Shown here: piece by piece, positions 1 to 64,000 of the stretch
How positions within the stretch are numbered: the first letter of the stretch is position 1
How the letters are laid out: every line of letters starts with the position of its first letter
Origin: a bacterium
GTDB taxonomy: Bacteria; CLD3; SB21
Assembly (NCBI GenBank): GCA_013360215.1
Contig: JABWCP010000002.1
Coordinates: 62,001-126,000, forward strand
DNA: 64,000 bases
Direction of reading: 5' to 3'
The notes under the pieces: model-generated
Database searches by the model: none
What the model saw: the letters and a program-made list of their open reading frames with translations, nothing else
Told to the model about the DNA's origin: nothing
Program-made: the position numbers and the translations under genes

Positions 1-237
1 TGCAACGATCATGTCTTCGATCGTATTGCGCATCGGCACAGCCGAAGGGCAGTTGATATGCCCGCATGTCCCGAGCACCAGATTGCAACCGCATTGGCAA
101 ATCAATTCGCCCGATATCTTATTAAACATCTCATTTTGTTCGGCATTCAGTTTGGTCGTGTGTGCCGATCCGCCTTGGGAATAAAGTACGGAGGTTATTA
201 AAAGCGAAGCGATACAATAAATCTTAAGCTTTTTCAA
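1..237 (-). CDS. ccmH: CcmH-like cytochrome c maturation protein (3' part beyond window)
   Basis: This partial gene gives 79 codons before the window edge cuts it. The product has a hydrophobic signal or anchor (KIYCIASLLITSVLYS). It then has ISGELICQCGCNLVLGTC followed by GHINCPSAVPMR, the cysteine signature of the CcmH/CycL/NrfF family. That family handles apocytochrome haem-binding cysteines at the periplasmic face. The CxCGC variant is the form I associate with FCB-type bacteria, rather than the E. coli LRCxxCQ motif. I chose a TTG start at 235-237 because an AAAGGA ribosome-binding sequence lies about 8 nt upstream. The start overlaps the end of ccmF, so the two are translationally coupled. 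Confidence 0.85.
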   Translation of the reverse strand, partial: MKKLKIYCIASLLITSVLYSQGGSAHTTKLNAEQNEMFNKISGELICQCGCNLVLGTCGHINCPSAVPMRNTIEDMIVA

Positions 238-2239
238 GCGTTTTTTCCTTTCGCATAGATTTGACGGATTTGCGATCTTCCTGATAAGCGGGGAGCAAAC
301 AAATCAAAGTTCCAAAAACAAGTATCTCGGTGCCGAGCCAAACCAATGAAACCAGCGGATTGACATAAATCTGTAAAACGGCTTTTTTCTCGGTATCATC
401 CAACCCGGTAAAAACGAGATATAAATCTTCTTTGAGTGTTTTATGTAACGCCACTTCTGTCGTAGGTTGTTGGCTGGAGCGATACATACGATATTCGGGC
501 TTCAATTCATCAATCTTCTTATCATCTTTAAATACGGAAACGACCGCATAAGACGATTGATAGTTCGGCGTATTGGTAAAGTCCACTTTATCAACCTTCA
601 AAAGGTAATCTTTCACCTGTCGGGATTCGCCCTGACCCAGCTCCGTTTTGGTTTCATAGTTAAAAATGCTGCCCGTAATACCTACGAAAATCACGACAAT
701 GCCGAAGTGTACGATGTAGCCTCCGTAACGGCGCTTGTTTTTGAGTGTTAAGTTTTTGAGTGCGATTAATACATTTTCACCATTGGAACGCATACGCGCA
801 CTTGTTCCTTTGGCAAATTCAATCACAATAACCGCCGCAACAAAAATATTGAGCACAAACGACATTAATCCGTAAAAATGCTGCGTAACAAACATGAATA
901 TGACAACACCGCCGGCCAGGGCAATGATCGTGGGTAATAAGAAAGCTTTCCGCAAACTCGCAGCCGAAGTCTTACGCCATGCAAAGAGCGGTCCCGCGCC
1001 GGTAAGGAACAGAAGAAATAGCGCGATCGGAATATTTACTTTATTGAAAAACGGCGCACCCACGACAATTTTTTCACCGGTGACGGCTTCTGAAATGATA
1101 GGGAACACCGTACCCCATAATACGGCAAAACAAGAAATCAAAAGCACGAGGTTATTAAACAAAAAACTGCTTTCACGCGATAAGGCCGAATCAAGCTGCC
1201 CTTCGCTCTTAAGCATTGGCAAGCGCTTTACAACAAACCAAACCGAAACCAGTAAAGTCAACGTGATGAAGGATATAAAATAGATTCCTATCGAACCTTG
1301 CGCAAAGGCGTGTACCGAGGAAACAACGCCGGAACGGGTGAGAAATGTACCGAAAATACACAGAAGGTACGTGGCAATGATCAAAGAAACGTTCCAAACT
1401 TTGAACATATTCTTTTTTTCCTGAATCATCACCGAATGTAAAAAAGCCGTTCCGGTAAGCCAAGGCATCAGCGATGCGTTTTCAACCGGATCCCAAGCCC
1501 AATATCCGCCCCAACCGAGCTCTTCGTAAGCCCACCAACCGCCCATCATGATACCGGCGCTTTGAAAAAGCCACGCAAAAAGAGTCCAACGGCGCGATAG
1601 CTTGATCCATTCGTCATTGAGTTGTCCGGAAATCAAAGCTGCCATAGCAAAAGCAAACGGAATAGCAAACCCGACATAACCCACAAAAAGTGTAGGCGGG
1701 TGGATTACCATCGCGGGATGTTGCAAAAGCGGATTTAAACCACGACCGTCCTGCGGGCGGAACATGGTTTCACTCCCGTCACCATGATGGGTTACAAGGA
1801 CATCAAACGGGTTGGAAGAAAAAAGATTGAGAGCCAGAAAAAAAACTTGTGTGATCATCGTGACGACGATAACCCACGGCATGAGCTCACCAAAACTATT
1901 GCGGTATCTGTACACGACGGCAAAACTATATGCCGCTAGCAACAGCGACCACAAAAGCAGTGACCCGGCCTGACCTGCCCAAAATGTATATTTGTAAAAA
2001 AGCGGCAAGTCCCGGTTAGTGTACGATGCGACATATTCGTATGTCATATCACCGGTAACCATCAGATAAATCAAACTTCCGGCGGCAACGACAACCATTG
2101 CAAAAACGACATACACGGCGTTTTGTGCCGAACGCACCAAATCACCGCGCTTGTAATGAACGCCGAGAAACGCCGACAAGATGGCAAAAGCAGCCATCGC
2201 CAGCGCCACTATCAACGCATAATTACCTATTTGACCCAT
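224..2239 (-). CDS. ccmF: Cytochrome c haem lyase subunit CcmF
   Basis: CcmF is the integral membrane haem lyase component of system I cytochrome c biogenesis, which attaches haem to apocytochromes on the periplasmic side. The 671-aa product has many transmembrane helices. It carries the tryptophan-rich WWD haem-handling motif at residues about 235-257 (WWAYEELGWGGYWAWDP) and a conserved HPP at 180-182. The length is normal for CcmF/NrfE. The start follows CTAAGGAATATAT, a good ribosome-binding site. It is followed by overlapping ccmH, as expected for a ccm operon; other ccm genes must lie outside the window. Confidence 0.96.
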   Translation of the reverse strand: MGQIGNYALIVALAMAAFAILSAFLGVHYKRGDLVRSAQNAVYVVFAMVVVAAGSLIYLMVTGDMTYEYVASYTNRDLPLFYKYTFWAGQAGSLLLWSLLLAAYSFAVVYRYRNSFGELMPWVIVVTMITQVFFLALNLFSSNPFDVLVTHHGDGSETMFRPQDGRGLNPLLQHPAMVIHPPTLFVGYVGFAIPFAFAMAALISGQLNDEWIKLSRRWTLFAWLFQSAGIMMGGWWAYEELGWGGYWAWDPVENASLMPWLTGTAFLHSVMIQEKKNMFKVWNVSLIIATYLLCIFGTFLTRSGVVSSVHAFAQGSIGIYFISFITLTLLVSVWFVVKRLPMLKSEGQLDSALSRESSFLFNNLVLLISCFAVLWGTVFPIISEAVTGEKIVVGAPFFNKVNIPIALFLLFLTGAGPLFAWRKTSAASLRKAFLLPTIIALAGGVVIFMFVTQHFYGLMSFVLNIFVAAVIVIEFAKGTSARMRSNGENVLIALKNLTLKNKRRYGGYIVHFGIVVIFVGITGSIFNYETKTELGQGESRQVKDYLLKVDKVDFTNTPNYQSSYAVVSVFKDDKKIDELKPEYRMYRSSQQPTTEVALHKTLKEDLYLVFTGLDDTEKKAVLQIYVNPLVSLVWLGTEILVFGTLICLLPAYQEDRKSVKSMRKEKTLEKA

Positions 2240-2286
2240 ATATATTCCTTAGCTTATTTGACAGACGATGTTATACACTATTTTTA

Positions 2287-4017
2287 TTAACTTTTCCATA
2301 GAATTTCATACACAGTTACCGGCTCCGCAACACCTTTGAGCGTAACGCGTTCGATCGGCGAGGCGATACTTTTGTTAGGCAAAAGATCATACGTGGACTG
2401 ACTGACGATGATCTGTCCGGCTTTAGCGACGCTGCACAAGCGATTGGCAATGTTGACGGTTTCACCGATCACGGTATATTCAAGGCGTTTATTGGAGCCG
2501 ATATTGCCTACAACGACTTCGCCGGTATTGATGCCGATACCGATATTGATCGGAGGATGTCCCTCGAGTTTGCGTTGAAAATTGAATTTCTCAGCTGCAC
2601 GTTGCATCTGTACGGCGGCATTGATAGCGCGCATATAAAAATCATCGTAGTGAACCGGCGCTCCGTAAAAAGCCATAATGGCATCGCCGATAAATTTATC
2701 CAACGTACCACCATAACTGTCAATAATGTCTATCATTTCATCAAAGTGCGAATTCAGTAAATTAATAAGTTCCTGAGGGTCCATACCGCGCGACATCGGC
2801 GTAAATCCGCGGATGTCGGTAAACATGACGCTGAGTCGGTTCTTTTCGCCTTTGAGAATACCATCAACGGATTGTTCGGACAGAACTTTTTTGGCAACGT
2901 CAGGGGAAAGATATTTACCAAAAAGATTTTCGACACGTTCTTTTTGCTTGAGACCCTGCGTCATCTCATTAAAATTTTTACCCAGCTCACCGAACTCATC
3001 GCGTGATTTGATCTGCAACATGATATTGAGATCGCCGGATTGTACTTTGTGCATAGCGTCGGAAAGCTGATGTACAGGCTTGGTCACGCCGCTGATAATT
3101 GCCAAAGCGATCATAAAAGCTAAAATGGAAACTCCGCCACCGACAAAAACCATCGTACGCTGCGAAGCGACAAGCGGCTCTAAGGCTTTGTCGAGTGAAC
3201 TAAAAAAAACATACGTCGCAATAACCGGGCGATCCTGACCCTGGCTTCCCGTAGCTGCAAAAACGGGATGAGCTACAGCCAAATAACGCTCACCATGAAT
3301 CGTAAACTGAAAAGGATCGCTTGAGGTTTTACGAATCATCGCCTGATCTAAAAAACTTTGGGATGATTTGAATTGGGCGAGAAGTTCGTTTCGATTTTCA
3401 AACTTATCCGTTGCAACGATTTTCCCGTTGATAATAAAGGCAATGGAACTTGTGGTAACTTTAGCGATTTTGGTTGCTACGGTATCCGTCACATCATATC
3501 CCAAAACGATGCCGCCAAGAACTTGATTATTGACGATCGTAGGAGAAGCCGCCACACGGAGAAGTTTACCATTCTCTTCCCAAAAACCACCGTTATCATA
3601 TCCTTCGAGTGCAGCGGCGACTTCAGGGCGCTGTGAAAGATTCATACTCGCGCTCAGTTCCGTGCCGACAAACGCCAATACCTGGCCGGACGGGCTCAAT
3701 GCGACAAATATATCGGATTTGAATTCGCCAATCTGATTGGTTTCTTCCAGCGCTTGTTGTACTGTTTTTTGGTCGCCCGTACTAAGTTGTGCAGCGAACT
3801 TGGGATTATCTGAAACGCTACGGCTCTGGAGTATCAATTGTTCGAAATAGCTGTTATTAAACTCTTCATAGGTGCCGTTACTTTTGATTAGCCGATCGGT
3901 AATATCGGTTTCGATATTTTTAGCCAAACCGAGCGAAACGATGACGTACGCAACGGCCGCCAACGTCAAGGTCACAGTTACGAGAAAAATCAGCTTGTAA
4001 CGGAATTTGATAATCAT
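2287..4017 (-). CDS. Membrane class III adenylate cyclase (extracytoplasmic sensor-HAMP-cyclase)
   Basis: This protein is predicted to make cAMP in response to an extracytoplasmic signal. The 576 residues comprise TM helix 1 (about 8-30), a Cache-like periplasmic domain (about 35-285), TM helix 2 (about 288-310), a HAMP segment (about 311-362) and a class III cyclase domain (about 390-576). The metal-binding Asp residues are D401 (MFTDIRGFT) and D445 (FIGDAIMAFYG). K441 and T515 (LEYTVIG) fit adenine recognition, and N522/R526 (VNIANR) fit transition-state binding, so the catalytic set is complete. GGAGAAATAAAAC precedes the ATG. It is 47 nt upstream of ccmF on the same strand with no obvious terminator between. 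The ligand cannot be told from sequence. Confidence 0.94.
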   Translation of the reverse strand: MIIKFRYKLIFLVTVTLTLAAVAYVIVSLGLAKNIETDITDRLIKSNGTYEEFNNSYFEQLILQSRSVSDNPKFAAQLSTGDQKTVQQALEETNQIGEFKSDIFVALSPSGQVLAFVGTELSASMNLSQRPEVAAALEGYDNGGFWEENGKLLRVAASPTIVNNQVLGGIVLGYDVTDTVATKIAKVTTSSIAFIINGKIVATDKFENRNELLAQFKSSQSFLDQAMIRKTSSDPFQFTIHGERYLAVAHPVFAATGSQGQDRPVIATYVFFSSLDKALEPLVASQRTMVFVGGGVSILAFMIALAIISGVTKPVHQLSDAMHKVQSGDLNIMLQIKSRDEFGELGKNFNEMTQGLKQKERVENLFGKYLSPDVAKKVLSEQSVDGILKGEKNRLSVMFTDIRGFTPMSRGMDPQELINLLNSHFDEMIDIIDSYGGTLDKFIGDAIMAFYGAPVHYDDFYMRAINAAVQMQRAAEKFNFQRKLEGHPPINIGIGINTGEVVVGNIGSNKRLEYTVIGETVNIANRLCSVAKAGQIIVSQSTYDLLPNKSIASPIERVTLKGVAEPVTVYEILWKS

Positions 4018-4605
4018 GTTTTATTTCTCCGGACGGTTAATCACATGTGGATTCAAATTACCTTTTGGGTGTTGAAAATACAAGCGTTATCGTATTTGTT
4101 CGCTTGCCGTGATTTCAGAGCACTTTTCATCCGGAATTGTGTTGATTCGTGTTACATTCGCTTCTATCTTAAACAAACGAAACGGATAAAAGTATGACTT
4201 TGATCATAGATGCGTGCCGCCAAACAGCTTGTTTCGGTTGTGCTTTTTTAAAAAAAGTATTCTTTTAAAAAAAATTACGATATGAATAAATAAATTTTTT
4301 TGCCAAAAAATCTCGCCTGTTTTTTATGCACTTATAAAATCTTGTAGGTAATTTACCTACAAGATTTTCAGCCATTTCCCTACAGACTTCCACATTTTTT
4401 TGATGTATATTTAGTGTGTAAGTTACTTTTTGATCGATCAAGTAGCGTCCCATTTTGTTCCAATTGTTCTTTTGTTCTTTTTTGTTTGTATTTCGAATTC
4501 GTAGTCCAGAGATAATCAGTTCACCAAAAAAAGTTCGTGATTGATGTCAATGGGCGAGGTGTACCTTTTTTAAATCTTTATTTAATGTATTGAGGAGAAA
4601 CTCAA
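4018..4605. other. 588-bp non-coding divergent region
   Basis: This AT-rich spacer lies between the divergent cyclase and surface-protein genes and should hold both promoters. It contains a perfect 33-bp palindrome (4336-4368). It also contains a short start-like sequence at 4194 that shares an exact 21-nt match with the start of the gene at 9498. A 62-codon frame on the minus strand (4265-4453) has lysine/phenylalanine-rich, non-domain content and no good ribosome-binding site, and I do not believe it. Confidence 0.6.
4336..4368. repeat. Perfect 33-bp palindrome (16-bp arms, 1-nt centre)
   Basis: The left arm AAAATCTTGTAGGTAA (4336-4351) is exactly complementary to the right arm TTACCTACAAGATTTT (4353-4368) around a single T. 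The outer AAAA/TTTT could make it a bidirectional terminator. However, no gene ends nearby: both flanking genes start from this region. A dimeric-regulator operator is therefore an equally good reading. Confidence 0.75.
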
Positions 4606-6675
4606 ATGAAACGTATGAAACGTCTGGTCGTAACAGCAAAAAGTTTATGCTTGATGCTCTTGTTTAATGCGGCTCTCTATGCGCAGACAACTAATGTCGT
4701 AACTGAAAATGCAAACCCGGGAACGGCCGGTTATATTCCTTATTTCTACAATGCTAGTACGCTTCGCAACTCACCTTTTTATTATAATGGCGGTAATATC
4801 GGTGTGGGAAACCCCTCGAATATCTCAGCCTATTTCGATGTGAATGGAACTGCAAAATTTCGGGGGAACACGGTTAGCTTTGGTCAATTTTCAGATTATC
4901 AACATTTGTCGGGTATGGACATCGTTTATACTGACGGTGGTTCAGGTACTATTACCTTTCGTGGTCAACGTTGGGGAAGTAATTGGAAATGGGAACACTC
5001 ATATTCCGGGGGTATATACGTTCCTCAAATGCAACTTGATAATAGTACCAACGCTCTTTACTTATTCAACAGCTCAACATCTGTAGGAACTGCAACCGTC
5101 CGTTTGCATCCAAATGGTTTAACGTATTTTAATGGCGGTAATGTCGGTATAGGTACTACGAGTGCAACTCAAAAACTCGAAGTATGGGGTGCAAATTCAG
5201 CACCGGGCACCAGCGGTACTGCCGCAGATGGTATTCTTCGTCTACAGCCTACAGGCAGCAACGCGATGGTTGATTTTGGTATGGTTACAAGTAATGCATA
5301 CGCCTGGATTCAGCCACGCGATCGAAGCAATTATGCCACTAATTTCAATCTTTCACTTAATCCGAATGGCGGTCGTGTCGGTATCGGTACGACAAACCCA
5401 GTAAGTATTTTATCAATTGGCGCAAACAATACAACGATGCCAACTGATGGAGGTATCTCTCTCGGTAGTGATCAAGCAACGCTTCAGATGCTTCATTCTA
5501 ATTGGGGCTCAGGCTATGGCTCAAAAATATACGGTAAGGATGATGGAAATGGGGAAACATCGTTCAGAATAGCTACTCGCCATGGTGTTTCGACATGGAC
5601 TGATCGTGTATATTTATCAACGCAAACAGGCAATGTCGGTATAGGCACTAATACGCCCGGCAATAAACTTGATATTGCAGCTTCTAACCGTCAACTTCGT
5701 TTGACAGATACAGATGATAGCAAATTTTGGCAGCTCAGCGCTTCGTCCAATGCCTTGGCTTTTCGTTATCAAGAAGGACTTGCAGATGAAAAATTAGCCA
5801 TGTGGATGACTAGCAACGGCGATGTTGGGGTTGGGACTAGCAGTCCTACGCAAAAACTCGAAGTGTGGGGTGCTAATTCAGCTCCTGGCACCAGTGGCAC
5901 TGCTGCTGACGGTATCTTGCGTTTGCAACCTGTCGGTAGTGATGCTATGGTTGACTTTGGTATGGTTACCAGTGGGGCTTATGCATGGATACAACCACGC
6001 AATCGAAGCAATTATGCCACTAACTTCAATCTTTCACTTAATCCGAATGGCGGTAATGTCGGGATAGGTACGACAACGCCTAGCTATAAACTTCAAGTTA
6101 ATACTGTTGCATCAGGTAAAGCGGGTTATTTTCAGACAACAGGCAGTTGGCAGGCAATTGACTTCTCGTCTGATGGCGGTACTACAAAAGGTAGTTTAGC
6201 AGCCGCTGGGGGAAATATATATTTGGGCAAGTCCGATGTAGGAACTGATCCCAAGATAACGGTAAATATCACAAATGGCAACGTCGGTATCGGCACGACT
6301 TCTCCCGGAGCAAAACTCCATGTCGAAGGTGGTAATGTGTGGATCGGACAAAAAACGGTTCAGTACACCGGTCCGGATACTTACAAACTCAATGTATTTG
6401 GCAATGTGCGCGCAGACGAAATCGTCGTCAATACCAACGGTGCTGATTTTGTATTCGAAGAAGGATATAAGCTGCCATCTCTGGACGAAGTCGAAAAACA
6501 CATCAAAACCCAAAAACATCTTCCGGGTATCGCCTCGGCCGCCGATATGCAAGCCAATGGCGTCGGTATCTCCGAACTCCAAACCAAACTCCTCCAAAAA
6601 GTCGAAGAACTTACGCTGTATGTGATTCAGCTGAAAAAGGAAAATGAAGAGTTGAGGAGAATGATTCAGTACTAG
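4606..6675 (+). CDS. Exported repeat protein with NVGIGT repeats and C-terminal coiled coil
   Basis: This is a predicted surface or extracellular fibre-like protein of 689 aa. The signal peptide ends near residue 26 (LLFNAALYAQ). The body consists of beta-type repeats marked by seven copies of a G-N/R/D-V/I-G-I/V-G-T/N motif (for example GNVGIGTTSP). The C-terminus (about 600-689) resembles the tail of Bacteroidota proteins annotated as tail-fibre or S74-like, with LPSLDEVEKHIKTQKHLPGI, VGISELQTKLLQKVEELTLY and a Lys/Glu coiled coil. Intramolecular-chaperone residues of true S74 peptidases were not identified. An 80-residue block occurs twice (5161-5400 and 5842-6081). GAGGAGAAACTCAA gives a strong ribosome-binding site. 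The function is unknown; adhesion or trimeric fibre is a guess. Confidence 0.85.
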   Translation: MKRMKRLVVTAKSLCLMLLFNAALYAQTTNVVTENANPGTAGYIPYFYNASTLRNSPFYYNGGNIGVGNPSNISAYFDVNGTAKFRGNTVSFGQFSDYQHLSGMDIVYTDGGSGTITFRGQRWGSNWKWEHSYSGGIYVPQMQLDNSTNALYLFNSSTSVGTATVRLHPNGLTYFNGGNVGIGTTSATQKLEVWGANSAPGTSGTAADGILRLQPTGSNAMVDFGMVTSNAYAWIQPRDRSNYATNFNLSLNPNGGRVGIGTTNPVSILSIGANNTTMPTDGGISLGSDQATLQMLHSNWGSGYGSKIYGKDDGNGETSFRIATRHGVSTWTDRVYLSTQTGNVGIGTNTPGNKLDIAASNRQLRLTDTDDSKFWQLSASSNALAFRYQEGLADEKLAMWMTSNGDVGVGTSSPTQKLEVWGANSAPGTSGTAADGILRLQPVGSDAMVDFGMVTSGAYAWIQPRNRSNYATNFNLSLNPNGGNVGIGTTTPSYKLQVNTVASGKAGYFQTTGSWQAIDFSSDGGTTKGSLAAAGGNIYLGKSDVGTDPKITVNITNGNVGIGTTSPGAKLHVEGGNVWIGQKTVQYTGPDTYKLNVFGNVRADEIVVNTNGADFVFEEGYKLPSLDEVEKHIKTQKHLPGIASAADMQANGVGISELQTKLLQKVEELTLYVIQLKKENEELRRMIQY
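5161..5400 (+). repeat. Internal 240-bp repeat, copy 1
   Basis: Encodes TQKLEVWGANSAPGTSG through NPNGGRVGIGTT. It is offset by exactly 681 bp from copy 2. About 34 of the first 150 or so aligned bases after the CAAAAACTCGAAGT anchor differ, mostly silently. The 53-bp segment 5321-5373 differs from copy 2 at only one base. Confidence 0.9.
5842..6081 (+). repeat. Internal 240-bp repeat, copy 2
   Basis: Second copy of the block at 5161-5400. The near-identical stretch is 6002-6054, while the 5' part of the block is strongly diverged at synonymous sites. Confidence 0.9.
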
Positions 6676-6703
6676 TATATTAATTTTTTTAGGAGTTCTA
6701 TAG

Positions 6704-9340
6704 ATGAGAACAATAAATGCGTTATTATTATTAATTATAAGTCTTACAGCCGGGTCAGTTTTTTCAGCAGAGAGAACGTTAGTTGTTCCAGATGATTATC
6801 ACTATTCTGCATCAGTAATAGTGGTTGACAAACTAGGACGTCCAGTGCCTTATGCTGACATTACATTAAAAGTGCAAGTTTATTTTACTAGAATGGATGG
6901 GTATCAATGTTTGCCTGGCGAATGCCCTTCCCCAACTTCTACTATTATGTCATCCAAAACAAATTTAGCGGGGATAGCAGCTTTCGACTTTATTTTTCCT
7001 AATCCCAATCCACCTGAAGATCCGAATTATTACACTCGTCCTAGATCTGCATGGTATATTGGATTTGCCGATAAAATTTATGATTTAGCAAATGATCAAT
7101 CAAATTTTGTCGAATTAATTAGCCCTCAATATTCTGAGCAAGACCACATCACATATACTTTTATTATTGATGATGATGCTCCTCTACAACCCAATAATTT
7201 AATTTTTCCCAACGACGAAGTTAGTGATGATTTTCAAATCTTTCCAGAAGAGTTTAATTTGGACAATGGGTTTAGTTCACACTCAACCTCGACAACCGGG
7301 TTTAATGTTTATATGTACTACGGATACAATAAGGTACAAGCTATAACCAAACCCATTCTCTTAATTGAAGGGATTGATTTCGACAACGAGAAAAATGATT
7401 GGAAAAGACTATATCCAATGATTGGAAGAGATTTTATTGAAAATAAGCTTAGAGGGAGAGGCTATGATGTGATTATTGTTGATTTCAAAGACGGTACAAA
7501 CTTCTTAGAAAACAATGCTCGTTCTGTAATGAATGCAATAGCATGGACAAATCAGCAACTTGCATTGAATGGGAGTTCAGAAAATATTATTTTAGTAGGC
7601 GCCAGCATGGGGGGCGTGCTTTCTAGATATGCATTGAAGGAGATGGAGAATAGGTATCTATCAGCTTTGATAAATAATCAATCTAATCCTAACCAATGGA
7701 ATCATAATACCAAATTATGGACTTCGTTTGATTCTCCACAACAGGGGGCAAATATACCGATAGCTGATCAAGCTTTTTTAAGTTTCTTCTCTGCACTAGA
7801 TCCGAAAAGCGAAAAAAAATTCAAGAACCTTGGGAAGCCTGCACCAAGACAATTAATGAAAAGTAATTATAAAAACGCATTTATATCTAACGGTCCATTT
7901 GGGATAAAAAATTTAAATTATTCAAATAATAACAGTGATCATGATGTATTCTTCAATGAATTACTTTTTATGGGATATCCGATGTATCTTGAAAAAATTG
8001 GTATCTCAAATGGAAGTGGTTTTGGAAATGACGGGCTCCAAAAAACCTCTGATGGAATTCAATCAATGTCATCTAGTGGTGAATTAATGCTAAAAGTTGG
8101 TTGTGATGGCTCATGTGCAGATGTTGAATGGGACATCAAACTTTATTCATCAAACATAAATAGCTCTGATCAGTTAGTATTTAATGGAATTTATGATGTA
8201 TTAGACGATGACTGGTACTCTTTTTCGTCACTTCTTACATGGGTTCCTTTTGGCATAATTGATTATGCTTTAGACTATGCTGATGATATAGGTGTATCAG
8301 GTACACCGTTAGATGAAAAAATAGAATATTGGTTTGTAAAAAACGCAAATTCATTGTACCAAAGTGTTAGTATGTTCCCCGACAATGCTCCAGGAGGTTA
8401 CAGAGAAACACAAAAAGAAATATATAATAAATCAAAACGAGCATTAAGGTCCGGCGGCGGGGAAATTAATTTGTATTTTTCCAAACATTGCTTTATTCCC
8501 ACGACAAGTGCATTAGATTTAAGAAATAGTACCAATCAACGAGTTAGTCCCTATACTAAGTTAATTGGTACGGACAATGATCTAACTAAGCTTCCTGTAG
8601 GAGTGCAAACGCCTTTTGATCATATAAGGTATCAAACAGAAAATGAAAAGCATGTCTTTATAAGCCAGTCCACTGGAGATTGGTTAGATGAATTGTTGAC
8701 TCCAATGAGTTTAGTTGTTGAAAATAAACTGTTTGACAAATGGAATCGAAAATTCACTGGAACCGAGTTGGTTGAAGTTAAGAACACTCAAATTAAACCA
8801 AACTTGCTCGGGGGCACACCTCCAGTTTTTGAAGTAAGCTCTGGAAAAAAAATAGTTATTAGCTCAGGTACTACAATAAAAAGTGGCGCCAAGTTTTTAG
8901 CAAGTATTGATCCCAACCTCATAGTAAACGGAACTCAAAATAACACTTCGTACCTAATGTCCGCAATGGCTAAATCATCCGAATCTGAATCGGATATGAA
9001 AAAAGATGCTGCGGACAGTGTCAAAACTGAGATTCCGACAAAACCGTTAGAACTTCCTACGACTTTCAGTCTTGATCAAAACTATCCCAATCCTTTTAAC
9101 CCGACGACGACTATGCGTTATGCGTTGAAAGAGGATGTGGCGGTCACGCTGAAGATATACAATATGCTGGGACAGGAAGTAAAAACACTCGTCAATAATC
9201 AGAAACAGGCGGCTGGTTTCAAATCCGTCATGTGGGATGGACGTAATAACTACGGTCACCAGGTACCGAGCGGTACCTATATCTATCGCCTTCAAGCCGG
9301 GACTTTCATCCAAACCCGAAAGATGCTGCTAGTCAAATAG
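6704..9340 (+). CDS. Secreted alpha/beta-hydrolase (lipase-like) with type-A C-terminal sorting domain
   Basis: This 878-aa exported protein has a signal peptide ending near residue 22 (GSVFSA). An N-terminal region without a recognised family is followed by an alpha/beta-hydrolase segment. The nucleophile elbow is GASMGG with Ser301, followed by ARYALKEME-like and SFDSPQQGAN motifs. A probable catalytic His lies in PFDHIRYQTENEKHVF. The last 90 or so residues (DQNYPNPFNPTTTMRY ... GTYIYRLQAGTF) are a type-A sorting domain of the kind recognised by type IX secretion, so the enzyme is probably cell-surface or released. AGGAGTTCTATAG precedes the ATG. The first 2.3 kb is much richer in A/T and in TTA/ATT/AAT codons than the sorting-domain region. 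The substrate (lipid, ester or peptide) is unknown. Confidence 0.88.
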   Translation: MRTINALLLLIISLTAGSVFSAERTLVVPDDYHYSASVIVVDKLGRPVPYADITLKVQVYFTRMDGYQCLPGECPSPTSTIMSSKTNLAGIAAFDFIFPNPNPPEDPNYYTRPRSAWYIGFADKIYDLANDQSNFVELISPQYSEQDHITYTFIIDDDAPLQPNNLIFPNDEVSDDFQIFPEEFNLDNGFSSHSTSTTGFNVYMYYGYNKVQAITKPILLIEGIDFDNEKNDWKRLYPMIGRDFIENKLRGRGYDVIIVDFKDGTNFLENNARSVMNAIAWTNQQLALNGSSENIILVGASMGGVLSRYALKEMENRYLSALINNQSNPNQWNHNTKLWTSFDSPQQGANIPIADQAFLSFFSALDPKSEKKFKNLGKPAPRQLMKSNYKNAFISNGPFGIKNLNYSNNNSDHDVFFNELLFMGYPMYLEKIGISNGSGFGNDGLQKTSDGIQSMSSSGELMLKVGCDGSCADVEWDIKLYSSNINSSDQLVFNGIYDVLDDDWYSFSSLLTWVPFGIIDYALDYADDIGVSGTPLDEKIEYWFVKNANSLYQSVSMFPDNAPGGYRETQKEIYNKSKRALRSGGGEINLYFSKHCFIPTTSALDLRNSTNQRVSPYTKLIGTDNDLTKLPVGVQTPFDHIRYQTENEKHVFISQSTGDWLDELLTPMSLVVENKLFDKWNRKFTGTELVEVKNTQIKPNLLGGTPPVFEVSSGKKIVISSGTTIKSGAKFLASIDPNLIVNGTQNNTSYLMSAMAKSSESESDMKKDAADSVKTEIPTKPLELPTTFSLDQNYPNPFNPTTTMRYALKEDVAVTLKIYNMLGQEVKTLVNNQKQAAGFKSVMWDGRNNYGHQVPSGTYIYRLQAGTFIQTRKMLLVK

Positions 9341-9373
9341 ATATAATTTTTTGAGAAACCTTCGTAATTTCAC

Positions 9374-9404
9374 AAACCACGCGATCGCATCGCGTGGTTT
9401 TTTT
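9374..9404 (+). terminator. Rho-independent terminator
   Basis: A 12-bp perfect stem AAACCACGCGAT/ATCGCGTGGTTT (9374-9385 and 9389-9400) with a CGC loop is followed by a T tract. It ends the surface-protein unit. Confidence 0.92.
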
Positions 9405-9497
9405 GTTTTATTGTATTTAAGGCGCTTGTTTCAAATATTGCCTTGATGGAATAAGCCATTTATCCATAAATCATAAAATGAATAACACAGAAATCTC

Positions 9498-10310
9498 ATG
9501 ACTTTGATCATAGATGCGCATGGGCAAAACTTACATTTCGAGAAACCGCCCGAACGGGTTGTTTCGCTGATACCGAGCATTACGGAGTCGCTTTTCGAAC
9601 TCGGACTCGGCGATCGCATTGCTGGGATTTCAAAGTATTGCATCTACCCGGAAGACAGAGCCCGGGATAAACCCACAGTCGGAGGGCAGAAAAATCCTGA
9701 TTTTGAAAAAATTTCGAAATTAAACCCGGATTTGATAATTCTTAACGAAGAAGAGAATAAACCGGAGCATATTGCGTTATTTAAAAAAAACTATAGGACT
9801 TTTGTTACATTTCCGCGTATATTTGTCGAAGCAGGGGAGCTGCTTGATCAGCTGGGGTTGATCTTTCATATCCCCGACCGTACAAAAGTTTTTTCTGAAC
9901 AAATACGACTCGATCATAGTCGGCTGACAGCCTTAAGTCCTACACGGCTCCGGGCCTTATATCTTATCTGGCGCAATCCGTGGATGTCTGTCAACCGCGA
10001 TACTTTCATACATGATATTCTGTCTTTGGTTGGTTTGGACAATGTTTTTGCAAACCAAACTCCGCGTTATTTTGAAGTAACACGGGAAATGATTTTGAAT
10101 GCACAGCCGGATGTTATCATTTTACCGGATGAGCCCTATCGTTTTTTGAAAAAACATATTGCAGATTTTGACGGTTTGGACATTCCGGCCGTAAAAAATT
10201 GTAATATTTTTCTGACGGACGGTACTTACTACTGTTGGTACGGTACGCGTACGGCCCGAGCAATAGAGTATATAGACCAAAACATCATACATCGGATTGT
10301 TACATGTTAA
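9498..10310 (+). CDS. Helical-backbone metal-receptor (BtuF-like) protein without signal peptide
   Basis: The 270-aa product matches the substrate-binding fold of cobalamin and Fe-siderophore ABC transporters: PERVVSLIPSITESLFELGLGDRIAGIS, then VGGQKNPDFEKISKLNPDLIIL, and QPDVIILPDEPYRF near the C-terminus. Transport-linked members carry a signal peptide or lipobox. This one begins directly with the beta strand MTLIIDAHGQ, so it should stay in the cytoplasm unless the start is wrong; no in-frame upstream alternative exists. There is no clear ribosome-binding site. Its stop overlaps the ATG of the next gene (ATGTTAA). No ABC transporter partner is adjacent. Confidence 0.85.
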   Translation: MTLIIDAHGQNLHFEKPPERVVSLIPSITESLFELGLGDRIAGISKYCIYPEDRARDKPTVGGQKNPDFEKISKLNPDLIILNEEENKPEHIALFKKNYRTFVTFPRIFVEAGELLDQLGLIFHIPDRTKVFSEQIRLDHSRLTALSPTRLRALYLIWRNPWMSVNRDTFIHDILSLVGLDNVFANQTPRYFEVTREMILNAQPDVIILPDEPYRFLKKHIADFDGLDIPAVKNCNIFLTDGTYYCWYGTRTARAIEYIDQNIIHRIVTC

Positions 10311-13300
10311 AACATCTCTTCGTTTTTGTGACGGTATTATCCCTCTCATTACAGGCGCAATATTACGATAATTATTTCGGCACCAATAAGGTGCAGTACA
10401 CGCATTTTCAGTGGAATATTTTAGAAACGGAACATTTTGAGATCTATTATTATCCGGAAATGCGCGAACTCGCTGAACGTGCCGGCGGGTTGGCTGAAGA
10501 GCAATATGCGGAGCTTCAATCCCGGTTTAATCATGCTCTGATTAAAAAAGTACCGATGATTATTTATAGTTCGCACATGCATTTTCAGCAAACAAATACG
10601 ATATCCGCTGAATTACCCGAAGGCATAGGTGGTTTTTTTGAATTTTTCAAAGGTCGGGTAGTATTGCCGAGTGACGGTTCAACCACACACTTTCGTAGGG
10701 TTTTAAGGCACGAATTGGTTCACGTTTTTATGAATTCGAAGGTGAACCGGATCATAAGCCAACATCGAAAATTTAATCATCCCGGCCCCCCGTTGTGGTT
10801 CACCGAAGGTTTAGCGGAATATTGGTCGGGTCAGCCCGATTTTCAGGCTGAAATGGTCATTCGCGATGCGACGCTCAACGGCACACTGTTACCGGTACAG
10901 GAGTTTTGGCGCATTGACGGATCGTACTATATGTATAAACTTGGTGAGAATTTTCTTCATTTTCTCACTGAAAATTACGGTGAAGAAAAAATTCTTCAAC
11001 TCATGGAGAATATTTGGAAATTTGATGAATTTCAAAAAGTCGTAACACATACGGTCGGAAAAAATTACGAGACCTTAAGTCAAGAATGGCTCTACTGGCT
11101 TAAAAAGAAATATTATCCGACTTTATCGAAAAGCGACATGCCGTTTGCGATTTCGCAAACCATTACCAAAGTGGGGTTCAGTTCGAAGCCGGCCTATCTT
11201 TTTGACGGTACTAATGAAGAAATCTTTTTCGTCGCCAATCGCGACGGCTATACCAATATATATCGCCAGAATCTTAAGGAAACCAAGGCAACCGTTTTCA
11301 TCGAAGGTGAAAGAACGCATGAATTTGAGGCGTTTCATTTTTTTAAAAGTAAAATCCACGTCAATGAACAAGGTCAAATAGCATTTGCAACTAAAAGCGG
11401 TGAGCGTGACGTACTATATGTTTATAACACACAAACCGGTAAAAAGGAGCATCAATATACCTACAAAGATTTGACTGGGATCATTTCTCCGCATTGGGCA
11501 CCCGATGGCAAGTCTATTGTCTTTTCCGGACTCCATATGTCGGGTAATAGCGACTTGTATACCGTTCATGTAAGTACGGATGAAACCGACGGTATCCTCA
11601 CACGCATTACCAATGATTTTTATGATGATCGCGATCCGGCATGGAGTCCTGACGGGAAGTACATAACTTTTAGCTCCGATCGTGCGGGTTTTTCGCCGGA
11701 AGGAACATATAATTTATTTATCTATGATCTGGAAACCGCGCGGACATTTCAGTTAACCAGCGGCAAATATCAGGACGCTTCACCAGCATGGTCACCTAAA
11801 GGTGATTACATCGTTTTTACTAGTAATCGTCAGGGAAGTCCGACCAATATTTCAGTTGTTCCGTTTATATATCAAGGTCAATCATTTATAGAAACAGCAG
11901 CGCGAGGCGAATTACAAGACAGTATGTACGCGCACTATGCGCCACGTCAGCTGACCGATCTCACCTCAGCGGTTTTTGACCCGATTTGGACTAAAGACGG
12001 CGATCTTGTAATGACCGCATTCGAGGATTTTAGTTTCAAATTACGACGTATGGAAAAAGCATATGACAAAGCGCGTCAGTTGGTTCCGACAGAACGAAAA
12101 AAAATAGACGGTTTTCGTTATCCATGGACGACACCGAAGGTTTCGATCATTGCAAGCAATACCCGTTCGTATGAAAAAAAATACAGCCTTGATTTCGTCC
12201 AAGGCGCTTTTCAGATCGCACCGACGTACGGCTATGGTGGCGGTGCCACGATAGGATATACCGACATGATGGGCGATGATCAATATTACCTTACCGTTTT
12301 TAATACAGGCCAAACCACTTCCGATATTTTAACGGATTGGAATTTTATTCTGACCAAAGTTAATCTAGGGCAACGTGTAAAATACGCTTATGGTGGTTAT
12401 CGTTTTAAAGGCGAGTTTACTCAAATTGGCGACCAAGGCTTACCAGAGTCAGTGTATGAAGAACGTTATGGAGGGTTTTTTCAAGTTGCGTATCCATTAT
12501 CCAGGTTTGAACGCATTGAAACGGGGGTTTCTGTCAGTCGGTATCAACGCGGAGCTGCTTTTGGCGCGTTACTTCCACTGGATGGGGTAAGCATCGGAAA
12601 TAATATCGGATACGTGTACGATAACGCACTATGGGGAATAACCGGGCCGATAGACGGGCATCGTGCTATGCTATCGCTAGGTTATACATCGGATGCGTAT
12701 AAGTCGCAACAAAACTTTTATACGATTATTGCAGATTACCGTCATTATTTTCGTATCACGATGCGATCAGCGTACGCATTTCGAGCTATGACACAATGGA
12801 ATGACGGTAAAAACCCAAGTAATTTCGTCGTCGGAGGTAGTTGGGATTTACGTGGTTTCCCACGATGGAATATGCCTGGAACACGTTTTTTTGTTATGAA
12901 TCATGAATTGCGATTTCCTTTGATGGACGCTATACAACTGAAGTTCCCGTTTGTAGGCTTGGGTTTCCGTTCAATACGAGGAGCTATATTTACAGACATT
13001 GGAAACGCCTGGGGAGTACAAAAGACCGATGGTCGAGTGATTCTTGGCCATCAAAAATTTGATGGGTTTTTAGGTAGTGTAGGCACAGGGTTCCGCGTTA
13101 ATTTACTTGGCGTTATGGTGCTACGATTCGATTTTGGAAAGATGTTTGATGCGCGCGGTTATAAGTTTGGTAAAATTCGTTTACCCGGTAATCGTGATCG
13201 ATTTGTCGAAACTAAGTTGAATACCAACAAACGATCGGAAGGTTTTGGCGGAATCGACAATGACGGAAGTATAATTGAAAAAAGACGTTGGTCGCGCGGT

Positions 13301-13336
13301 ATATTTTTCCAATTTTGGTTTGGAGCTGATTTCTAA
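10304..13336 (+). CDS. Exported zinc-peptidase-like / PD40 propeller / Omp85-type barrel fusion
   Basis: The 1010-aa product starts at ATG 10304, giving a clean signal peptide (MLKHLFVFVTVLSLSLQAQ). A frame open from 10235 would add 23 non-signal residues. An N-terminal gluzincin-like segment has HELVH at 136-140 and the downstream FTEGLAEYW with glutamates 168/172, a plausible zinc site. The middle contains WD40-like PD40 blades (SPHWAPDGKSIVFSG, DPAWSPDGKYITFSS, SPAWSPKGDYIVFTS). The C-terminal third is a bacterial-surface-antigen (BamA/TamA-like) beta barrel ending in FQFWFGADF with a terminal aromatic. It is probably an outer-membrane protein. It overlaps both neighbours, so it belongs to one translationally coupled unit. 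The proteolytic role is inference. Confidence 0.88.
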   Translation: MLKHLFVFVTVLSLSLQAQYYDNYFGTNKVQYTHFQWNILETEHFEIYYYPEMRELAERAGGLAEEQYAELQSRFNHALIKKVPMIIYSSHMHFQQTNTISAELPEGIGGFFEFFKGRVVLPSDGSTTHFRRVLRHELVHVFMNSKVNRIISQHRKFNHPGPPLWFTEGLAEYWSGQPDFQAEMVIRDATLNGTLLPVQEFWRIDGSYYMYKLGENFLHFLTENYGEEKILQLMENIWKFDEFQKVVTHTVGKNYETLSQEWLYWLKKKYYPTLSKSDMPFAISQTITKVGFSSKPAYLFDGTNEEIFFVANRDGYTNIYRQNLKETKATVFIEGERTHEFEAFHFFKSKIHVNEQGQIAFATKSGERDVLYVYNTQTGKKEHQYTYKDLTGIISPHWAPDGKSIVFSGLHMSGNSDLYTVHVSTDETDGILTRITNDFYDDRDPAWSPDGKYITFSSDRAGFSPEGTYNLFIYDLETARTFQLTSGKYQDASPAWSPKGDYIVFTSNRQGSPTNISVVPFIYQGQSFIETAARGELQDSMYAHYAPRQLTDLTSAVFDPIWTKDGDLVMTAFEDFSFKLRRMEKAYDKARQLVPTERKKIDGFRYPWTTPKVSIIASNTRSYEKKYSLDFVQGAFQIAPTYGYGGGATIGYTDMMGDDQYYLTVFNTGQTTSDILTDWNFILTKVNLGQRVKYAYGGYRFKGEFTQIGDQGLPESVYEERYGGFFQVAYPLSRFERIETGVSVSRYQRGAAFGALLPLDGVSIGNNIGYVYDNALWGITGPIDGHRAMLSLGYTSDAYKSQQNFYTIIADYRHYFRITMRSAYAFRAMTQWNDGKNPSNFVVGGSWDLRGFPRWNMPGTRFFVMNHELRFPLMDAIQLKFPFVGLGFRSIRGAIFTDIGNAWGVQKTDGRVILGHQKFDGFLGSVGTGFRVNLLGVMVLRFDFGKMFDARGYKFGKIRLPGNRDRFVETKLNTNKRSEGFGGIDNDGSIIEKRRWSRGIFFQFWFGADF

Positions 13337-14487
13337 TGAAAACAATCCTTGTATGCATCATACTGATCTTTCAATTAATGGCTTGCGGCACTACCGGCAA
13401 TATTCGCATTGCTGCTTATTTCAAAAAATCCACGACTTCGCCATGGAGTAATATCGGCGGAAACCCAGGTCGAACCGGATATGCATTAAACGAGCTATCA
13501 GTTCCAATGCAGACAGTATGGACTAAAAAATTATCCACTTCGCTAGGTAAGGCCATTGTCGTATCGGACAGTATCATATATACGACAACGCATGATGGTC
13601 GTTTTTATGCAATACATTCAGGAAGCTCAAAAACGGTCGGATACATTAAATTTATTCACGCATCACAAGCCGGTGCGGCAATAGCCGGTCAGAAAACAGC
13701 TATCGGCATTTCTAACGGGAAACAAAATTTCATCACACACCAAGTTTTTGACGGAAAATTTTTAACAATCAAAAATACCGGTGCCATCGAAACAAACCCT
13801 TTGATATATGACGATCTGGCGTATGCCGGTACACTAAGCAATACGGCCGTTTGCGTGGATATGAATAACGGGGAAACTGTTTGGAGCCACACAACATCTG
13901 CACCGATTCACTCTTCACCTACCATCTCGGGTTCGGCAGTATATTTTGGGGATGATGAAGGAACACTTTTTTCCCTTAATCGCTTCAATGGCAAGTTGCT
14001 CTGGAAACTCAAGCTTGGAGGCCCGATTCTTTCTGCGCCGGTCGCAGACGATAGTCTGGTGTACGTTGCGTGTAACGATAGTACGTTGTACGCAATTCAT
14101 CAAAAGGATGCCGTGATTACTTGGTATTACCGCATAGGATACGATAAACCCGGTAATTTCTATGCTTCACCCGCGGTGGATGAAAAACTTTTATATATAG
14201 GCGCTACCGACGGACGGCTGTACTCATTTGAAAAGCGGAACGGTAATTTAGTATGGATGTATGAAACTAAAGGCCCTATTTCCATCGCACCGGTAATAAG
14301 CAAATCGATTGTCTTTATAGGGTCACAAGATAAAAGCGTATATGCGCTTAATAAACACACCGGGACCTTGGAGTGGCAGTTTGAAACGGAAGGGCGAATT
14401 AAATCTGAAATGGCAATTTACGGCGGTTCACTTTTCGTTGGCTCAGAAAACAACATGCTTTATAAATTTAGCGGGAAACTCAAATGA
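13336..14487 (+). CDS. PQQ-type beta-propeller lipoprotein (BamB-like)
   Basis: The 383-aa lipoprotein has a type II signal with lipobox LMAC (Cys17). Repeated propeller blades follow: GETVWSHTTSAPIHSSPTIS, GKLLWKLKLGGPILSAPVAD, GNLVWMYETKGPISIAPVIS and GTLEWQFETEGRIKSEMAIY. This is the fold of BamB, the scaffold of the outer-membrane assembly machine. Its position directly after an Omp85-type barrel (TAATG overlap, 1 nt) suggests it works with that barrel. Orthology to BamB itself is not established, because many outer-membrane propeller lipoproteins share the fold. Confidence 0.85.
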   Translation: MKTILVCIILIFQLMACGTTGNIRIAAYFKKSTTSPWSNIGGNPGRTGYALNELSVPMQTVWTKKLSTSLGKAIVVSDSIIYTTTHDGRFYAIHSGSSKTVGYIKFIHASQAGAAIAGQKTAIGISNGKQNFITHQVFDGKFLTIKNTGAIETNPLIYDDLAYAGTLSNTAVCVDMNNGETVWSHTTSAPIHSSPTISGSAVYFGDDEGTLFSLNRFNGKLLWKLKLGGPILSAPVADDSLVYVACNDSTLYAIHQKDAVITWYYRIGYDKPGNFYASPAVDEKLLYIGATDGRLYSFEKRNGNLVWMYETKGPISIAPVISKSIVFIGSQDKSVYALNKHTGTLEWQFETEGRIKSEMAIYGGSLFVGSENNMLYKFSGKLK

Positions 14488-15308
14488 ATAGGTACTTACA
14501 GAGCTTGTTATATCTTTTTACTTTAGGGATTCTCGTTCCAGCGATGACTTATTGTCAGAACAAAACTCCATACGGTTATTTAAAGATAATTCCCCTCGAA
14601 AACCGGACTGTTATTTATTTAGACAACGTTGCTTACGAATGGGAAAATGGTAAAGTATTCAAGCTTCTTGCCGGACGACACACTCTCGCGGCCCGGCGAG
14701 ATAATGGTCTTCAAGCGGAACAATTGGACTTTTTACAAAACATTATCATCAACAGAGAGGATACGTTGTCTGTAAATTTGCGTTTCGAAAAAGCCATAAC
14801 GATTCAAACGAATACGCCCAACTCAGCATTTGTTTTTATCAACGATTCGCTATACGGTAAAACACCGTATTTATTTATACCGGATACAGAGGATACCTAC
14901 AATGTTCGCATCAGCAAAACAGGGTATTGGGATACGACCTTTACCATAGTTTCACACGATACGCCATTAACGATGGGATTAAAGCCAAAAAACCATGAGA
15001 TAAAATCGTTAAATGATAATGAGTTTGTTAACGAACGATGGCGCAAACAAGGTATTCATAGTTACAAGAAGCACCTGCTCATAGCGGGTCTAAGCTTGAT
15101 TGTCTCCGGGTACTATACGGCGGCCAATAAAAAAACGGCGGATGACGCTTTTGAAAAAGCGAAGCTGGCCAGACGATCGGGAAATATCGCATTATCAAAA
15201 AAACTGACGGACAAGACCCGCCGTTATGATGATCGCGCCCGAATCGGATTTATCGGTTTACAAATCAGTTCAGCCGGATTTGCAACGCTGCTTTTACTCA
15301 GTCGTTAA
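14484..15308 (+). CDS. Exported PEGA-domain protein
   Basis: This 274-aa protein has a signal peptide (ending about TYCQ). A PEGA-type domain follows at about residues 95-150 (NSAFVFINDSLYGKTPYLF ... YNVRISKTGYWD). Hydrophobic segments lie near 195-212 and 252-272, separated by a charged helix. PEGA domains are found in surface proteins and usually act as small binding modules. Its ATG overlaps the previous stop (ATGA), making it the last gene of the four-gene unit. The specific role is unknown. Confidence 0.8.
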   Translation: MNRYLQSLLYLFTLGILVPAMTYCQNKTPYGYLKIIPLENRTVIYLDNVAYEWENGKVFKLLAGRHTLAARRDNGLQAEQLDFLQNIIINREDTLSVNLRFEKAITIQTNTPNSAFVFINDSLYGKTPYLFIPDTEDTYNVRISKTGYWDTTFTIVSHDTPLTMGLKPKNHEIKSLNDNEFVNERWRKQGIHSYKKHLLIAGLSLIVSGYYTAANKKTADDAFEKAKLARRSGNIALSKKLTDKTRRYDDRARIGFIGLQISSAGFATLLLLSR

Positions 15309-15401
15309 CCATATTAAAAAAAACATTTTTTAAATACGGTGTGACACGCTATATTCTGCCAGTATGTCATTGATTTAGATAAACTGACGTTTCACCCGTT
15401 C

Positions 15402-16628
15402 ATGAAAAAATTCAATATACCTCTTTTTTACCGCAGTTCTATTATCACGGCAATAAAAAATTACCGGCGCACGCTAGATCAACGAAAAAAAGATTTTTCT
15501 CCTACACGTCTTGATTTTGGCCCGGTCGAGTTCCTTATTGCACGCCATTTTGGTTTTTGTTACGGCGTAGAAAACGCAATAGAAATTTCATACAAAGCCA
15601 TTGAAGAAAACCCAGGTAAGCGCGTTTTTTTGCTCAGTGAGATGATCCACAATCCTGAAGTCAATTCCGATCTGCAAAGCCGGGGAGTCCGGTTTATCAT
15701 GCACACACACGGAGAGCAGATCATTCCGTGGACGGATATCAAGAGCGATGATGTTGTTTTAGTACCCGCGTTCGGTACGACCATCGAAATAGAAAACAAA
15801 CTCAAGGATATAGGGATTCAATCCTATACCTACGATACGACATGCCCATTTGTAGAGAAAGTGTGGAACAAAGCGGCTCAAATCGGCAAAGAAAACTATA
15901 CTGTCGTTGTTCACGGAAAACCTTCTCATGAGGAAACACGGGCGACTTTTTCTCATAGCAGACAAGGAGCGCCTACGGTTGTTATTCGCGATATGAAAGA
16001 AGCCGTATTACTCGGACGATTTATTATCGGTGAATTACCCCCGGAAGCGTTTTATCAGTCGTTTGAGAATCAGTACTCTGAGGGATTTGATCCGGGTAAA
16101 GATCTTAAAAGGATCGGTGTGGTCAATCAAACAACGATGCTAGCCAGCGACACCCAAGCCATCGCAGATTATTTGCGCAATCTTATGATTGATAAATATG
16201 ACTTGGACCAAGCATCGGTACATCTGCACTTTGCCGAAACAGGCGATACACTATGTTACGCGACCAACGATAATCAAACTTCCACGTATGGATTGTTATC
16301 GGAAAAAGCAGATTTAGCCGTCGTTGCCGGTGGATACAACAGTTCCAATACGTCTCACATTGTCGAATTATGTGAAGAAAAGTTACCGACCTTTTTTATT
16401 TCATCGGCCGAGAAGATCATCGACTCCCAAACGATAATGCACTGGGACTTTCACCATAAGTTAGAAAAAACCTCTAAGAACTTTATTCCCCAAAAAGAAA
16501 AAGTCATCATTCTGCTTACCAGTGGAGCCTCGTGTCCGGATACGATCGTCGAGGGAATTTTGCTTCGTTTGTTGACTTTTTTTTCAAATGCACGTGATTT
16601 CGATGATGTGATGCATCGCTTCCAATGA
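15402..16628 (+). CDS. ispH: 4-hydroxy-3-methylbut-2-enyl diphosphate reductase IspH
   Basis: IspH is the last enzyme of the MEP isoprenoid pathway, reducing HMBPP to IPP and DMAPP with a [4Fe-4S] cluster. The three cluster cysteines are visible as C53 (FGFCYGVENAI), C148 (TTCPFVEKVW) and C378 (SGASCPDTIVEG). HNPEV, HGKPSHEET and NQTTMLASDT are also present. At 408 aa it is the long form, with an N-terminal extension of about 40 residues compared with E. coli. It appears to have its own transcription unit after a 93-bp AT-rich gap. Confidence 0.95.
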   Translation: MKKFNIPLFYRSSIITAIKNYRRTLDQRKKDFSPTRLDFGPVEFLIARHFGFCYGVENAIEISYKAIEENPGKRVFLLSEMIHNPEVNSDLQSRGVRFIMHTHGEQIIPWTDIKSDDVVLVPAFGTTIEIENKLKDIGIQSYTYDTTCPFVEKVWNKAAQIGKENYTVVVHGKPSHEETRATFSHSRQGAPTVVIRDMKEAVLLGRFIIGELPPEAFYQSFENQYSEGFDPGKDLKRIGVVNQTTMLASDTQAIADYLRNLMIDKYDLDQASVHLHFAETGDTLCYATNDNQTSTYGLLSEKADLAVVAGGYNSSNTSHIVELCEEKLPTFFISSAEKIIDSQTIMHWDFHHKLEKTSKNFIPQKEKVIILLTSGASCPDTIVEGILLRLLTFFSNARDFDDVMHRFQ

Positions 16629-16692
16629 TGGTTCTCAAGTTAGCGTAAAATCGCTAACATATTTCAAATATTTTATCTTTTATAAAGACCCC

Positions 16693-19600
16693 GTGATCAA
16701 ATCTGTAATAACATATTGCGGGTTTACTTTTTTATTTGTTTTCGGCTCGACGGTATATAGCCAAAACATGGTAAAAGGTTTACCGGTCATTGAGCATTAT
16801 GCCCCACAAACTTACGGAGCGGGCGTAGACAATTTTTGTTTTGTTCAGGATAAACGCGGTTTTATATATGTTGCCAATGGCTCCGGCGTATTGGAGTATG
16901 ACGGCATTCAATGGCGATTGATCCCGTTAGAAAATCGCGCGGCCGCCTCATGGCTTACGATCAGTCCGGAGGGGACGATATTCGTGGCCAGTCTTGGTGA
17001 ATTTGGTTGCTTAGTTCCCGACAGTTCCGGTTTTTTGAAGTATCAATCCCTCGTTAATCGTCAGACTCACCCGCAGTTAAAATTTCAAACATTTTGGGAA
17101 ATGTGCGCTTCGTCGCAAGCGACGTATTTGCGAAGCTATAGGCATTTAGTGCGATACAAAAACGGCAGCATCAAAGTGTGGCCTGCCGATGGAGACGGAT
17201 TCGACATCATGGGTATGGTGTATGATACGATATACACACGTATCAAACATGAAACGATTGTTCGAATCATCGGGGACAGCCTTGTACCGTTGCCGGGCGG
17301 AGACTTCTTTAAAGAAATAAAAATCAACGGCTTCCTTCCTTATCAAAAAAACAAACTACTTATCGCAACCCGTAAAGATGGTCTTTTTATCTACGATGCC
17401 GGCCAAATCAAATCCTTGAAAACGGAAGCGGACGATTACTTAAAAAAATATTTTGTCTATGATACGCGCCAATTGCCGGATGGCGGTTATGTCATCGCGA
17501 CCTTGCAGGGCGGCGTGGTGTTATTCGATGAAGATTTGCGTGTCAAACAAATAATTGATGAAACTTCCGGTTTGCCTGCCAACGGTGTTAATTCGGTGTT
17601 TGTAGATAATAATTTTAATCTGTGGCTGGGCCATAGCTATCACGGCATTACGCGAATCGAGATACACACACCTCTCACGTTGCTCAATGCCTCAACGGGT
17701 ATCAATGGTCGCGTCAAACGCATGCTGCGCCATAAAGGCACTTTATATGTGATGACCAATAGCGGCCTATTTCGATTGACCGAAAAGGGGAATGCATACC
17801 ATTTTGAATCACTGCATTCCGGTGCGCCGTATTATTTTGATATGTTTGTTACGCATGGGCGACTGCTGATCTCTACCGGAAATGGTATTTTAGAGGTGAA
17901 AGATGATAACGTTTTGACACACACTCCTGTATATACGTATGCTGTATTAAATAGCAATCGAGATTCTAATATCGTCTACGCGAGCGAAGGCCTAGGGATG
18001 ACGATTTATCGTGTTGGCAAGTCTGAGAAATGGGAACTTGTAAAAACAATATCTTCTGTCAAAGTAGCCGTACGAACTATGGCGTATGACGAATATGGAG
18101 ACCTTTGGCTGGGTACGGAATATGAAGGCCTCGGGCGTATGCAAATCAATAAAAAGGACCATCTGCCGGATACGGTCGAATTTTTTGATAGCAAATTAGG
18201 ATTGCCTGCCGGTGAAATTTCAGTATGGTCCACCGGTGCAGCGCCATTATTCTCAGGTCATGACGGATTTTATAAATTTTCCCGTCAGCATCACCGTTTC
18301 AATAAATTATCCGAAACTGAAATGGCAATGCATCGAGAAAATAGCGAATATTGGATTGGTTTGAACCAAGGACGGTGGAAGATCACGCCGATGGCTTTAC
18401 AAATAATGCCTGAAAAAACCATCATCAATAGATTACGTGCTATAAAAAACGCCGTTGATTTTATATATTGGCGCGATACGGACGGTACAGAATGGTACGG
18501 CGGTGATTTTCTTATTGCTAAACATAAACCCCAACCCCAAACGCTTTTACCCGAGCGGCCTACGGTTGTACTTCGCCGCGTTATGCAAGGTTTGGAAGTG
18601 ATTTTTTCAGATGATGAAATCAAAAGAAATCATCAGATCGTTTTTGAATCCGAGCCCACGCAGCCGATTCGTTTTGAATTTACTGCACCTGTTTTTGAAA
18701 TGCGGCCTCAGTTTCAGACCCGTATTATCGGTTTGAACGAACAATGGGAATCTTGGGGTAACGATCCTGTTCGTTTGTATGAACGTATACCGGCCGGAAA
18801 CTATCGTTTTGAAGTCAGGGCCCGCGATCATTTTGGACGTATTTCAGAAATAACAGGTGCCGACTTTGTTGTCAATCCACCATGGTATCTTACGCATACG
18901 ATGCTGATGTTATTTGCATTGGTCATTATCGCCTTAGTTTGGCTGTTTATCCGTTATCGGGAACATCGCCTTAAGCAGATGAATCAGGAGCTTGAACGCC
19001 TAGTAGAGGATCGTACGCGTGCGCTTAAAGCCAAAGAGGCACAGCTCATTCAGTCCGAAAAAATGGCAGCACTTGGGCAGATGGTCGGTGGCGTAATGCA
19101 CGAAATCAACAACCCCTTAACATTTATTCAACCCAATCTTGAGTATGTGCAACTTAATTTAAAGAAATTTATCAGTGATATCGCCGCCAACCCCGTAACT
19201 GAAAATCGTCAGGCGGAAATTCGCGAATTTGAGCGCGACACCATCAATGCACTTAAAAGTTCGGCCAAAGGCGCCGAACGCATACGCGATATTGTATCCA
19301 GTCTAAAGAGTTTCAGCGCATACGGTAAAAACCAGGTGATGGATGTTCGTTTGGATCATCAACTATCGGGTGTAGTGGATCTTATTTTTAATCAGAATAA
19401 CGATATTCGTTTTATCCGTTCATTTAACGATACGCGATTTGTACGGATTGATACGATGGAAGTAATGCAATGTGTAGTCGGCATTCTAAATAATGCCGTC
19501 GCCGCAGTTCATGATGCACTGGCTGAAAAGATATTATCGCAGGAAAACGCTGAAATACGCATCCTTACTATGGATGGTCCCGATCAAACAGTGATTTTAC

Positions 19601-19806
19601 AAATAGAAGATAATGGTATCGGTATTCCTGAAGCCGTGCTTCCGAGAATATTTGAACCTTTTTTTACCACGCGCACGATCGGTAAAGGAAAAGGGCTTGG
19701 CCTCTCGGAAGCCTATGCCGTAATTAAGAAACATCATGGTAATATAGAAGTAACGAGCAAAACGCGAAAAGGTACGCGCGTAATCATCACTTTGCCGTCG
19801 GTTTAA
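16693..19806 (+). CDS. Propeller/Y_Y_Y sensor histidine kinase 1 (no receiver or DNA-binding domain)
   Basis: This 1037-aa kinase has a signal sequence, two-component-regulator propeller repeats (about 25-600; for example GLPANGVNSVFVDNNFNLWLG) and a Y_Y_Y domain (about 650-725). A TM helix (about 735-757) and a short coiled coil precede HisKA with phospho-acceptor His803 (MHEINNPLTFI) and HATPase_c (DNGIGIPEAVLPRIFEPFF, GKGLGLSEAYAV). Such propellers sense extracytoplasmic ligands, in Bacteroidota often glycans. Unlike hybrid systems it ends after the ATPase, so a separate response regulator is needed and none is adjacent. The start is GTG. It is a paralogue of the kinase at 30511. Confidence 0.92.
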   Translation: MIKSVITYCGFTFLFVFGSTVYSQNMVKGLPVIEHYAPQTYGAGVDNFCFVQDKRGFIYVANGSGVLEYDGIQWRLIPLENRAAASWLTISPEGTIFVASLGEFGCLVPDSSGFLKYQSLVNRQTHPQLKFQTFWEMCASSQATYLRSYRHLVRYKNGSIKVWPADGDGFDIMGMVYDTIYTRIKHETIVRIIGDSLVPLPGGDFFKEIKINGFLPYQKNKLLIATRKDGLFIYDAGQIKSLKTEADDYLKKYFVYDTRQLPDGGYVIATLQGGVVLFDEDLRVKQIIDETSGLPANGVNSVFVDNNFNLWLGHSYHGITRIEIHTPLTLLNASTGINGRVKRMLRHKGTLYVMTNSGLFRLTEKGNAYHFESLHSGAPYYFDMFVTHGRLLISTGNGILEVKDDNVLTHTPVYTYAVLNSNRDSNIVYASEGLGMTIYRVGKSEKWELVKTISSVKVAVRTMAYDEYGDLWLGTEYEGLGRMQINKKDHLPDTVEFFDSKLGLPAGEISVWSTGAAPLFSGHDGFYKFSRQHHRFNKLSETEMAMHRENSEYWIGLNQGRWKITPMALQIMPEKTIINRLRAIKNAVDFIYWRDTDGTEWYGGDFLIAKHKPQPQTLLPERPTVVLRRVMQGLEVIFSDDEIKRNHQIVFESEPTQPIRFEFTAPVFEMRPQFQTRIIGLNEQWESWGNDPVRLYERIPAGNYRFEVRARDHFGRISEITGADFVVNPPWYLTHTMLMLFALVIIALVWLFIRYREHRLKQMNQELERLVEDRTRALKAKEAQLIQSEKMAALGQMVGGVMHEINNPLTFIQPNLEYVQLNLKKFISDIAANPVTENRQAEIREFERDTINALKSSAKGAERIRDIVSSLKSFSAYGKNQVMDVRLDHQLSGVVDLIFNQNNDIRFIRSFNDTRFVRIDTMEVMQCVVGILNNAVAAVHDALAEKILSQENAEIRILTMDGPDQTVILQIEDNGIGIPEAVLPRIFEPFFTTRTIGKGKGLGLSEAYAVIKKHHGNIEVTSKTRKGTRVIITLPSV

Positions 19807-19902
19807 TGCTATGAAATTTATTGGAACCTTGTAATATAATCTTTCGTACAACCTTAATTCCTAATTCGGTATTTATTTTTTGATCAAGAATCGGAGAAAC
19901 GC

Positions 19903-21039
19903 ATGCGTCTAATTACTTGGATTTTATTGTTTATCTGTTTTGTTTTTAGTGATAGCATAGCTCAAACATTAACCTTTGAGGAATATGAACCGCCTTCCAC
20001 GTTGGTTGTGCCCGAAAATTTTAGATACCAATCAAAATATCCTTTCATTGATGTGCACAATCATCAGTTTGAAATGCCCACACAGGATTTAAAATACCTG
20101 ACCAAACAAATGGACAGTCTCAATATGGCTGTGATGGTCAATCTGAGCGGGCGCGGTTTTAAAAGAGAACAAAATAAGGACGGTTCATTCCGTTTCGGAC
20201 TTCAAGATGGAAGCTATTTGAAGGGAGCTATAGAGAACGCCCGTAAAAATGTTCCCGGTCGTTTGATGGTTTTTACCAATGTCAATTTTGGAGGTATTGA
20301 TGAACCCACTTGGAGCGCCGAAGCCGTACGTCAATTGGAAGAAGATGTCAAAAATGGCGCATGTGGTTTGAAAATATATAAAAACCTTGGTATGACTTTT
20401 AAAGATTCGAGCGGTAATATCATAGCTGTAGATGATCCGCGAATTGATCCGATCTGGAAAAAGGCAGGGGAATTAGGAATACCGGTACTTATTCACTCGG
20501 CAGACCCATTTCAGTTTTGGCAACCCTGGGATAAAAACAATGAGCGATGGCTCGAACTCAAAGAGCGTCCCGATCGTAAACGAGATTCGAGCAAGGAACC
20601 TTCGTTTGAGAGTATTATTGCCGCACAACATCGTGTCTTCAAAAAACATCCCAAAACTATTTTTATTAACGCGCATTTAGGATGGATGGGCAATGATCTT
20701 GCGAAATTCGGCAAACTCATGGATTCGCTCCCCAATATGTACACGGAGATCGGTGCTGTATTGGCAGAGATCGGCCGTCAACCGCGTCAGGCGAGGGAAT
20801 GGTTTATCAAATACCAGGATCGCGTGCTTTTCGGTAAAGATTCATGGAATCCTCAGGAGTATTCCACCTATTTCAGAGTTTTAGAAACAAACGATGAATA
20901 CTTTGATTATTATCGTCGTCGTCATGCTTATTGGAAAATGTATGGTCTCGGACTTCCTGATGATGTCTTAAAAAAATTATATTATAAAAACGCGTTACGC
21001 ATTATACCGGGCATAGACAAATCGCTATTTCCTAAATAG
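19903..21039 (+). CDS. Exported amidohydrolase-family (Amidohydro_2) protein
   Basis: This 378-aa TIM-barrel metal-dependent hydrolase has a signal peptide (ending DSIAQ). Metal and active-site signatures are DVHNH near residue 48 (PFIDVHNHQFEMP), CGLKIYKNLG (the strand-4 lysine region), PVLIHSADPFQFW, FINAHLGWMG and VLFGKDSWNP with the final Asp. The substrate is not evident; relatives include decarboxylases and lactonases. CGGAGAAACGC precedes the ATG. It lies 96 nt after the kinase and is followed by a terminator. Confidence 0.88.
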   Translation: MRLITWILLFICFVFSDSIAQTLTFEEYEPPSTLVVPENFRYQSKYPFIDVHNHQFEMPTQDLKYLTKQMDSLNMAVMVNLSGRGFKREQNKDGSFRFGLQDGSYLKGAIENARKNVPGRLMVFTNVNFGGIDEPTWSAEAVRQLEEDVKNGACGLKIYKNLGMTFKDSSGNIIAVDDPRIDPIWKKAGELGIPVLIHSADPFQFWQPWDKNNERWLELKERPDRKRDSSKEPSFESIIAAQHRVFKKHPKTIFINAHLGWMGNDLAKFGKLMDSLPNMYTEIGAVLAEIGRQPRQAREWFIKYQDRVLFGKDSWNPQEYSTYFRVLETNDEYFDYYRRRHAYWKMYGLGLPDDVLKKLYYKNALRIIPGIDKSLFPK

Positions 21040-21068
21040 AAGCATTGAATTTTATAATTTGAACATTC

Positions 21069-21104
21069 AAAAGCATCGCGATAACAATGCGATGCTTTTT
21101 TGTA
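21069..21104 (+). terminator. Rho-independent terminator
   Basis: An 11-bp stem AAAAGCATCGC/GCGATGCTTTT (21069-21079, 21089-21099) with a 9-nt loop and T tract, 30 bp after the amidohydrolase stop. Confidence 0.92.
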
Positions 21105-21272
21105 TAAAAACGGTTATTTCTTACGTTTATTGAAACTTTTTATTAAAACCACCGTTTATCCTCCCAACCGACAGCTTTCCTTATAGTTTGTTTTCATTAC
21201 CGATCAAATAAGTGTCTTACTGAATCGTCTGAATTTGTACATAACACTACAATTTATACCAAAGGATACGGT

Positions 21273-23273
21273 ATGCGCCGCACAATGCTTCTATTATTTG
21301 TATGCATTGCAACAATGGCTCAAGCACAGGATTTACCGGAGATTGACGGCTTTATAAGAGAGGGAGAGTGGTCAGACGCAACCGTTTTTTCAGATTTTCA
21401 TTTGATTTCACCCCGATCTACCGAAAAATATTACGATAGCACGATCGTGTACATAAAACAGTCATCCGATGCCTTGTTTTTTGCCATTCGTTTTTGGCCC
21501 AAAGGACGCGTTATATCTCAATCGTTTGTGCGCGATCGCAGTTCGGATGAAGAAAATGAATTTTTTATTCTTTTAGATTTGGAAAACAAACGGCAAAACG
21601 GATATTTTTTTGCTTTCAATTTTCTCGGTAATCAGCGCGATATGCGCATGTATAATCAACGCCAAATGTCGCAAGAATGGGATTGGAATTGGCAAAACAA
21701 ATCTACGATTTTTGAAGACGCCACGCCGGATAAGCCTGGATACATTGAGACGGAAGTACGAATACCTGTGGATAAACTGCAAAATAAAAACCCAAACACC
21801 ATCGGTATTGATGTACAGCTTTTTGCCTATAAACAAGATGGTACCAGTTATTTTTATTCGATCAGCCCTGAAAGCGAGTTATTATCACTCAAAGGGCCGT
21901 ATCAAATGCATATATCGCCTTTTGTGGAACGGGCTAACATAAACATGAGCGCTATACCTTATGCCGTAGGATACACGTTTACGGATTCTTCATACGAAGC
22001 ACGTGTTGGTGGCGAATTTAGTGTAAGTATGGATCGCCATACGCTTAAAGGTACATATAATACAGACGCATCGACATTAGAAGCGGATCCTTTCGTTTTT
22101 TCGTTTTACAAACGTAAAGTTTCTCTAGCCGAAAAACGCCCATTTTTCAGTCGTGATCTGGATGTGTACCGATCACCGATAAGTTTGCTTTATACCCGCG
22201 GTATAGCCGATATCAACTATGGTGCCAATTATACATTTCGCAGTAATACGCTCAAAGCCGGTGCATTTTATGTAGAAGAAGAGCCGATCCTCGGGGACAC
22301 TACGCATAATATAAGGCGTTTTATGGCCGTTCGACCTAATGTGGTAACCAAATTTGTCAATTTTGGCGGAACCTTTATCCATAACGAACAAACGGACGGA
22401 CCGTCGGAAACGATAATAAGCGGTGATGCGCGTGTGGATCTTCCGTCCCGTTGGATTTTTGTGCCACAGTTGGCAACCAACAAAGACGGATATGCTTCTA
22501 AAGCGTACTTGTATTACGAATTTAACCCTGCGGGCGGACCGTATGCTGATTTTTCATACACTCGATTTGGAAAAAAATTTGATGGAAGGACAGTAATAAA
22601 TCTTTTCGGTAAAAATTACGACGAAATATCCAATTCGGTCGGTTATAATTTCATATACAACCGTTCCTATTTTCATCAGATGAATGCACGTGTCGAATTT
22701 TACAAAGCCGAATCACTAGATCGTGATTTTATGTTGCAGCGCAATATCAACGGCAACTTCTTCTACAAAGTCAACGATTGGTTAAGCGTCAATCATTATG
22801 CTGAAATAAGTAATGCCGATGAAGCCCTAAGCGATACGACCAAAAAAAATCACGATGATTATTCGCAAAAGCACGAAGCTAAAATTTTGATAGGAAATAA
22901 CGCAATTGTTTTGGGCTATAAAGAAGGTACATATTATGGACGGAAGTTACGTAACCCGTATGCGTCGTACGAATCCATGTTTTTTTCCAGAGTTGGCGTA
23001 TCCGCTACGGCGTTTCTTGTCGAAAATGAAGCGCGTATATTTAGCGCAAAAATAAATTACCGTATCATGCCTAAGCTATTTTTAAGATCATTGTATCAAT
23101 GGAAAAGTGAAAAAGGCAATTCCAATAAATACGATAATTTTCAATCATGGAACAGCATGCTCCAGTACGAATTTTTTGCAGGAAGTAATTTGTACTTAGT
23201 GCTCAATCTTCAGGGTGAAGACTTGGAGTATGTCGGTAGGTATTGCAAACTCGCTTACGAATTTAATTTCTAG
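21273..23273 (+). CDS. CBM9-like domain / outer-membrane barrel protein (DUF5916-type)
   Basis: The 666-aa exported protein has a signal peptide (ending MAQAQ) and then a carbohydrate-binding-family-9-like sandwich (about 22-205: PEIDGFIREGEWSDA ... FFAIRFWPKGR ... GYIETEVRIPVDKL). The rest is amphipathic beta-strand sequence ending YCKLAYEFNF with a C-terminal Phe, as in outer-membrane barrels. This is the layout of DUF5916/CBM9-like proteins common in the FCB group. The ligand is not known. It converges on the minus-strand gene with only 3 bp between stops. Confidence 0.8.
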   Translation: MRRTMLLLFVCIATMAQAQDLPEIDGFIREGEWSDATVFSDFHLISPRSTEKYYDSTIVYIKQSSDALFFAIRFWPKGRVISQSFVRDRSSDEENEFFILLDLENKRQNGYFFAFNFLGNQRDMRMYNQRQMSQEWDWNWQNKSTIFEDATPDKPGYIETEVRIPVDKLQNKNPNTIGIDVQLFAYKQDGTSYFYSISPESELLSLKGPYQMHISPFVERANINMSAIPYAVGYTFTDSSYEARVGGEFSVSMDRHTLKGTYNTDASTLEADPFVFSFYKRKVSLAEKRPFFSRDLDVYRSPISLLYTRGIADINYGANYTFRSNTLKAGAFYVEEEPILGDTTHNIRRFMAVRPNVVTKFVNFGGTFIHNEQTDGPSETIISGDARVDLPSRWIFVPQLATNKDGYASKAYLYYEFNPAGGPYADFSYTRFGKKFDGRTVINLFGKNYDEISNSVGYNFIYNRSYFHQMNARVEFYKAESLDRDFMLQRNINGNFFYKVNDWLSVNHYAEISNADEALSDTTKKNHDDYSQKHEAKILIGNNAIVLGYKEGTYYGRKLRNPYASYESMFFSRVGVSATAFLVENEARIFSAKINYRIMPKLFLRSLYQWKSEKGNSNKYDNFQSWNSMLQYEFFAGSNLYLVLNLQGEDLEYVGRYCKLAYEFNF

Positions 23274-23276
23274 TAA

Positions 23277-23777
23277 CTATTGGGACGAACGATGCATGCG
23301 GGACATGCGCAGGATCCAGTCCCGGCTTTGTTCCCGATGCATAAAATAACCGATTTCTAAAATGTTACCGTCCGGAGCACGGAGTCCCTTCATAAGCGAA
23401 GTTTTACCTATGGAAGCAACCGGTAAAACAACGCCGATATGTTTAAGCCCGGATTGCGCCGCTTTTGAAAGCCACTCGTTGCGAAGCCAGGCTTGATCAT
23501 CGCTGTCAAGTACGGTCAGGAGTTCGAAATCAGCATGTAATGCGACACTGCGACGGTTTTTAACGTGTTGTAACGCCACATCAAATGCCGTACGAAACGC
23601 GCCGGTGGCTGAAAATTTTTTCCAGACTATTTCCGGTAACATCGGCCCGGAAAGCCATCGTACCGACATGAATAAATCATCATGAAGGGCAACGATCCCA
23701 TCGTTTGAATCCGGTTGTTGCAAGGGTTGTAAAAGTTTGATAAACGGTTTACCGCACAATATCAAAAAAACAAACAA
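23277..23777 (-). CDS. Small STAS/SEC14-like (SpoIIAA-like) protein, start uncertain
   Basis: The 166-aa reading has a core (FELLTVLDSDDQAWLRNEW, SGLKHIGVVLP) that resembles the SpoIIAA-like STAS/SEC14 family of Bacteroidota, whose members are thought to bind lipids or act in signalling. Homologues start close to a strand like LHDDLFMSVRW. Here the only upstream codons that could initiate are TTG, so the true start may be near 23777 (TTG), or the N-terminus may be partly broken. There is no convincing ribosome-binding site. It is the only minus-strand gene in a 29-kb + strand block. Confidence 0.65.
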   Translation of the reverse strand: MFVFLILCGKPFIKLLQPLQQPDSNDGIVALHDDLFMSVRWLSGPMLPEIVWKKFSATGAFRTAFDVALQHVKNRRSVALHADFELLTVLDSDDQAWLRNEWLSKAAQSGLKHIGVVLPVASIGKTSLMKGLRAPDGNILEIGYFMHREQSRDWILRMSRMHRSSQ

Positions 23778-23926
23778 ACTAAAGCAATACCCGATTTGGG
23801 TGATACGAAAATTTTTATATCATTCCTTTTAGTTTTGAAAATCGGCGTGTATATTGGTTTTAGTAATTTCACTTCTTTTAAAAATCGAACCCGTTTCCTT
23901 AACCCTTTATCACAGGAATATTATTC

Positions 23927-26900
23927 ATGCGACACCTACGCCATTCGTTGATGACCGCACTGAGTATTCTCATAGTATGTTCTGATTACGCAACAGCTCA
24001 AAATTTTGAAAAGGATGTTGCGGCAGCCTTTCGATGGCGCATGATCGGACCCTTTCGTGGCGGACGAACTGTCGGCGCCGTCGGCGTGCGTCAACAACCG
24101 AATGTATTTTACATCGGTGTTAATAATGGCGGCGTTTGGAAAACGGAAGATTTTGGCCGAACATGGTTCCCGATATTTGACGATCAGCCGACCGGTTCCA
24201 TAGGCGATATCGTCGTGGCGCCTTCGGATCCTAATATTTTATATGTGGGCAGCGGCGAAGGTTTGCAACGTCCCGATTTATCGGTCGGTGACGGCGTTTA
24301 TAAATCAACGGATGCCGGTAAAACATGGAAACATACCGGATTGCGTGATGGTCAACAAATCGGCGGATTGGCGATAGATCCCGAGGATCCCAATCGCGTT
24401 TTTGCCGCCGTATTAGGCCACCCGTACGGCGCAAATACGGAACGTGGTGTTTTTAGGACGATTAACGGCGGTGCATCGTGGGAAAAAGTTTTATATATCG
24501 ATGAAAATACCGGCGCCATTCAGGTAACTCTGGACCCCAAAGATTCTAAAACCGTCTATGCTACACTTTGGGCCGCCAGGCAAGGTCCATGGGAAAACGG
24601 TTCCTGGCAAGGGCCCGCAAGCGGTCTGTACAAATCGACCGATGGCGGTACAACTTGGAAGAAGCTCACGCAAGGTCTGCCTACCACCAAAGAAGGGCTC
24701 GGGCGTATCGGTTTTTGTATCGCACCGAGTTTATCATCCCGCTTATATGCAACCGTTGATTCCCCGGAAAAAGGCGGAATATACCGATCAGATGATGGCG
24801 GTAATTCATGGCGTTTGATGAACCCGGATAATCGTCTTTGGGGACGCGGTGGAGACTTTGCCGAAGTCAAAGTAGATCCGCGTAATCCGGATATCGTTTA
24901 CTCTGCGAACGTAGCATTTTGGAAATCCACCGACGGGGGCAAAAACTGGACGTGCGTACGAGGAGCGCCGGGCGGGGATGATTATCACCGTATATGGATC
25001 AATCAGGATAATCCGGATATTATGCTTTTGGCCGCCGATCAAGGTGCGATCATCACTGTTAACGGAGGCAAAACTTATTCATCGTGGTACAATCAGCCGA
25101 CAGCACAGTTTTACCATGTGTCAACGGATAACGCATTTCCTTACAACGTTCTCGGAGGTCAACAGGAAAGCGGATCAGCCAGCGTAAGTTCACGTGGTCA
25201 TGGCGGACAAATAACGTACCGCGATTGGTTGCCCGTCGGCGTCGAAGAGTGGGGATATGTGGCCGCTGATCCTCTTAATCCGGACTTGGTCTACGGCGGA
25301 AAATTAACCAAATACGATCGTAAAACCGGCCATACCCAATCCGTCGGTCCTTTTCCGACAGGTCATTATCAACCCAATCGCAGTCCGTATCGTTTTTTGA
25401 GAACGGCTCCGGTTATTTTTTCTCAAGCGGATCCTACGGCTTTATATTACGCGGGTAATGTATTATTCAAGTCACAGGATGGCGGACACGCGTGGCGGGT
25501 TATCAGTCCCGATCTTTCGCGTGAGTCATGGGATGTTCCAAAAAGCATTGGTGTATATACTACCGAATCTATGAAAACCATGCCGCGTCGCGGTGTGATC
25601 TATACTGTCGCACCTTCGCCCTTGGACTCGTCGGTGATATGGGCTGGTACGGACGACGGCTTAATCCATATAACCCGGGATGGCGGTAAAACATGGCAAA
25701 ACGTAACCCCAACTGAAATTACCTCATGGAGCAAGATTTCACTTATAGATGCGGGTCATTTTGATGTCAATACGGCCTACGTTGCGGTCAATCGCATTCG
25801 TTTGGATGATATGAAGCCGTACATTTATAAAACGCACGACGGTGGAAAAACATGGATCAAAATAGTCGAAGGGTTGCCCGATGACCCAATTAACGCCGTT
25901 CGCGAAGATCACATCAAAGAAGGTTTGCTTATATGCGGGTCTGAACGGGCAGTCTATGCTTCCGTCAATGATGGCCAAAATTGGATTAGCCTTCGAAATA
26001 ACATGCCTGCTACTTCTATTCGTGATGTTGTAATCAAAGACAACGATATCGTTGCAGGTACGCACGGGCGTTCGTTTTGGATCATGGATGACATAATGCC
26101 TCTTCGCCACATCACCGAAGTATCACGTCAAGCACCGGTATGGCTTTTCAAACCATCTAACGCGTACCGTGTTCGTTGGAATCTGTATACCGATACACCG
26201 CTGCCGCAGGAAGAGCCGGCGGGCGAAAATCCTCCGGATGGAGCAATCATCTATTATCATCTAAAGCAGGATGCGCAAACCCCAGTAGTCATCGAAATTA
26301 AAAATTCGCGTGGTGAAGTCGTACGGCGTTTTTCGAGCAATGATTCGACCCCTATGTCACGGAATAATAATTTCCCATCATACTGGCTTGCATCGCCACA
26401 ACGTGTTTCCGCCAAAGCCGGATCGCATCGCCTGATATGGGATCTTCGTCATAGTCCATTGCCGACAGAGCCGGAATTTTCCATTGCCGCAATTTATGGT
26501 AAGACTACACCTGCGCCGACATCGCCATTGGTCATGCCCGGTTTTTATTCTGTCGTCATTTCAGCTAACGGGTTAACCATGGGTGAAAGTTTAACCCTCG
26601 TCATGGATCCGCGTGTACGGATGACGGACACGGAAATAAAAGATCAATTTGATCTGTCAATGCGGTGCTACGAAATAAGAAAAAAAGGAATGCTTGTTAC
26701 TCGACACATTCAGTCGTGGCGTGCCCAAGCTGATAAATATATGGGGCGGTTAAAAAGTAATTCGAGTGAAATCAAAAAATTTTTAGGTTACATAGATGCT
26801 GTCGAAAAAGGTAACGCCTCTACCGGCGATAAAGGGTTGCAAACTATTATGCAATCAACAACCAATATGTTTGACGTAATACAACATGCCGACATGCCAC

Positions 26901-27049
26901 CAACCGCGGCAATGTACAATACCGTTCGCGAAACTGAAAAGAGTTGGGAAAAACTAACGGCTGAATGGGAAAAACTAAAAACCGTGCATCTTGATGCCGT
27001 AAATAAGCATTTAATAAAACTTAAATGGCCTGAAATATCAAACCCATGA
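23927..27049 (+). CDS. Exported BNR/sortilin-like propeller protein 1
   Basis: The 1040-aa protein has a signal peptide (ending YATAQ), then a large beta-propeller region with many Asp-box motifs (S/T-x-D-x-G-x-T-W: KSTDAGKTW, KSTDGGTTW, RSDDGGNSW, ITRDGGKTW, KTHDGGKTW). The last 250 or so residues lack Asp boxes and begin in a beta-rich segment (VVIEIKNSRGEVVRRF) that ends in helices. It matches the VPS10/sortilin-N or WD40/YVTN/BNR-like family, annotated loosely as glycosyl hydrolase. Catalytic sialidase residues are not identifiable, so hydrolase activity should not be assumed. It is a tandem paralogue of the next gene. Confidence 0.88.
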   Translation: MRHLRHSLMTALSILIVCSDYATAQNFEKDVAAAFRWRMIGPFRGGRTVGAVGVRQQPNVFYIGVNNGGVWKTEDFGRTWFPIFDDQPTGSIGDIVVAPSDPNILYVGSGEGLQRPDLSVGDGVYKSTDAGKTWKHTGLRDGQQIGGLAIDPEDPNRVFAAVLGHPYGANTERGVFRTINGGASWEKVLYIDENTGAIQVTLDPKDSKTVYATLWAARQGPWENGSWQGPASGLYKSTDGGTTWKKLTQGLPTTKEGLGRIGFCIAPSLSSRLYATVDSPEKGGIYRSDDGGNSWRLMNPDNRLWGRGGDFAEVKVDPRNPDIVYSANVAFWKSTDGGKNWTCVRGAPGGDDYHRIWINQDNPDIMLLAADQGAIITVNGGKTYSSWYNQPTAQFYHVSTDNAFPYNVLGGQQESGSASVSSRGHGGQITYRDWLPVGVEEWGYVAADPLNPDLVYGGKLTKYDRKTGHTQSVGPFPTGHYQPNRSPYRFLRTAPVIFSQADPTALYYAGNVLFKSQDGGHAWRVISPDLSRESWDVPKSIGVYTTESMKTMPRRGVIYTVAPSPLDSSVIWAGTDDGLIHITRDGGKTWQNVTPTEITSWSKISLIDAGHFDVNTAYVAVNRIRLDDMKPYIYKTHDGGKTWIKIVEGLPDDPINAVREDHIKEGLLICGSERAVYASVNDGQNWISLRNNMPATSIRDVVIKDNDIVAGTHGRSFWIMDDIMPLRHITEVSRQAPVWLFKPSNAYRVRWNLYTDTPLPQEEPAGENPPDGAIIYYHLKQDAQTPVVIEIKNSRGEVVRRFSSNDSTPMSRNNNFPSYWLASPQRVSAKAGSHRLIWDLRHSPLPTEPEFSIAAIYGKTTPAPTSPLVMPGFYSVVISANGLTMGESLTLVMDPRVRMTDTEIKDQFDLSMRCYEIRKKGMLVTRHIQSWRAQADKYMGRLKSNSSEIKKFLGYIDAVEKGNASTGDKGLQTIMQSTTNMFDVIQHADMPPTAAMYNTVRETEKSWEKLTAEWEKLKTVHLDAVNKHLIKLKWPEISNP

Positions 27050-27097
27050 TATCAATTTGATCATTATTCATCATTCATTTAAAATCGGAGAATTACT

Positions 27098-30000
27098 ATG
27101 AATGTACGCGTTTGGTTCGTGTTATGTACAATGCTGCTTTCAGCGCAAGGCATTGCGCAAAAGAAAGCTACCGAAACTAAAGATCCCATGCCTTCTTCAA
27201 CCTTTGGAGGACTCAAGTTCCGTAGTGTCGGTCCTGCTCTGACAAGCGGTCGTGTGGCAGACTTCGCTGTCAATCCTAAAAATATTTTCGAATATTATGT
27301 TGCGGTTGCATCCGGCGGTGTCTGGAAAACAACCAATGCCGGTGTGACTTACGAACCTGTATTTGACGGCGAAGGGTCATACTCCATAGGCTGTGTTGCG
27401 ATTGATCCTTCCAATCCTAATGTGGTATGGGTTGGCAGCGGAGAGAATAACAACCAAAGATCGGTGGCGTACGGCGATGGTATATACAAATCTGTGGACG
27501 GGGGAAAGTCCTGGACCAATATGGGTCTTAAAAATTCAGAACATATCGGTCGTATCGCCATTGATCCCAATAATTCAGACATCGTTTACGTAGCGGCATA
27601 TGGTCCGGTTTGGAGTGCCGGCGGTGATCGTGGTATTTACAAAACGACAGACGGCGGTAAAACGTGGAAGGCCGTTCTCACGGTCAGCGAAAACACCGGA
27701 TTCAATGAAGTGATCATGGATCCGCGTAACTCCAATGTACTCTATGCGGCAGCCCATCAACGCCGCAGAACCGTTTTCACTTACATCGGCGGCGGTCCCG
27801 AGTCTGCGTTGTACAAATCTACAGATGGCGGTGCCAACTGGCGTAAAATCAATTCCGGTTTGCCCACGGTAGATCTCGGTCGCATCGGAATCGCCATTTC
27901 ACCGGTTAATCCCGACGTGTTGTATGCGATCGTTGAAGCCGCCGAAGGAAAAAGCGGCGTCTACCGTTCCGATAATCGTGGTGAAAGCTGGGAAAAACGT
28001 GGAAATAATTCCTCATCCGGAAATTATTATCAGGAAATTTTTTGCGATCCACAAAATATAGACAAAGTTTATTATGTGGATTTTTTTGTAATGGTATCTT
28101 TGGACGGAGGAAAATCTTTTAATCCAATCGGTGAAAAATACAAACACGTAGACAATCACGCGCTTTGGATCAACCCAGCCAATACCGGCCATATGCGTGT
28201 CGGTTGTGATGGCGGCATATACGAAACATACGATAACGGTGCAAATTGGGAATATAAATGGAATCTTCCTGTAACGCAGTTTTACAAAGTGGCCACAGAC
28301 AACGCCACACCGTTTTATTATATCTACGGCGGTACGCAAGACAATAACAGCATCGGCGGACCTTCGCGCACACTAAGCGCCAATGGCATCATCAACACGG
28401 ATTGGTTTATAACCAATGAAGGCGACGGTTTTGAATCGCAAATAGATCCTTTTGATGCCAATATCGTGTACGCACAATCGCAATACGGCGGACTTGTGCG
28501 CTACGATAAAAAGAGCGGGGAAGTCATTGACATCAAACCGGTCGAAGGGGAAAACGAACCGGGATTGCGTTGGAATTGGGATGCTCCGCTGCTGGTGTCT
28601 CGTCACAAAGCCAATCGTGTGTATTTCGGAGCCAATATCCTTTTCCGAAGTGATGACCGTGGTCATTCATGGAAAGCGATTAGTAAAGACATGAGCCGCG
28701 GTTTGGATCGCAATAAGTTATCCGTAATGGGACGTGTTTGGAGTATTGACGCTGTAGCTAAAAACGGCTCAACGGATATTTACGGTCAGCTCGTAAGTAT
28801 CGCCGAATCACCGTTGGACGAGAATGTTCTTTATACCGGCACAGATGATGGGCTTATCCATGTATCGCGTGACGGCGGCGCATCTTGGACTGTCGTGGAC
28901 AATATTCCCGGAGTTCCTGAACGCACGTATGTCAATCAAATCATCGCAAGCCAACATGATAAAGGAACGGTATACGCGATTTTCAATCATCATCGCTACG
29001 GTGATTTCAAACCGTATATCTTCCGTAGCCGTGATTTTGGAAAAACGTGGTCGGCCATTCAAAACAACTTGCCGGAACGCGGATCAGTTTATTGCGTAGG
29101 TGAGGATCATGTGCGCGCTGATTTGTTATTCGTAGGAACGGAATTTGGTGTGTTTTTTACGATTGACGGCGGCCAGAAATGGGTGCAACTCAAATCAGGG
29201 CTACCGACAATAGCTGTTCGTGATCTTGAAATTCAACGTCGCGAAAATGATCTTGTCCTCGGTACGTTCGGTCGTGGGTTCTATGTACTCGATGATTACA
29301 CGCCCCTTCGTCATCTCAAAAAAGAAGACCTTTCCAAAGAAGCTATGCTTTATCCTGTAAAAGATGCGTTGATGTTTTCCGAATCACGCCCGTTGGGACT
29401 TAGCGAAAAATCATACATGGGTGAAAATCTATTTAGTACCCCTAATCCGACAGTCGGCGCTGTGTTTACGTATTATCTGGCCGAAGACATCAAAACGGTC
29501 AAAGAAAAACGCCGCGCTTCAGAAAAAGAAAAGGCTTCCAAAGGCGAATCGGTATTTTATCCGCCTATGGATTCACTCAAAACAGAGGAACTGCAAACTG
29601 AACCGACGTTGGTTTTTACGATTAAAGATGATGGCGGACGTATCGTACGCCGCCTCAAGGCACCGGCCAAAAAAGGTATGAATCGTATTACTTGGGATTT
29701 CCGTTATCCATCGCCGGGCCCGGTTACTTTTAATACCCCCGTGTCATATAATTTTTATGATGTTCTTGAAAAAGGCCACGTCGCCATGCCTGGAAATTAT
29801 AGTGTCACGATGGGTAAAATCGAAGATGGTAAATATACGGAATTGACTCCGGCACAATCCTTTAAGGCTGTTGCTTTGAATGCATCTGCATTGTCGGCCA
29901 CGGACAAAAATGCATTTGATACGTTTGCGAAATCTGTCTCGGATTGGCGTCGTCAAATCAGTTCCGCCGATGCGTATCGCGGTGAATTGGCAGGTAAAAT

Positions 30001-30370
30001 CAAGTTTATGAAAACTGCTGCATTAGATGCCGTGGAACCCGGATCAGAAATCATTGAAGCCGTTTACGCGGTCGAACGCCGCTTAAAGGAATTTAATCTC
30101 AAACTCAATGGTGATAATATCCGCGACAAATATCAGTTTGAACGTGCTCCGTCCGTCAGCGATCGAATTGGTCAAATAGAGTACAGTATATGGAACGCTA
30201 CCGCAGCACCGACCGAAACTCAAAAACAATCTTTGACTGTAGTAGCCAAACAAACACCGGCGCTTATGGATGAATTGAAATCCATAGACACCGAAATCAA
30301 ACGTATCGAATCCATGCTTGAGCGTAGTAAAGCGCCTTACACCCCCGGACGTATTCCAGAGAAAAAATAA
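27098..30370 (+). CDS. Exported BNR/sortilin-like propeller protein 2
   Basis: This 1090-aa paralogue of the preceding gene starts 48 nt after its stop with GGAGAATTACT as ribosome-binding site. It has a signal peptide (ending GIAQ), Asp-box repeats (KSVDGGKSW, KTTDGGKTW, KSTDGGANW, VSRDGGASW) and the same C-terminal order (TFGRGFYVLDDYTPLRHL, then KDDGGRIVRRL and NRITWDFRYPSPG). A Lys/Glu-rich insertion (residues about 797-820) is absent from paralogue 1. It is probably periplasmic or at the cell surface. The two are likely co-transcribed, as no terminator lies between them. Confidence 0.88.
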   Translation: MNVRVWFVLCTMLLSAQGIAQKKATETKDPMPSSTFGGLKFRSVGPALTSGRVADFAVNPKNIFEYYVAVASGGVWKTTNAGVTYEPVFDGEGSYSIGCVAIDPSNPNVVWVGSGENNNQRSVAYGDGIYKSVDGGKSWTNMGLKNSEHIGRIAIDPNNSDIVYVAAYGPVWSAGGDRGIYKTTDGGKTWKAVLTVSENTGFNEVIMDPRNSNVLYAAAHQRRRTVFTYIGGGPESALYKSTDGGANWRKINSGLPTVDLGRIGIAISPVNPDVLYAIVEAAEGKSGVYRSDNRGESWEKRGNNSSSGNYYQEIFCDPQNIDKVYYVDFFVMVSLDGGKSFNPIGEKYKHVDNHALWINPANTGHMRVGCDGGIYETYDNGANWEYKWNLPVTQFYKVATDNATPFYYIYGGTQDNNSIGGPSRTLSANGIINTDWFITNEGDGFESQIDPFDANIVYAQSQYGGLVRYDKKSGEVIDIKPVEGENEPGLRWNWDAPLLVSRHKANRVYFGANILFRSDDRGHSWKAISKDMSRGLDRNKLSVMGRVWSIDAVAKNGSTDIYGQLVSIAESPLDENVLYTGTDDGLIHVSRDGGASWTVVDNIPGVPERTYVNQIIASQHDKGTVYAIFNHHRYGDFKPYIFRSRDFGKTWSAIQNNLPERGSVYCVGEDHVRADLLFVGTEFGVFFTIDGGQKWVQLKSGLPTIAVRDLEIQRRENDLVLGTFGRGFYVLDDYTPLRHLKKEDLSKEAMLYPVKDALMFSESRPLGLSEKSYMGENLFSTPNPTVGAVFTYYLAEDIKTVKEKRRASEKEKASKGESVFYPPMDSLKTEELQTEPTLVFTIKDDGGRIVRRLKAPAKKGMNRITWDFRYPSPGPVTFNTPVSYNFYDVLEKGHVAMPGNYSVTMGKIEDGKYTELTPAQSFKAVALNASALSATDKNAFDTFAKSVSDWRRQISSADAYRGELAGKIKFMKTAALDAVEPGSEIIEAVYAVERRLKEFNLKLNGDNIRDKYQFERAPSVSDRIGQIEYSIWNATAAPTETQKQSLTVVAKQTPALMDELKSIDTEIKRIESMLERSKAPYTPGRIPEKK

Positions 30371-30396
30371 AAAATAAATTTTATTTTTTAGATTCT

Positions 30397-30441
30397 AAAG
30401 GCTGCCTGACGAATACAAAATTCTCAGACAGCCTTTTTTTG
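30397..30441 (+). terminator. Rho-independent terminator
   Basis: The stem AAAGGCTGCCTGA/TCAGACAGCCTTT (30397-30409, 30424-30436; one mismatch) is followed by TTTT and marks the end of the BNR pair. Confidence 0.9.
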
Positions 30442-30510
30442 TTTGATTCATGCTTTGATTTTTAGTACTCTTTTTCGGTTTTCTAATCCCGTCTATTAAA
30501 TAATATCTTC

Positions 30511-33500
30511 ATGACATCCCTCAGAATTTCAATATTCGTATTTTACTTTTTTATTTTGCACGCGCTTTATGCACAGAATGAAGAAGGATTGATTCCCACC
30601 CAATATTATTCGACCAGTCAATTTTTTGCGCATAATCAGAATTGGGCCGTAACACAGGATCAGCAAACAGGATTGATCTACGCGGGAAATAATGTTGGCG
30701 TGTTGGAGTTTGACGGAGCCACGTGGCGCATCATTCACACGGCAAACCGAACGATGGTACGTTCGCTGGCTTATGATCCGGTTGGTCAACGTGTTTTAGT
30801 AGGAGCACAGGGCGAATTCGGTTACCTCAAGCCGGATTCAGTTGGTATTATGCGTTACGTATCATTATCTGCCGCCTTGCCGGAGGAAGCGCGTCGTTTT
30901 GTCAACGTATGGCGCATATGGGTTACAAATAAAGGTATCTTCTTTCAAACCAATACGGAAGTTTTTATACTGCAAAACGAAACATTGCGAATCATAAAAC
31001 CGGATCAGTCTTCATTTCATTTTTCTTTTTTTGCTAACGGAAATATATATGTGACTTTGCGCAATGTGGGTTTGCAAAAATTCAATGGCGATCAATTCGA
31101 AACCGTTCCCGGTGGAGATCGTTTTCATAAAACTCCTATTTATGCTGTATTATCGTATGCGCCTGATACCGTATTGATAGCAACACAAGAAGGATTGTTT
31201 CTTGGGTTAAATAACGGAGTGATTCCGTTTGGCGAATCCAGCAAATCGTTTCTCAAAACTAAGCGTGTATATAACGGACTGTCCTTGCCCGATGGACGTT
31301 TCGCTCTGGCTACCTTGACGGGCGGTGTAGCGATTTTAGATCGTAACGGCACAATCGCACGGGTACTGGACAAAAGCAATGGGCTCGGTGACAACGCAGC
31401 AAAAAGTATATTTCTTGACCGGGATAAAGCTTTGTGGGTTCCGTTGGAAAAAGGAATTTGCCGAATAGAATATTTTTCACCGTTCACTTATTTCGATGAT
31501 CGCGTCGGGCTATTAAGCCAGTTTGAGACTTTCGTACGGTGGAAGGGGAAATTTTATATAGGCACTAAGGACGCATTGTATGTGTTGGATCGCCAACAAA
31601 GTTTACATATCCCATACCAATTCAAAACATTATACGATGTACCCGAGGAGCATTGGTCCTTACTGCCGATGGGTGATATTATGTTGGATGCGACATTTCG
31701 AAATGGTATTTATGAAATTTCATCCCACGGCAGAAAACGTATTTCACCCAATAGTACGGCGTTTTTACTGCGATCACGATTGGATACGCATCGTGTTTAT
31801 GCGGCACTCTGGGATGGTTTGTCGTCGGTATATTTGCGTAATGGGATCTGGGTGGATGAAGGTCGTTATGCGGGTATTTCCGACGAAGTGCGCGTCATAG
31901 CCGAAGACAGCGACGGTTCATTATGGATGGATCAAAAAACCGGCGGTTGCGCACGTATGTCCCGCATCAACGATAGTATATACGTGCAGCGGTTTTCAGT
32001 AAAAGACGGTTTGCCTAACCTGACTATTAATCCTTATTTTTTCTTTGGACGAATGTGGTTTGCTACCGATAATGGCGCACTCTACAGATATGATGAAAAA
32101 GCATCACGATTTTATCCTGATACAACGTTGCATCATCGGTTAGGAATCGCAACATCTAAAATGATCTCTCCGATTGGGGAAACATCCGATGGGACATTGT
32201 GGTTTGCTTTGGGTAATGACGAATCAATGCGTTTTGAACCTGCCTATGCCGTGCCTGACGGCGATACTTACCGTGTTACAATTTTGGCACATGGACGATT
32301 AAAGATCAAACTTTCGCCGGGTAATTTTTTCATTGAAGAAAACGCCGTCTGGTTTTATGGACATGACAATTTTTATCGCGTAGATCGTTTACGCGCCAAT
32401 GGGCTTTCACATGATTTCAAAGTAAATATCCGTAAATTTACTCTCAACGATTCGTTATTATACGGCGGTGCTCTTCATAGCGCTTTACCGACGATCGTCG
32501 TACCGTTCGGAACATCTGTCATTCGGGTTGATTACGCAGCCACGGCGTTTGAAAATCAAAATGATATACATTTCAAATTTAAACTTGATGGGTTTGACGA
32601 AGAATGGTCTGCACGTACTACAGAAGCTTTCAAAGAATATACACATCTACCTGAAGGCAAATACACATTTCGCGTCAAAGGTTACAATGTCTACGAATTT
32701 GAATCGTCGGAAGCATTCATAGATTTTATCGTTTTACCGCCATGGTATAGGACATGGTGGAGTTTTGTTCTGTATTTTTTTGTCGGAGCAGGGGTAGTGT
32801 ACGCCGGTTTCCGTTGGCGAGTACGTTTGTTGCGCTTGCGAAATAAAGAGTTATCCGCCAGAGTAGAAGAAAGAACACGCGAACTGGCTTCAGCCAATCA
32901 CGAGATTGAGACGCAACGCGACTTTCTTAAAAATATGAATCAGCAACTTGAAAGCGCACTCAAAGATCTTCGCGAAACGCAAACACAACTCATCCAAACT
33001 GAAAAAATGGCTACTGTCGGACAAATGGTTGCCGGCGTAATGCACGAAATTAATAATCCACTTACTTTTATTTTGCCCAATATCGAATACATCGAAAAAA
33101 GCTGGAAAAAATTAGTAATATATACCGAACGTTCCAAACCGCATGTAGCAGGAGCGCAAGATCCGGAACTATTAGCCATTATCCAAGACATCGAACGCGG
33201 CCTTCTTATTGATGAAACCTTCGGAGCACTAGATTCCATGCGGCGCGGTAGTCAGCGTATCAAACAGGTGGTCGTCAATTTGCGTGCTTTCGCTGCTATG
33301 GACTACTTGCCCAAATCCGAAACCGTAGTGGACGTCCATATTGAGCAGACCGTTGATTTGTTCTTTGGGACTGTAAAGGATATATCATTTGTTAAAAAAC
33401 TTGCTTATCCGACGCCGATTAGGGTGCGCATTCAGGAGTTCAATCAATCCGTCGTTGCGATACTAAACAATGCTGTGCAAGCTATACGTGATGCGGAAAT

Positions 33501-33786
33501 GCAGGGTACGCTCGAACGGGGAAAAGGTGTTATCGAAATTCGTACCCAATCACATAAAGGCGATGCTAACACACTTGAGTTTAGTATCTCCGATAATGGT
33601 ATTGGCATTCCGGAAGATATTCTTCCGAGAATTTTTGAACCTTTTTTTACAACGCGGTCCGTCGGTCAGGGCAGGGGACTCGGACTTTCGGAAGTATATG
33701 CCGTCGTCCATAAGCATAACGGCCTTATTACCACACAGAGTAAAGTCGGGCATGGGACAACCCTTACCATCACGTTACCGGCTTGA
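30511..33786 (+). CDS. Propeller/Y_Y_Y sensor histidine kinase 2 (no receiver or DNA-binding domain)
   Basis: This 1091-aa paralogue of the kinase at 16693 has the same order. It has a signal sequence (ending HALYAQ), regulator propeller, Y_Y_Y domain (about 660-735) and TM helix (about 750-772). A longer coiled coil (RVEERTRELASANHEIETQ) precedes HisKA with His845 (MHEINNPLTFI) and HATPase_c (DNGIGIPEDILPRIFEPFF, GRGLGLSEVYAV). It needs a separate response regulator. Together with kinase 1 it flanks the block of exported hydrolase-like and propeller proteins, suggesting but not proving that these products are their regulon. Confidence 0.92.
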   Translation: MTSLRISIFVFYFFILHALYAQNEEGLIPTQYYSTSQFFAHNQNWAVTQDQQTGLIYAGNNVGVLEFDGATWRIIHTANRTMVRSLAYDPVGQRVLVGAQGEFGYLKPDSVGIMRYVSLSAALPEEARRFVNVWRIWVTNKGIFFQTNTEVFILQNETLRIIKPDQSSFHFSFFANGNIYVTLRNVGLQKFNGDQFETVPGGDRFHKTPIYAVLSYAPDTVLIATQEGLFLGLNNGVIPFGESSKSFLKTKRVYNGLSLPDGRFALATLTGGVAILDRNGTIARVLDKSNGLGDNAAKSIFLDRDKALWVPLEKGICRIEYFSPFTYFDDRVGLLSQFETFVRWKGKFYIGTKDALYVLDRQQSLHIPYQFKTLYDVPEEHWSLLPMGDIMLDATFRNGIYEISSHGRKRISPNSTAFLLRSRLDTHRVYAALWDGLSSVYLRNGIWVDEGRYAGISDEVRVIAEDSDGSLWMDQKTGGCARMSRINDSIYVQRFSVKDGLPNLTINPYFFFGRMWFATDNGALYRYDEKASRFYPDTTLHHRLGIATSKMISPIGETSDGTLWFALGNDESMRFEPAYAVPDGDTYRVTILAHGRLKIKLSPGNFFIEENAVWFYGHDNFYRVDRLRANGLSHDFKVNIRKFTLNDSLLYGGALHSALPTIVVPFGTSVIRVDYAATAFENQNDIHFKFKLDGFDEEWSARTTEAFKEYTHLPEGKYTFRVKGYNVYEFESSEAFIDFIVLPPWYRTWWSFVLYFFVGAGVVYAGFRWRVRLLRLRNKELSARVEERTRELASANHEIETQRDFLKNMNQQLESALKDLRETQTQLIQTEKMATVGQMVAGVMHEINNPLTFILPNIEYIEKSWKKLVIYTERSKPHVAGAQDPELLAIIQDIERGLLIDETFGALDSMRRGSQRIKQVVVNLRAFAAMDYLPKSETVVDVHIEQTVDLFFGTVKDISFVKKLAYPTPIRVRIQEFNQSVVAILNNAVQAIRDAEMQGTLERGKGVIEIRTQSHKGDANTLEFSISDNGIGIPEDILPRIFEPFFTTRSVGQGRGLGLSEVYAVVHKHNGLITTQSKVGHGTTLTITLPA

Positions 33787-33789
33787 TGT

Positions 33790-33826
33790 CAAAAAAAACT
33801 GCGTCGGAAAATATTCCAACGCAGTC
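33790..33826 (-). terminator. Terminator of the minus-strand DUF2911 gene
   Basis: Read on the minus strand, ACTGCGTTGGA/TCCGACGCAGT (11-bp stem with one mismatch) is followed by eight T (33791-33798). It sits between the convergent kinase and DUF2911 genes. Confidence 0.88.
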
Positions 33827-33869
33827 TTAATCTTAAAAATAAAAGCTGTATTTATTAATTCTTACAGCA

Positions 33870-34940
33870 CTATTTACTGTCTTGTAATCTCTTAAGTGTA
33901 TCACCGATACGTTTTTTATTCGCATCGTCTTTGACCAATTTTTGTGCTTTAGTAAAACTTTCAATAGCTCCCTTTTTGTCACCGATAGCCTCAAGCCCGT
34001 CACCAAGACTGTCGTAAACATTCCATGAATCTGGAAATTTTTTAGCGTTAGCACGAAAAACTTCAACCGCTTCGGCGGTTTTGCCTTGACCTAGCAATTG
34101 ATACCCGAATGTATTGAGGTCTGCTTCGGTGGCGTTATCTATAGCTCTTTTTTTGATGGCATCAGCCTCTGTTTTTTTGCCTTGTTTGTCCAAAATAATT
34201 GATTTCAGAAAAAAAGCACTTGTGCCGCCGCCGCTATTAATGGCGCGATCAGTCCATGACAAGGCTTCATCGAGTGAATTATTGCGCAGCGCAAACTGTG
34301 CGGCCTGTGATAACGAACCATGATCCCACGCTTCACGATTTTTGAGGCGTTGGCGAATATAATTGAGTACGATCTGAGGCGTATCAAAGCTGATTGTAAA
34401 CGGAACTTTGACTTTTTCCCAGCGCAGATAGGCGATAGTTTTATTGCGATCGGTATTATCGAAACCGTAACTGAGACGATCTTGAGAATCCGCCATCATC
34501 TGTGGTTTGACGGTAACACGCAGAGCGTCTTCAGATTCTTCATAAAAAAAACTACCCCATGAAGTATAGTTATTATTAAAAATGATTACCCATTGATCCG
34601 TTTCAGGAATCATGTGTATGCTATACGTGCCGGCTTTGAGTATCTGCCCTTCTATTTTAGCATCATGTGTCAAAGTAATCGTCGTATTTTCGTTAGCACC
34701 GGCACGCCAGGGCATAGGTTTTCCATGTCCGAATGGATTGCTTTTTTCCATCCCATAGGGTACTAAATTACCCCAAATCTCACGACCATTGACCGCAGGA
34801 CTACTGTAGGAAATCGTAACTTTGGAAATGCCAACCTCTTGCATGACCATTGCTTCAGGACTGGCATCCGGCAAACGCAAATCCTGCGCTGTAGCCATCA
34901 TGCCGCAAGCCAAGATTACAAAACATAACAACTTTTTCAT
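33870..34940 (-). CDS. Exported DUF2911 protein with C-terminal TPR repeats
   Basis: The 356-aa protein has a signal peptide (ending MMATAQ). A DUF2911 domain follows at about residues 25-160, with RLPDASPEAMVMQEVGISKV, YSSPAVNGREIWGNLVPYG, PWRAGANENTTI and the GTYSIHMIPE strand. TPR repeats come after it (about 210-350; DSWNVYDSLGDGLEAIGDKKGAIE). DUF2911 proteins are common secreted proteins of Bacteroidota with no established function. AGGAGAAACC precedes the ATG. It diverges from the AraC-family gene across a 183-bp promoter region. Confidence 0.9.
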   Translation of the reverse strand: MKKLLCFVILACGMMATAQDLRLPDASPEAMVMQEVGISKVTISYSSPAVNGREIWGNLVPYGMEKSNPFGHGKPMPWRAGANENTTITLTHDAKIEGQILKAGTYSIHMIPETDQWVIIFNNNYTSWGSFFYEESEDALRVTVKPQMMADSQDRLSYGFDNTDRNKTIAYLRWEKVKVPFTISFDTPQIVLNYIRQRLKNREAWDHGSLSQAAQFALRNNSLDEALSWTDRAINSGGGTSAFFLKSIILDKQGKKTEADAIKKRAIDNATEADLNTFGYQLLGQGKTAEAVEVFRANAKKFPDSWNVYDSLGDGLEAIGDKKGAIESFTKAQKLVKDDANKKRIGDTLKRLQDSK

Positions 34941-35123
34941 GGTTTCTCCTAAAAGGATTAATTAAAAGATATGGGACAACGAAAAGTATATGAATAACGT
35001 ATAGATGATGATTTTGTTCCGCGATATTTTCATATTTGATACTTTATAAAAAAAATGTTTATCATAGTTTTTTAATACCTCATATTGTATGTGTAACTAA
35101 AATATCCATTATCTTTAGTTTTT

Positions 35124-36197
35124 ATGATTCTTATTGCCGGTGTCAGCATAGCCGCATTTATAGCCGCTTTATTGATTTCTAAAAAACAAAAAGCACAAGG
35201 CGACGTTATTCTTACGGCATGGATGATGATTATCGCAGTACAAATGCTGTTTTACCATGCGTACATAACCGACATTATTTTCAGATATCCTGCCTTTCTT
35301 GCCTGGGAAAGACCGCTTCCGTTGTTACATGGTGTATTATTGTATTGGTACGTTGCCACGATGACCGATCAAATGCCATCCTCTAAGTTTCTTTTGTATC
35401 TTCATTTTATTCCAACTTTGATTTTTTATCTGGTACTTATTCCATTTTTTTTGCGACCGGTTGAAGAAAAAATTTGGGTTTATCGTAACGAAGGCGCCGG
35501 ATATGAAACATTGGATACACTTCGGATGGGAATGATAATCTTATCGGGTACCATTTACATCATCTGGTCAGCTATTCTTTTGTCCAGGCACAAACGGCGC
35601 ATTTTAAACCGTTTTTCATATGAAGAAAAGATCAATCTTCAATGGTTGCGCATTCTTACATGGGGCTTAGGCGCAGTTTGGTTGCTCATTTTTGTATCCG
35701 ATGAAGTGTTATCCGTTGGTGTTACAATTTTTGTATTTATGATCGGCTTTTTTGGTATTCGGCAATCACGCATTTTTAAAACAACTGAAATTAATTTAGA
35801 AGAACCCGAAAAAGAAAAATATGCCAAATCCGGCTTGACCAAAGAAACAGCTGAGACCCTATACGCAGGCCTGATGAGATTGATGAATGAAGATGCAGTG
35901 TATCAGAAAAATGATCTCTCCATTTATGATCTCGCTACGCGACTTGACGTTCATCCTAATTACCTTTCTCAAGTTATCAACGAACTTGAAAAGAAAAATT
36001 TTTACGATTTCGTTAACCAATATCGGTTAAATCATTTTATCAAACTGATATCCGACACACGAAACCGTCATTTAACGTTTCTTGCTCTAGCCTATGAAAG
36101 TGGGTTCAATTCTAAATCTTCATTCAATCGATATTTCAAAAAGGCGACCGGCAAAACGCCGTCAGAGTATTTTTCGAGCGAAGGACTAGTGAATTAA
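35124..36197 (+). CDS. Membrane-anchored AraC-family transcriptional regulator
   Basis: The 357-aa product has an N-terminal half with about seven TM helices (residues 1-215), a linker, and a C-terminal AraC/XylS double helix-turn-helix (about 255-352: SIYDLATRLDVHPNYLSQVIN ... LAYESGFNSKSSFNRYFKKATG, PSEYF). This membrane-HTH layout is typical of Bacteroidota and relatives. The signal is probably sensed in or near the membrane. The target is unknown. The divergent DUF2911 gene is the nearest candidate, an inference from position only. Confidence 0.9.
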   Translation: MILIAGVSIAAFIAALLISKKQKAQGDVILTAWMMIIAVQMLFYHAYITDIIFRYPAFLAWERPLPLLHGVLLYWYVATMTDQMPSSKFLLYLHFIPTLIFYLVLIPFFLRPVEEKIWVYRNEGAGYETLDTLRMGMIILSGTIYIIWSAILLSRHKRRILNRFSYEEKINLQWLRILTWGLGAVWLLIFVSDEVLSVGVTIFVFMIGFFGIRQSRIFKTTEINLEEPEKEKYAKSGLTKETAETLYAGLMRLMNEDAVYQKNDLSIYDLATRLDVHPNYLSQVINELEKKNFYDFVNQYRLNHFIKLISDTRNRHLTFLALAYESGFNSKSSFNRYFKKATGKTPSEYFSSEGLVN

Positions 36198-36242
36198 CTC
36201 TGAATCAGAAAACGAATTTAACAAATATTCACCAATCATCGC

Positions 36243-36833
36243 ATGACCTCTTTTCTTCTTTACATCATATTCGCTTATCTCATCGGGGGTCTGTGTGGGG
36301 CGTATTATCTGCTACGCTGGAAAATAGGCGAAAACCTCCGCGATCACGGGAGTGGAAACCTGGGTGCGACGAACGCTGGAAGAGTACTTGGAAAAGCAGG
36401 CTTTATTATTACGTTTTTATGGGATGCTGGTAAAGGCTCAGCGATCATTTATGTGGCTCGAATTTTGGATTATGATCAACCTCTTATCTGGATTTGCGCC
36501 ATCGCCGTAGTGGCCGGCCATATCTGGCCGATCCAATTGCAATTTAAAGGAGGCAAAGGCGCTGCTACACTGATTGGAATATTAGTAGTATTGGACGCAT
36601 ATTTGCTGTGGCCATTACTTATTATTTTTCTGACGTCTTTTGTGATTCTACGAAAATTCGGTATAGCCGGTGCTCTGGCTTTCTTTACTTTACCATTCGT
36701 CGTATGGCTGCGAGGCTATGAACCACTCTCTGTAATACTCAGTATCATTCTGACGATCATTGTCATTTTCGCATACCGCGATCATATCGTTACGTTTGTA
36801 AGTGTATTTAAAAAAAGAAGCCGGAATAAATAA
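36243..36833 (+). CDS. plsY: Glycerol-3-phosphate acyltransferase PlsY
   Basis: PlsY transfers the acyl group from acyl-phosphate to glycerol-3-phosphate, the first step of phospholipid synthesis. The 196-aa protein has the usual five or so TM helices and the three PlsY loops: GSGNLGATNAGRVLG, GHIWPIQLQFKGGKGAAT (the conserved GKG segment), and the region around VVWLRGYEPLS. The length is normal. It lies 45 nt after the AraC-type regulator. Confidence 0.95.
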   Translation: MTSFLLYIIFAYLIGGLCGAYYLLRWKIGENLRDHGSGNLGATNAGRVLGKAGFIITFLWDAGKGSAIIYVARILDYDQPLIWICAIAVVAGHIWPIQLQFKGGKGAATLIGILVVLDAYLLWPLLIIFLTSFVILRKFGIAGALAFFTLPFVVWLRGYEPLSVILSIILTIIVIFAYRDHIVTFVSVFKKRSRNK

Positions 36834-36883
36834 GCCGCTATCTATATTATAAAGTAAATTGCAAAAATTTTAGGAGAAACTAT

Positions 36884-37789
36884 ATGTCCATACGTCCAGT
36901 CAAACGCATTATTCAGTCCACACCTACGATGGAAGGTGCCGGCGTAAGGCTACGACGCGCTTTTGGTTTTGGTAATACGGAGGATTATGATCCTTTTTTG
37001 ATGTTAGACGATTTTAGAAATGATAATCCAAATGATTATATGGCCGGTTTCCCATGGCATCCGCATCGTGGTATAGAAACCATTACTTATGTATTAGCCG
37101 GTAATGTAGAGCACAAAGACAGTTTAGGCAATGCGGGTTCGCTTGGCGCAGGTGATGTACAGTGGATGACAGCCGGCAGCGGCATTTTACATCAGGAAAT
37201 GCCCCAAGGCGATGCGCAAGGGCGAATGCACGGTTTTCAGTTGTGGGCCAATCTTCCTTCTTCGCTCAAAATGACAGGCCCGCGTTATCAAGATGTCAAA
37301 AGTAAAGACATCCCGGAGATTTCAGAAGATGACGGCACAAAAATACGTGTTGTATGCGGCGACTACGGAGGACAGAAAGGGCCAGTGGACGGTATTGCCG
37401 CAGATCCTCGGTATCTTGATGTGTTTGTTCCGCCGGGAAAACGTAAAACTTTAAAAGTAGAAACTTACCGGCAAGCATTTGCATATATATTTGAAGGCTC
37501 CGGTTCGTTTCGCGATGCTTCACAGCCGCATGGTGTTTTGACTGAGGCGCCGGATGACCATGATAATGTGTTACGCTCGAAGGCCGGAAATCGTTCATTG
37601 GTGCTTTTTGACTCCGGTGACGAAGTCACCGTACAAGCGGGCGATGAAGGGATTCGATTTTTATTAGTTTCCGGGCGACCGATCAAAGAACCCGTCGCAT
37701 GGTATGGCCCGATCGTGATGAATACCAATGCTGAGCTTCAACAAGCCGTTTCCGAATTACGAAACGGAACTTTTATCAAACATGGATAA
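36884..37789 (+). CDS. Pirin family protein
   Basis: This 301-aa bicupin has the metal ligands of pirins in place: H59 and H61 (FPWHPHRGIETI), H103 (GILHQEMP) and E105. Pirins bind Fe and some act as quercetin dioxygenases or redox sensors; which applies here is unknown. The C-terminal cupin domain (RPIKEPVAWYGPIVMNT) is complete. TAGGAGAAACTAT is a strong ribosome-binding site. It starts a + strand run of small metabolic and stress genes. Confidence 0.93.
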   Translation: MSIRPVKRIIQSTPTMEGAGVRLRRAFGFGNTEDYDPFLMLDDFRNDNPNDYMAGFPWHPHRGIETITYVLAGNVEHKDSLGNAGSLGAGDVQWMTAGSGILHQEMPQGDAQGRMHGFQLWANLPSSLKMTGPRYQDVKSKDIPEISEDDGTKIRVVCGDYGGQKGPVDGIAADPRYLDVFVPPGKRKTLKVETYRQAFAYIFEGSGSFRDASQPHGVLTEAPDDHDNVLRSKAGNRSLVLFDSGDEVTVQAGDEGIRFLLVSGRPIKEPVAWYGPIVMNTNAELQQAVSELRNGTFIKHG

Positions 37790-37806
37790 TTTATTTTAAA
37801 ACATTC

Positions 37807-38403
37807 ATGGCTAAGCCGCTGTCAAAACCTCTTTTTTTTCCTACCTCGGAAGATCTGCGACGTTGGTTCGAAAAATATCATGACACCGCCGACGAATTAG
37901 TTGTAGGTTATTACAAAAAAGCTACAGGGAAGCCTAGCATTACTTGGCAGGATTCAGTAGATCAGGCTTTGTGTTTTGGATGGATTGACAGCATACGGCA
38001 TAAGATTAACGCCGAAGCGTTTCAGAATCGATTTACACCGCGTAAGCCGGGTAGCATCTGGAGCGAGGTGAATACAAAGAGATTTAGAGAACTCAACAAA
38101 GAAGGAATGATACATCCCTCTGGTTTGGAGGCGTTCAAAAAACGCGATATAAAAAAATCTAAACTATATTCCTACGAAAGAGCAAATGCAGATTTACCGG
38201 ATGCCCTCATTTCGATCTTTCAGAGCAATGTCGTAGCGTGGGATTTCTTTGAATTGCAATCACCATCGTATCGCAAAGCGGCAATTTGGTGGGTGGTAAG
38301 CGCCAAACAGGATGCCACACAAAAAAAGCGTCTTAATATCCTCGTCAAGGATTCAGAAAATAAGCGCCCCATTGCACTTTTACGCCGCCCTTCAAAAAAG
38401 TAG
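37807..38403 (+). CDS. YdeI/OmpD-associated family protein
   Basis: The 198-aa protein shows the family pattern FFPTSEDLRRWFEKYHDTADELVVGYYKK, DSVDQALCFGWIDSIRHKI and RFTPRKPGSIWSEVN. Members are annotated as bacteriocin-protection or YdeI/OmpD-associated, but the biochemistry is not settled. It follows pirin by 17 nt, so co-transcription is likely. Confidence 0.9.
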   Translation: MAKPLSKPLFFPTSEDLRRWFEKYHDTADELVVGYYKKATGKPSITWQDSVDQALCFGWIDSIRHKINAEAFQNRFTPRKPGSIWSEVNTKRFRELNKEGMIHPSGLEAFKKRDIKKSKLYSYERANADLPDALISIFQSNVVAWDFFELQSPSYRKAAIWWVVSAKQDATQKKRLNILVKDSENKRPIALLRRPSKK

Positions 38404-38468
38404 TTGCCACGCGCTCAAAGCGGTTGTATTTTGCACCAACATATCACATTATTTCCTAATTCATCAAT

Positions 38469-39032
38469 ATGGCGCGCACACCTTCGAACATGGCCTCGCT
38501 CGGGACATTCGCTCCTGATTTTGACCTTCCTGATGTTATCTCCAAAAAAAACATTAAACTGGCGGGTTTCAATGAAAAACCAGCTTTGCTCGTTATGTTT
38601 ATCAGCAGGCATTGCCCTTTTGTAGTGCATGTCGAAAATGAATTAGCGCGTATCGGAAAAGATTACCCGCAGATCGGCATTGTAGCCATTTGTTCCAATG
38701 ATATCGAAAATTATCCTGAAGACGCACCGGATCAATTACGCGAACAAGCTAACCGGTTACAATTTACTTTTCCGTATTTGTACGATGCCTCGCAAGAGAC
38801 CGCTAAGAATTATAAAGCAGCTTGTACTCCGGATTTCTTTTTATATGACCAGTCGCGCCGTTTGGTTTACAGGGGACAGTTGGACGATAGTCGCCCTAAT
38901 AGCGGCATTCCGGTTACAGGAAGCGATCTACGCAATGCGATAGAGGCCGTGCTTTCCGGTCATCGGCCTTCATTAGAGCAGCGGCCGAGCCTCGGCTGCA
39001 ATATCAAATGGAAATCCGGTAATGAACCTTAA
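38469..39032 (+). CDS. Thioredoxin-fold redoxin (AhpC/TSA-like)
   Basis: The 187-aa cytoplasmic protein has a thioredoxin-like fold: GTFAPDFDLPDV, LLVMFISRHCPFVVHVENEL with Cys49, the cis-Pro region AACTPDFFLYD, and GQLDDSRPNSG. It has one active-site Cys in the CPF context, plus Cys in ACTPD, rather than a CxxC. This is the pattern of the thioredoxin-family proteins next to redoxins. It is probably a peroxide or thiol stress protein. An alternative start is M8. Confidence 0.88.
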   Translation: MARTPSNMASLGTFAPDFDLPDVISKKNIKLAGFNEKPALLVMFISRHCPFVVHVENELARIGKDYPQIGIVAICSNDIENYPEDAPDQLREQANRLQFTFPYLYDASQETAKNYKAACTPDFFLYDQSRRLVYRGQLDDSRPNSGIPVTGSDLRNAIEAVLSGHRPSLEQRPSLGCNIKWKSGNEP

Positions 39033-39098
39033 TGTAGTATGCGTATCCACGTATTGGCATTATATATTGAGAGCAACAATAAAACAAAAGGCGCGATC

Positions 39099-39344
39099 AT
39101 GTTTGATTGGTTTAAGAAGAAGAATAAACTCAACCCAAACCCCAATCAAAATACAAATTTTGACTCCGGTACAATGTACGATCAATTTTCGCCAACATAT
39201 GTTGCTGCCGGTTTAGCTTCTGGAGCTATTGAGAATGAAACTGTAGAAGATCGAAATACTGAAGATTCTTCGAATTCAGATAATACATCGGAAAGCAGTT
39301 CAGATTCATCCGATAGCGGTAGTGACTCCGGCGGATCCGACTAA
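39099..39344 (+). CDS. Small protein with Ser/Asp-rich low-complexity tail
   Basis: The 81-aa product begins MFDWFKKKNKLNPNPN and ends in a tail dominated by Ser, Asp, Glu and Gly. AAAGG lies 8 nt upstream of this ATG. A longer reading from 39039 adds 20 residues but overlaps no better signal. There is no recognisable domain. The basic head plus acidic disordered tail may suit a surface or chaperone-binding role, but this is only a description. Confidence 0.6.
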   Translation: MFDWFKKKNKLNPNPNQNTNFDSGTMYDQFSPTYVAAGLASGAIENETVEDRNTEDSSNSDNTSESSSDSSDSGSDSGGSD

Positions 39345-39433
39345 TTTTTAAGAGTAAATGAAACAAATTGACTTCTGAAGCAGTATCATATCTTCTATTC
39401 AACTTTATTCAACCCTAAAGAAGGATTACAACT

Positions 39434-39982
39434 ATGGCTGTTCGTTCTAAAAAAGCTGTTTCCAAAAAAAACGTGGCCCGTAAATCCGCAAAGAAAAAAC
39501 AAGTCAAAAAGAAGGTTCATTTTATTCCCAAAGGTTTTCATACATTGACACCTTATCTCAGTGTACACGACGGTAAAGCGGCGGTTGAGTTTTATGAAAA
39601 AGCGTTTGGCGCCAAAGAAAGAAAAGGCCGCATGTCCGATGAAAAAGGTAAAATCATGCATACGGAGATTAAAATCGGCGTATCACACTTTATGCTTTCT
39701 GATGAATTCCCGGAATACGGCAATGTAAGCCCTAAAACCGTAGGGAAGTCGCCTGTACAACTCATGATTTACGTACCCAATGTTGACATCTTATTCGAAA
39801 AAGCTATTGCCGCAGGAGCCACCGTGGTTATGGCCGTGGAAGATCAGTTTTACGGTGACCGCTCGGGACGCCTTTTAGATCCGTTCGGTTATCAATGGCA
39901 TATTGCGACCCATCTGGAAAACGTTTCTCCCAAAGAAATGGCTCGCCGCGCCGCAAAGCTATATGGCGCACAGGCTTCATAA
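39434..39982 (+). CDS. VOC/glyoxalase-like (PhnB type) protein with Lys-rich N-terminal extension
   Basis: The 182-aa protein has a PhnB-like vicinal-oxygen-chelate domain at about 36-165: LTPYLSVHDGKAAVEFYEKAFGA, MLSDEFPEYG, and DQFYGDRSGRLLDPFGYQWHIAT. It is preceded by 30 or so residues rich in Lys/Arg (SKKAVSKKNVARKSAKKK). The extension is unusual for PhnB proteins and could bind nucleic acid or polyanions. The enzyme substrate is unknown. Confidence 0.88.
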   Translation: MAVRSKKAVSKKNVARKSAKKKQVKKKVHFIPKGFHTLTPYLSVHDGKAAVEFYEKAFGAKERKGRMSDEKGKIMHTEIKIGVSHFMLSDEFPEYGNVSPKTVGKSPVQLMIYVPNVDILFEKAIAAGATVVMAVEDQFYGDRSGRLLDPFGYQWHIATHLENVSPKEMARRAAKLYGAQAS

Positions 39983-39997
39983 AACGTTTTTTAAAAC

Positions 39998-40567
39998 ATG
40001 GTACATTATAAGTCATGTACAACGGATGGTGAATTGCTTCAAATTCTAGACTTGCAAAAGCGCAATCATCCGGATTTGTTAACGGATGAGGAACGCCAAA
40101 GCCAGGGATTTGTTACGGTAAAACATGATTTTGAGACGCTTGAAGTTATGAATACGCCGTTTGCCCATAGTTTGGCCATCTCCGATGATCGTGTTGTGGG
40201 TTATGCTTTGACGATGGAGCGTTCGATGAAAGCACGAATACCCATCCTTCAACCAATGTTCGTTACGTTGGATACCTTATCCATCCAAAACAGAAAAATG
40301 TCCGATGGAGGATATATCGTCATGGGGCAGATCTGCGTCGAAAGAGCTTTTCGCGGAAAAGGTGTTTTTCGTGGGCTCTATTCGCATATGCGTTCACGCC
40401 TTGGACCTCATTTTCGATATCTCATCACAGAAATATCAGAGCGTAATACACGCTCGCTTAATGCCCACTCCGCTGTCGGCTTTCAAAAACTAATCACGTA
40501 TGATGCGCCCGATGGTGAAAGGTGGGTGATAGTCGGATGGAATTGGAATCAATCAAATACAAAGTAA
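39998..40567 (+). CDS. GNAT-family N-acetyltransferase
   Basis: The 189-aa protein has the GNAT acetyl-CoA site around residues 108-127 (MGQICVERAFRGKGVFRGLY, with R-x-x-G-x-G) and the later strand LITEISERNTRSLNAHSAVGFQKL. The substrate is unknown. It follows the VOC gene by 15 nt and precedes the DUF1801 gene by 12 nt, consistent with one transcript. Confidence 0.9.
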   Translation: MVHYKSCTTDGELLQILDLQKRNHPDLLTDEERQSQGFVTVKHDFETLEVMNTPFAHSLAISDDRVVGYALTMERSMKARIPILQPMFVTLDTLSIQNRKMSDGGYIVMGQICVERAFRGKGVFRGLYSHMRSRLGPHFRYLITEISERNTRSLNAHSAVGFQKLITYDAPDGERWVIVGWNWNQSNTK

Positions 40568-40579
40568 GGATACAAGTCC

Positions 40580-40996
40580 ATGGCCGAAAACAAAACCAAA
40601 GCTACTAAGCTGAGTGTCCAGGATTTCTTAAAGACGATTAAAGATGAGCAAACCATTGAGGATTGTAATGCACTGATCAAACTAATGAAAAAAATAACAG
40701 GCAAACCAGCTGTTATGTGGGGCCCATCGATTATCGGTTTTGACAGCTATCATTACAAATATGAAAGCGGACGTGAAGGCGATATGTGCATTACCGGTTT
40801 TTCACCGCGCAAAGGTAAAATATCTATTTACATTACATCTGGTTTTGAGCGTTATACTGCTCATCTAAAAAAGATCGGCAAATGTAAAACGAGCAAAGCA
40901 TGTCTGTATGTGAAGTCGCTTTCAGATATTGATACCCAAGTTCTTGAAGAAATGATAAAGGATTCGATCATTTTCATGAAAAAGAAGTGGGAATAA
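40580..40996 (+). CDS. DUF1801 (YdhG-like) protein
   Basis: The 138-aa protein matches the DUF1801/YdhG family: VQDFLKTIKDEQTIEDCNALIKLM, KPAVMWGPSIIGFDSYHYKY, FSPRKGKISIYI, GKCKTSKACLYVKSLSDID. Members have an iron-chaperone-like fold, but function is largely unproven. It is the last gene of the small-gene run that starts with pirin. Confidence 0.9.
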   Translation: MAENKTKATKLSVQDFLKTIKDEQTIEDCNALIKLMKKITGKPAVMWGPSIIGFDSYHYKYESGREGDMCITGFSPRKGKISIYITSGFERYTAHLKKIGKCKTSKACLYVKSLSDIDTQVLEEMIKDSIIFMKKKWE

Positions 40997-41192
40997 GAGT
41001 TTAAGCTAACTCGAGAGTCAAAAAAACAAATCATCCCAAGTTGTTATTTATTATAAAATTGGCCATGTCACCCTATAAGACGATACCTGTTTCATGTCTC
41101 ATTTGACACGCTGAAGCGATCTTATCAACCCTTTTTATTAAATTTTAACTGTTTGTCAGTAAAAAGTTATCATTTAAAAAGAAGGGTAGTGT

Positions 41193-42002
41193 ATGAAACA
41201 TGTAAAAACAGTTATTCTGTTAATGGTTTTTGTCAGTTCGTTTGTTTTTGGTCACGGCGGCGGAAAAAATGTAAAACTTCACGTCAATCCAAAGTGGAAA
41301 CAGTGCTCAATCCAACTTGATTCGGCATTAAACCAATCAGCATGGCGCCAGTTTACACGTGAAGCAGGGCTTGTATCATATTTTCGACCGTTGACAGATG
41401 CTAAGCCGATGGGTAAGGGAAAATATGAATTTTCTTTGCTTCAGTGGCAGTCCAAATTTAATGATACGGATGACGCGTGGAATCATACTTTTGTTCATCC
41501 GGATTCCACGCACTGGCTTAAAGAAAATGATAGGCTGCCTTTCCCGGGATTGACTTTTCGATTTGGTGTATCAGAAAAAATGGACTTAGCGGCTTATTGG
41601 ACATCATCACCTGGAGCTAATTATGGTTTTTTTGGCGCTCAGGTACAATATAATCTAGTTCAAAATTGGCTTAATCAGTGGTCGGCCTCGGCACGCCTAA
41701 GTTTTGTGTCTCTCTATGGGCCAAAAGATGTCGATCTTTCGGTATATGGTTTTGATGTGATTGCCAGCCGTGATTTTACTGTTTATTCCAAATGGCTGAA
41801 AGTTACACCATATGTCGGTTTATCAAGTTACGTGTCAGATTCTCATGAAAAATCTTCAAAATTAAATCTGCACGATGAAACCGCTTGGGGTGTTCAAAGT
41901 ATGGTCGGGGGAGTTATTGCTATTTCAAAAGCTAGACTTGCCGCAGAATATAATATTTCAAATATCAGCACATTTTCCGTAAAACTAGGTATTGTTTTCT
42001 GA
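41193..42002 (+). CDS. Predicted outer-membrane barrel protein
   Basis: The 269-aa protein has a signal peptide (ending FVFGHGGG). It is dominated by alternating amphipathic strands (LTFRFGVSEKMDLAAYWTS, FFGAQVQYNLV, SASARLSFVSLYG, VTPYVGLSSYVS) and ends SVKLGIVF with a terminal Phe, as in outer-membrane barrels. No specific family was recognised. A strong AAGAAGGG ribosome-binding site precedes the start. Confidence 0.72.
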   Translation: MKHVKTVILLMVFVSSFVFGHGGGKNVKLHVNPKWKQCSIQLDSALNQSAWRQFTREAGLVSYFRPLTDAKPMGKGKYEFSLLQWQSKFNDTDDAWNHTFVHPDSTHWLKENDRLPFPGLTFRFGVSEKMDLAAYWTSSPGANYGFFGAQVQYNLVQNWLNQWSASARLSFVSLYGPKDVDLSVYGFDVIASRDFTVYSKWLKVTPYVGLSSYVSDSHEKSSKLNLHDETAWGVQSMVGGVIAISKARLAAEYNISNISTFSVKLGIVF

Positions 42003-42028
42003 ATTAATTGATTATCATTCTCCACGGT

Positions 42029-42072
42029 AAAACGCTTTGTTCTTATACTATAAAAGACAAAGCGTTTTTTAT
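42029..42072 (+). terminator. Rho-independent terminator
   Basis: A 12-bp perfect stem AAAACGCTTTGT/ACAAAGCGTTTT (42029-42040, 42057-42068), 16-nt loop, then T tract. Confidence 0.93.
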
Positions 42073-42247
42073 TAATATCTATCAGCTTTCCGATAACAAT
42101 TCGAAAACCCGAAATCCAAAAGCATTGAATTACTAATTAACCGATACAGTACGCTGTAAATTATAGTTTTATAGTTTTCTTTATTCGGCATATAAATTGT
42201 AGTATCAAATAGGCCAACATTTGTTAAAATAACCCAAGAGGGGATTT

Positions 42248-42664
42248 ATGAGAACTCTAACATTGGTTATAATTTCATGTTTTGCTTTGAGCTGTGAGTC
42301 AATCAATCAATCATTGTGGAACCATGATGGTTCGGAAGAAAACTTGTTGTCCTACGAAGTAACCCTAATAAATAATGATGGTAATTATTCAAGATCGGGC
42401 GTTCTTCGGATTCAATGGAATAATGAAGGATTAATTACCGGTCAATGGATTATTAACCAAAACGATTCTTATGAGGTCGAAGGACAAAAACAAGATTCAG
42501 GTTTTATCATTGAGTTATTTCCTTATGGGGTAGATTCAGGAGAAAGCATCAGTGGCTCTTTTTCAACTGATAAACAGACTATCAGTGGCGATTGGGAGCA
42601 AATGACTATAGCCGGCCCTTTAACTGGTAGCTTTAATGGATTCTCAACGGGCATTCATCCTTGA
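42248..42664 (+). CDS. Small orphan lipoprotein
   Basis: The 138-aa product has a lipoprotein signal (lipobox ALSC, Cys16). A beta-rich domain follows with the repeated pattern RIQWNNEGLITGQWII, and then GSFSTDKQTISGDWEQ with a GPLTGSF ending, as in small beta-sandwich or barrel lipoproteins. No family was recognised. GAGGGGATTT precedes the ATG. It sits in AT-rich DNA with its own terminator at 42756. Confidence 0.75.
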   Translation: MRTLTLVIISCFALSCESINQSLWNHDGSEENLLSYEVTLINNDGNYSRSGVLRIQWNNEGLITGQWIINQNDSYEVEGQKQDSGFIIELFPYGVDSGESISGSFSTDKQTISGDWEQMTIAGPLTGSFNGFSTGIHP

Positions 42665-42755
42665 TGATGTGGATTTGGAATTAACAACACATTATTTAAA
42701 AATACTTATTTAAAGAAATTTCTCTTATTCATTCTTTTGAATGACTCCTGTATAG

Positions 42756-42788
42756 GGTGCGACCTTGTTGGCGCACCTTTTATTTTTT
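42756..42788 (+). terminator. Rho-independent terminator
   Basis: GGTGCG/CGCACC stem (42756-42761, 42772-42777) followed by TTTTATTTTTT, downstream of the lipoprotein. Confidence 0.82.
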
Positions 42789-42841
42789 AGTCATATGTTA
42801 AATGTGATTCTTTTTTAAATAGAATTTTATTCGTATTATTA

Positions 42842-43594
42842 ATGAAAATAAAACTGTTTAAATCTATGGATACTCCCGTTGCACTTGTTACAGGCTCTGG
42901 TAAAAGGTTGGGCCGAAAAATAGCATTGGCTTTAGCTGAAACCGGCTACGATATCATTGTCAATTATCATCAGTCCGTTGCCGATGCCCGTAAAACAGAA
43001 AAACTTATACGTCAAATGGGACGCAAAACGGTGTTGATCAAAGCGGATGTTCGACGTCCGGATCACATAAAAAAAATGTTCAATGAAGTGATTAAGAAAT
43101 TCGGTAAAATTGATGTTCTGATCAATAACGCTGCGATTTTTCCCAAAAAAACCGAACTCCCAAATATCCCCGAATCTATATGGGATGATGTGATTGACTC
43201 GAATCTTAAATCAAGTTTTTTGTGTGCGCAAGAAGCTGCAAAATACATGCTACGCCAAAAATCCGGCAAAATAATTAACATCGCATCGTTAGGCGCATTT
43301 TTATCGTGGAAAAACTACATCCCATATAATGTATCTAAAGCCGGCGTAGTTATGCTAACGCGCAGCTTGGCTAAGGCTTTGGCGCCATATATCACTGTCA
43401 ATGCTGTCGCGCCCGGTACGATCATAGTCCCGGGAGAAGAGGTGTTGTCTGAACATTTACCGACAATGGATCGTATTCCTATGAAAAAATACGGCAAACC
43501 AGCCGATATCACGGCCGCAGTTTTATTCCTACTGCAAAGCGAATACATCACCGGTCAGATCATTGGTGTGGATGGAGGGGCTACAATTCCATAA
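42842..43594 (+). CDS. Short-chain dehydrogenase/reductase (pteridine-reductase or FabG-like)
   Basis: The 250-aa SDR has the nucleotide-binding loop TGSGKRLGRKIA (residues 17-28), NNAA at 95-98, and catalytic S149, Y162 and K166 (YNVSKAG). It ends VDGGATIP. The TGxxxRxGR form of the glycine motif indicates NADPH use and is shared with pteridine reductases. The substrate is otherwise open. M9 is an equally possible start, since neither start has a clear ribosome-binding site. Confidence 0.88.
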   Translation: MKIKLFKSMDTPVALVTGSGKRLGRKIALALAETGYDIIVNYHQSVADARKTEKLIRQMGRKTVLIKADVRRPDHIKKMFNEVIKKFGKIDVLINNAAIFPKKTELPNIPESIWDDVIDSNLKSSFLCAQEAAKYMLRQKSGKIINIASLGAFLSWKNYIPYNVSKAGVVMLTRSLAKALAPYITVNAVAPGTIIVPGEEVLSEHLPTMDRIPMKKYGKPADITAAVLFLLQSEYITGQIIGVDGGATIP

Positions 43595-43679
43595 TACGTG
43601 AGCCGTTCAAAGAAAAAAATTAAAAGGTAAAATTTTATTGATTTTTATTTATAATTCTATATATTTGCGACCGGATTTT

Positions 43680-43716
43680 GCCACAATAGCTCAGCGGTAG
43701 AGCAGCTGTTTCGTAA
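43680..43716 (+). pseudogene. 5' half of a split tRNA-Thr(CGT)
   Basis: The 37 nt fold as acceptor GCCACAA, TA, D-arm GCTC-AGCGGTA-GAGC, A, anticodon stem GCTGT and loop TTCGTAA (anticodon CGT), then stop matching a tRNA. The missing ACAGC-variable-T-arm-acceptor lies at 44805-44850, whose TTGTGGC pairs perfectly with this GCCACAA. The next bases (CCGGCTGC, then T's) form a terminator with the 3' part of this half. Confidence 0.88.
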
Positions 43717-43735
43717 CCGGCTGCTTTTTTTCTTT
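43701..43735 (+). terminator. Intrinsic terminator built on the tRNA half
   Basis: AGCAGCTG (43701-43708) pairs with CGGCTGCT (43718-43725), including one G-U pair, around a loop containing TTCGTAA. The run TTTTTTTCTTTT follows. A transcript from the tRNA promoter would end here as an RNA of roughly 50 nt. Confidence 0.75.
43706..43716 (+). repeat. 11-bp direct repeat, left copy (CTGTTTCGTAA)
   Basis: Identical to 44805-44815. Both are the anticodon stem-loop of the same tRNA, the usual core of tRNA-directed insertions. Confidence 0.9.
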
Positions 43736-43739
43736 TACA

Positions 43740-44136
43740 CCAATAATTAGAAGTAGTTATAATACTAAGTTCACTTGACAGGCGATTTAGCTGATAAGTG
43801 ATATTAGTAATAGTTGTGTTTTTTATTATTTTATTGTGTTAAGTTTGACACAGTTGATTAATATCAACATAAGATATGTCAACGTTTTGTTTTGAATCTT
43901 TTTACAATAATATAATGTGAAGGTGGATAAGGAAAGGGGTATTTCAAAAGATATTTCAATTTATATAATAAGATTTCTACGACCTTGTTTTTTTTATGCT
44001 TGCGCGCGTAAAAAAGAGTATCCCTGAATTAGTTGGAACATGGCACGTCAAAAACACATTGACAGTCAAGTCAAAAAGCAGGGATCATGTATAATGAACC
44101 TAATAGTTTCTCGTTTTTTGTAATAATGAGAAAATC
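43740..44136. other. AT-rich non-coding DNA inside the insertion
   Basis: No convincing gene. A TTGACA (spacer of 17) CATAAG promoter-like pair occurs in TTGACACAGTTGATTAATAT. A T-rich/A-rich hairpin (TTTTTTTATGC ... GCGTAAAAAA) near 43990-44015 could be a bidirectional terminator. TATAAT occurs close before the lipoprotein start. Confidence 0.4.
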
Positions 44137-44544
44137 ATGAAACAGTTATTTGTCTTTTCTATATTGGCTCTCACATCATGTGAAATTCAAAAAGAGCAAC
44201 AAACTTGTTTAAACGAAAATCATACAAGAAAACTTCATGCTACTGTATGGCGCGAACAGAACAATTCAATGTATGTCGTCTTTCATGAGAATGGATTTCG
44301 TTATGATGTTTATTTTTCAATCGAACCGCCAGTAGGTGAATGCTATAAAGTTCGTACTGCAAAATATACTGAGGGAGACGGGATTGTCCGGATAGGTGAC
44401 GTTGATTATATCTATACGCTCAAAGGCGACACACTACGACGCTACTTACAAGCAAGCTCTTTGATACTACAGGAAGTACTAATCGTAACAACAGTATCGT
44501 TTGACACACTTACTTACTGCCTTGGAAGCGAGAATCCGTTTTAA
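44137..44544 (+). CDS. Small lipoprotein carried in the tRNA insertion
   Basis: The 135-aa product has a lipoprotein signal (MKQLFVFSILALTSC, lipobox LTSC). The mature part contains ATVWREQNNSMYVVFHENGF, VGECYKVRTAKYTEGDG and a C-terminal LTYCLGSENPF, with three further Cys residues. No family was recognised. It is the only protein gene between the two tRNA halves. The ribosome-binding site is weak. Confidence 0.65.
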   Translation: MKQLFVFSILALTSCEIQKEQQTCLNENHTRKLHATVWREQNNSMYVVFHENGFRYDVYFSIEPPVGECYKVRTAKYTEGDGIVRIGDVDYIYTLKGDTLRRYLQASSLILQEVLIVTTVSFDTLTYCLGSENPF

Positions 44545-44569
44545 ACATGGTTATATTAAACGTGAGGAT

Positions 44570-44645
44570 TGGAGCCGATGATCAGGATCGAACTGATGAC
44601 CTTTTGATTACGAATCAAACGCTCTACCAACTGAGCTACATCGGC
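44570..44645 (-). tRNA. tRNA-Thr (anticodon CGT), intact, CCA encoded
   Basis: Minus-strand cloverleaf of 76 nt: acceptor GCCGATG/CATCGGC; D-arm GCTC-AGTTGGTA-GAGC; anticodon arm TTTGA-TTCGTAA-TCAAA; variable AGGTC; T-arm ATCAG-TTCGATC-CTGAT; discriminator T then CCA. All stems are perfect. The anticodon CGT reads ACG threonine codons, the same as the split tRNA around it, but the body sequence is different. Confidence 0.95.
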
Positions 44646-44804
44646 CAAAAAAATGCGCGTAATTATAACTAATTTTAATTATATTTTCAAGCCTAAAATA
44701 TGTTGTTTTTTGTAAGTTTAAAGTGATAAGTAAACTGATCAGTGCTGTTAAGTAAAAAGTTCTTTTAAATTATTGTTTTATTAGCGATTAGGTAAGTGGG
44801 GTTA
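44646..44804. other. Non-coding spacer between nested tRNA and 3' tRNA half
   Basis: AT-rich DNA that presumably holds the minus-strand tRNA promoter. The bases just before the right repeat (GATTAGGTAAGTGGGGTTA) do not form a D-arm or an acceptor strand that could complete the 3' half. Confidence 0.45.
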
Positions 44805-44815
44805 CTGTTTCGTAA
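44805..44815 (+). repeat. 11-bp direct repeat, right copy (CTGTTTCGTAA)
   Basis: Exact copy of 43706-43716 and the right edge of the putative insertion. Confidence 0.9.
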
Positions 44816-44850
44816 ACAGCAGGTCGCAGGTTCGAATCCCGCTTGTGGCT
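44805..44850 (+). pseudogene. 3' half of the split tRNA-Thr(CGT)
   Basis: It begins with the repeated CTGTTTCGTAA. It then supplies anticodon stem ACAGC, variable AGGTC, T-arm GCAGG-TTCGAAT-CCCGC, acceptor TTGTGGC and discriminator T, with no encoded CCA. The T-stem has one A-C mismatch (44828/44840), as expected of a decaying copy. A terminator follows directly, as for a former tRNA gene. Confidence 0.88.
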
Positions 44851-44854
44851 CTTC

Positions 44855-44889
44855 AAAACCTGATCATCATGTGATCAGGTTTTCTTTTT
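44855..44889 (+). terminator. Rho-independent terminator of the former tRNA gene
   Basis: A 12-bp perfect stem AAAACCTGATCA/TGATCAGGTTTT (44855-44866, 44872-44883) with a 5-nt loop and T-rich tail, starting 5 nt after the tRNA end. Confidence 0.92.
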
Positions 44890-45034
44890 AGCTCTCACTT
44901 ATCACGCTAATTAGCTTTTTACAAAACACCTCGTTCCAAATCCCATTTAAGGTTAATTCAAATTTTCTTGAATAAACCTTTATTTGCATTTATCTTTACA
45001 TCACTTTTCCTTTCCAAATAATATATACCCATTT

Positions 45035-46516
45035 ATGAACACAAGTGATGCCATTCAGTTTTATAACGTATTGGTAAAAAATCACGAACGGCGCATTCAA
45101 ACCGTTTTTGAAAAACATCTGAAGCAATGCGCAAAGGAAAAACTGACCTTTGGCGGGCGGCATATGTACAGTTTCCTGAGACCCAATTTTATTACACTGG
45201 AACAATACCGTTATATCCAATACGTTTGCAAGATACTTCGTAATGCCGTTACGAAATTTAAAAATGCCGCGCTCGAAAATCCAATCATCATGGAACAAGC
45301 CGGTCTTTTAGATAGGGAACGCGAACTCGTAATGATGGACCCGGGATATGACAGACTATCGATCACCGCCCGATGGGATTCATTTATGGCCGGCGACGAA
45401 TTAAAGTTCGTGGAGCTTAATGCCGAATGCCCTGCAGGGATTGCTTATTCCGATATTGCAGCCAAGGTGTATGATAGGTTACCGATGATACGCGAATTCA
45501 AAAAACACTATAACGTTGAAAAATTCGCCATCCGTCAGGAATTACTGAACGGATTATTATCTACGTACGCCGTTTGGCGAGGAAACAAAAAGAACAAGAA
45601 GCCACGCATCGCCATAGTAGACTGGAGAGAAGTACCGACATTTACCGAGTTTCAACTTTTTAAGGAATTTTTTAAATCTAAAAAATTAGACTGTATTATC
45701 GTAGATCCGCGTGATCTGACGTATGAAAAAGGTCGCCTCATGGCTGGAAAAAAGGAAATAGATCTGGTTTATAAGCGGATATTGACCAACGACTGTGTTG
45801 AAAAACCGGAGGAAACAAAAGCCTTAGTGCAAGCGTACTGCGATCAAAACGTATGTATGATCAATCCTTTTCGGGCTAAGCTTGTTCACAAAAAATCAAT
45901 GTTCGCTGTTTTGACCCATGAAAAAAATCAAAACCTTTTTAATGGTGAAGAGCTTTCAGTCGTACTCAAACATATCCCATGGACTCGAATGCTCCGTGAT
46001 GAAATCACATACTTTAACGGGAAACAGATTGATCTTTTTGACTACGTATCTACACATAAAAACAATTTCGTCATAAAGCCCAATGATGAGTACGGAGGAA
46101 AAGGGGTTTGTTTAGGAATGGAAGCTACCGACCAGCAGTGGAGCGCTGTGCTCCACGAGGCAAAAAACGGGGAGCACTATGTAGTGCAGGAGCTTGTAAA
46201 AATACCCAAACAACCTTTTCCAACAGTTATCAATGGTAATTTAGAGTTTGTTGATATGGTTGTTGATATGGATCCGTATGCATTCGGTCCGAATGTTGAA
46301 GGTATATTGACACGGTTATCGGCATCTTCACTAGCAAATGTTACTGCTGGCGGGGGTACAACCCCGACTTTTGTTATTACTAAAAAAACAAAAAAAGCAA
46401 AAAAAACTTTTAAAATTAAGGCGAGTAGAGTCAAATCCAAACAAAAGCCTAAATCAAGTTATTTAAAAACAAACATTAAAAAGACTAAAAAGAGCACTAC
46501 TATAAAAAAGGCGTAA
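45035..46516 (+). CDS. Circularly permuted ATP-grasp family ligase with Lys-rich C-terminal tail
   Basis: The 493-aa protein (from ATG 45035) resembles circularly permuted type 2 ATP-grasp/glutathionylspermidine-synthase-like ligases: RWDSFMAGDELKFVELNAECPAGI, VDWREVPTFTEFQ, NPFRAKLVHKKSMFAVL, NFVIKPNDEYGGKGVCLG, HYVVQELVKIP. These enzymes make amide bonds from a carboxyl and an amine with ATP. From about residue 448 the protein ends in 44 residues of which 19 are Lys, encoded over A7-A8 tracts. A TTG start at 44984 would add 17 residues not expected of the family. It precedes a YbdK-like ligase by 32 nt, suggesting a joint peptide-like product. Confidence 0.82.
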   Translation: MNTSDAIQFYNVLVKNHERRIQTVFEKHLKQCAKEKLTFGGRHMYSFLRPNFITLEQYRYIQYVCKILRNAVTKFKNAALENPIIMEQAGLLDRERELVMMDPGYDRLSITARWDSFMAGDELKFVELNAECPAGIAYSDIAAKVYDRLPMIREFKKHYNVEKFAIRQELLNGLLSTYAVWRGNKKNKKPRIAIVDWREVPTFTEFQLFKEFFKSKKLDCIIVDPRDLTYEKGRLMAGKKEIDLVYKRILTNDCVEKPEETKALVQAYCDQNVCMINPFRAKLVHKKSMFAVLTHEKNQNLFNGEELSVVLKHIPWTRMLRDEITYFNGKQIDLFDYVSTHKNNFVIKPNDEYGGKGVCLGMEATDQQWSAVLHEAKNGEHYVVQELVKIPKQPFPTVINGNLEFVDMVVDMDPYAFGPNVEGILTRLSASSLANVTAGGGTTPTFVITKKTKKAKKTFKIKASRVKSKQKPKSSYLKTNIKKTKKSTTIKKA

Positions 46517-46548
46517 AAAAGAAAAATAGAACTGATCAATAAAAACAA

Positions 46549-47673
46549 ATGTTTAATAATATGAATAACCCCGCTTTCACGATAGGAATTGAAGAAGAAT
46601 TTCAAACTGTAGACCCTGAAACGCGTGAATTGCGTTCTCATGTCAGTGGTCAAATGATCGAGGAAGGTAAATTACTTCTTTCCGAGCAGATCAAAATGGA
46701 AATGCATCAGTCCGTAGTAGAAGTTGGAACGAACATTTGTCAAAACATAGCTGAAGCAAAGGCTGATGTTATAAAGCTGCGTCGTACCATCCATGAACTT
46801 GCCACCAAACGGGGGCTTGGTATCGTTGCTGCCAGTACACACCCGTTTAGTGATTGGAAAACTCAACCCATTACGGAGCATGAACGGTATAAAGAGATAG
46901 TCGAAAACATGGGGGATGTGGCACGTGCCAATCTAATTTTCGGATTACACGTTCATATAGGCATGCCGGATAATGAATCGTGCATTGCGATTCAAAACCA
47001 AATAAGATACTTTTTACCTCATATTTTAGCACTTTCGACAAGTTCACCGTTTTGGATCGGTCGAAGTACTGGCTTAAGCTCGATCAGGACCCAAATTTTT
47101 AGGCGTTTTCCACGAACTGATATCCCACCGATTTTCGACTCATGGTCAGATTTTGAAGATTATGTAAACCTCTTAATTCAAACGAAATGCATTGATAACG
47201 GCAAAAGAATTTGGTGGGATGCACGACCTCATCCGAGCTTTGGAACTTTGGAAGTTAGGATTTGCGATTTGCCTACGCGCGTAGATGAAACGATAGCAAT
47301 TGCGGCTTTGATACAAGCGCTAATGCATACATTATACAGAACTTATAAGAAAAATATGTCCTGGCGCATCTATCCCAATCAATTGATATCAGAAAATAAA
47401 TGGAGGGCAAGTAGGTACGGGTTACATGGTAAATTGATTGACTTTGGTAAAAAAGAAGAAGTACCGACAAAAGAACTAATTTATGAACTAATTCGTTTTG
47501 TAGATGATTCTGTCGAAGAACTTGGAAGTCGCAATGAAATTAACTATATTTATAAAATTTTAGACGGTGGCACCAGTTCTGATCGGCAGTTGGCCGTGTA
47601 CGAACAGTCCGGCAGGGACTTAAAAGCCGTTGTAGATTTTCTATTACGCGATACTTTGGAAGGCTTGTATTGA
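46549..47673 (+). CDS. ybdK: Carboxylate-amine ligase (YbdK/GCS2 family)
   Basis: The 374-aa protein has the glutamate-cysteine ligase type 2 fold: FTIGIEEEFQTVDPETREL, MEMHQSVVEVGTNIC, LGIVAASTHPFSDW, LIFGLHVHIGMPD, RPHPSFGTLEVRICDLPTRVDE, and KWRASRYGLHGKLID. E. coli YbdK has weak gamma-glutamyl ligase activity, and the true substrates of the family are mostly unknown. It follows the permuted ATP-grasp gene, a partnership often seen in such clusters. The start could be 46549 or 46561. Confidence 0.93.
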   Translation: MFNNMNNPAFTIGIEEEFQTVDPETRELRSHVSGQMIEEGKLLLSEQIKMEMHQSVVEVGTNICQNIAEAKADVIKLRRTIHELATKRGLGIVAASTHPFSDWKTQPITEHERYKEIVENMGDVARANLIFGLHVHIGMPDNESCIAIQNQIRYFLPHILALSTSSPFWIGRSTGLSSIRTQIFRRFPRTDIPPIFDSWSDFEDYVNLLIQTKCIDNGKRIWWDARPHPSFGTLEVRICDLPTRVDETIAIAALIQALMHTLYRTYKKNMSWRIYPNQLISENKWRASRYGLHGKLIDFGKKEEVPTKELIYELIRFVDDSVEELGSRNEINYIYKILDGGTSSDRQLAVYEQSGRDLKAVVDFLLRDTLEGLY

Positions 47674-47722
47674 CAATTTTTTTCATAAAATAATATCAAC
47701 TTATTAAATAATTGGAGGTTAT

Positions 47723-48385
47723 ATGGGTATTTTCACACGTATGGCGGATATCGTAAAAGCCAACATCAATGACTTTTTGGACAAGGCCGAAGATCCTGAA
47801 AAAATGATCAAACAAATGGTCATCGAAATGGAAGAAGCAGTAAATAAGGCTACAACAGCCGTTGGAACAGCTATCGCTAATCAAAAAAGACTCGAAAAAC
47901 AGTTCAATGAAAACAAAAAGCTGGCCGATGAATGGCAAAACAAGGCTGTTCAGGCGGTTAATGCCGGACGCGATGATTTGGCTTCACAGGCTTTGGCAAA
48001 GAAAAACTCGTATGCGACGGCTGCCGCTTCTTTAGAGCCGACGTTACAACAAGCTACGGCTACAGCCGAACAAATGAAGACACAGTTGCAACAATTAAAA
48101 GCTAAACTTGACGAAGCTCGTGTCAAACAAAACACCTTGATAGCTCGCCACCAAGCTGCAAAAGCTAAAAAAATGATTGCTCAACAAATGTCTGGCATCG
48201 GCGGCGGCGCTTTTGGCAACTTCGATAAGTTTGAGAAAAAGGTTGAAGATGTCGAAGCGGAAGCAGATGCGCATGTTGAACTTTCAGGACAAAATACAAG
48301 TCTAGATGATGAATTTAAAAAGCTATCAACAGATACCACAGTTGATTCTGAATTAGCCGCTTTGAAAGCTCAATTAGGTAAATAA
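47723..48385 (+). CDS. pspA: PspA/IM30 family membrane-stress protein
   Basis: The 220-aa protein has the family start MGIFTRMADIVKANINDFLDKAEDPEKMIKQ and long coiled-coil helices with many Gln/Ala/Lys. PspA/IM30 proteins form ESCRT-III-like assemblies on the inner membrane and guard against proton leak. A strong TTGGAGGTTAT ribosome-binding site precedes the ATG. No pspF, pspB or pspC lies next to it. A terminator follows. Confidence 0.94.
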   Translation: MGIFTRMADIVKANINDFLDKAEDPEKMIKQMVIEMEEAVNKATTAVGTAIANQKRLEKQFNENKKLADEWQNKAVQAVNAGRDDLASQALAKKNSYATAAASLEPTLQQATATAEQMKTQLQQLKAKLDEARVKQNTLIARHQAAKAKKMIAQQMSGIGGGAFGNFDKFEKKVEDVEAEADAHVELSGQNTSLDDEFKKLSTDTTVDSELAALKAQLGK

Positions 48386-48402
48386 TATTTTAATTTTTAT
48401 CA

Positions 48403-48437
48403 GGGGCTGATTCAATTCTGAAACAGCCCCTTTTATT
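48403..48437 (+). terminator. Rho-independent terminator
   Basis: GGGGCTG/CAGCCCC stem (48403-48409, 48424-48430) followed by TTTTATT, after pspA. Confidence 0.88.
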
Positions 48438-48487
48438 CATTCTGATTCGATGCATAATATATATTATGTAAACTTATTAAAATCCAC

Positions 48488-49957
48488 TTACTTCCTTATT
48501 TTTATTACAAATTGAGTTCCTTTTCCTAGTGCTGTTTTAAACTCGAGATCTGAATTGATCTGCTTTATAATTCCAAAAGCTACGCTAAGCCCGAGTCCAC
48601 TACCTTTGCCTACATCTTTGGTAGTAAAGAATGGGTCAAACATTCTTTCTTGTACTTCTTTTGATATGCCTAAGCCATTATCTGTAATACTTATGTTAAT
48701 CTCTTCTGGATTAGCGAACAAACTTACTATTATTTTAGGAATTTCTGATTTGTTTAAACGAGCTGCATCAATTCCATTTTCGATAATAGCCATGATAGCT
48801 TGATTTAGTAATCCTGGATTGCACGCAAGTTCAGCCGATTCAGTTCGATCACATTTTTTTGAATAATTAAATTCTACATCGGTATATTGGCTTTTCACTA
48901 AATAAATCATCGTTTCAAGACTATCGCACAAATTGACTGTTTTGAATTCGGCGGAATCTAAATTACTGAAATTTTTTAGTTTATTTACTATGTCAACAAT
49001 TCTTTTAGAGCCATTATTGCAAGAAGCCAGTAATTTATCTAAGTCATTGATCAAAAACTGATAGTCAATTCGTTCTTTAATCGAATTAACATAATGTTTT
49101 TGTTGATCTATGGTGTCGAAATCCTTATCCCAAACAGATACTAATGCTTTTAAATCGTTGACATATTCCGCTAATGATTGCAGGTTACCATCTATAAAAG
49201 TCAAAGGATTGTTTATTTCGTGAGCAATACCTGCTGTCATAGTTCCAAGCGATGCCAATTTTTCCTTCTGTACGAGTTGTAGTTCTTTTTCTTCCAATTG
49301 TTTATAAGCTTTTTCTAATTCAGATTTACGCTGACTTAATTCAAACTGCGCTTGAAATGACTTTTTCCTCAAATGCACATGTATATAAGCGCCGGACAAT
49401 GCAACCATGTACAAAAATAGCATCACCGACTGACGATAGATATAGCTATCGGTTTCGACATCTGTTTCAAGAAAATAAATACACGCATTAGAAAAAAATA
49501 TAATCACATATAAGTACAAATATTGCCTGAAGGTGTAATTAAAAAAGGCTAAAATATACACGGCTATCACGATGTAAACCGGATACGTTGGCGCTTCATA
49601 CCCTCCTAAACGTATGATAAAAAAAGGAAACGTAATGGCCCAAACCGTGAAAAGAATCAGAGATATCTGTGTAACATTTTGCCTGAATGAACGGTAACGA
49701 AATAAAAATAATAGAAGTACACCCAAACCAATCAAAGCTAAATTATAATACGGAACGCCTCCCCATCCGCTTATAATTCGTACAATGCCAACAATGAACT
49801 GAGTAAAAATCAAAAACCATATAAATACGACTGCATTTTTCCTATTTTGATTATTAGCTATTCGATGAAATTCGGTACGCGCATTCGGATTCGAATCGAA
49901 AAAACTTGCAAGCTCCGATTCATGGAAGCCCGTAATTTTTTCTAAAAATGAAACCAT
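48488..49957 (-). CDS. Membrane sensor histidine kinase
   Basis: The 489-aa kinase has about six TM helices (residues 42-195), a coiled-coil linker (RKSELEKAYKQLEEKELQL), HisKA with His246 (GIAHEINNPLTFI), an N-box (AIIENGIDAA) and HATPase_c (DNGLGISKEVQERMFDPFF, GSGLGLSVAFGII). It has no receiver domain. Its HisKA motif resembles those of the two propeller kinases. The receiver-only protein at 51581 is the nearest possible partner. Confidence 0.92.
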   Translation of the reverse strand: MVSFLEKITGFHESELASFFDSNPNARTEFHRIANNQNRKNAVVFIWFLIFTQFIVGIVRIISGWGGVPYYNLALIGLGVLLLFLFRYRSFRQNVTQISLILFTVWAITFPFFIIRLGGYEAPTYPVYIVIAVYILAFFNYTFRQYLYLYVIIFFSNACIYFLETDVETDSYIYRQSVMLFLYMVALSGAYIHVHLRKKSFQAQFELSQRKSELEKAYKQLEEKELQLVQKEKLASLGTMTAGIAHEINNPLTFIDGNLQSLAEYVNDLKALVSVWDKDFDTIDQQKHYVNSIKERIDYQFLINDLDKLLASCNNGSKRIVDIVNKLKNFSNLDSAEFKTVNLCDSLETMIYLVKSQYTDVEFNYSKKCDRTESAELACNPGLLNQAIMAIIENGIDAARLNKSEIPKIIVSLFANPEEINISITDNGLGISKEVQERMFDPFFTTKDVGKGSGLGLSVAFGIIKQINSDLEFKTALGKGTQFVIKIRK

Positions 49958-50114
49958 AGTTGTGTTTTATGATATATGTGAATAGGCAAACTAATAAATG
50001 ATAATCATTTAAAATCCAGTTATCAAAATATTTCTTGTATATGCTGCATTCTGATGTTAATTTGATCGCCGTAGGTCGGTTTCTCACACTAATAATATAA
50101 ATATATCTTCTCTC

Positions 50115-51263
50115 ATGGAACAAGTAGGCATTAATAGTAATGTATATGCCGGTGGTAAGATTTTTCATATCCAAACCGCTGGAAGCTATAATGATCTCGT
50201 TGTACAATCTGAAATTTTTGAAGCCGGGCGCATTATTTCTGTTCAAAAGAAACGTATTACTGATGTAACAGAAATGCCGGAAGATGATTTTCGAGAATTC
50301 GTCAAAAAGTATCATCATGAAGTAGCGTGGGAAGTTGAACTCATGTTTTTTATGCGTGAAAAGATCAGAAACACCACGCATACGGTATCCAATAGCAAAA
50401 TTGGCCTTTTATTCTTGAGAAAAGGCTTTCTTGATGAAGCCATTTCCGAATTTCAACATACGATCGAGCATGATCCGGATCTTGTGGAAGTTTACAATCA
50501 TTTAGGACTCGCCTATCTACAGCGTGGCGATTTTTCGCTAGCTATCGAATCTATTCAAAAAGGCATCGAACTGAGACCTCAATTTCCTGATCTGCGTAAT
50601 AACCTCGGGTTTGCATATGGTAAAGCGAAAAAGTATAGTGAAGCGATAACGGAATATGATAAAGCATTAGCGATTAACCCCCACTATGTAGTCGTGCATC
50701 TAAATAAAGCGATAACTTTCCTCGAAAGTATTCTCAACAATGGCGATACAGGAAGTCTTCCGGAAGTTCAAGATCGAATACTCACCGTAAGCTCTATTTT
50801 TAAAACCACATTGATGACAAATCCTGATTTTGCAAATTATCGTTTTTATACATTTAGATTTGAAAAGATTTTAAAACATTTGACCGCATCAGCTTATGTC
50901 CAAGCCATTGACATTATTTTGGAAGTTAAAGAATCTATTCAAAAACCAAGTCTTGATGAGACTATTCACGGATTTTATTTAAAGTTCCTTTTCGGAGGAG
51001 CCGGTAAGGATGAAAAAGTTATTAACGACTACCGCGCACAATTAGAGCAACATATAAACGAAAATCCGACTTACGCCGATTTGCATAATTCGCTTGGTTT
51101 AGTATATCTGATTCAATGCCGAAATTTATTCCTTAAGGCCATGTCGCAATTCAAAAAAGCTTACGAAATAAACCCTTCTTACAAAACCGCGTATAAAAAT
51201 TTTCGTTTAGTACAGAATGACGGGCGCGAATTCCTCAATCTACTTCGCGCTATCTTAAAATAA
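50115..51263 (+). CDS. TPR-repeat protein with N-terminal domain of unknown function
   Basis: The 382-aa cytoplasmic protein has an N-terminal beta-rich segment (VYAGGKIFHIQTAGSYNDLVV ... GRIISVQKKRITD) followed by TPRs from about residue 90 (SKIGLLFLRKGFLDEAISEFQ, VEVYNHLGLAYLQRGDFSLAIE, LRNNLGFAYGKAKKYSEAITE) and another near the C-terminus. It has no signal peptide. It diverges from the sensor kinase, with 157 bp between. It probably has a scaffolding role, and the partner is unknown. Confidence 0.85.
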   Translation: MEQVGINSNVYAGGKIFHIQTAGSYNDLVVQSEIFEAGRIISVQKKRITDVTEMPEDDFREFVKKYHHEVAWEVELMFFMREKIRNTTHTVSNSKIGLLFLRKGFLDEAISEFQHTIEHDPDLVEVYNHLGLAYLQRGDFSLAIESIQKGIELRPQFPDLRNNLGFAYGKAKKYSEAITEYDKALAINPHYVVVHLNKAITFLESILNNGDTGSLPEVQDRILTVSSIFKTTLMTNPDFANYRFYTFRFEKILKHLTASAYVQAIDIILEVKESIQKPSLDETIHGFYLKFLFGGAGKDEKVINDYRAQLEQHINENPTYADLHNSLGLVYLIQCRNLFLKAMSQFKKAYEINPSYKTAYKNFRLVQNDGREFLNLLRAILK

Positions 51264-51580
51264 TTCCCACCTTTTTTATCATCACTTTATTTCTATTAAT
51301 TTCTCATTTCATGACTGTTTTATCGTTTCGGAGTATAATCTAATAATGGTAGTCTCTACCTCAAAAAGCATCAATATTTGTATTTTTTTGAGAAAGTGAA
51401 TTATTATCGAACAAATATAATAATTTGGAGTGTTAAGCTCATCACAGAAACCCTGTAAACTGCATCACACTAATTTATTTAAGTTCTATAAAAACAAGTC
51501 GTTAATATTCTAATATTAACATTGGTACGTATTTTGTTCTAAATGATTATCAGTAATAAATAATGAAAGAAGGTTATCTG
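51264..51580. other. Intergenic region with promoter-like elements
   Basis: AT-rich, no gene seen. It holds a TATAAT-like box in CGGAGTATAATCTAATAATGG near 51335 and an inverted repeat at 51501-51520 close to the receiver gene. Confidence 0.45.
51501..51520. promoter_or_regulatory. Operator-like inverted repeat
   Basis: GTTAATATT-CT-AATATTAAC is a perfect 9-bp inverted repeat, 61 nt upstream of the preferred start of the receiver protein. The size fits a dimeric repressor site; the binding protein is unknown. Confidence 0.5.
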
Positions 51581-51994
51581 ATGATCCCCGGTGTCAAGCT
51601 AAATAGTGAAGTTTTCGATAACATGAAACTTTGTAACCGAAAAACGGTGCTTGTGGTAGAAGATGAACCTGGAATTCGTTTTGTAACGTCAGAATTCTTA
51701 AAGATGAGTAATTTTCAGGTCGTAACGGCGGAAAACGGTCAAGAGGCTATGAAAATTATAGTGGATAATAAGATCGATGTCGTAGTAACGGATATCATGA
51801 TGCCTAAAGTAAACGGGTTGGAACTTTTAAAATTTGTTCGTCGACTCAAAGGTGAGTCATTCCCTGTCGTTGTTGTTTCGGGTTCGGATTTAGAAAGTTT
51901 GCGCGTCATTGAAAGTGAACATACACGCACGCTGAGAAAACCTTACGGATTAGATCGTTTGGCAAAAGAAATACAAAGCATATCTCAAAACTAA
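51581..51994 (+). CDS. Receiver-only (CheY-like) response regulator
   Basis: The 137-aa protein is a single receiver domain: acidic pair in VLVVEDEPG, phospho-acceptor D71 (VVVTDIMMP), conserved Ser/Thr region VVVSGSD, and K120 (TLRKPY). It has no output domain, so it must act by protein contact or phospho-relay. ATG 51581 is preferred over 51563 because AGAAGG lies 7 nt upstream. The window contains three orphan sensor kinases that could use it. Confidence 0.92.
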   Translation: MIPGVKLNSEVFDNMKLCNRKTVLVVEDEPGIRFVTSEFLKMSNFQVVTAENGQEAMKIIVDNKIDVVVTDIMMPKVNGLELLKFVRRLKGESFPVVVVSGSDLESLRVIESEHTRTLRKPYGLDRLAKEIQSISQN

Positions 51995-51999
51995 ACTCA

Positions 52000-52560
52000 T
52001 TAACTGCCTTTAATCAAAGTTATTTCATCAATTTTATCGTATTCTTCCAAACAAACTTTTACTTTATCATTCATTTCTGAAGTAATTTTTTTTCCATAAA
52101 TATCCGATTGGATCGGCAACTCGCGACATCCCCTGTCTATAAGTACGGCCAACTGAATCCGTGACGGTCGCCCGAAATCCATAAGTTCATCCATTGCCGC
52201 TCGCACCGATCGACCCGTAAAAAGCACATCATCGACAAGCACCAGGGGGCGTTCATTGATGTTAAAACGTATCTCGGTACTTTGTACTAATGGTTGCTTT
52301 AGCTTCGCTCTCGTATCATCCCGATAAAAGCTCACATCTAATACTCCCATCGGCAGCTCAATATCGGAAAATTTTTTAATCAAAATTTGTAATCGACGCG
52401 CAATAAATTCACCGCGGGTCCTCATCCCTATTAAAGCTAGAGACTCTATGTTCGGATTGGAAGAAATGAGCGATCGCGCCATACTTTCAAGCATGGTATT
52501 AATTTCCTGTGCCCTTGCTATGGTTATAGTTTTTTCTACGGCATTCATCTCTAATTCCAT
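52000..52560 (-). CDS. pyrR: PyrR-type bifunctional regulator/uracil phosphoribosyltransferase
   Basis: The 186-aa phosphoribosyltransferase-fold protein has the PRPP motif LVLVDDVLFTGRSVRAAM (about 106-123), preceded by VLDVSFYRDD, the PyrR flexible-loop region. In Gram-positive bacteria PyrR attenuates pyr operons by RNA binding; it also has weak UPRTase activity. Here it sits at the end of an envelope-export operon, overlapping the BatA-like gene, with no pyr genes nearby. Its target is therefore not evident. Confidence 0.9.
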   Translation of the reverse strand: MELEMNAVEKTITIARAQEINTMLESMARSLISSNPNIESLALIGMRTRGEFIARRLQILIKKFSDIELPMGVLDVSFYRDDTRAKLKQPLVQSTEIRFNINERPLVLVDDVLFTGRSVRAAMDELMDFGRPSRIQLAVLIDRGCRELPIQSDIYGKKITSEMNDKVKVCLEEYDKIDEITLIKGS

Positions 52561-54671
52561 TATTTATTGGTATTACGTTGCAAACGATGAATTTGACCAA
52601 GTGTTAATTCGAATAACATAAGAATTATCGCAAAGGCAATAAACCATTTCCAGCTTTCGATGCCAAATCGTGATTGTAAAATATAGTGCTCAATAGATTC
52701 TTTTTCAGTTAAAAACGTAATATTTGCAATGCCGCTAAATATTTTAAGAGAGTCCGATTCCCATGTCGCAAATTCACTTTCTTGGTTTGGGATATTGGCA
52801 CTTACCAACGTAAGCACTCGAGAATCATTTTTATCCACTAGAGAATAATTACCCGCCATATCGAGTTTATCAATTTGAGCTATTTTGATGTTATTTTGGA
52901 CTACTAAAGATGGGATGTAGTCACTCTGTTCACCAGTAAGACTGCGCATACGGACCATATCATTCGCATCTCTTTGAATACGAACTTTGACAGCGTCGCC
53001 GACAACGAATTGATTTTTATCATTTTCCTTACCATACAAGGCATATAAACAACGGTGCATAAGTGGTACGAAAAACGCACGAATGGGCAGATCATTCCAA
53101 GTCATAACTGGCATTGATGTCATAAGCATAAAATGACCGTTGTAAATAGCATATTCGGTTAAAAAATTACCGCTTTTTCCAAACGTTAGGATGTTTTGAC
53201 CTTGGCGGGAATCTGTATTAAAGTAACGATAAAATTTTGGGGACTCAATATTCTTCAAAGAAGTGCGGTCCGTAAAAATATCTGCAATCAAAGGATGCGG
53301 CTGAGCATCAAATTGAAGTTCAATAAACGAATGGTTTTCGCTATTGAGCGAAACCATCTGAATCAAACGCGATACATCTAGTCTATCCGCGATTTGTTTA
53401 TTAAATTGGGTGATATCCGTTTTAGTACCCGGAATCATGAGAATTCCGCCACCCTCTTTCAAGAATTCTACGACTCGGTTAGTCTGAGATTCGTCCCAAC
53501 GGCCAGGGTTTACAAGAATCAGAACATCAAATTTTTTCAGGTCAACGGTTGCAAGTTTGTCAAACAAAACTGATTTGGTAATGATGTTACCCGCTTGTTG
53601 GTCATGCGCTTTAAGCGCAAGCTCTATAAATTCTTTGTCTGCGAGTTCACCGGCCACAAGAACTTTGATATCTGATGGAACATAATAATGAAAATAATAT
53701 CTATTATTTGCTAAAAAACCATCATCATCTAACTCCGCGTAACCGGAAACAAAGCCTGATTCGGATGCTGGGAATGAAATGCGCACATCGTTATCAGTTT
53801 TAGCATCAACCTGTAAAACGGACTGGCCTACTCGTTTCCCATTAGCATAGACGTGCAAAATTCTTTCACCGGACTGGGTTGACAATGAATTTCGTATCGT
53901 ACAAACCATTTCGATCGGGCGATTTTTTTGAAAAAAACGATTTTCGGTCTCAGTTTTTAATATGGCTAGGTCCGATTCCGGTTTCCCATCGATAGCGATG
54001 ACAACTAAATGCGGCTTGATATGGCCGTAATCTGGAATTTGAGTATTAAATCGGTCGGATTTTTGCAAATCAGAGATGATATAAATTTCACGGTTGGGGT
54101 TTTTAGCCTGTGCTAAAAGGCTCACGGATTCGTGCAGAGCTTTATCTATAGCAAATGAATAATTTTCGATAACAATATTTTTAAGTCGAGCCCGTGCTTC
54201 AGAAAAATTAGAACTCCAATTTAAATTAGAAGCTTTTTTTAATCCTGACGCATCTATAATAACAAATTCATCGCCTTCTTGAAGATGCGAAATGACTTCC
54301 ATTGCCTTATTTTTTATGCGTTCCAGCGCTTGTCCGCGTTGATTTACGGACGAAGCGCTGAGTGAATTATCAAGTATAAGTACAACAGAAGTTTTAGCAT
54401 GGGCGTTTATGTTTCCGTTTGTTGCGGACCACTTCCACACCGGTCGCCCAAATGCTATAACGAGGCACGCTACGATCATCGCTCTGATAATTAACAATAA
54501 TATCTGTTGCCAACGTAACTTTTTAATTTGTTTTTTTTGGAGTGCTTTTAAAAAACGATTGGAGCTAAAAGGAACAACACGTGCTTTTTTTCGATTGAGC
54601 AGATGAATCAATATTGGAATAGATGCCAATACCAGACCATACAATAAAAAAGCATTTAAGAAACTAAACAT
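52560..54671 (-). CDS. BatA/vWA-domain membrane protein
   Basis: The 703-aa protein starts with the BatA N-terminal double TM hairpin (FLLYGLVLASIPILIHLLNRKK, then QILLLIIRAMIVACLVIAFGRP). A von Willebrand A-like domain follows (TSVVLILDNSLSASS, about 95-250), then a large periplasmic beta-rich region, a second Rossmann/GATase-like segment (DIKVLVAGELADKEF ... KFDVLILVNPGRW), and a C-terminal TM helix. The MIDAS DxSxS is intact. It is typical of FCB-group genomes, with the role in envelope stress or aerotolerance unproven. Coupled to pyrR by a 1-nt overlap. Confidence 0.88.
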   Translation of the reverse strand: MFSFLNAFLLYGLVLASIPILIHLLNRKKARVVPFSSNRFLKALQKKQIKKLRWQQILLLIIRAMIVACLVIAFGRPVWKWSATNGNINAHAKTSVVLILDNSLSASSVNQRGQALERIKNKAMEVISHLQEGDEFVIIDASGLKKASNLNWSSNFSEARARLKNIVIENYSFAIDKALHESVSLLAQAKNPNREIYIISDLQKSDRFNTQIPDYGHIKPHLVVIAIDGKPESDLAILKTETENRFFQKNRPIEMVCTIRNSLSTQSGERILHVYANGKRVGQSVLQVDAKTDNDVRISFPASESGFVSGYAELDDDGFLANNRYYFHYYVPSDIKVLVAGELADKEFIELALKAHDQQAGNIITKSVLFDKLATVDLKKFDVLILVNPGRWDESQTNRVVEFLKEGGGILMIPGTKTDITQFNKQIADRLDVSRLIQMVSLNSENHSFIELQFDAQPHPLIADIFTDRTSLKNIESPKFYRYFNTDSRQGQNILTFGKSGNFLTEYAIYNGHFMLMTSMPVMTWNDLPIRAFFVPLMHRCLYALYGKENDKNQFVVGDAVKVRIQRDANDMVRMRSLTGEQSDYIPSLVVQNNIKIAQIDKLDMAGNYSLVDKNDSRVLTLVSANIPNQESEFATWESDSLKIFSGIANITFLTEKESIEHYILQSRFGIESWKWFIAFAIILMLFELTLGQIHRLQRNTNK

Positions 54672-54672
54672 A

Positions 54673-55389
54673 TCATGCTTTCCGTATATCGGAATCTATT
54701 CCGCCGTCTTCGATACGAATCACTCGTTGTGCACGTTCAGCCAAAGCTTCGTTATGTGTTACCACGACGAATGTTTTATTAAATTCGCGGCAAAGATCAA
54801 ACATGAGTTGATGCAGGTGCTCGCTAGCGCGCTTATCCAAATTTCCGGAAGGTTCATCGGCCAGAATAAGGCCCGGATCATTCATCAAAGCGCGTGCAAA
54901 CGCAACGCGTTGCTGTTCGCCGCCGGATAGCTCAGAGGGTCTATGATAATAACGCTCGGCAAGACCCACATTTTTCAAAAGATTTTTGCCCCTTTCATAA
55001 CTTGACGGATCGTTCGAAGGTTTTCCGGCAATCAATGCGGGCATAATTACGTTTTCCAGCGCAGTAAACTCCGGCAGCAAATAATGGAACTGAAAAACAA
55101 AACCAACACGCGCATTACGCAAACGTGCCATAGCAACGTCTGATAACTGACTCACCTGTGTGTTTTCAAAGAAAACATCACCGGAAGAAGGCTTATCTAA
55201 TATACCTAAAATGTGCAATAGTGTACTTTTTCCTGCGCCGGATGGTCCTAAAATTACAATAAATTCGCCCTCGTGTATATCTAGACTAATGTTATTTAAA
55301 ACAGTTAGCTCACCTTTGGCCATGGTATAATTTTTACTAATGGCTTGTGCCCGAACGAGAATTTTTTTGGATTCGGCCGAAGCTATCAT
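54673..55389 (-). CDS. lolD: ABC transporter ATPase, LolD type
   Basis: The 238-aa ATPase has Walker [10 protein letters not shown] (48-56), signature LSGGEQQR (154-161), Walker B LILADEP and the LolD/MacB-type SGNLD. LolD powers release of lipoproteins from the inner membrane to LolA. Two LolC/E-like permeases lie just upstream on the same strand, which supports a LolCDE-type role over a MacB or FtsE role. It overlaps the preceding exported-protein gene by 4 nt. Confidence 0.9.
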
Positions 55390-56222
55390 TGCGCCTCTTC
55401 GATAGTAAAAGTTGTATTAAGCGATCCCGAATATTCGACCGCCGTCGAACCGACGGTACCTGTTCCGGCAAGCTGAGTAACCAAAGACCCGTTAAGAATT
55501 CGTCCCTCCGAAAAACTGTACACCATCGTGCCTTCGATTATAACTAGAAAATTAATTTTAGACTGCTCTTGATGTTCAGGAATAGCGCCTTCTCCATTAA
55601 CTTCCAATGATAGTTTGATCTTAGCCGTAGATTTATCCGCTTCTTCCAGTTTATACCGTACGGTAAGCGTCGGATCAGTTATTTTGAGTAATTTTTTAAA
55701 GGGTAAAATGATCGCAGAATCACCTGCTGCATCGTTTAATGTCCATGTTTCTCCAATTTTGAGAGTTTTTTCAGGAAATGGTATAAACATATAACGCCAA
55801 ATGTTTTCAATACCGCTTTCCGCTAAAACTCCGTTTTTTAAGGTCAACGATTTTTCTAACAATGTCCCAAAACGATCAACACCGATTTCTACATGATCAT
55901 TGGCAAAAAGTTTAGCCATTTTGTAAGTAAGATTTTGCCCATTGATCGTGTATCGTGTTAATTCGATGTCATTAGCTATCTGCGCACTGCCTTCACCGTC
56001 AACGTGCAAGATATTTTGATGAATATCATAGGCGGTTTCACCATATATTGAATTATTGTATGCGGACGAAATCGTTGAAAAATTCTTATACGTACTGACA
56101 GCAACGCGGTATTTATCGCCTTCATTAAATTTGTAAGTTAATACAACGAGTCTGTCTTTTTGTGAAAAAGCTGTACTCGCAACAGTTAAAAACAAAATTA
56201 AATAGAATTTTAAAAATCGCAT
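55386..56222 (-). CDS. Exported protein of unknown function in the Lol operon
   Basis: The 278-aa product has a signal peptide (ending TAFSQ) and a beta-rich body (LTYKFNEGDKYRVAV, VDGEGSAQIANDIELTRYTINGQ, ILKIGETWTL-like KTLKIGETWTLNDAAGD, VNGEGAIPEHQEQ). The GETW and K-F-x-x-GxxY patterns occur in DUF6263-like periplasmic proteins. It lies between the permease and ATPase genes with 7-nt and -4-nt spacing, so it is probably part of the exporter's function, perhaps as a periplasmic partner. Function is not known. Confidence 0.75.
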   Translation of the reverse strand: MRFLKFYLILFLTVASTAFSQKDRLVVLTYKFNEGDKYRVAVSTYKNFSTISSAYNNSIYGETAYDIHQNILHVDGEGSAQIANDIELTRYTINGQNLTYKMAKLFANDHVEIGVDRFGTLLEKSLTLKNGVLAESGIENIWRYMFIPFPEKTLKIGETWTLNDAAGDSAIILPFKKLLKITDPTLTVRYKLEEADKSTAKIKLSLEVNGEGAIPEHQEQSKINFLVIIEGTMVYSFSEGRILNGSLVTQLAGTGTVGSTAVEYSGSLNTTFTIEEAQ

Positions 56223-56229
56223 AGAATCC

Positions 56230-57459
56230 TTATGATTTTAAAGCTTCGAGTGGTAAAAGTTTTGCGGCTTTTCTGGCGGGATAGTACGTAGCGAAAAGAC
56301 ACAATAAAACGGACATGACGATGACCGCAAAAAAATCAATCCACTGGAGTTCCATAGGTATGGCATCCAAAAAGAAAATGTCTCCCGGCAGCTTAAAAAT
56401 GCCCCATTGTAGTTGAATAAAACAAATCGAATAACCTACAATACATCCGGCGACAATTCCTATGCTCCCGACGATCAGGCCTTGTCTTACAAAGATGGAC
56501 GAAATAAATTTTTGATTAGCGCCTATTGATTTGAGAATTCCAATTTCTTGTGTTTTCTGCATAACGACCATGATCAATGTGCTAACGATATTAAAACCGG
56601 CTACCATGATAATCATACTCAGCAGTAAAAGCGACCCCCATTTTTCCAGTTTCATCGCGGCATACAAGTCGCGGTGCATATCATACCATGTTTCATATAC
56701 AAAACTCTCACCTAACTCAGTGCGTATCGCATTTTCGTATTCGGACGCTTGTGCTATATTCTCAAAACGAATATCCAAGCCGGTAATCGCCTCCTCTTTT
56801 TCAAATAGTTTCTGGGCTTCCGGTATGGATATAAATACGTAGGCATTATCATACTCGTACATATCGGTTTTAAACAAACCCGTTACCACATATCGACGCA
56901 TGGGTGGAGCGCTAAAAGGCCCTGTAACCCCGGAAGGACTAATAACTGTCACCGTATCGCCTGTACTCACATCAAGGTTAATTGCAACACTCAAACCAAG
57001 CAGTATTCCTGATAATCCTTCAGATTGCACTTCAAAATCAATTTTACCGGCAGCCATGTTTTTAGAAAGATCGGAAACTTGAACTAAACGCTTTTCTTCG
57101 GTGCCCTTTACAAATACGATGTGGCTGGATTGACGGCTGGTTATCATTGCTTTTTCAAGTATGTAAGGCGCCGCTCCGTTGATTGGGTACTGTTTTCGCA
57201 AAATGTTTTCTACGGAATCCGGTGATTTCATAGGAATTTCATTTTGCATTTTTATTTTACCGTGTGCATCGAATCCTACAAAACGGTTTTTAATTTCCGT
57301 TTCAAACCCATTGAGCACCGTAAGTACAAGGATGATTGACATTACCCCAACCATTACCCCTAATACTGAAATACCGCCGATAAGTGTTACAAAAAAGTTA
57401 TCTTTGCGGGGTTTCAGGTAACGTAAAGCTATAAACCATTCCGATGGCATTTTTTTCAT
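56230..57459 (-). CDS. LolC/LolE-type FtsX-family permease (second)
   Basis: The 409-aa permease has one N-terminal TM (FFVTLIGGISVLGVMVGVMSIILVLTVLNGFE), a large periplasmic domain (about 45-270), three C-terminal TM helices, and the FtsX-type coupling motif TQEIGILKSIGANQKFISSIF. It is a paralogue of the adjacent permease and overlaps it by 4 nt. A heterodimer with one ATPase is the LolCDE arrangement. Confidence 0.9.
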   Translation of the reverse strand: MKKMPSEWFIALRYLKPRKDNFFVTLIGGISVLGVMVGVMSIILVLTVLNGFETEIKNRFVGFDAHGKIKMQNEIPMKSPDSVENILRKQYPINGAAPYILEKAMITSRQSSHIVFVKGTEEKRLVQVSDLSKNMAAGKIDFEVQSEGLSGILLGLSVAINLDVSTGDTVTVISPSGVTGPFSAPPMRRYVVTGLFKTDMYEYDNAYVFISIPEAQKLFEKEEAITGLDIRFENIAQASEYENAIRTELGESFVYETWYDMHRDLYAAMKLEKWGSLLLLSMIIMVAGFNIVSTLIMVVMQKTQEIGILKSIGANQKFISSIFVRQGLIVGSIGIVAGCIVGYSICFIQLQWGIFKLPGDIFFLDAIPMELQWIDFFAVIVMSVLLCLFATYYPARKAAKLLPLEALKS

Positions 57460-58727
57460 TCGTATCGCACGGCCTCCACAGGATCTAAAAAAGCGGCCTT
57501 ACGACTCGGATACAACGTCGCCAACAGGCATAACAATACGGAAAATGAAGCAATCACAAAAAAATATTCGCCTCTTATTTCCATTGGAACAGAATCCATA
57601 AAATAGACATCGGAATCCAAACTTAGCCATTTGAAATATATCTGTGACAGCATCAATGCGAGAGCCAATATCGAACCGACAACCGCGCCGATAAAACCAA
57701 TAATGAGCCCTTCGGCAAGAAAAATGCGACGTATTTCAGAACGCGTAGCACCCATAGATCGTAAAACGCCAATCTCCTTAGTCTTCTCTATGACAATCAT
57801 GAATAAGGTTCCAACAATATTAAACGCCGCAACAAAAATGATAAGACTAAAAATTATCACCATTATGAAATTGTTAGTTTCTAACCAACCAAATAAGTTA
57901 CGGTGATTATCATACCAGGTTTTCGCGTAATACGGGAAGCCCAATTCACCATTAAGAGCTTCGGCTGTGGGTTTTGCCGATTCCGGATCATTTAGTTTTA
58001 TTTCATAACCTGACACGGACGTACCGTAATCAAACAATTTAGATGCTTCCGTAATATCCACGTAAACATAGACATTATCATATTCCGCTAACCCGCTTCG
58101 GTAAATGGCCGTTACACGATACTGGCGGACAACCGGTTGCTGCAAAAACGACGGTGAATTTTGGAGGCTAAACAAAGTAAGTTTATCGCCTATTCCGACT
58201 GCAAGTTTATCGGCTAATTTTTTTCCAATAACGATACCCGGTAATTTCTTGGAGGTACTGTCGTTTGAAATATAATCACGCAAACCCAGTGGAGTTGATA
58301 CAGATACATGTGTTTTGAGGATATCTTTTTTCAGATCCAAGACCGAATGGAAACGTTGTTCATTAATTCCCTTAACGATAACACCGTCTGTAATTTGAGA
58401 CGAACGAATCATGGCCTCTTTTTCAATATAAGGGGAAAATCCGATGATGGATTTATATTCCTGAAGTCGTTCCTCTATCATATTCGTATCACCTATCGGT
58501 TCTGTGCCATCAAATGTCTTCAAACGAATATGTGCGTCAAAATTAATAAATTTGGTAATCAATTGATTTTCAAAACCGGATATGATGCACAACGTTATGA
58601 TAAGCGCGGCTGTGCCTAAGGCCACGCCGGCCATGGAAATAATGGAAATAATGGAAATGAAACCATTTTTACGTTTGGCCCACAAATAACGGCGAGCTAT
58701 AAAAGAAGGATACGAAAACAAATTCAT
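57456..58727 (-). CDS. LolC/LolE-type FtsX-family permease (first)
   Basis: The 423-aa permease has the same topology: TM1 near residues 23-55, a periplasmic domain, and three C-terminal TM helices. The coupling loop is TKEIGVLRSMGATRSEIRRIF. The periplasmic domain shows YIEKEAMIRSSQITDGVIVKG, matching the second permease's YILEKAMITS. It overlaps the upstream coiled-coil gene by 4 nt. It should pair with the second permease and LolD. Confidence 0.9.
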   Translation of the reverse strand: MNLFSYPSFIARRYLWAKRKNGFISIISIISMAGVALGTAALIITLCIISGFENQLITKFINFDAHIRLKTFDGTEPIGDTNMIEERLQEYKSIIGFSPYIEKEAMIRSSQITDGVIVKGINEQRFHSVLDLKKDILKTHVSVSTPLGLRDYISNDSTSKKLPGIVIGKKLADKLAVGIGDKLTLFSLQNSPSFLQQPVVRQYRVTAIYRSGLAEYDNVYVYVDITEASKLFDYGTSVSGYEIKLNDPESAKPTAEALNGELGFPYYAKTWYDNHRNLFGWLETNNFIMVIIFSLIIFVAAFNIVGTLFMIVIEKTKEIGVLRSMGATRSEIRRIFLAEGLIIGFIGAVVGSILALALMLSQIYFKWLSLDSDVYFMDSVPMEIRGEYFFVIASFSVLLCLLATLYPSRKAAFLDPVEAVRYE

Positions 58728-59461
58728 GATTCCCCTTGAGCAATACGATCGGAGAGATGAAACAATGCCTCACGACACTCAAAGTGTTTTTGCGGGTCAT
58801 ATTGTATGCTTTGAAGTTCTGTTTTGAGCGCATCCAATAGTCCGGTTTCACGTCGAATCATTGTTTTATAAGTCAATTTATGTTTTAGTTTTTGCATTTC
58901 GTCCGACAAAATCCTCACGTCTTTTTCGGCTTTGTGTGCCTGTTCTATAAAAAACTCATTCGCAATTAAACGTTTTTCTACATCGGGAAATAATTTTAAA
59001 TCATTTTCTATCAAAAGATATTCTTCCCTTAGACGCGTTAATTCCTTTTGGGTTTGATCCAATCGTATAAGCCAATCAGACTTCGTAACAATCAATTGGT
59101 CTATTTGTTGTTGTAACAATTCGAGTTCGATACGATCCTTAAGACCTTGTTTGGTAATCTGATCCTGCTTTTCACGAATTTTAGTCAACCGATGGAATTC
59201 ACGCGTCAGAGTTTCATGCTCTCGCTCCAGATCCGGAAGATAAGCGGTTAACTTGCGCGCGTCTTCCAAACGAACTTCAATTAATTTACATTCCGTCTCC
59301 GTATTATCAATGATGCGTTTAACGGTTTCTGAAACAGAAAATATTTTTTCATTAATATCATCGTATTTCAGTTTCTTTTTATACCACTCTTCTTCTTCCT
59401 TTAGCAAACGAATTAATTCGTTAATATCGTTTTCTTTTACTTCAGGTAACCTTTTTTCCAT
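58724..59461 (-). CDS. Coiled-coil protein of unknown function
   Basis: The 245-aa product (ATG at 59461; a TTG start at 59494 would add 11 residues) is almost entirely Glu/Lys/Arg/Leu-rich heptad helix (LRLEDARKLTAYLPDLEREHETLT-like and LLQQQIDQLIVTKSDW). It has no signal peptide or TM segment. It is first in the Lol operon, overlapping the permease. No family was recognised. Confidence 0.75.
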   Translation of the reverse strand: MEKRLPEVKENDINELIRLLKEEEEWYKKKLKYDDINEKIFSVSETVKRIIDNTETECKLIEVRLEDARKLTAYLPDLEREHETLTREFHRLTKIREKQDQITKQGLKDRIELELLQQQIDQLIVTKSDWLIRLDQTQKELTRLREEYLLIENDLKLFPDVEKRLIANEFFIEQAHKAEKDVRILSDEMQKLKHKLTYKTMIRRETGLLDALKTELQSIQYDPQKHFECREALFHLSDRIAQGES

Positions 59462-59554
59462 AATATAGTTTACCAATTTTACGCAATAAAACAAAGTTTT
59501 TGATTATATCAGCAGCCTTATCCATATTGATCAATCACATTTACAATACTAGAA

Positions 59555-62500
59555 ATGAATAACCCTGGAAGTCTAATTATCTATCGAGCTTCGGCAGGAT
59601 CCGGCAAAACTTTCGTTTTGGTGCGCGATTATCTTAAAATCACTCTGGGTAAACCTGAGCAATTTCGTCATATTCTCGCTATTACGTTTACAAATAAAGC
59701 CGCCCAAGAAATGAAAATCCGGATTATTGAGGCGCTGCGAACTTTTTCTTCCGACCATACATTATCGACATCGGACCAGCATTTATTTGAATATTTACGT
59801 AATTCTCTGGGTTTTTCAGATGAACAATTGAGAACTGCCGCTCAAAAACTTTTAATTACCATTCTGCATGAATATAGCGATTTTGCTGTTTCGACCATTG
59901 ACAGTTTTATGCAACGCATATTGAAGGCATTTGCTGCTGATACTGGGCTTCCGATCAGCTTTTCGATGGAACTCGACAGCATGCGGATTGCTAAGTCTAT
60001 TTTAGAACGACTATATAATGCGATTGACCAGAACGAAGAATTATCCGATTTCCTCATCCAATGGGCACAAGAACGGTCCAGCGAGGGTAAAACACATAAT
60101 TTAGACGGCGAATTATTGCGTTTTATCCCCATAATTTTTGAAGAAAATCATGCTGCTCCTTTAGAACGAATCAAAACGCATGAATTGATTGATTTCGTGC
60201 GTTTACGCAATACAATACGCCATCAAATGTCAAGCATTACTCTGGAATGGCAGAATAAACTAAAACAAATAGTTGATGAAATTGTGTCGTTAGGATTAAC
60301 TGATGAGGATTTTTATAGAAAATCAAAAGGTGTATTTTCGTTCATTAAAAAAAGCTTTGAAAATCCATTTAACATAGAGCCTAATCAATACGTCGTTGCG
60401 GCCTTAACCGATCGTTCGTTGGTACATCCTGATTCTTCGAAAAAAGACATTTTAAAAACTATTGAACATAAAATATTACAATTAATTGACCAGTACTTGA
60501 CGGTTCAAAAAAAAATCACTTCTTATGATTTGATAAATAAAGCGTTACCGCAACTAACTTTAATGCGGACATTCACCGAACTTTACGATCAATTCCGTGA
60601 CGAAGAACTTACGATACATATTTCAGAAGTAAATCATCGTATAAACAAAATCGTTCGTAGTGAGCCGGTTCCGTACATATATGAATTTATTTCGTCTAAA
60701 TATAATCACTTTTTTTTGGACGAATTTCAAGATACCTCTGCTATGCAATGGCAAAACTTAGTACCGTTGATTCATGAAAGCCTCTCTTACGGCACGTATC
60801 GACACAACTTGATCGTCGGTGACGTCAAACAATCCATCTACCGCTGGCGTGGTGGCCGCGCTGAGATATTAGCAAATCTACCCTATCTTACCGAAAAAAT
60901 TAAACTCGAACTAGAAGAAGGCGACGCCATTGAGTCTAAGTTTTTAGAAACGTATAACATCGTCAACCTTAATACAAACTATCGAAGTAAGGAAGTAATA
61001 GTTAATTTTAACAATCGTTTTTTTGAATTCTTAAAAACATCGCCCTGGTTCAAATTCAATCATTACTATGATCAATGTGCGCAGGAAACCGCCCATTCGC
61101 AAACTGGGGGTTATGTCAAAATTGAATTTTTGACTCAAAATGACAGTAATAGCGAATTGTACTACGAAACCGCTCTTAAAACTAAAAAAATAATACAAAC
61201 GTGTTGTGAAGAGTTAAAATACTCCCCTCACGACATTGCCATTCTCGTTCGATCTCAGCACGAAGCTATTGCGATCTCTGATATTTTATCAGAATACCAA
61301 ATTCCCATCACAACTGAAGAATCCCTATTACTTAGAAACGCTCCCAAAGTTCGATACTTAATTGCATTTTTGCATTGGGTCCACAATCCAAAAAACAAAA
61401 ACCATCTTGTCACTTGGCTGACTTTGGCAGCGCAGTTAACACATAGACATCAAGACTTTTTTGAAAACATATTTTTAATCGGGTACTCTTCCCAATCTAT
61501 TCCTGAAGTTTTTGATTTCGTCATCAATGAATTAAAATTGGATACATCAATAAGAAAAATCAACGAACAACCATTACACGAGGCGCTGCTAACCCTCATA
61601 TATGCAAGTCATCACATCATTGGTACAACGGACCAATTTGTCGAGTGTTTTGTAAATATGGCTTTAGAATACGCACAAACACAGTCCTTGTTATTAAATG
61701 AATTTTTGAATTATTGGGAGGAAAACCACGAAACACTTGCGTTACGAAATGACGGTTTACGTAGCGGTGTTCGCATCATGACGGTACATAAATCAAAAGG
61801 ATTAGAATTTCCGGTAGTTATTATTCCCATTGCTGACTGGTCACTTAGTTCGACCGGGAAAAATAAATTATGGGTTAATACTGATCCCGAGCGCTTTTTT
61901 GGTATGGATACGCTACTTATTCCAGAAGTAAAAAAAATTCAAAACTCTGATTTTTATGAGTTTTATAAAAATGAAAATGAATTATTGCAACTGGATGCGA
62001 TAAACCTTTTGTACGTCGCGATGACACGGAGCCGTGATCAACTCTATGTCATGTGTCCTACTACAACCACCAATGCGTCAAAAGAACACGTTCAGAATGT
62101 TGGCGAAATTATAAACCAATTTGTTATTCATGAATTCGGTCAGATAAATACATATGAAGCAGGTAGCCTCACCTATGCGAATCAAACGCAGTACGTAAAG
62201 GAACAGGAGAAGAGCTTCGTATATACGCATAACGAAGCCGTTAAAGATAAACCATGGCGTTCTTGGATCCAATTACAAAGCCGATTTGACAGCTCAAGCG
62301 AAATAGATACAATATGGGACGGTGATAAAAACACACGCTGGGGTAACCTCATTCATTACGTTCTTGTACAAATGTCTAGATCTGAAGATCTGATGATGGC
62401 AATTGAACACTTTAAAAAAATAAGCCTCGTAAATGAGGAAGAAGCGCATCATATCCACACTGTTCTTACAAGGTTTTTTGAAAATAAATCAATTGTAACG

Positions 62501-62755
62501 CTGTTTGACGCTAAAGCATCCATTATTCGTGAATCCGAATTTTTTGATAATGAAGGTCGTTTGCGACGATTTGATCGTATGCAAATCGAAGATGACCGTA
62601 TCACGATTATTGATTTTAAAACAGGGCAAAAAAAAGATTCGCATGTAACACAAATGCAATCATACATGAAACCGTTTGTTCAAATTCATCACAGAAAAGT
62701 ACAAGGTGCACTGCTTTATATAGATCCTCCCGAGATCGTTGAGGTACATCTATGA
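59555..62755 (+). CDS. AddA/RecB-like UvrD-family helicase-nuclease
   Basis: The 1066-aa protein processes double-strand DNA ends for recombination. The helicase motifs are Walker A ASAGSGKT (12-19), motif Ia ITFTNKAAQEMK, motif II FLDEFQDTS, motif III GDVKQSIYRWRGG, NTNYRS, motif V IMTVHKSKGLEFPVV and motif VI LYVAMTRSRDQLYV. The C-terminus has a PD-(D/E)XK nuclease core (DRMQIEDDRITIIDFKTGQKK, with Q at QMQSYM). The next gene overlaps by 4 nt and looks like the AddB partner. It diverges from the coiled-coil gene. Confidence 0.92.
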   Translation: MNNPGSLIIYRASAGSGKTFVLVRDYLKITLGKPEQFRHILAITFTNKAAQEMKIRIIEALRTFSSDHTLSTSDQHLFEYLRNSLGFSDEQLRTAAQKLLITILHEYSDFAVSTIDSFMQRILKAFAADTGLPISFSMELDSMRIAKSILERLYNAIDQNEELSDFLIQWAQERSSEGKTHNLDGELLRFIPIIFEENHAAPLERIKTHELIDFVRLRNTIRHQMSSITLEWQNKLKQIVDEIVSLGLTDEDFYRKSKGVFSFIKKSFENPFNIEPNQYVVAALTDRSLVHPDSSKKDILKTIEHKILQLIDQYLTVQKKITSYDLINKALPQLTLMRTFTELYDQFRDEELTIHISEVNHRINKIVRSEPVPYIYEFISSKYNHFFLDEFQDTSAMQWQNLVPLIHESLSYGTYRHNLIVGDVKQSIYRWRGGRAEILANLPYLTEKIKLELEEGDAIESKFLETYNIVNLNTNYRSKEVIVNFNNRFFEFLKTSPWFKFNHYYDQCAQETAHSQTGGYVKIEFLTQNDSNSELYYETALKTKKIIQTCCEELKYSPHDIAILVRSQHEAIAISDILSEYQIPITTEESLLLRNAPKVRYLIAFLHWVHNPKNKNHLVTWLTLAAQLTHRHQDFFENIFLIGYSSQSIPEVFDFVINELKLDTSIRKINEQPLHEALLTLIYASHHIIGTTDQFVECFVNMALEYAQTQSLLLNEFLNYWEENHETLALRNDGLRSGVRIMTVHKSKGLEFPVVIIPIADWSLSSTGKNKLWVNTDPERFFGMDTLLIPEVKKIQNSDFYEFYKNENELLQLDAINLLYVAMTRSRDQLYVMCPTTTTNASKEHVQNVGEIINQFVIHEFGQINTYEAGSLTYANQTQYVKEQEKSFVYTHNEAVKDKPWRSWIQLQSRFDSSSEIDTIWDGDKNTRWGNLIHYVLVQMSRSEDLMMAIEHFKKISLVNEEEAHHIHTVLTRFFENKSIVTLFDAKASIIRESEFFDNEGRLRRFDRMQIEDDRITIIDFKTGQKKDSHVTQMQSYMKPFVQIHHRKVQGALLYIDPPEIVEVHL

Positions 62756-64000
62756 ACGCATTTCTTGATGATATAGCAACCTATTTACTCAAAGATTCCT
62801 CAGCAAATTTAAATGATCGTTGTGTTATTTTTCAAAACCAACGCGCGAAATTGTATTTCAAAAAGTATGTCGGTCAAAGAGCCCTGCCCGGCTTGATATT
62901 ACCTGAAATGTTAACCATCGAAGAATTAGCCGAACGTTTATCGGGTAAACGTATTACGGATAATTTTGATCTTTTGATTGAGTTGTATTTATGCCACCAA
63001 AAGTTGAACCAGCCTGAAACTTTTATAAAATTTTATGATCTAGGTTTAAAAATTATAGAAGATTTTAGCGATATGGATATGTATGCCGTTGATCCGGCCA
63101 AGTTATTTATAAATCTTGATTACCTGAAATCAACTGAATTTTGGGATAAAAACGATGAAGATTTAACCGCTTTACAACTACGACAAAAGAACTTTTGGAA
63201 ATATCTGTTCGCTCTGCATAATGAATTTAAACGTGTGCTTGAAAAAAAAGGTAAAGCCTACGCCGGTATGGCTTATCGCGAAGCCGCCAATCAAATTCGC
63301 AGTCATAACTACACTTTACCTTGGTCAAAAGTATTTTTTGCGGGAATTAATGCGCTCAGTTTATGCGAGGAAGAAATAATTGATCATCTACTAAGAAGAA
63401 AACAGGCAGAAATTTTTTGGGATGCCGATGTTTTTTACATTAATCAGAAGCACCATGAAGCCGGTAACTTCATTCGTCGTTATATCAAAAAATGGTCTGA
63501 AACAGATAAACATTGGATCGGAGATCGTCTATCACGCGATAATAAAACGATACGCATCACACGCGCCTCTCAAAATAGTGCACAAGCACGCGCAGCGATT
63601 ATTGCTCTGAAAGAAAGTGTAAAAAATAAAACGGCATCCATTGCCGTCGTATTAGGTGATGAATCTCTTTTAATACCTGTTTTGGAAGAATTGCCGGAAA
63701 GCTTAACTAAATCAGCACGCATCAATGTAAGTATGGGTTATCCCCTTTCCATGACGACGATTTATAGTTTCATGATGTGTGTACTACAACTGCATGCCGA
63801 TGCATTATCAAATCAAACAAAACGAAAAGAATATTCATTTTTAAATCAACACGTAATTCAATTTTTTTCGTTATCCTTAGTTCGCAATTTAATTAAAGAT
63901 AAGGTTTACGCTATACACGAGGCCATCATACGACAAAATTCAACTAAAATATCGTCTGAATTTATTCAGTCACTTACAAAGCTACCATCTTTAAAGCTTG
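62752..64000 (+). CDS. AddB-like helicase/nuclease subunit (3' part beyond window)
   Basis: An open frame of 416 codons runs off the window. It begins MNAFLDDIATYLLKDS, continues VIFQNQRAKLYFKKY and LPGLILPEMLTIEELAERL, and later has VFFAGINALSLCEEEIIDHL and ASIAVVLGDESLLIPVLEEL with NVSMGYPLSMT. These match the N-terminal inactivated-helicase half of Bacteroidota AddB-type proteins (annotated as PD-(D/E)XK nuclease family). The nuclease end is not in the window. It is translationally coupled to the AddA-like gene by ATGA. Confidence 0.85.
   Translation, partial: MNAFLDDIATYLLKDSSANLNDRCVIFQNQRAKLYFKKYVGQRALPGLILPEMLTIEELAERLSGKRITDNFDLLIELYLCHQKLNQPETFIKFYDLGLKIIEDFSDMDMYAVDPAKLFINLDYLKSTEFWDKNDEDLTALQLRQKNFWKYLFALHNEFKRVLEKKGKAYAGMAYREAANQIRSHNYTLPWSKVFFAGINALSLCEEEIIDHLLRRKQAEIFWDADVFYINQKHHEAGNFIRRYIKKWSETDKHWIGDRLSRDNKTIRITRASQNSAQARAAIIALKESVKNKTASIAVVLGDESLLIPVLEELPESLTKSARINVSMGYPLSMTTIYSFMMCVLQLHADALSNQTKRKEYSFLNQHVIQFFSLSLVRNLIKDKVYAIHEAIIRQNSTKISSEFIQSLTKLPSLKL

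Follow-up and report, generated by a model that had tools for sequence, protein, structure and literature searches.

The native tRNA-Thr(CGT) gene at this locus is cut at its anticodon loop by about 1.1 kb of inserted DNA, which carries a complete tRNA-Thr(CGT) of its own on the opposite strand. The interrupted gene lies between an SDR-family gene and a gene for a circularly permuted ATP-grasp protein, within the 64,000-nucleotide stretch that we analysed (hereafter the window). The features of the locus are:

42842-43594, plus strand: flanking SDR-family gene (Pfam adh_short_C2), whose orthologue adjoins the intact tRNA in relatives (60-62% amino acid identity in L039-L042)
43638-43665, plus strand: promoter-like region of the broken native tRNA gene, TTGATT-16-TATATT (consensus scan, match only)
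43680-43716, plus strand: 5' half of the native tRNA-Thr(CGT), ending with the anticodon loop; 37/37 nt identical to the intact tRNA of relatives
43702-43735, plus strand: predicted hybrid intrinsic terminator at the left junction, with stem GCAGCTG (tRNA) / CGGCTGC (element), then T7
43706-43716, plus strand: left core copy, CTGTTTCGTAA, read directly
43717-44804, no strand assigned: inserted element, 1,088 bp (1,099 bp including one core), 33.3% G+C, without integrase
44137-44544, plus strand: 135-aa ORF (from the ORF list) with a lipobox-like N-terminus (LALTSC), the sole plausible cargo protein, for which searches found no relatives
44570-44645, minus strand: complete substitute tRNA-Thr(CGT) with encoded CCA (ARAGORN; Rfam 73.8 bits)
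44662-44690, minus strand: promoter-like TTGAAA-17-TATAAT upstream of the substitute tRNA (11/12 consensus positions, match only)
44805-44815, plus strand: right core copy, CTGTTTCGTAA, read directly
44805-44850, plus strand: 3' half of the native tRNA-Thr(CGT), including the core; one difference from relatives, in the T loop
44855-44883, plus strand: native tRNA gene terminator (terminator scan)
45035-46516, plus strand: flanking circularly permuted ATP-grasp gene (Pfam CP_ATPgrasp_2), also downstream in relatives (66-68% amino acid identity in L271-L273)

When joined, the two halves give a 72-mer that folds into a cloverleaf with a 7-bp acceptor stem and matches intact tRNAs at 99% identity, which bears out the view of an initial annotation, made from the sequence alone, that they belong to one tRNA-Thr(CGT). 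Direct reading agrees with its placement of the two 11-bp cores, which start 1,099 bp apart. ARAGORN calls the internal tRNA-Thr(CGT) and no other, and neither ARAGORN nor Rfam finds a complete tRNA at either junction of the insert, the right junction reaching 18.8 bits in Rfam, below the cut-off of 29. CCA is encoded in the internal gene and is absent from both the split gene and the intact genes of relatives. The annotation's complete opposite-strand tRNA with CCA and its junctions devoid of a full tRNA thus both hold.

Four members of the family (G002, G003, G005 and G006) carry an intact tRNA-Thr(CGT) that is 99% identical to the joined halves (E about 3e-30; 1 of 73 positions differs). 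In the 20 kb read from each of G002, G003 and G006, this tRNA lies between the SDR orthologue (60-62% amino acid identity) and the ATP-grasp orthologue with the next two genes (66-86% for these three). Judged by these neighbours, the intact tRNA of the three relatives is at the same locus as the split gene of the window, so the empty site that the initial annotation had proposed to look for exists. A fifth relative, G001, has a contig end inside the tRNA and the ATP-grasp gene on the expected side, and the native tRNA had no match in G004, a genome that is 91% complete. The tRNA of the relatives (L271-L273) faces the SDR gene, the opposite of its orientation in the window (42842-46516), and two genes that lie there between the tRNA and the ATP-grasp gene are missing here; from their sequences, one appears to encode a small protein of HEPN type and the other an ATP-grasp-like protein of 334 aa. 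The comparison therefore indicates that a local inversion of the tRNA unit and gene loss also happened in the lineage of the window, and we see no link between the inversion and the insertion.

The matches to relatives and the gene order common to both flanks rule out chance, and the splitting of the tRNA-Thr(CGT) gene is confirmed. That the genome is a draft in 56 contigs might suggest an assembly artefact, but the locus sits deep within a 262-kb contig, its core repeat is precise, the sequence on either side is native, and other genomes show the same architecture; we consider an artefact highly improbable. Another reading is that the interruption is a group I or group II intron from which the halves are spliced together, as known group I introns of bacterial tRNAs are located in the anticodon loop. 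This is scarcely credible for an insert that contains a complete antisense tRNA, places a terminator after the 5' half and shows no trace of a catalytic RNA core, with zero Rfam group I or II matches on either strand up to E = 5.

The insert has 33.3% G+C, the lowest value among the same-size segments sampled across the window, where the median is 41%. It is present in single copy, and searches of its own genome revealed no excision, circle or second copy. Neither the ORF list nor Pfam and other profile searches recovered an integrase or a recognisable mobility gene from it, in agreement with the initial description of an integrase-less element. For the 135-aa ORF, searches of Pfam, NCBIfam and sets of phages, plasmids and viral contigs gave no relatives, the genomes of relatives yielded nothing convincing, and PHROG returned only insignificant matches; the predicted protein structure has a mean pLDDT of 42. 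ACG accounts for 1 of the 12 threonine codons of this ORF, compared with 288 of 1,050 in window ORFs of at least 200 aa. If the insert were circularised, the junction would read GGGGTTACTGTTTCGTAACCGGC. The palindrome in the predicted junction (GGTTAC-TGTTTC-GTAACC), as read from the sequence, is given no weight. We also considered a phage helper: 15 viral contigs contain GTTACTGTTTCGTAAC, with no tRNA genes in the stretches examined and in mostly unrelated contexts, and we attribute these matches to chance. The pattern of the substitute tRNA is absent from the viral contigs.

Among all tRNAs of the loci collected in this study, those nearest to the substitute are the tRNA-Thr(CGT) of Lambdaproteobacteria locus L162 (70/76, 92%) and that of L178 (68/76). 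Since its nearest relative is in Lambdaproteobacteria, the substitute is probably foreign, acquired from another phylum. A tRNA census of the genome, which is rated 100% complete, found Thr-TGT and Thr-GGT together with a single complete Thr-CGT, which is the internal gene; whether another Thr-CGT exists had been raised as a check. ACG is the commonest threonine codon in the larger ORFs of the window, and on this codon usage the cell has a use for Thr-CGT, which does not imply a strict need for the substitute. The substitute could instead be incidental cargo, with Thr-CGT dispensable because tRNA-Thr(TGT) can read ACG and the disruption neutral, so that nothing had to be compensated. Both the presence of tRNA-Thr(TGT) in the genome and the lack of a native tRNA match in G004 are in keeping with this. 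The prevalence of ACG argues against it, as does the exact identity of the lost anticodon and the anticodon on the insert, here and at five other loci, and we regard it as unlikely.

The predicted terminator at the left junction combines one stem strand from the tRNA with one from the element. Intrinsic terminators of this kind occur at three sites in the 64 kb, against 0.08 expected from mononucleotide shuffles. We infer that the junction terminator keeps the old tRNA promoter silent; without it, transcription would proceed antisense into the substitute. A promoter sequence of Bacteroidota-like form (TAnnTTTG) gives no more than a hint of the affiliation of the bacterium.

Together, these data are best explained by a small, horizontally acquired integrative element that inserted site-specifically into the anticodon loop of tRNA-Thr(CGT), broke the gene and compensates with a foreign tRNA-Thr(CGT); we put the probability of this reading at roughly 0.75. 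The initial annotation had proposed that an integrase-less element disrupted the tRNA and supplies a replacement, and the empty sites in relatives, the junctions without a tRNA and the internal position of the sole complete Thr-CGT support that proposal. Site-specific recombination would have put the element into the loop, and because the shared core is only 11 bp, insertion would destroy the tRNA with neither junction rebuilding it, leaving the element's complete foreign tRNA to compensate. The inserting enzyme would be a tyrosine recombinase acting in trans, supplied either by a co-resident or lost helper or by the host as one of its integron-integrase/XerA-like enzymes. Transcription from the old tRNA promoter would stop at the hybrid terminator, and the substitute, served by a separate promoter on the opposite strand, would now read ACG codons; the host would therefore depend on the element unless precise excision regenerated the native gene.

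The genome encodes XerC, XerD and three integron-integrase/XerA-like recombinases (C10, C41 and C12). In the stretches read, none of the five adjoins a tRNA, and none could be tied to the insertion site. A second integrase-less insert, of 1.5 kb, lies at tRNA-Val(TAC) of the same genome, where the target is restored. Because of this second small insert, we favour a helper in trans that would act on small cassettes. The tRNA-Val(TAC) insert (L069 1976-3657; G000:C26:34976-36657, minus strand) has 31.5% G+C and small ORFs of unknown function, and the locus runs from the full tRNA through the insert to a copy without the first 7 nt. Partial tRNA copies near other tRNA genes of the genome are confined to Val(TAC) and Gly(CCC). 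A 19-bp palindrome, GTCACGC-N-GCGTGAC, has only 2 exact copies in the 735 kb read, both in partial tRNA duplications; the copies adjoin tRNA-Val(TAC) and tRNA-Gly(CCC), and at Gly(CCC) the palindrome replaces the anticodon arm of the truncated copy. A related form lies within a 50-bp tandem repeat that follows tRNA-Arg(CCT) where a contig ends; these own-genome sites are L221 near 16680, L236 8-53 and L072 3526-3628.

We scanned 84,980 species genomes for a tRNA-Thr(CGT) 5' half that is not followed by its own stem and inspected the resulting 60 stretches. About 25 are truly interrupted genes, mostly in Chloroflexi, and the others are intact tRNAs with other stems. In one architecture the target is rebuilt, with the 5' half followed by 0.4-3 kb of DNA and then a full tRNA (L141, L152, L159 and L165), or by arrays of such units (L142 and L181). 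No integrase was recognised at these loci by phmmer with two recombinases of the window's own genome, a search that divergent integrases would escape. The array at L181 (G070:C29 3368-8291, Anaerolineales) comprises three small inserts of 1.3-2 kb at tRNA-Thr(CGT) with lipoprotein-like genes; no integrase was recognised in this stretch, which is partly N.

In the other architecture, a different complete tRNA-Thr(CGT) lies just within the left end, as found in Silicimonas (L154), Sedimentitalea (L145), Accumulibacter (L131), Omnitrophota (L134) and Chloroflexi (L164); the Omnitrophota substitute is on the opposite strand, as in the window. Silicimonas is the only one of these in which both halves were located, the 3' half being on another contig (L217), and its acceptor strands GCCCCAA and TTGGGGC pair. 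AGTAGGG repeats at both ends of this Rhodobacterales element (L154 and L217, the latter being G063:C123) resemble integrase arm sites, and its interior is lost at contig ends. The patterns used did not find the 3' halves in Accumulibacter, Omnitrophota or Chloroflexi L164. The Sedimentitalea locus, in an isolate genome, likewise yielded no 3' half and no recognised integrase in about 40 kb, and is probably a scar where the substitute remains. By their sequences, similar tRNA-Thr(CGT) swaps, some of them decayed, are thus present in Rhodobacterales, Accumulibacter, Omnitrophota and Chloroflexi, and as independent cases they speak for disruption with compensation.

Wherever both ends are visible (L154/L217, L159, L181 and the window), the shared sequence includes the loop heptamer TTCGTAA. 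The anticodon stem of the substitute differs from that of the replaced gene in 6 of 6 substitutes. In the collected loci, a collection-biased set, the loop could be read in 51 distinct Thr-CGT tRNAs, and in 46 of these it is preceded by [CT]TG[TA]; the other five are all substitutes, and the substitute of the window (TTGA) is a borderline case. As a lead only, recoding of the substitutes may protect them from cleavage by the same recombinase.

The same swap could have had another history, in which a larger prophage or conjugative element with tRNA-dependent integration shrank to the present insert, a CIME-like relic. Internal deletions would have removed the integrase and most genes, and the substitute would have been retained to meet the need of the host. 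The lack of an integrase in the insert fits this history, as do the probable Sedimentitalea scar and the definition of CIMEs, in PMC7563491, as decayed elements that keep their att sites. Yet the cores and both halves have hardly mutated, which makes the insertion look recent; the 135-aa ORF is open and not phage-like; and the same genome holds another element comparable in size and build, with small inserts recurring in Chloroflexi. We consider this history possible but the less probable of the two, and our confidences in them overlap because both accept the swap and differ on how the insert became small.

The closest parallel to site-specific insertion with compensation is the tRNA-dependent lysogeny of Fionnbharth, LeBron and other actinobacteriophages (Guerrero-Bustamante and Hatfull 2024, PMC10865867). 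These phages encode their own tyrosine integrase, and their tRNA dependence was proven by mutation, no normal lysogens forming without the tRNA; a wider occurrence of tRNA-dependent integration was only suggested by the authors (PMC10865867). As in the window, they use a short core within the tRNA gene of the host (about 10 bp, against 11 bp here), neither junction rebuilds the tRNA, and the element carries a tRNA of the same isotype (PMC10865867). Unlike them, the insert is 1.1 kb long, has no tyrosine integrase ORF and shows no convincing PHROG or phage match, and its function is inferred. The insert shares their core, non-rebuilding junctions and isotype and is nevertheless not a member of that group, because it lacks an integrase and phage character. 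Our literature search, which reached few subscription papers, found no case of non-phage tRNA-dependent integration. A Sinorhizobium survey describes phage integration that substituted a host tRNA gene by a foreign-looking one (PMC11476347).

In anatomy the insert resembles CIMEs, described in PMC7563491 as small cargo elements with att sites at both ends and without recombinase or transfer genes: it has the core at both ends and contains a lipoprotein-like ORF and a tRNA. The known CIMEs presented there derive from ICEs or IMEs, in tandem with which they were mapped; an unsystematic search did not find a parent element of the insert. The insert also differs from the CIMEs described there in replacing the RNA gene that it destroyed. 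Genomic islands at tRNA and tmRNA genes similarly integrate site-specifically into an RNA gene (Islander, PMC4383910; Dehalococcoides ssrA, PMC3146451), can stand in tandem and in some cases lack recombinase genes (PMC4383910; PMC3146451), and serine recombinases have been proposed for the Dehalococcoides ssrA islands (PMC3146451). Classical tRNA-targeting islands rebuild the target from their own att sequence, as the tRNA-Val(TAC) insert does and the window insert does not. Integron gene cassettes are also about 1 kb, with one ORF and a recombinase supplied from elsewhere. We rejected this assignment: GTTRRRY is absent from both the core CTGTTTCGTAA and the circle junction GGTTACTGTTTCGTAACC, and the target is a tRNA gene, not attI.

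More tentatively, and in our view doubtful as yet, the insert could represent a class of helper-dependent mini-elements, distributed among several phyla, whose target is the tRNA-Thr(CGU) loop TTCGTAA. Such elements would supplant the host tRNA for good and be addictive through one 76-nt gene; the altered anticodon stems of their substitutes would make poor targets for re-insertion, and the element end would terminate the broken gene.

A strategy of breaking and replacing a tRNA has so far been proven only for some temperate phages, and here it would be carried out by a minimal, non-phage, integrase-less element. Our results suggest that this logic extends to non-phage DNA of only 1.1 kb and to several phyla, and that host tRNA genes are exchangeable across phyla by mobile elements. 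The locus provides a minimal model, open to testing, of an element stabilised by owning a housekeeping tRNA, and a split tRNA gene in any annotation is a reason to seek a substitute tRNA.
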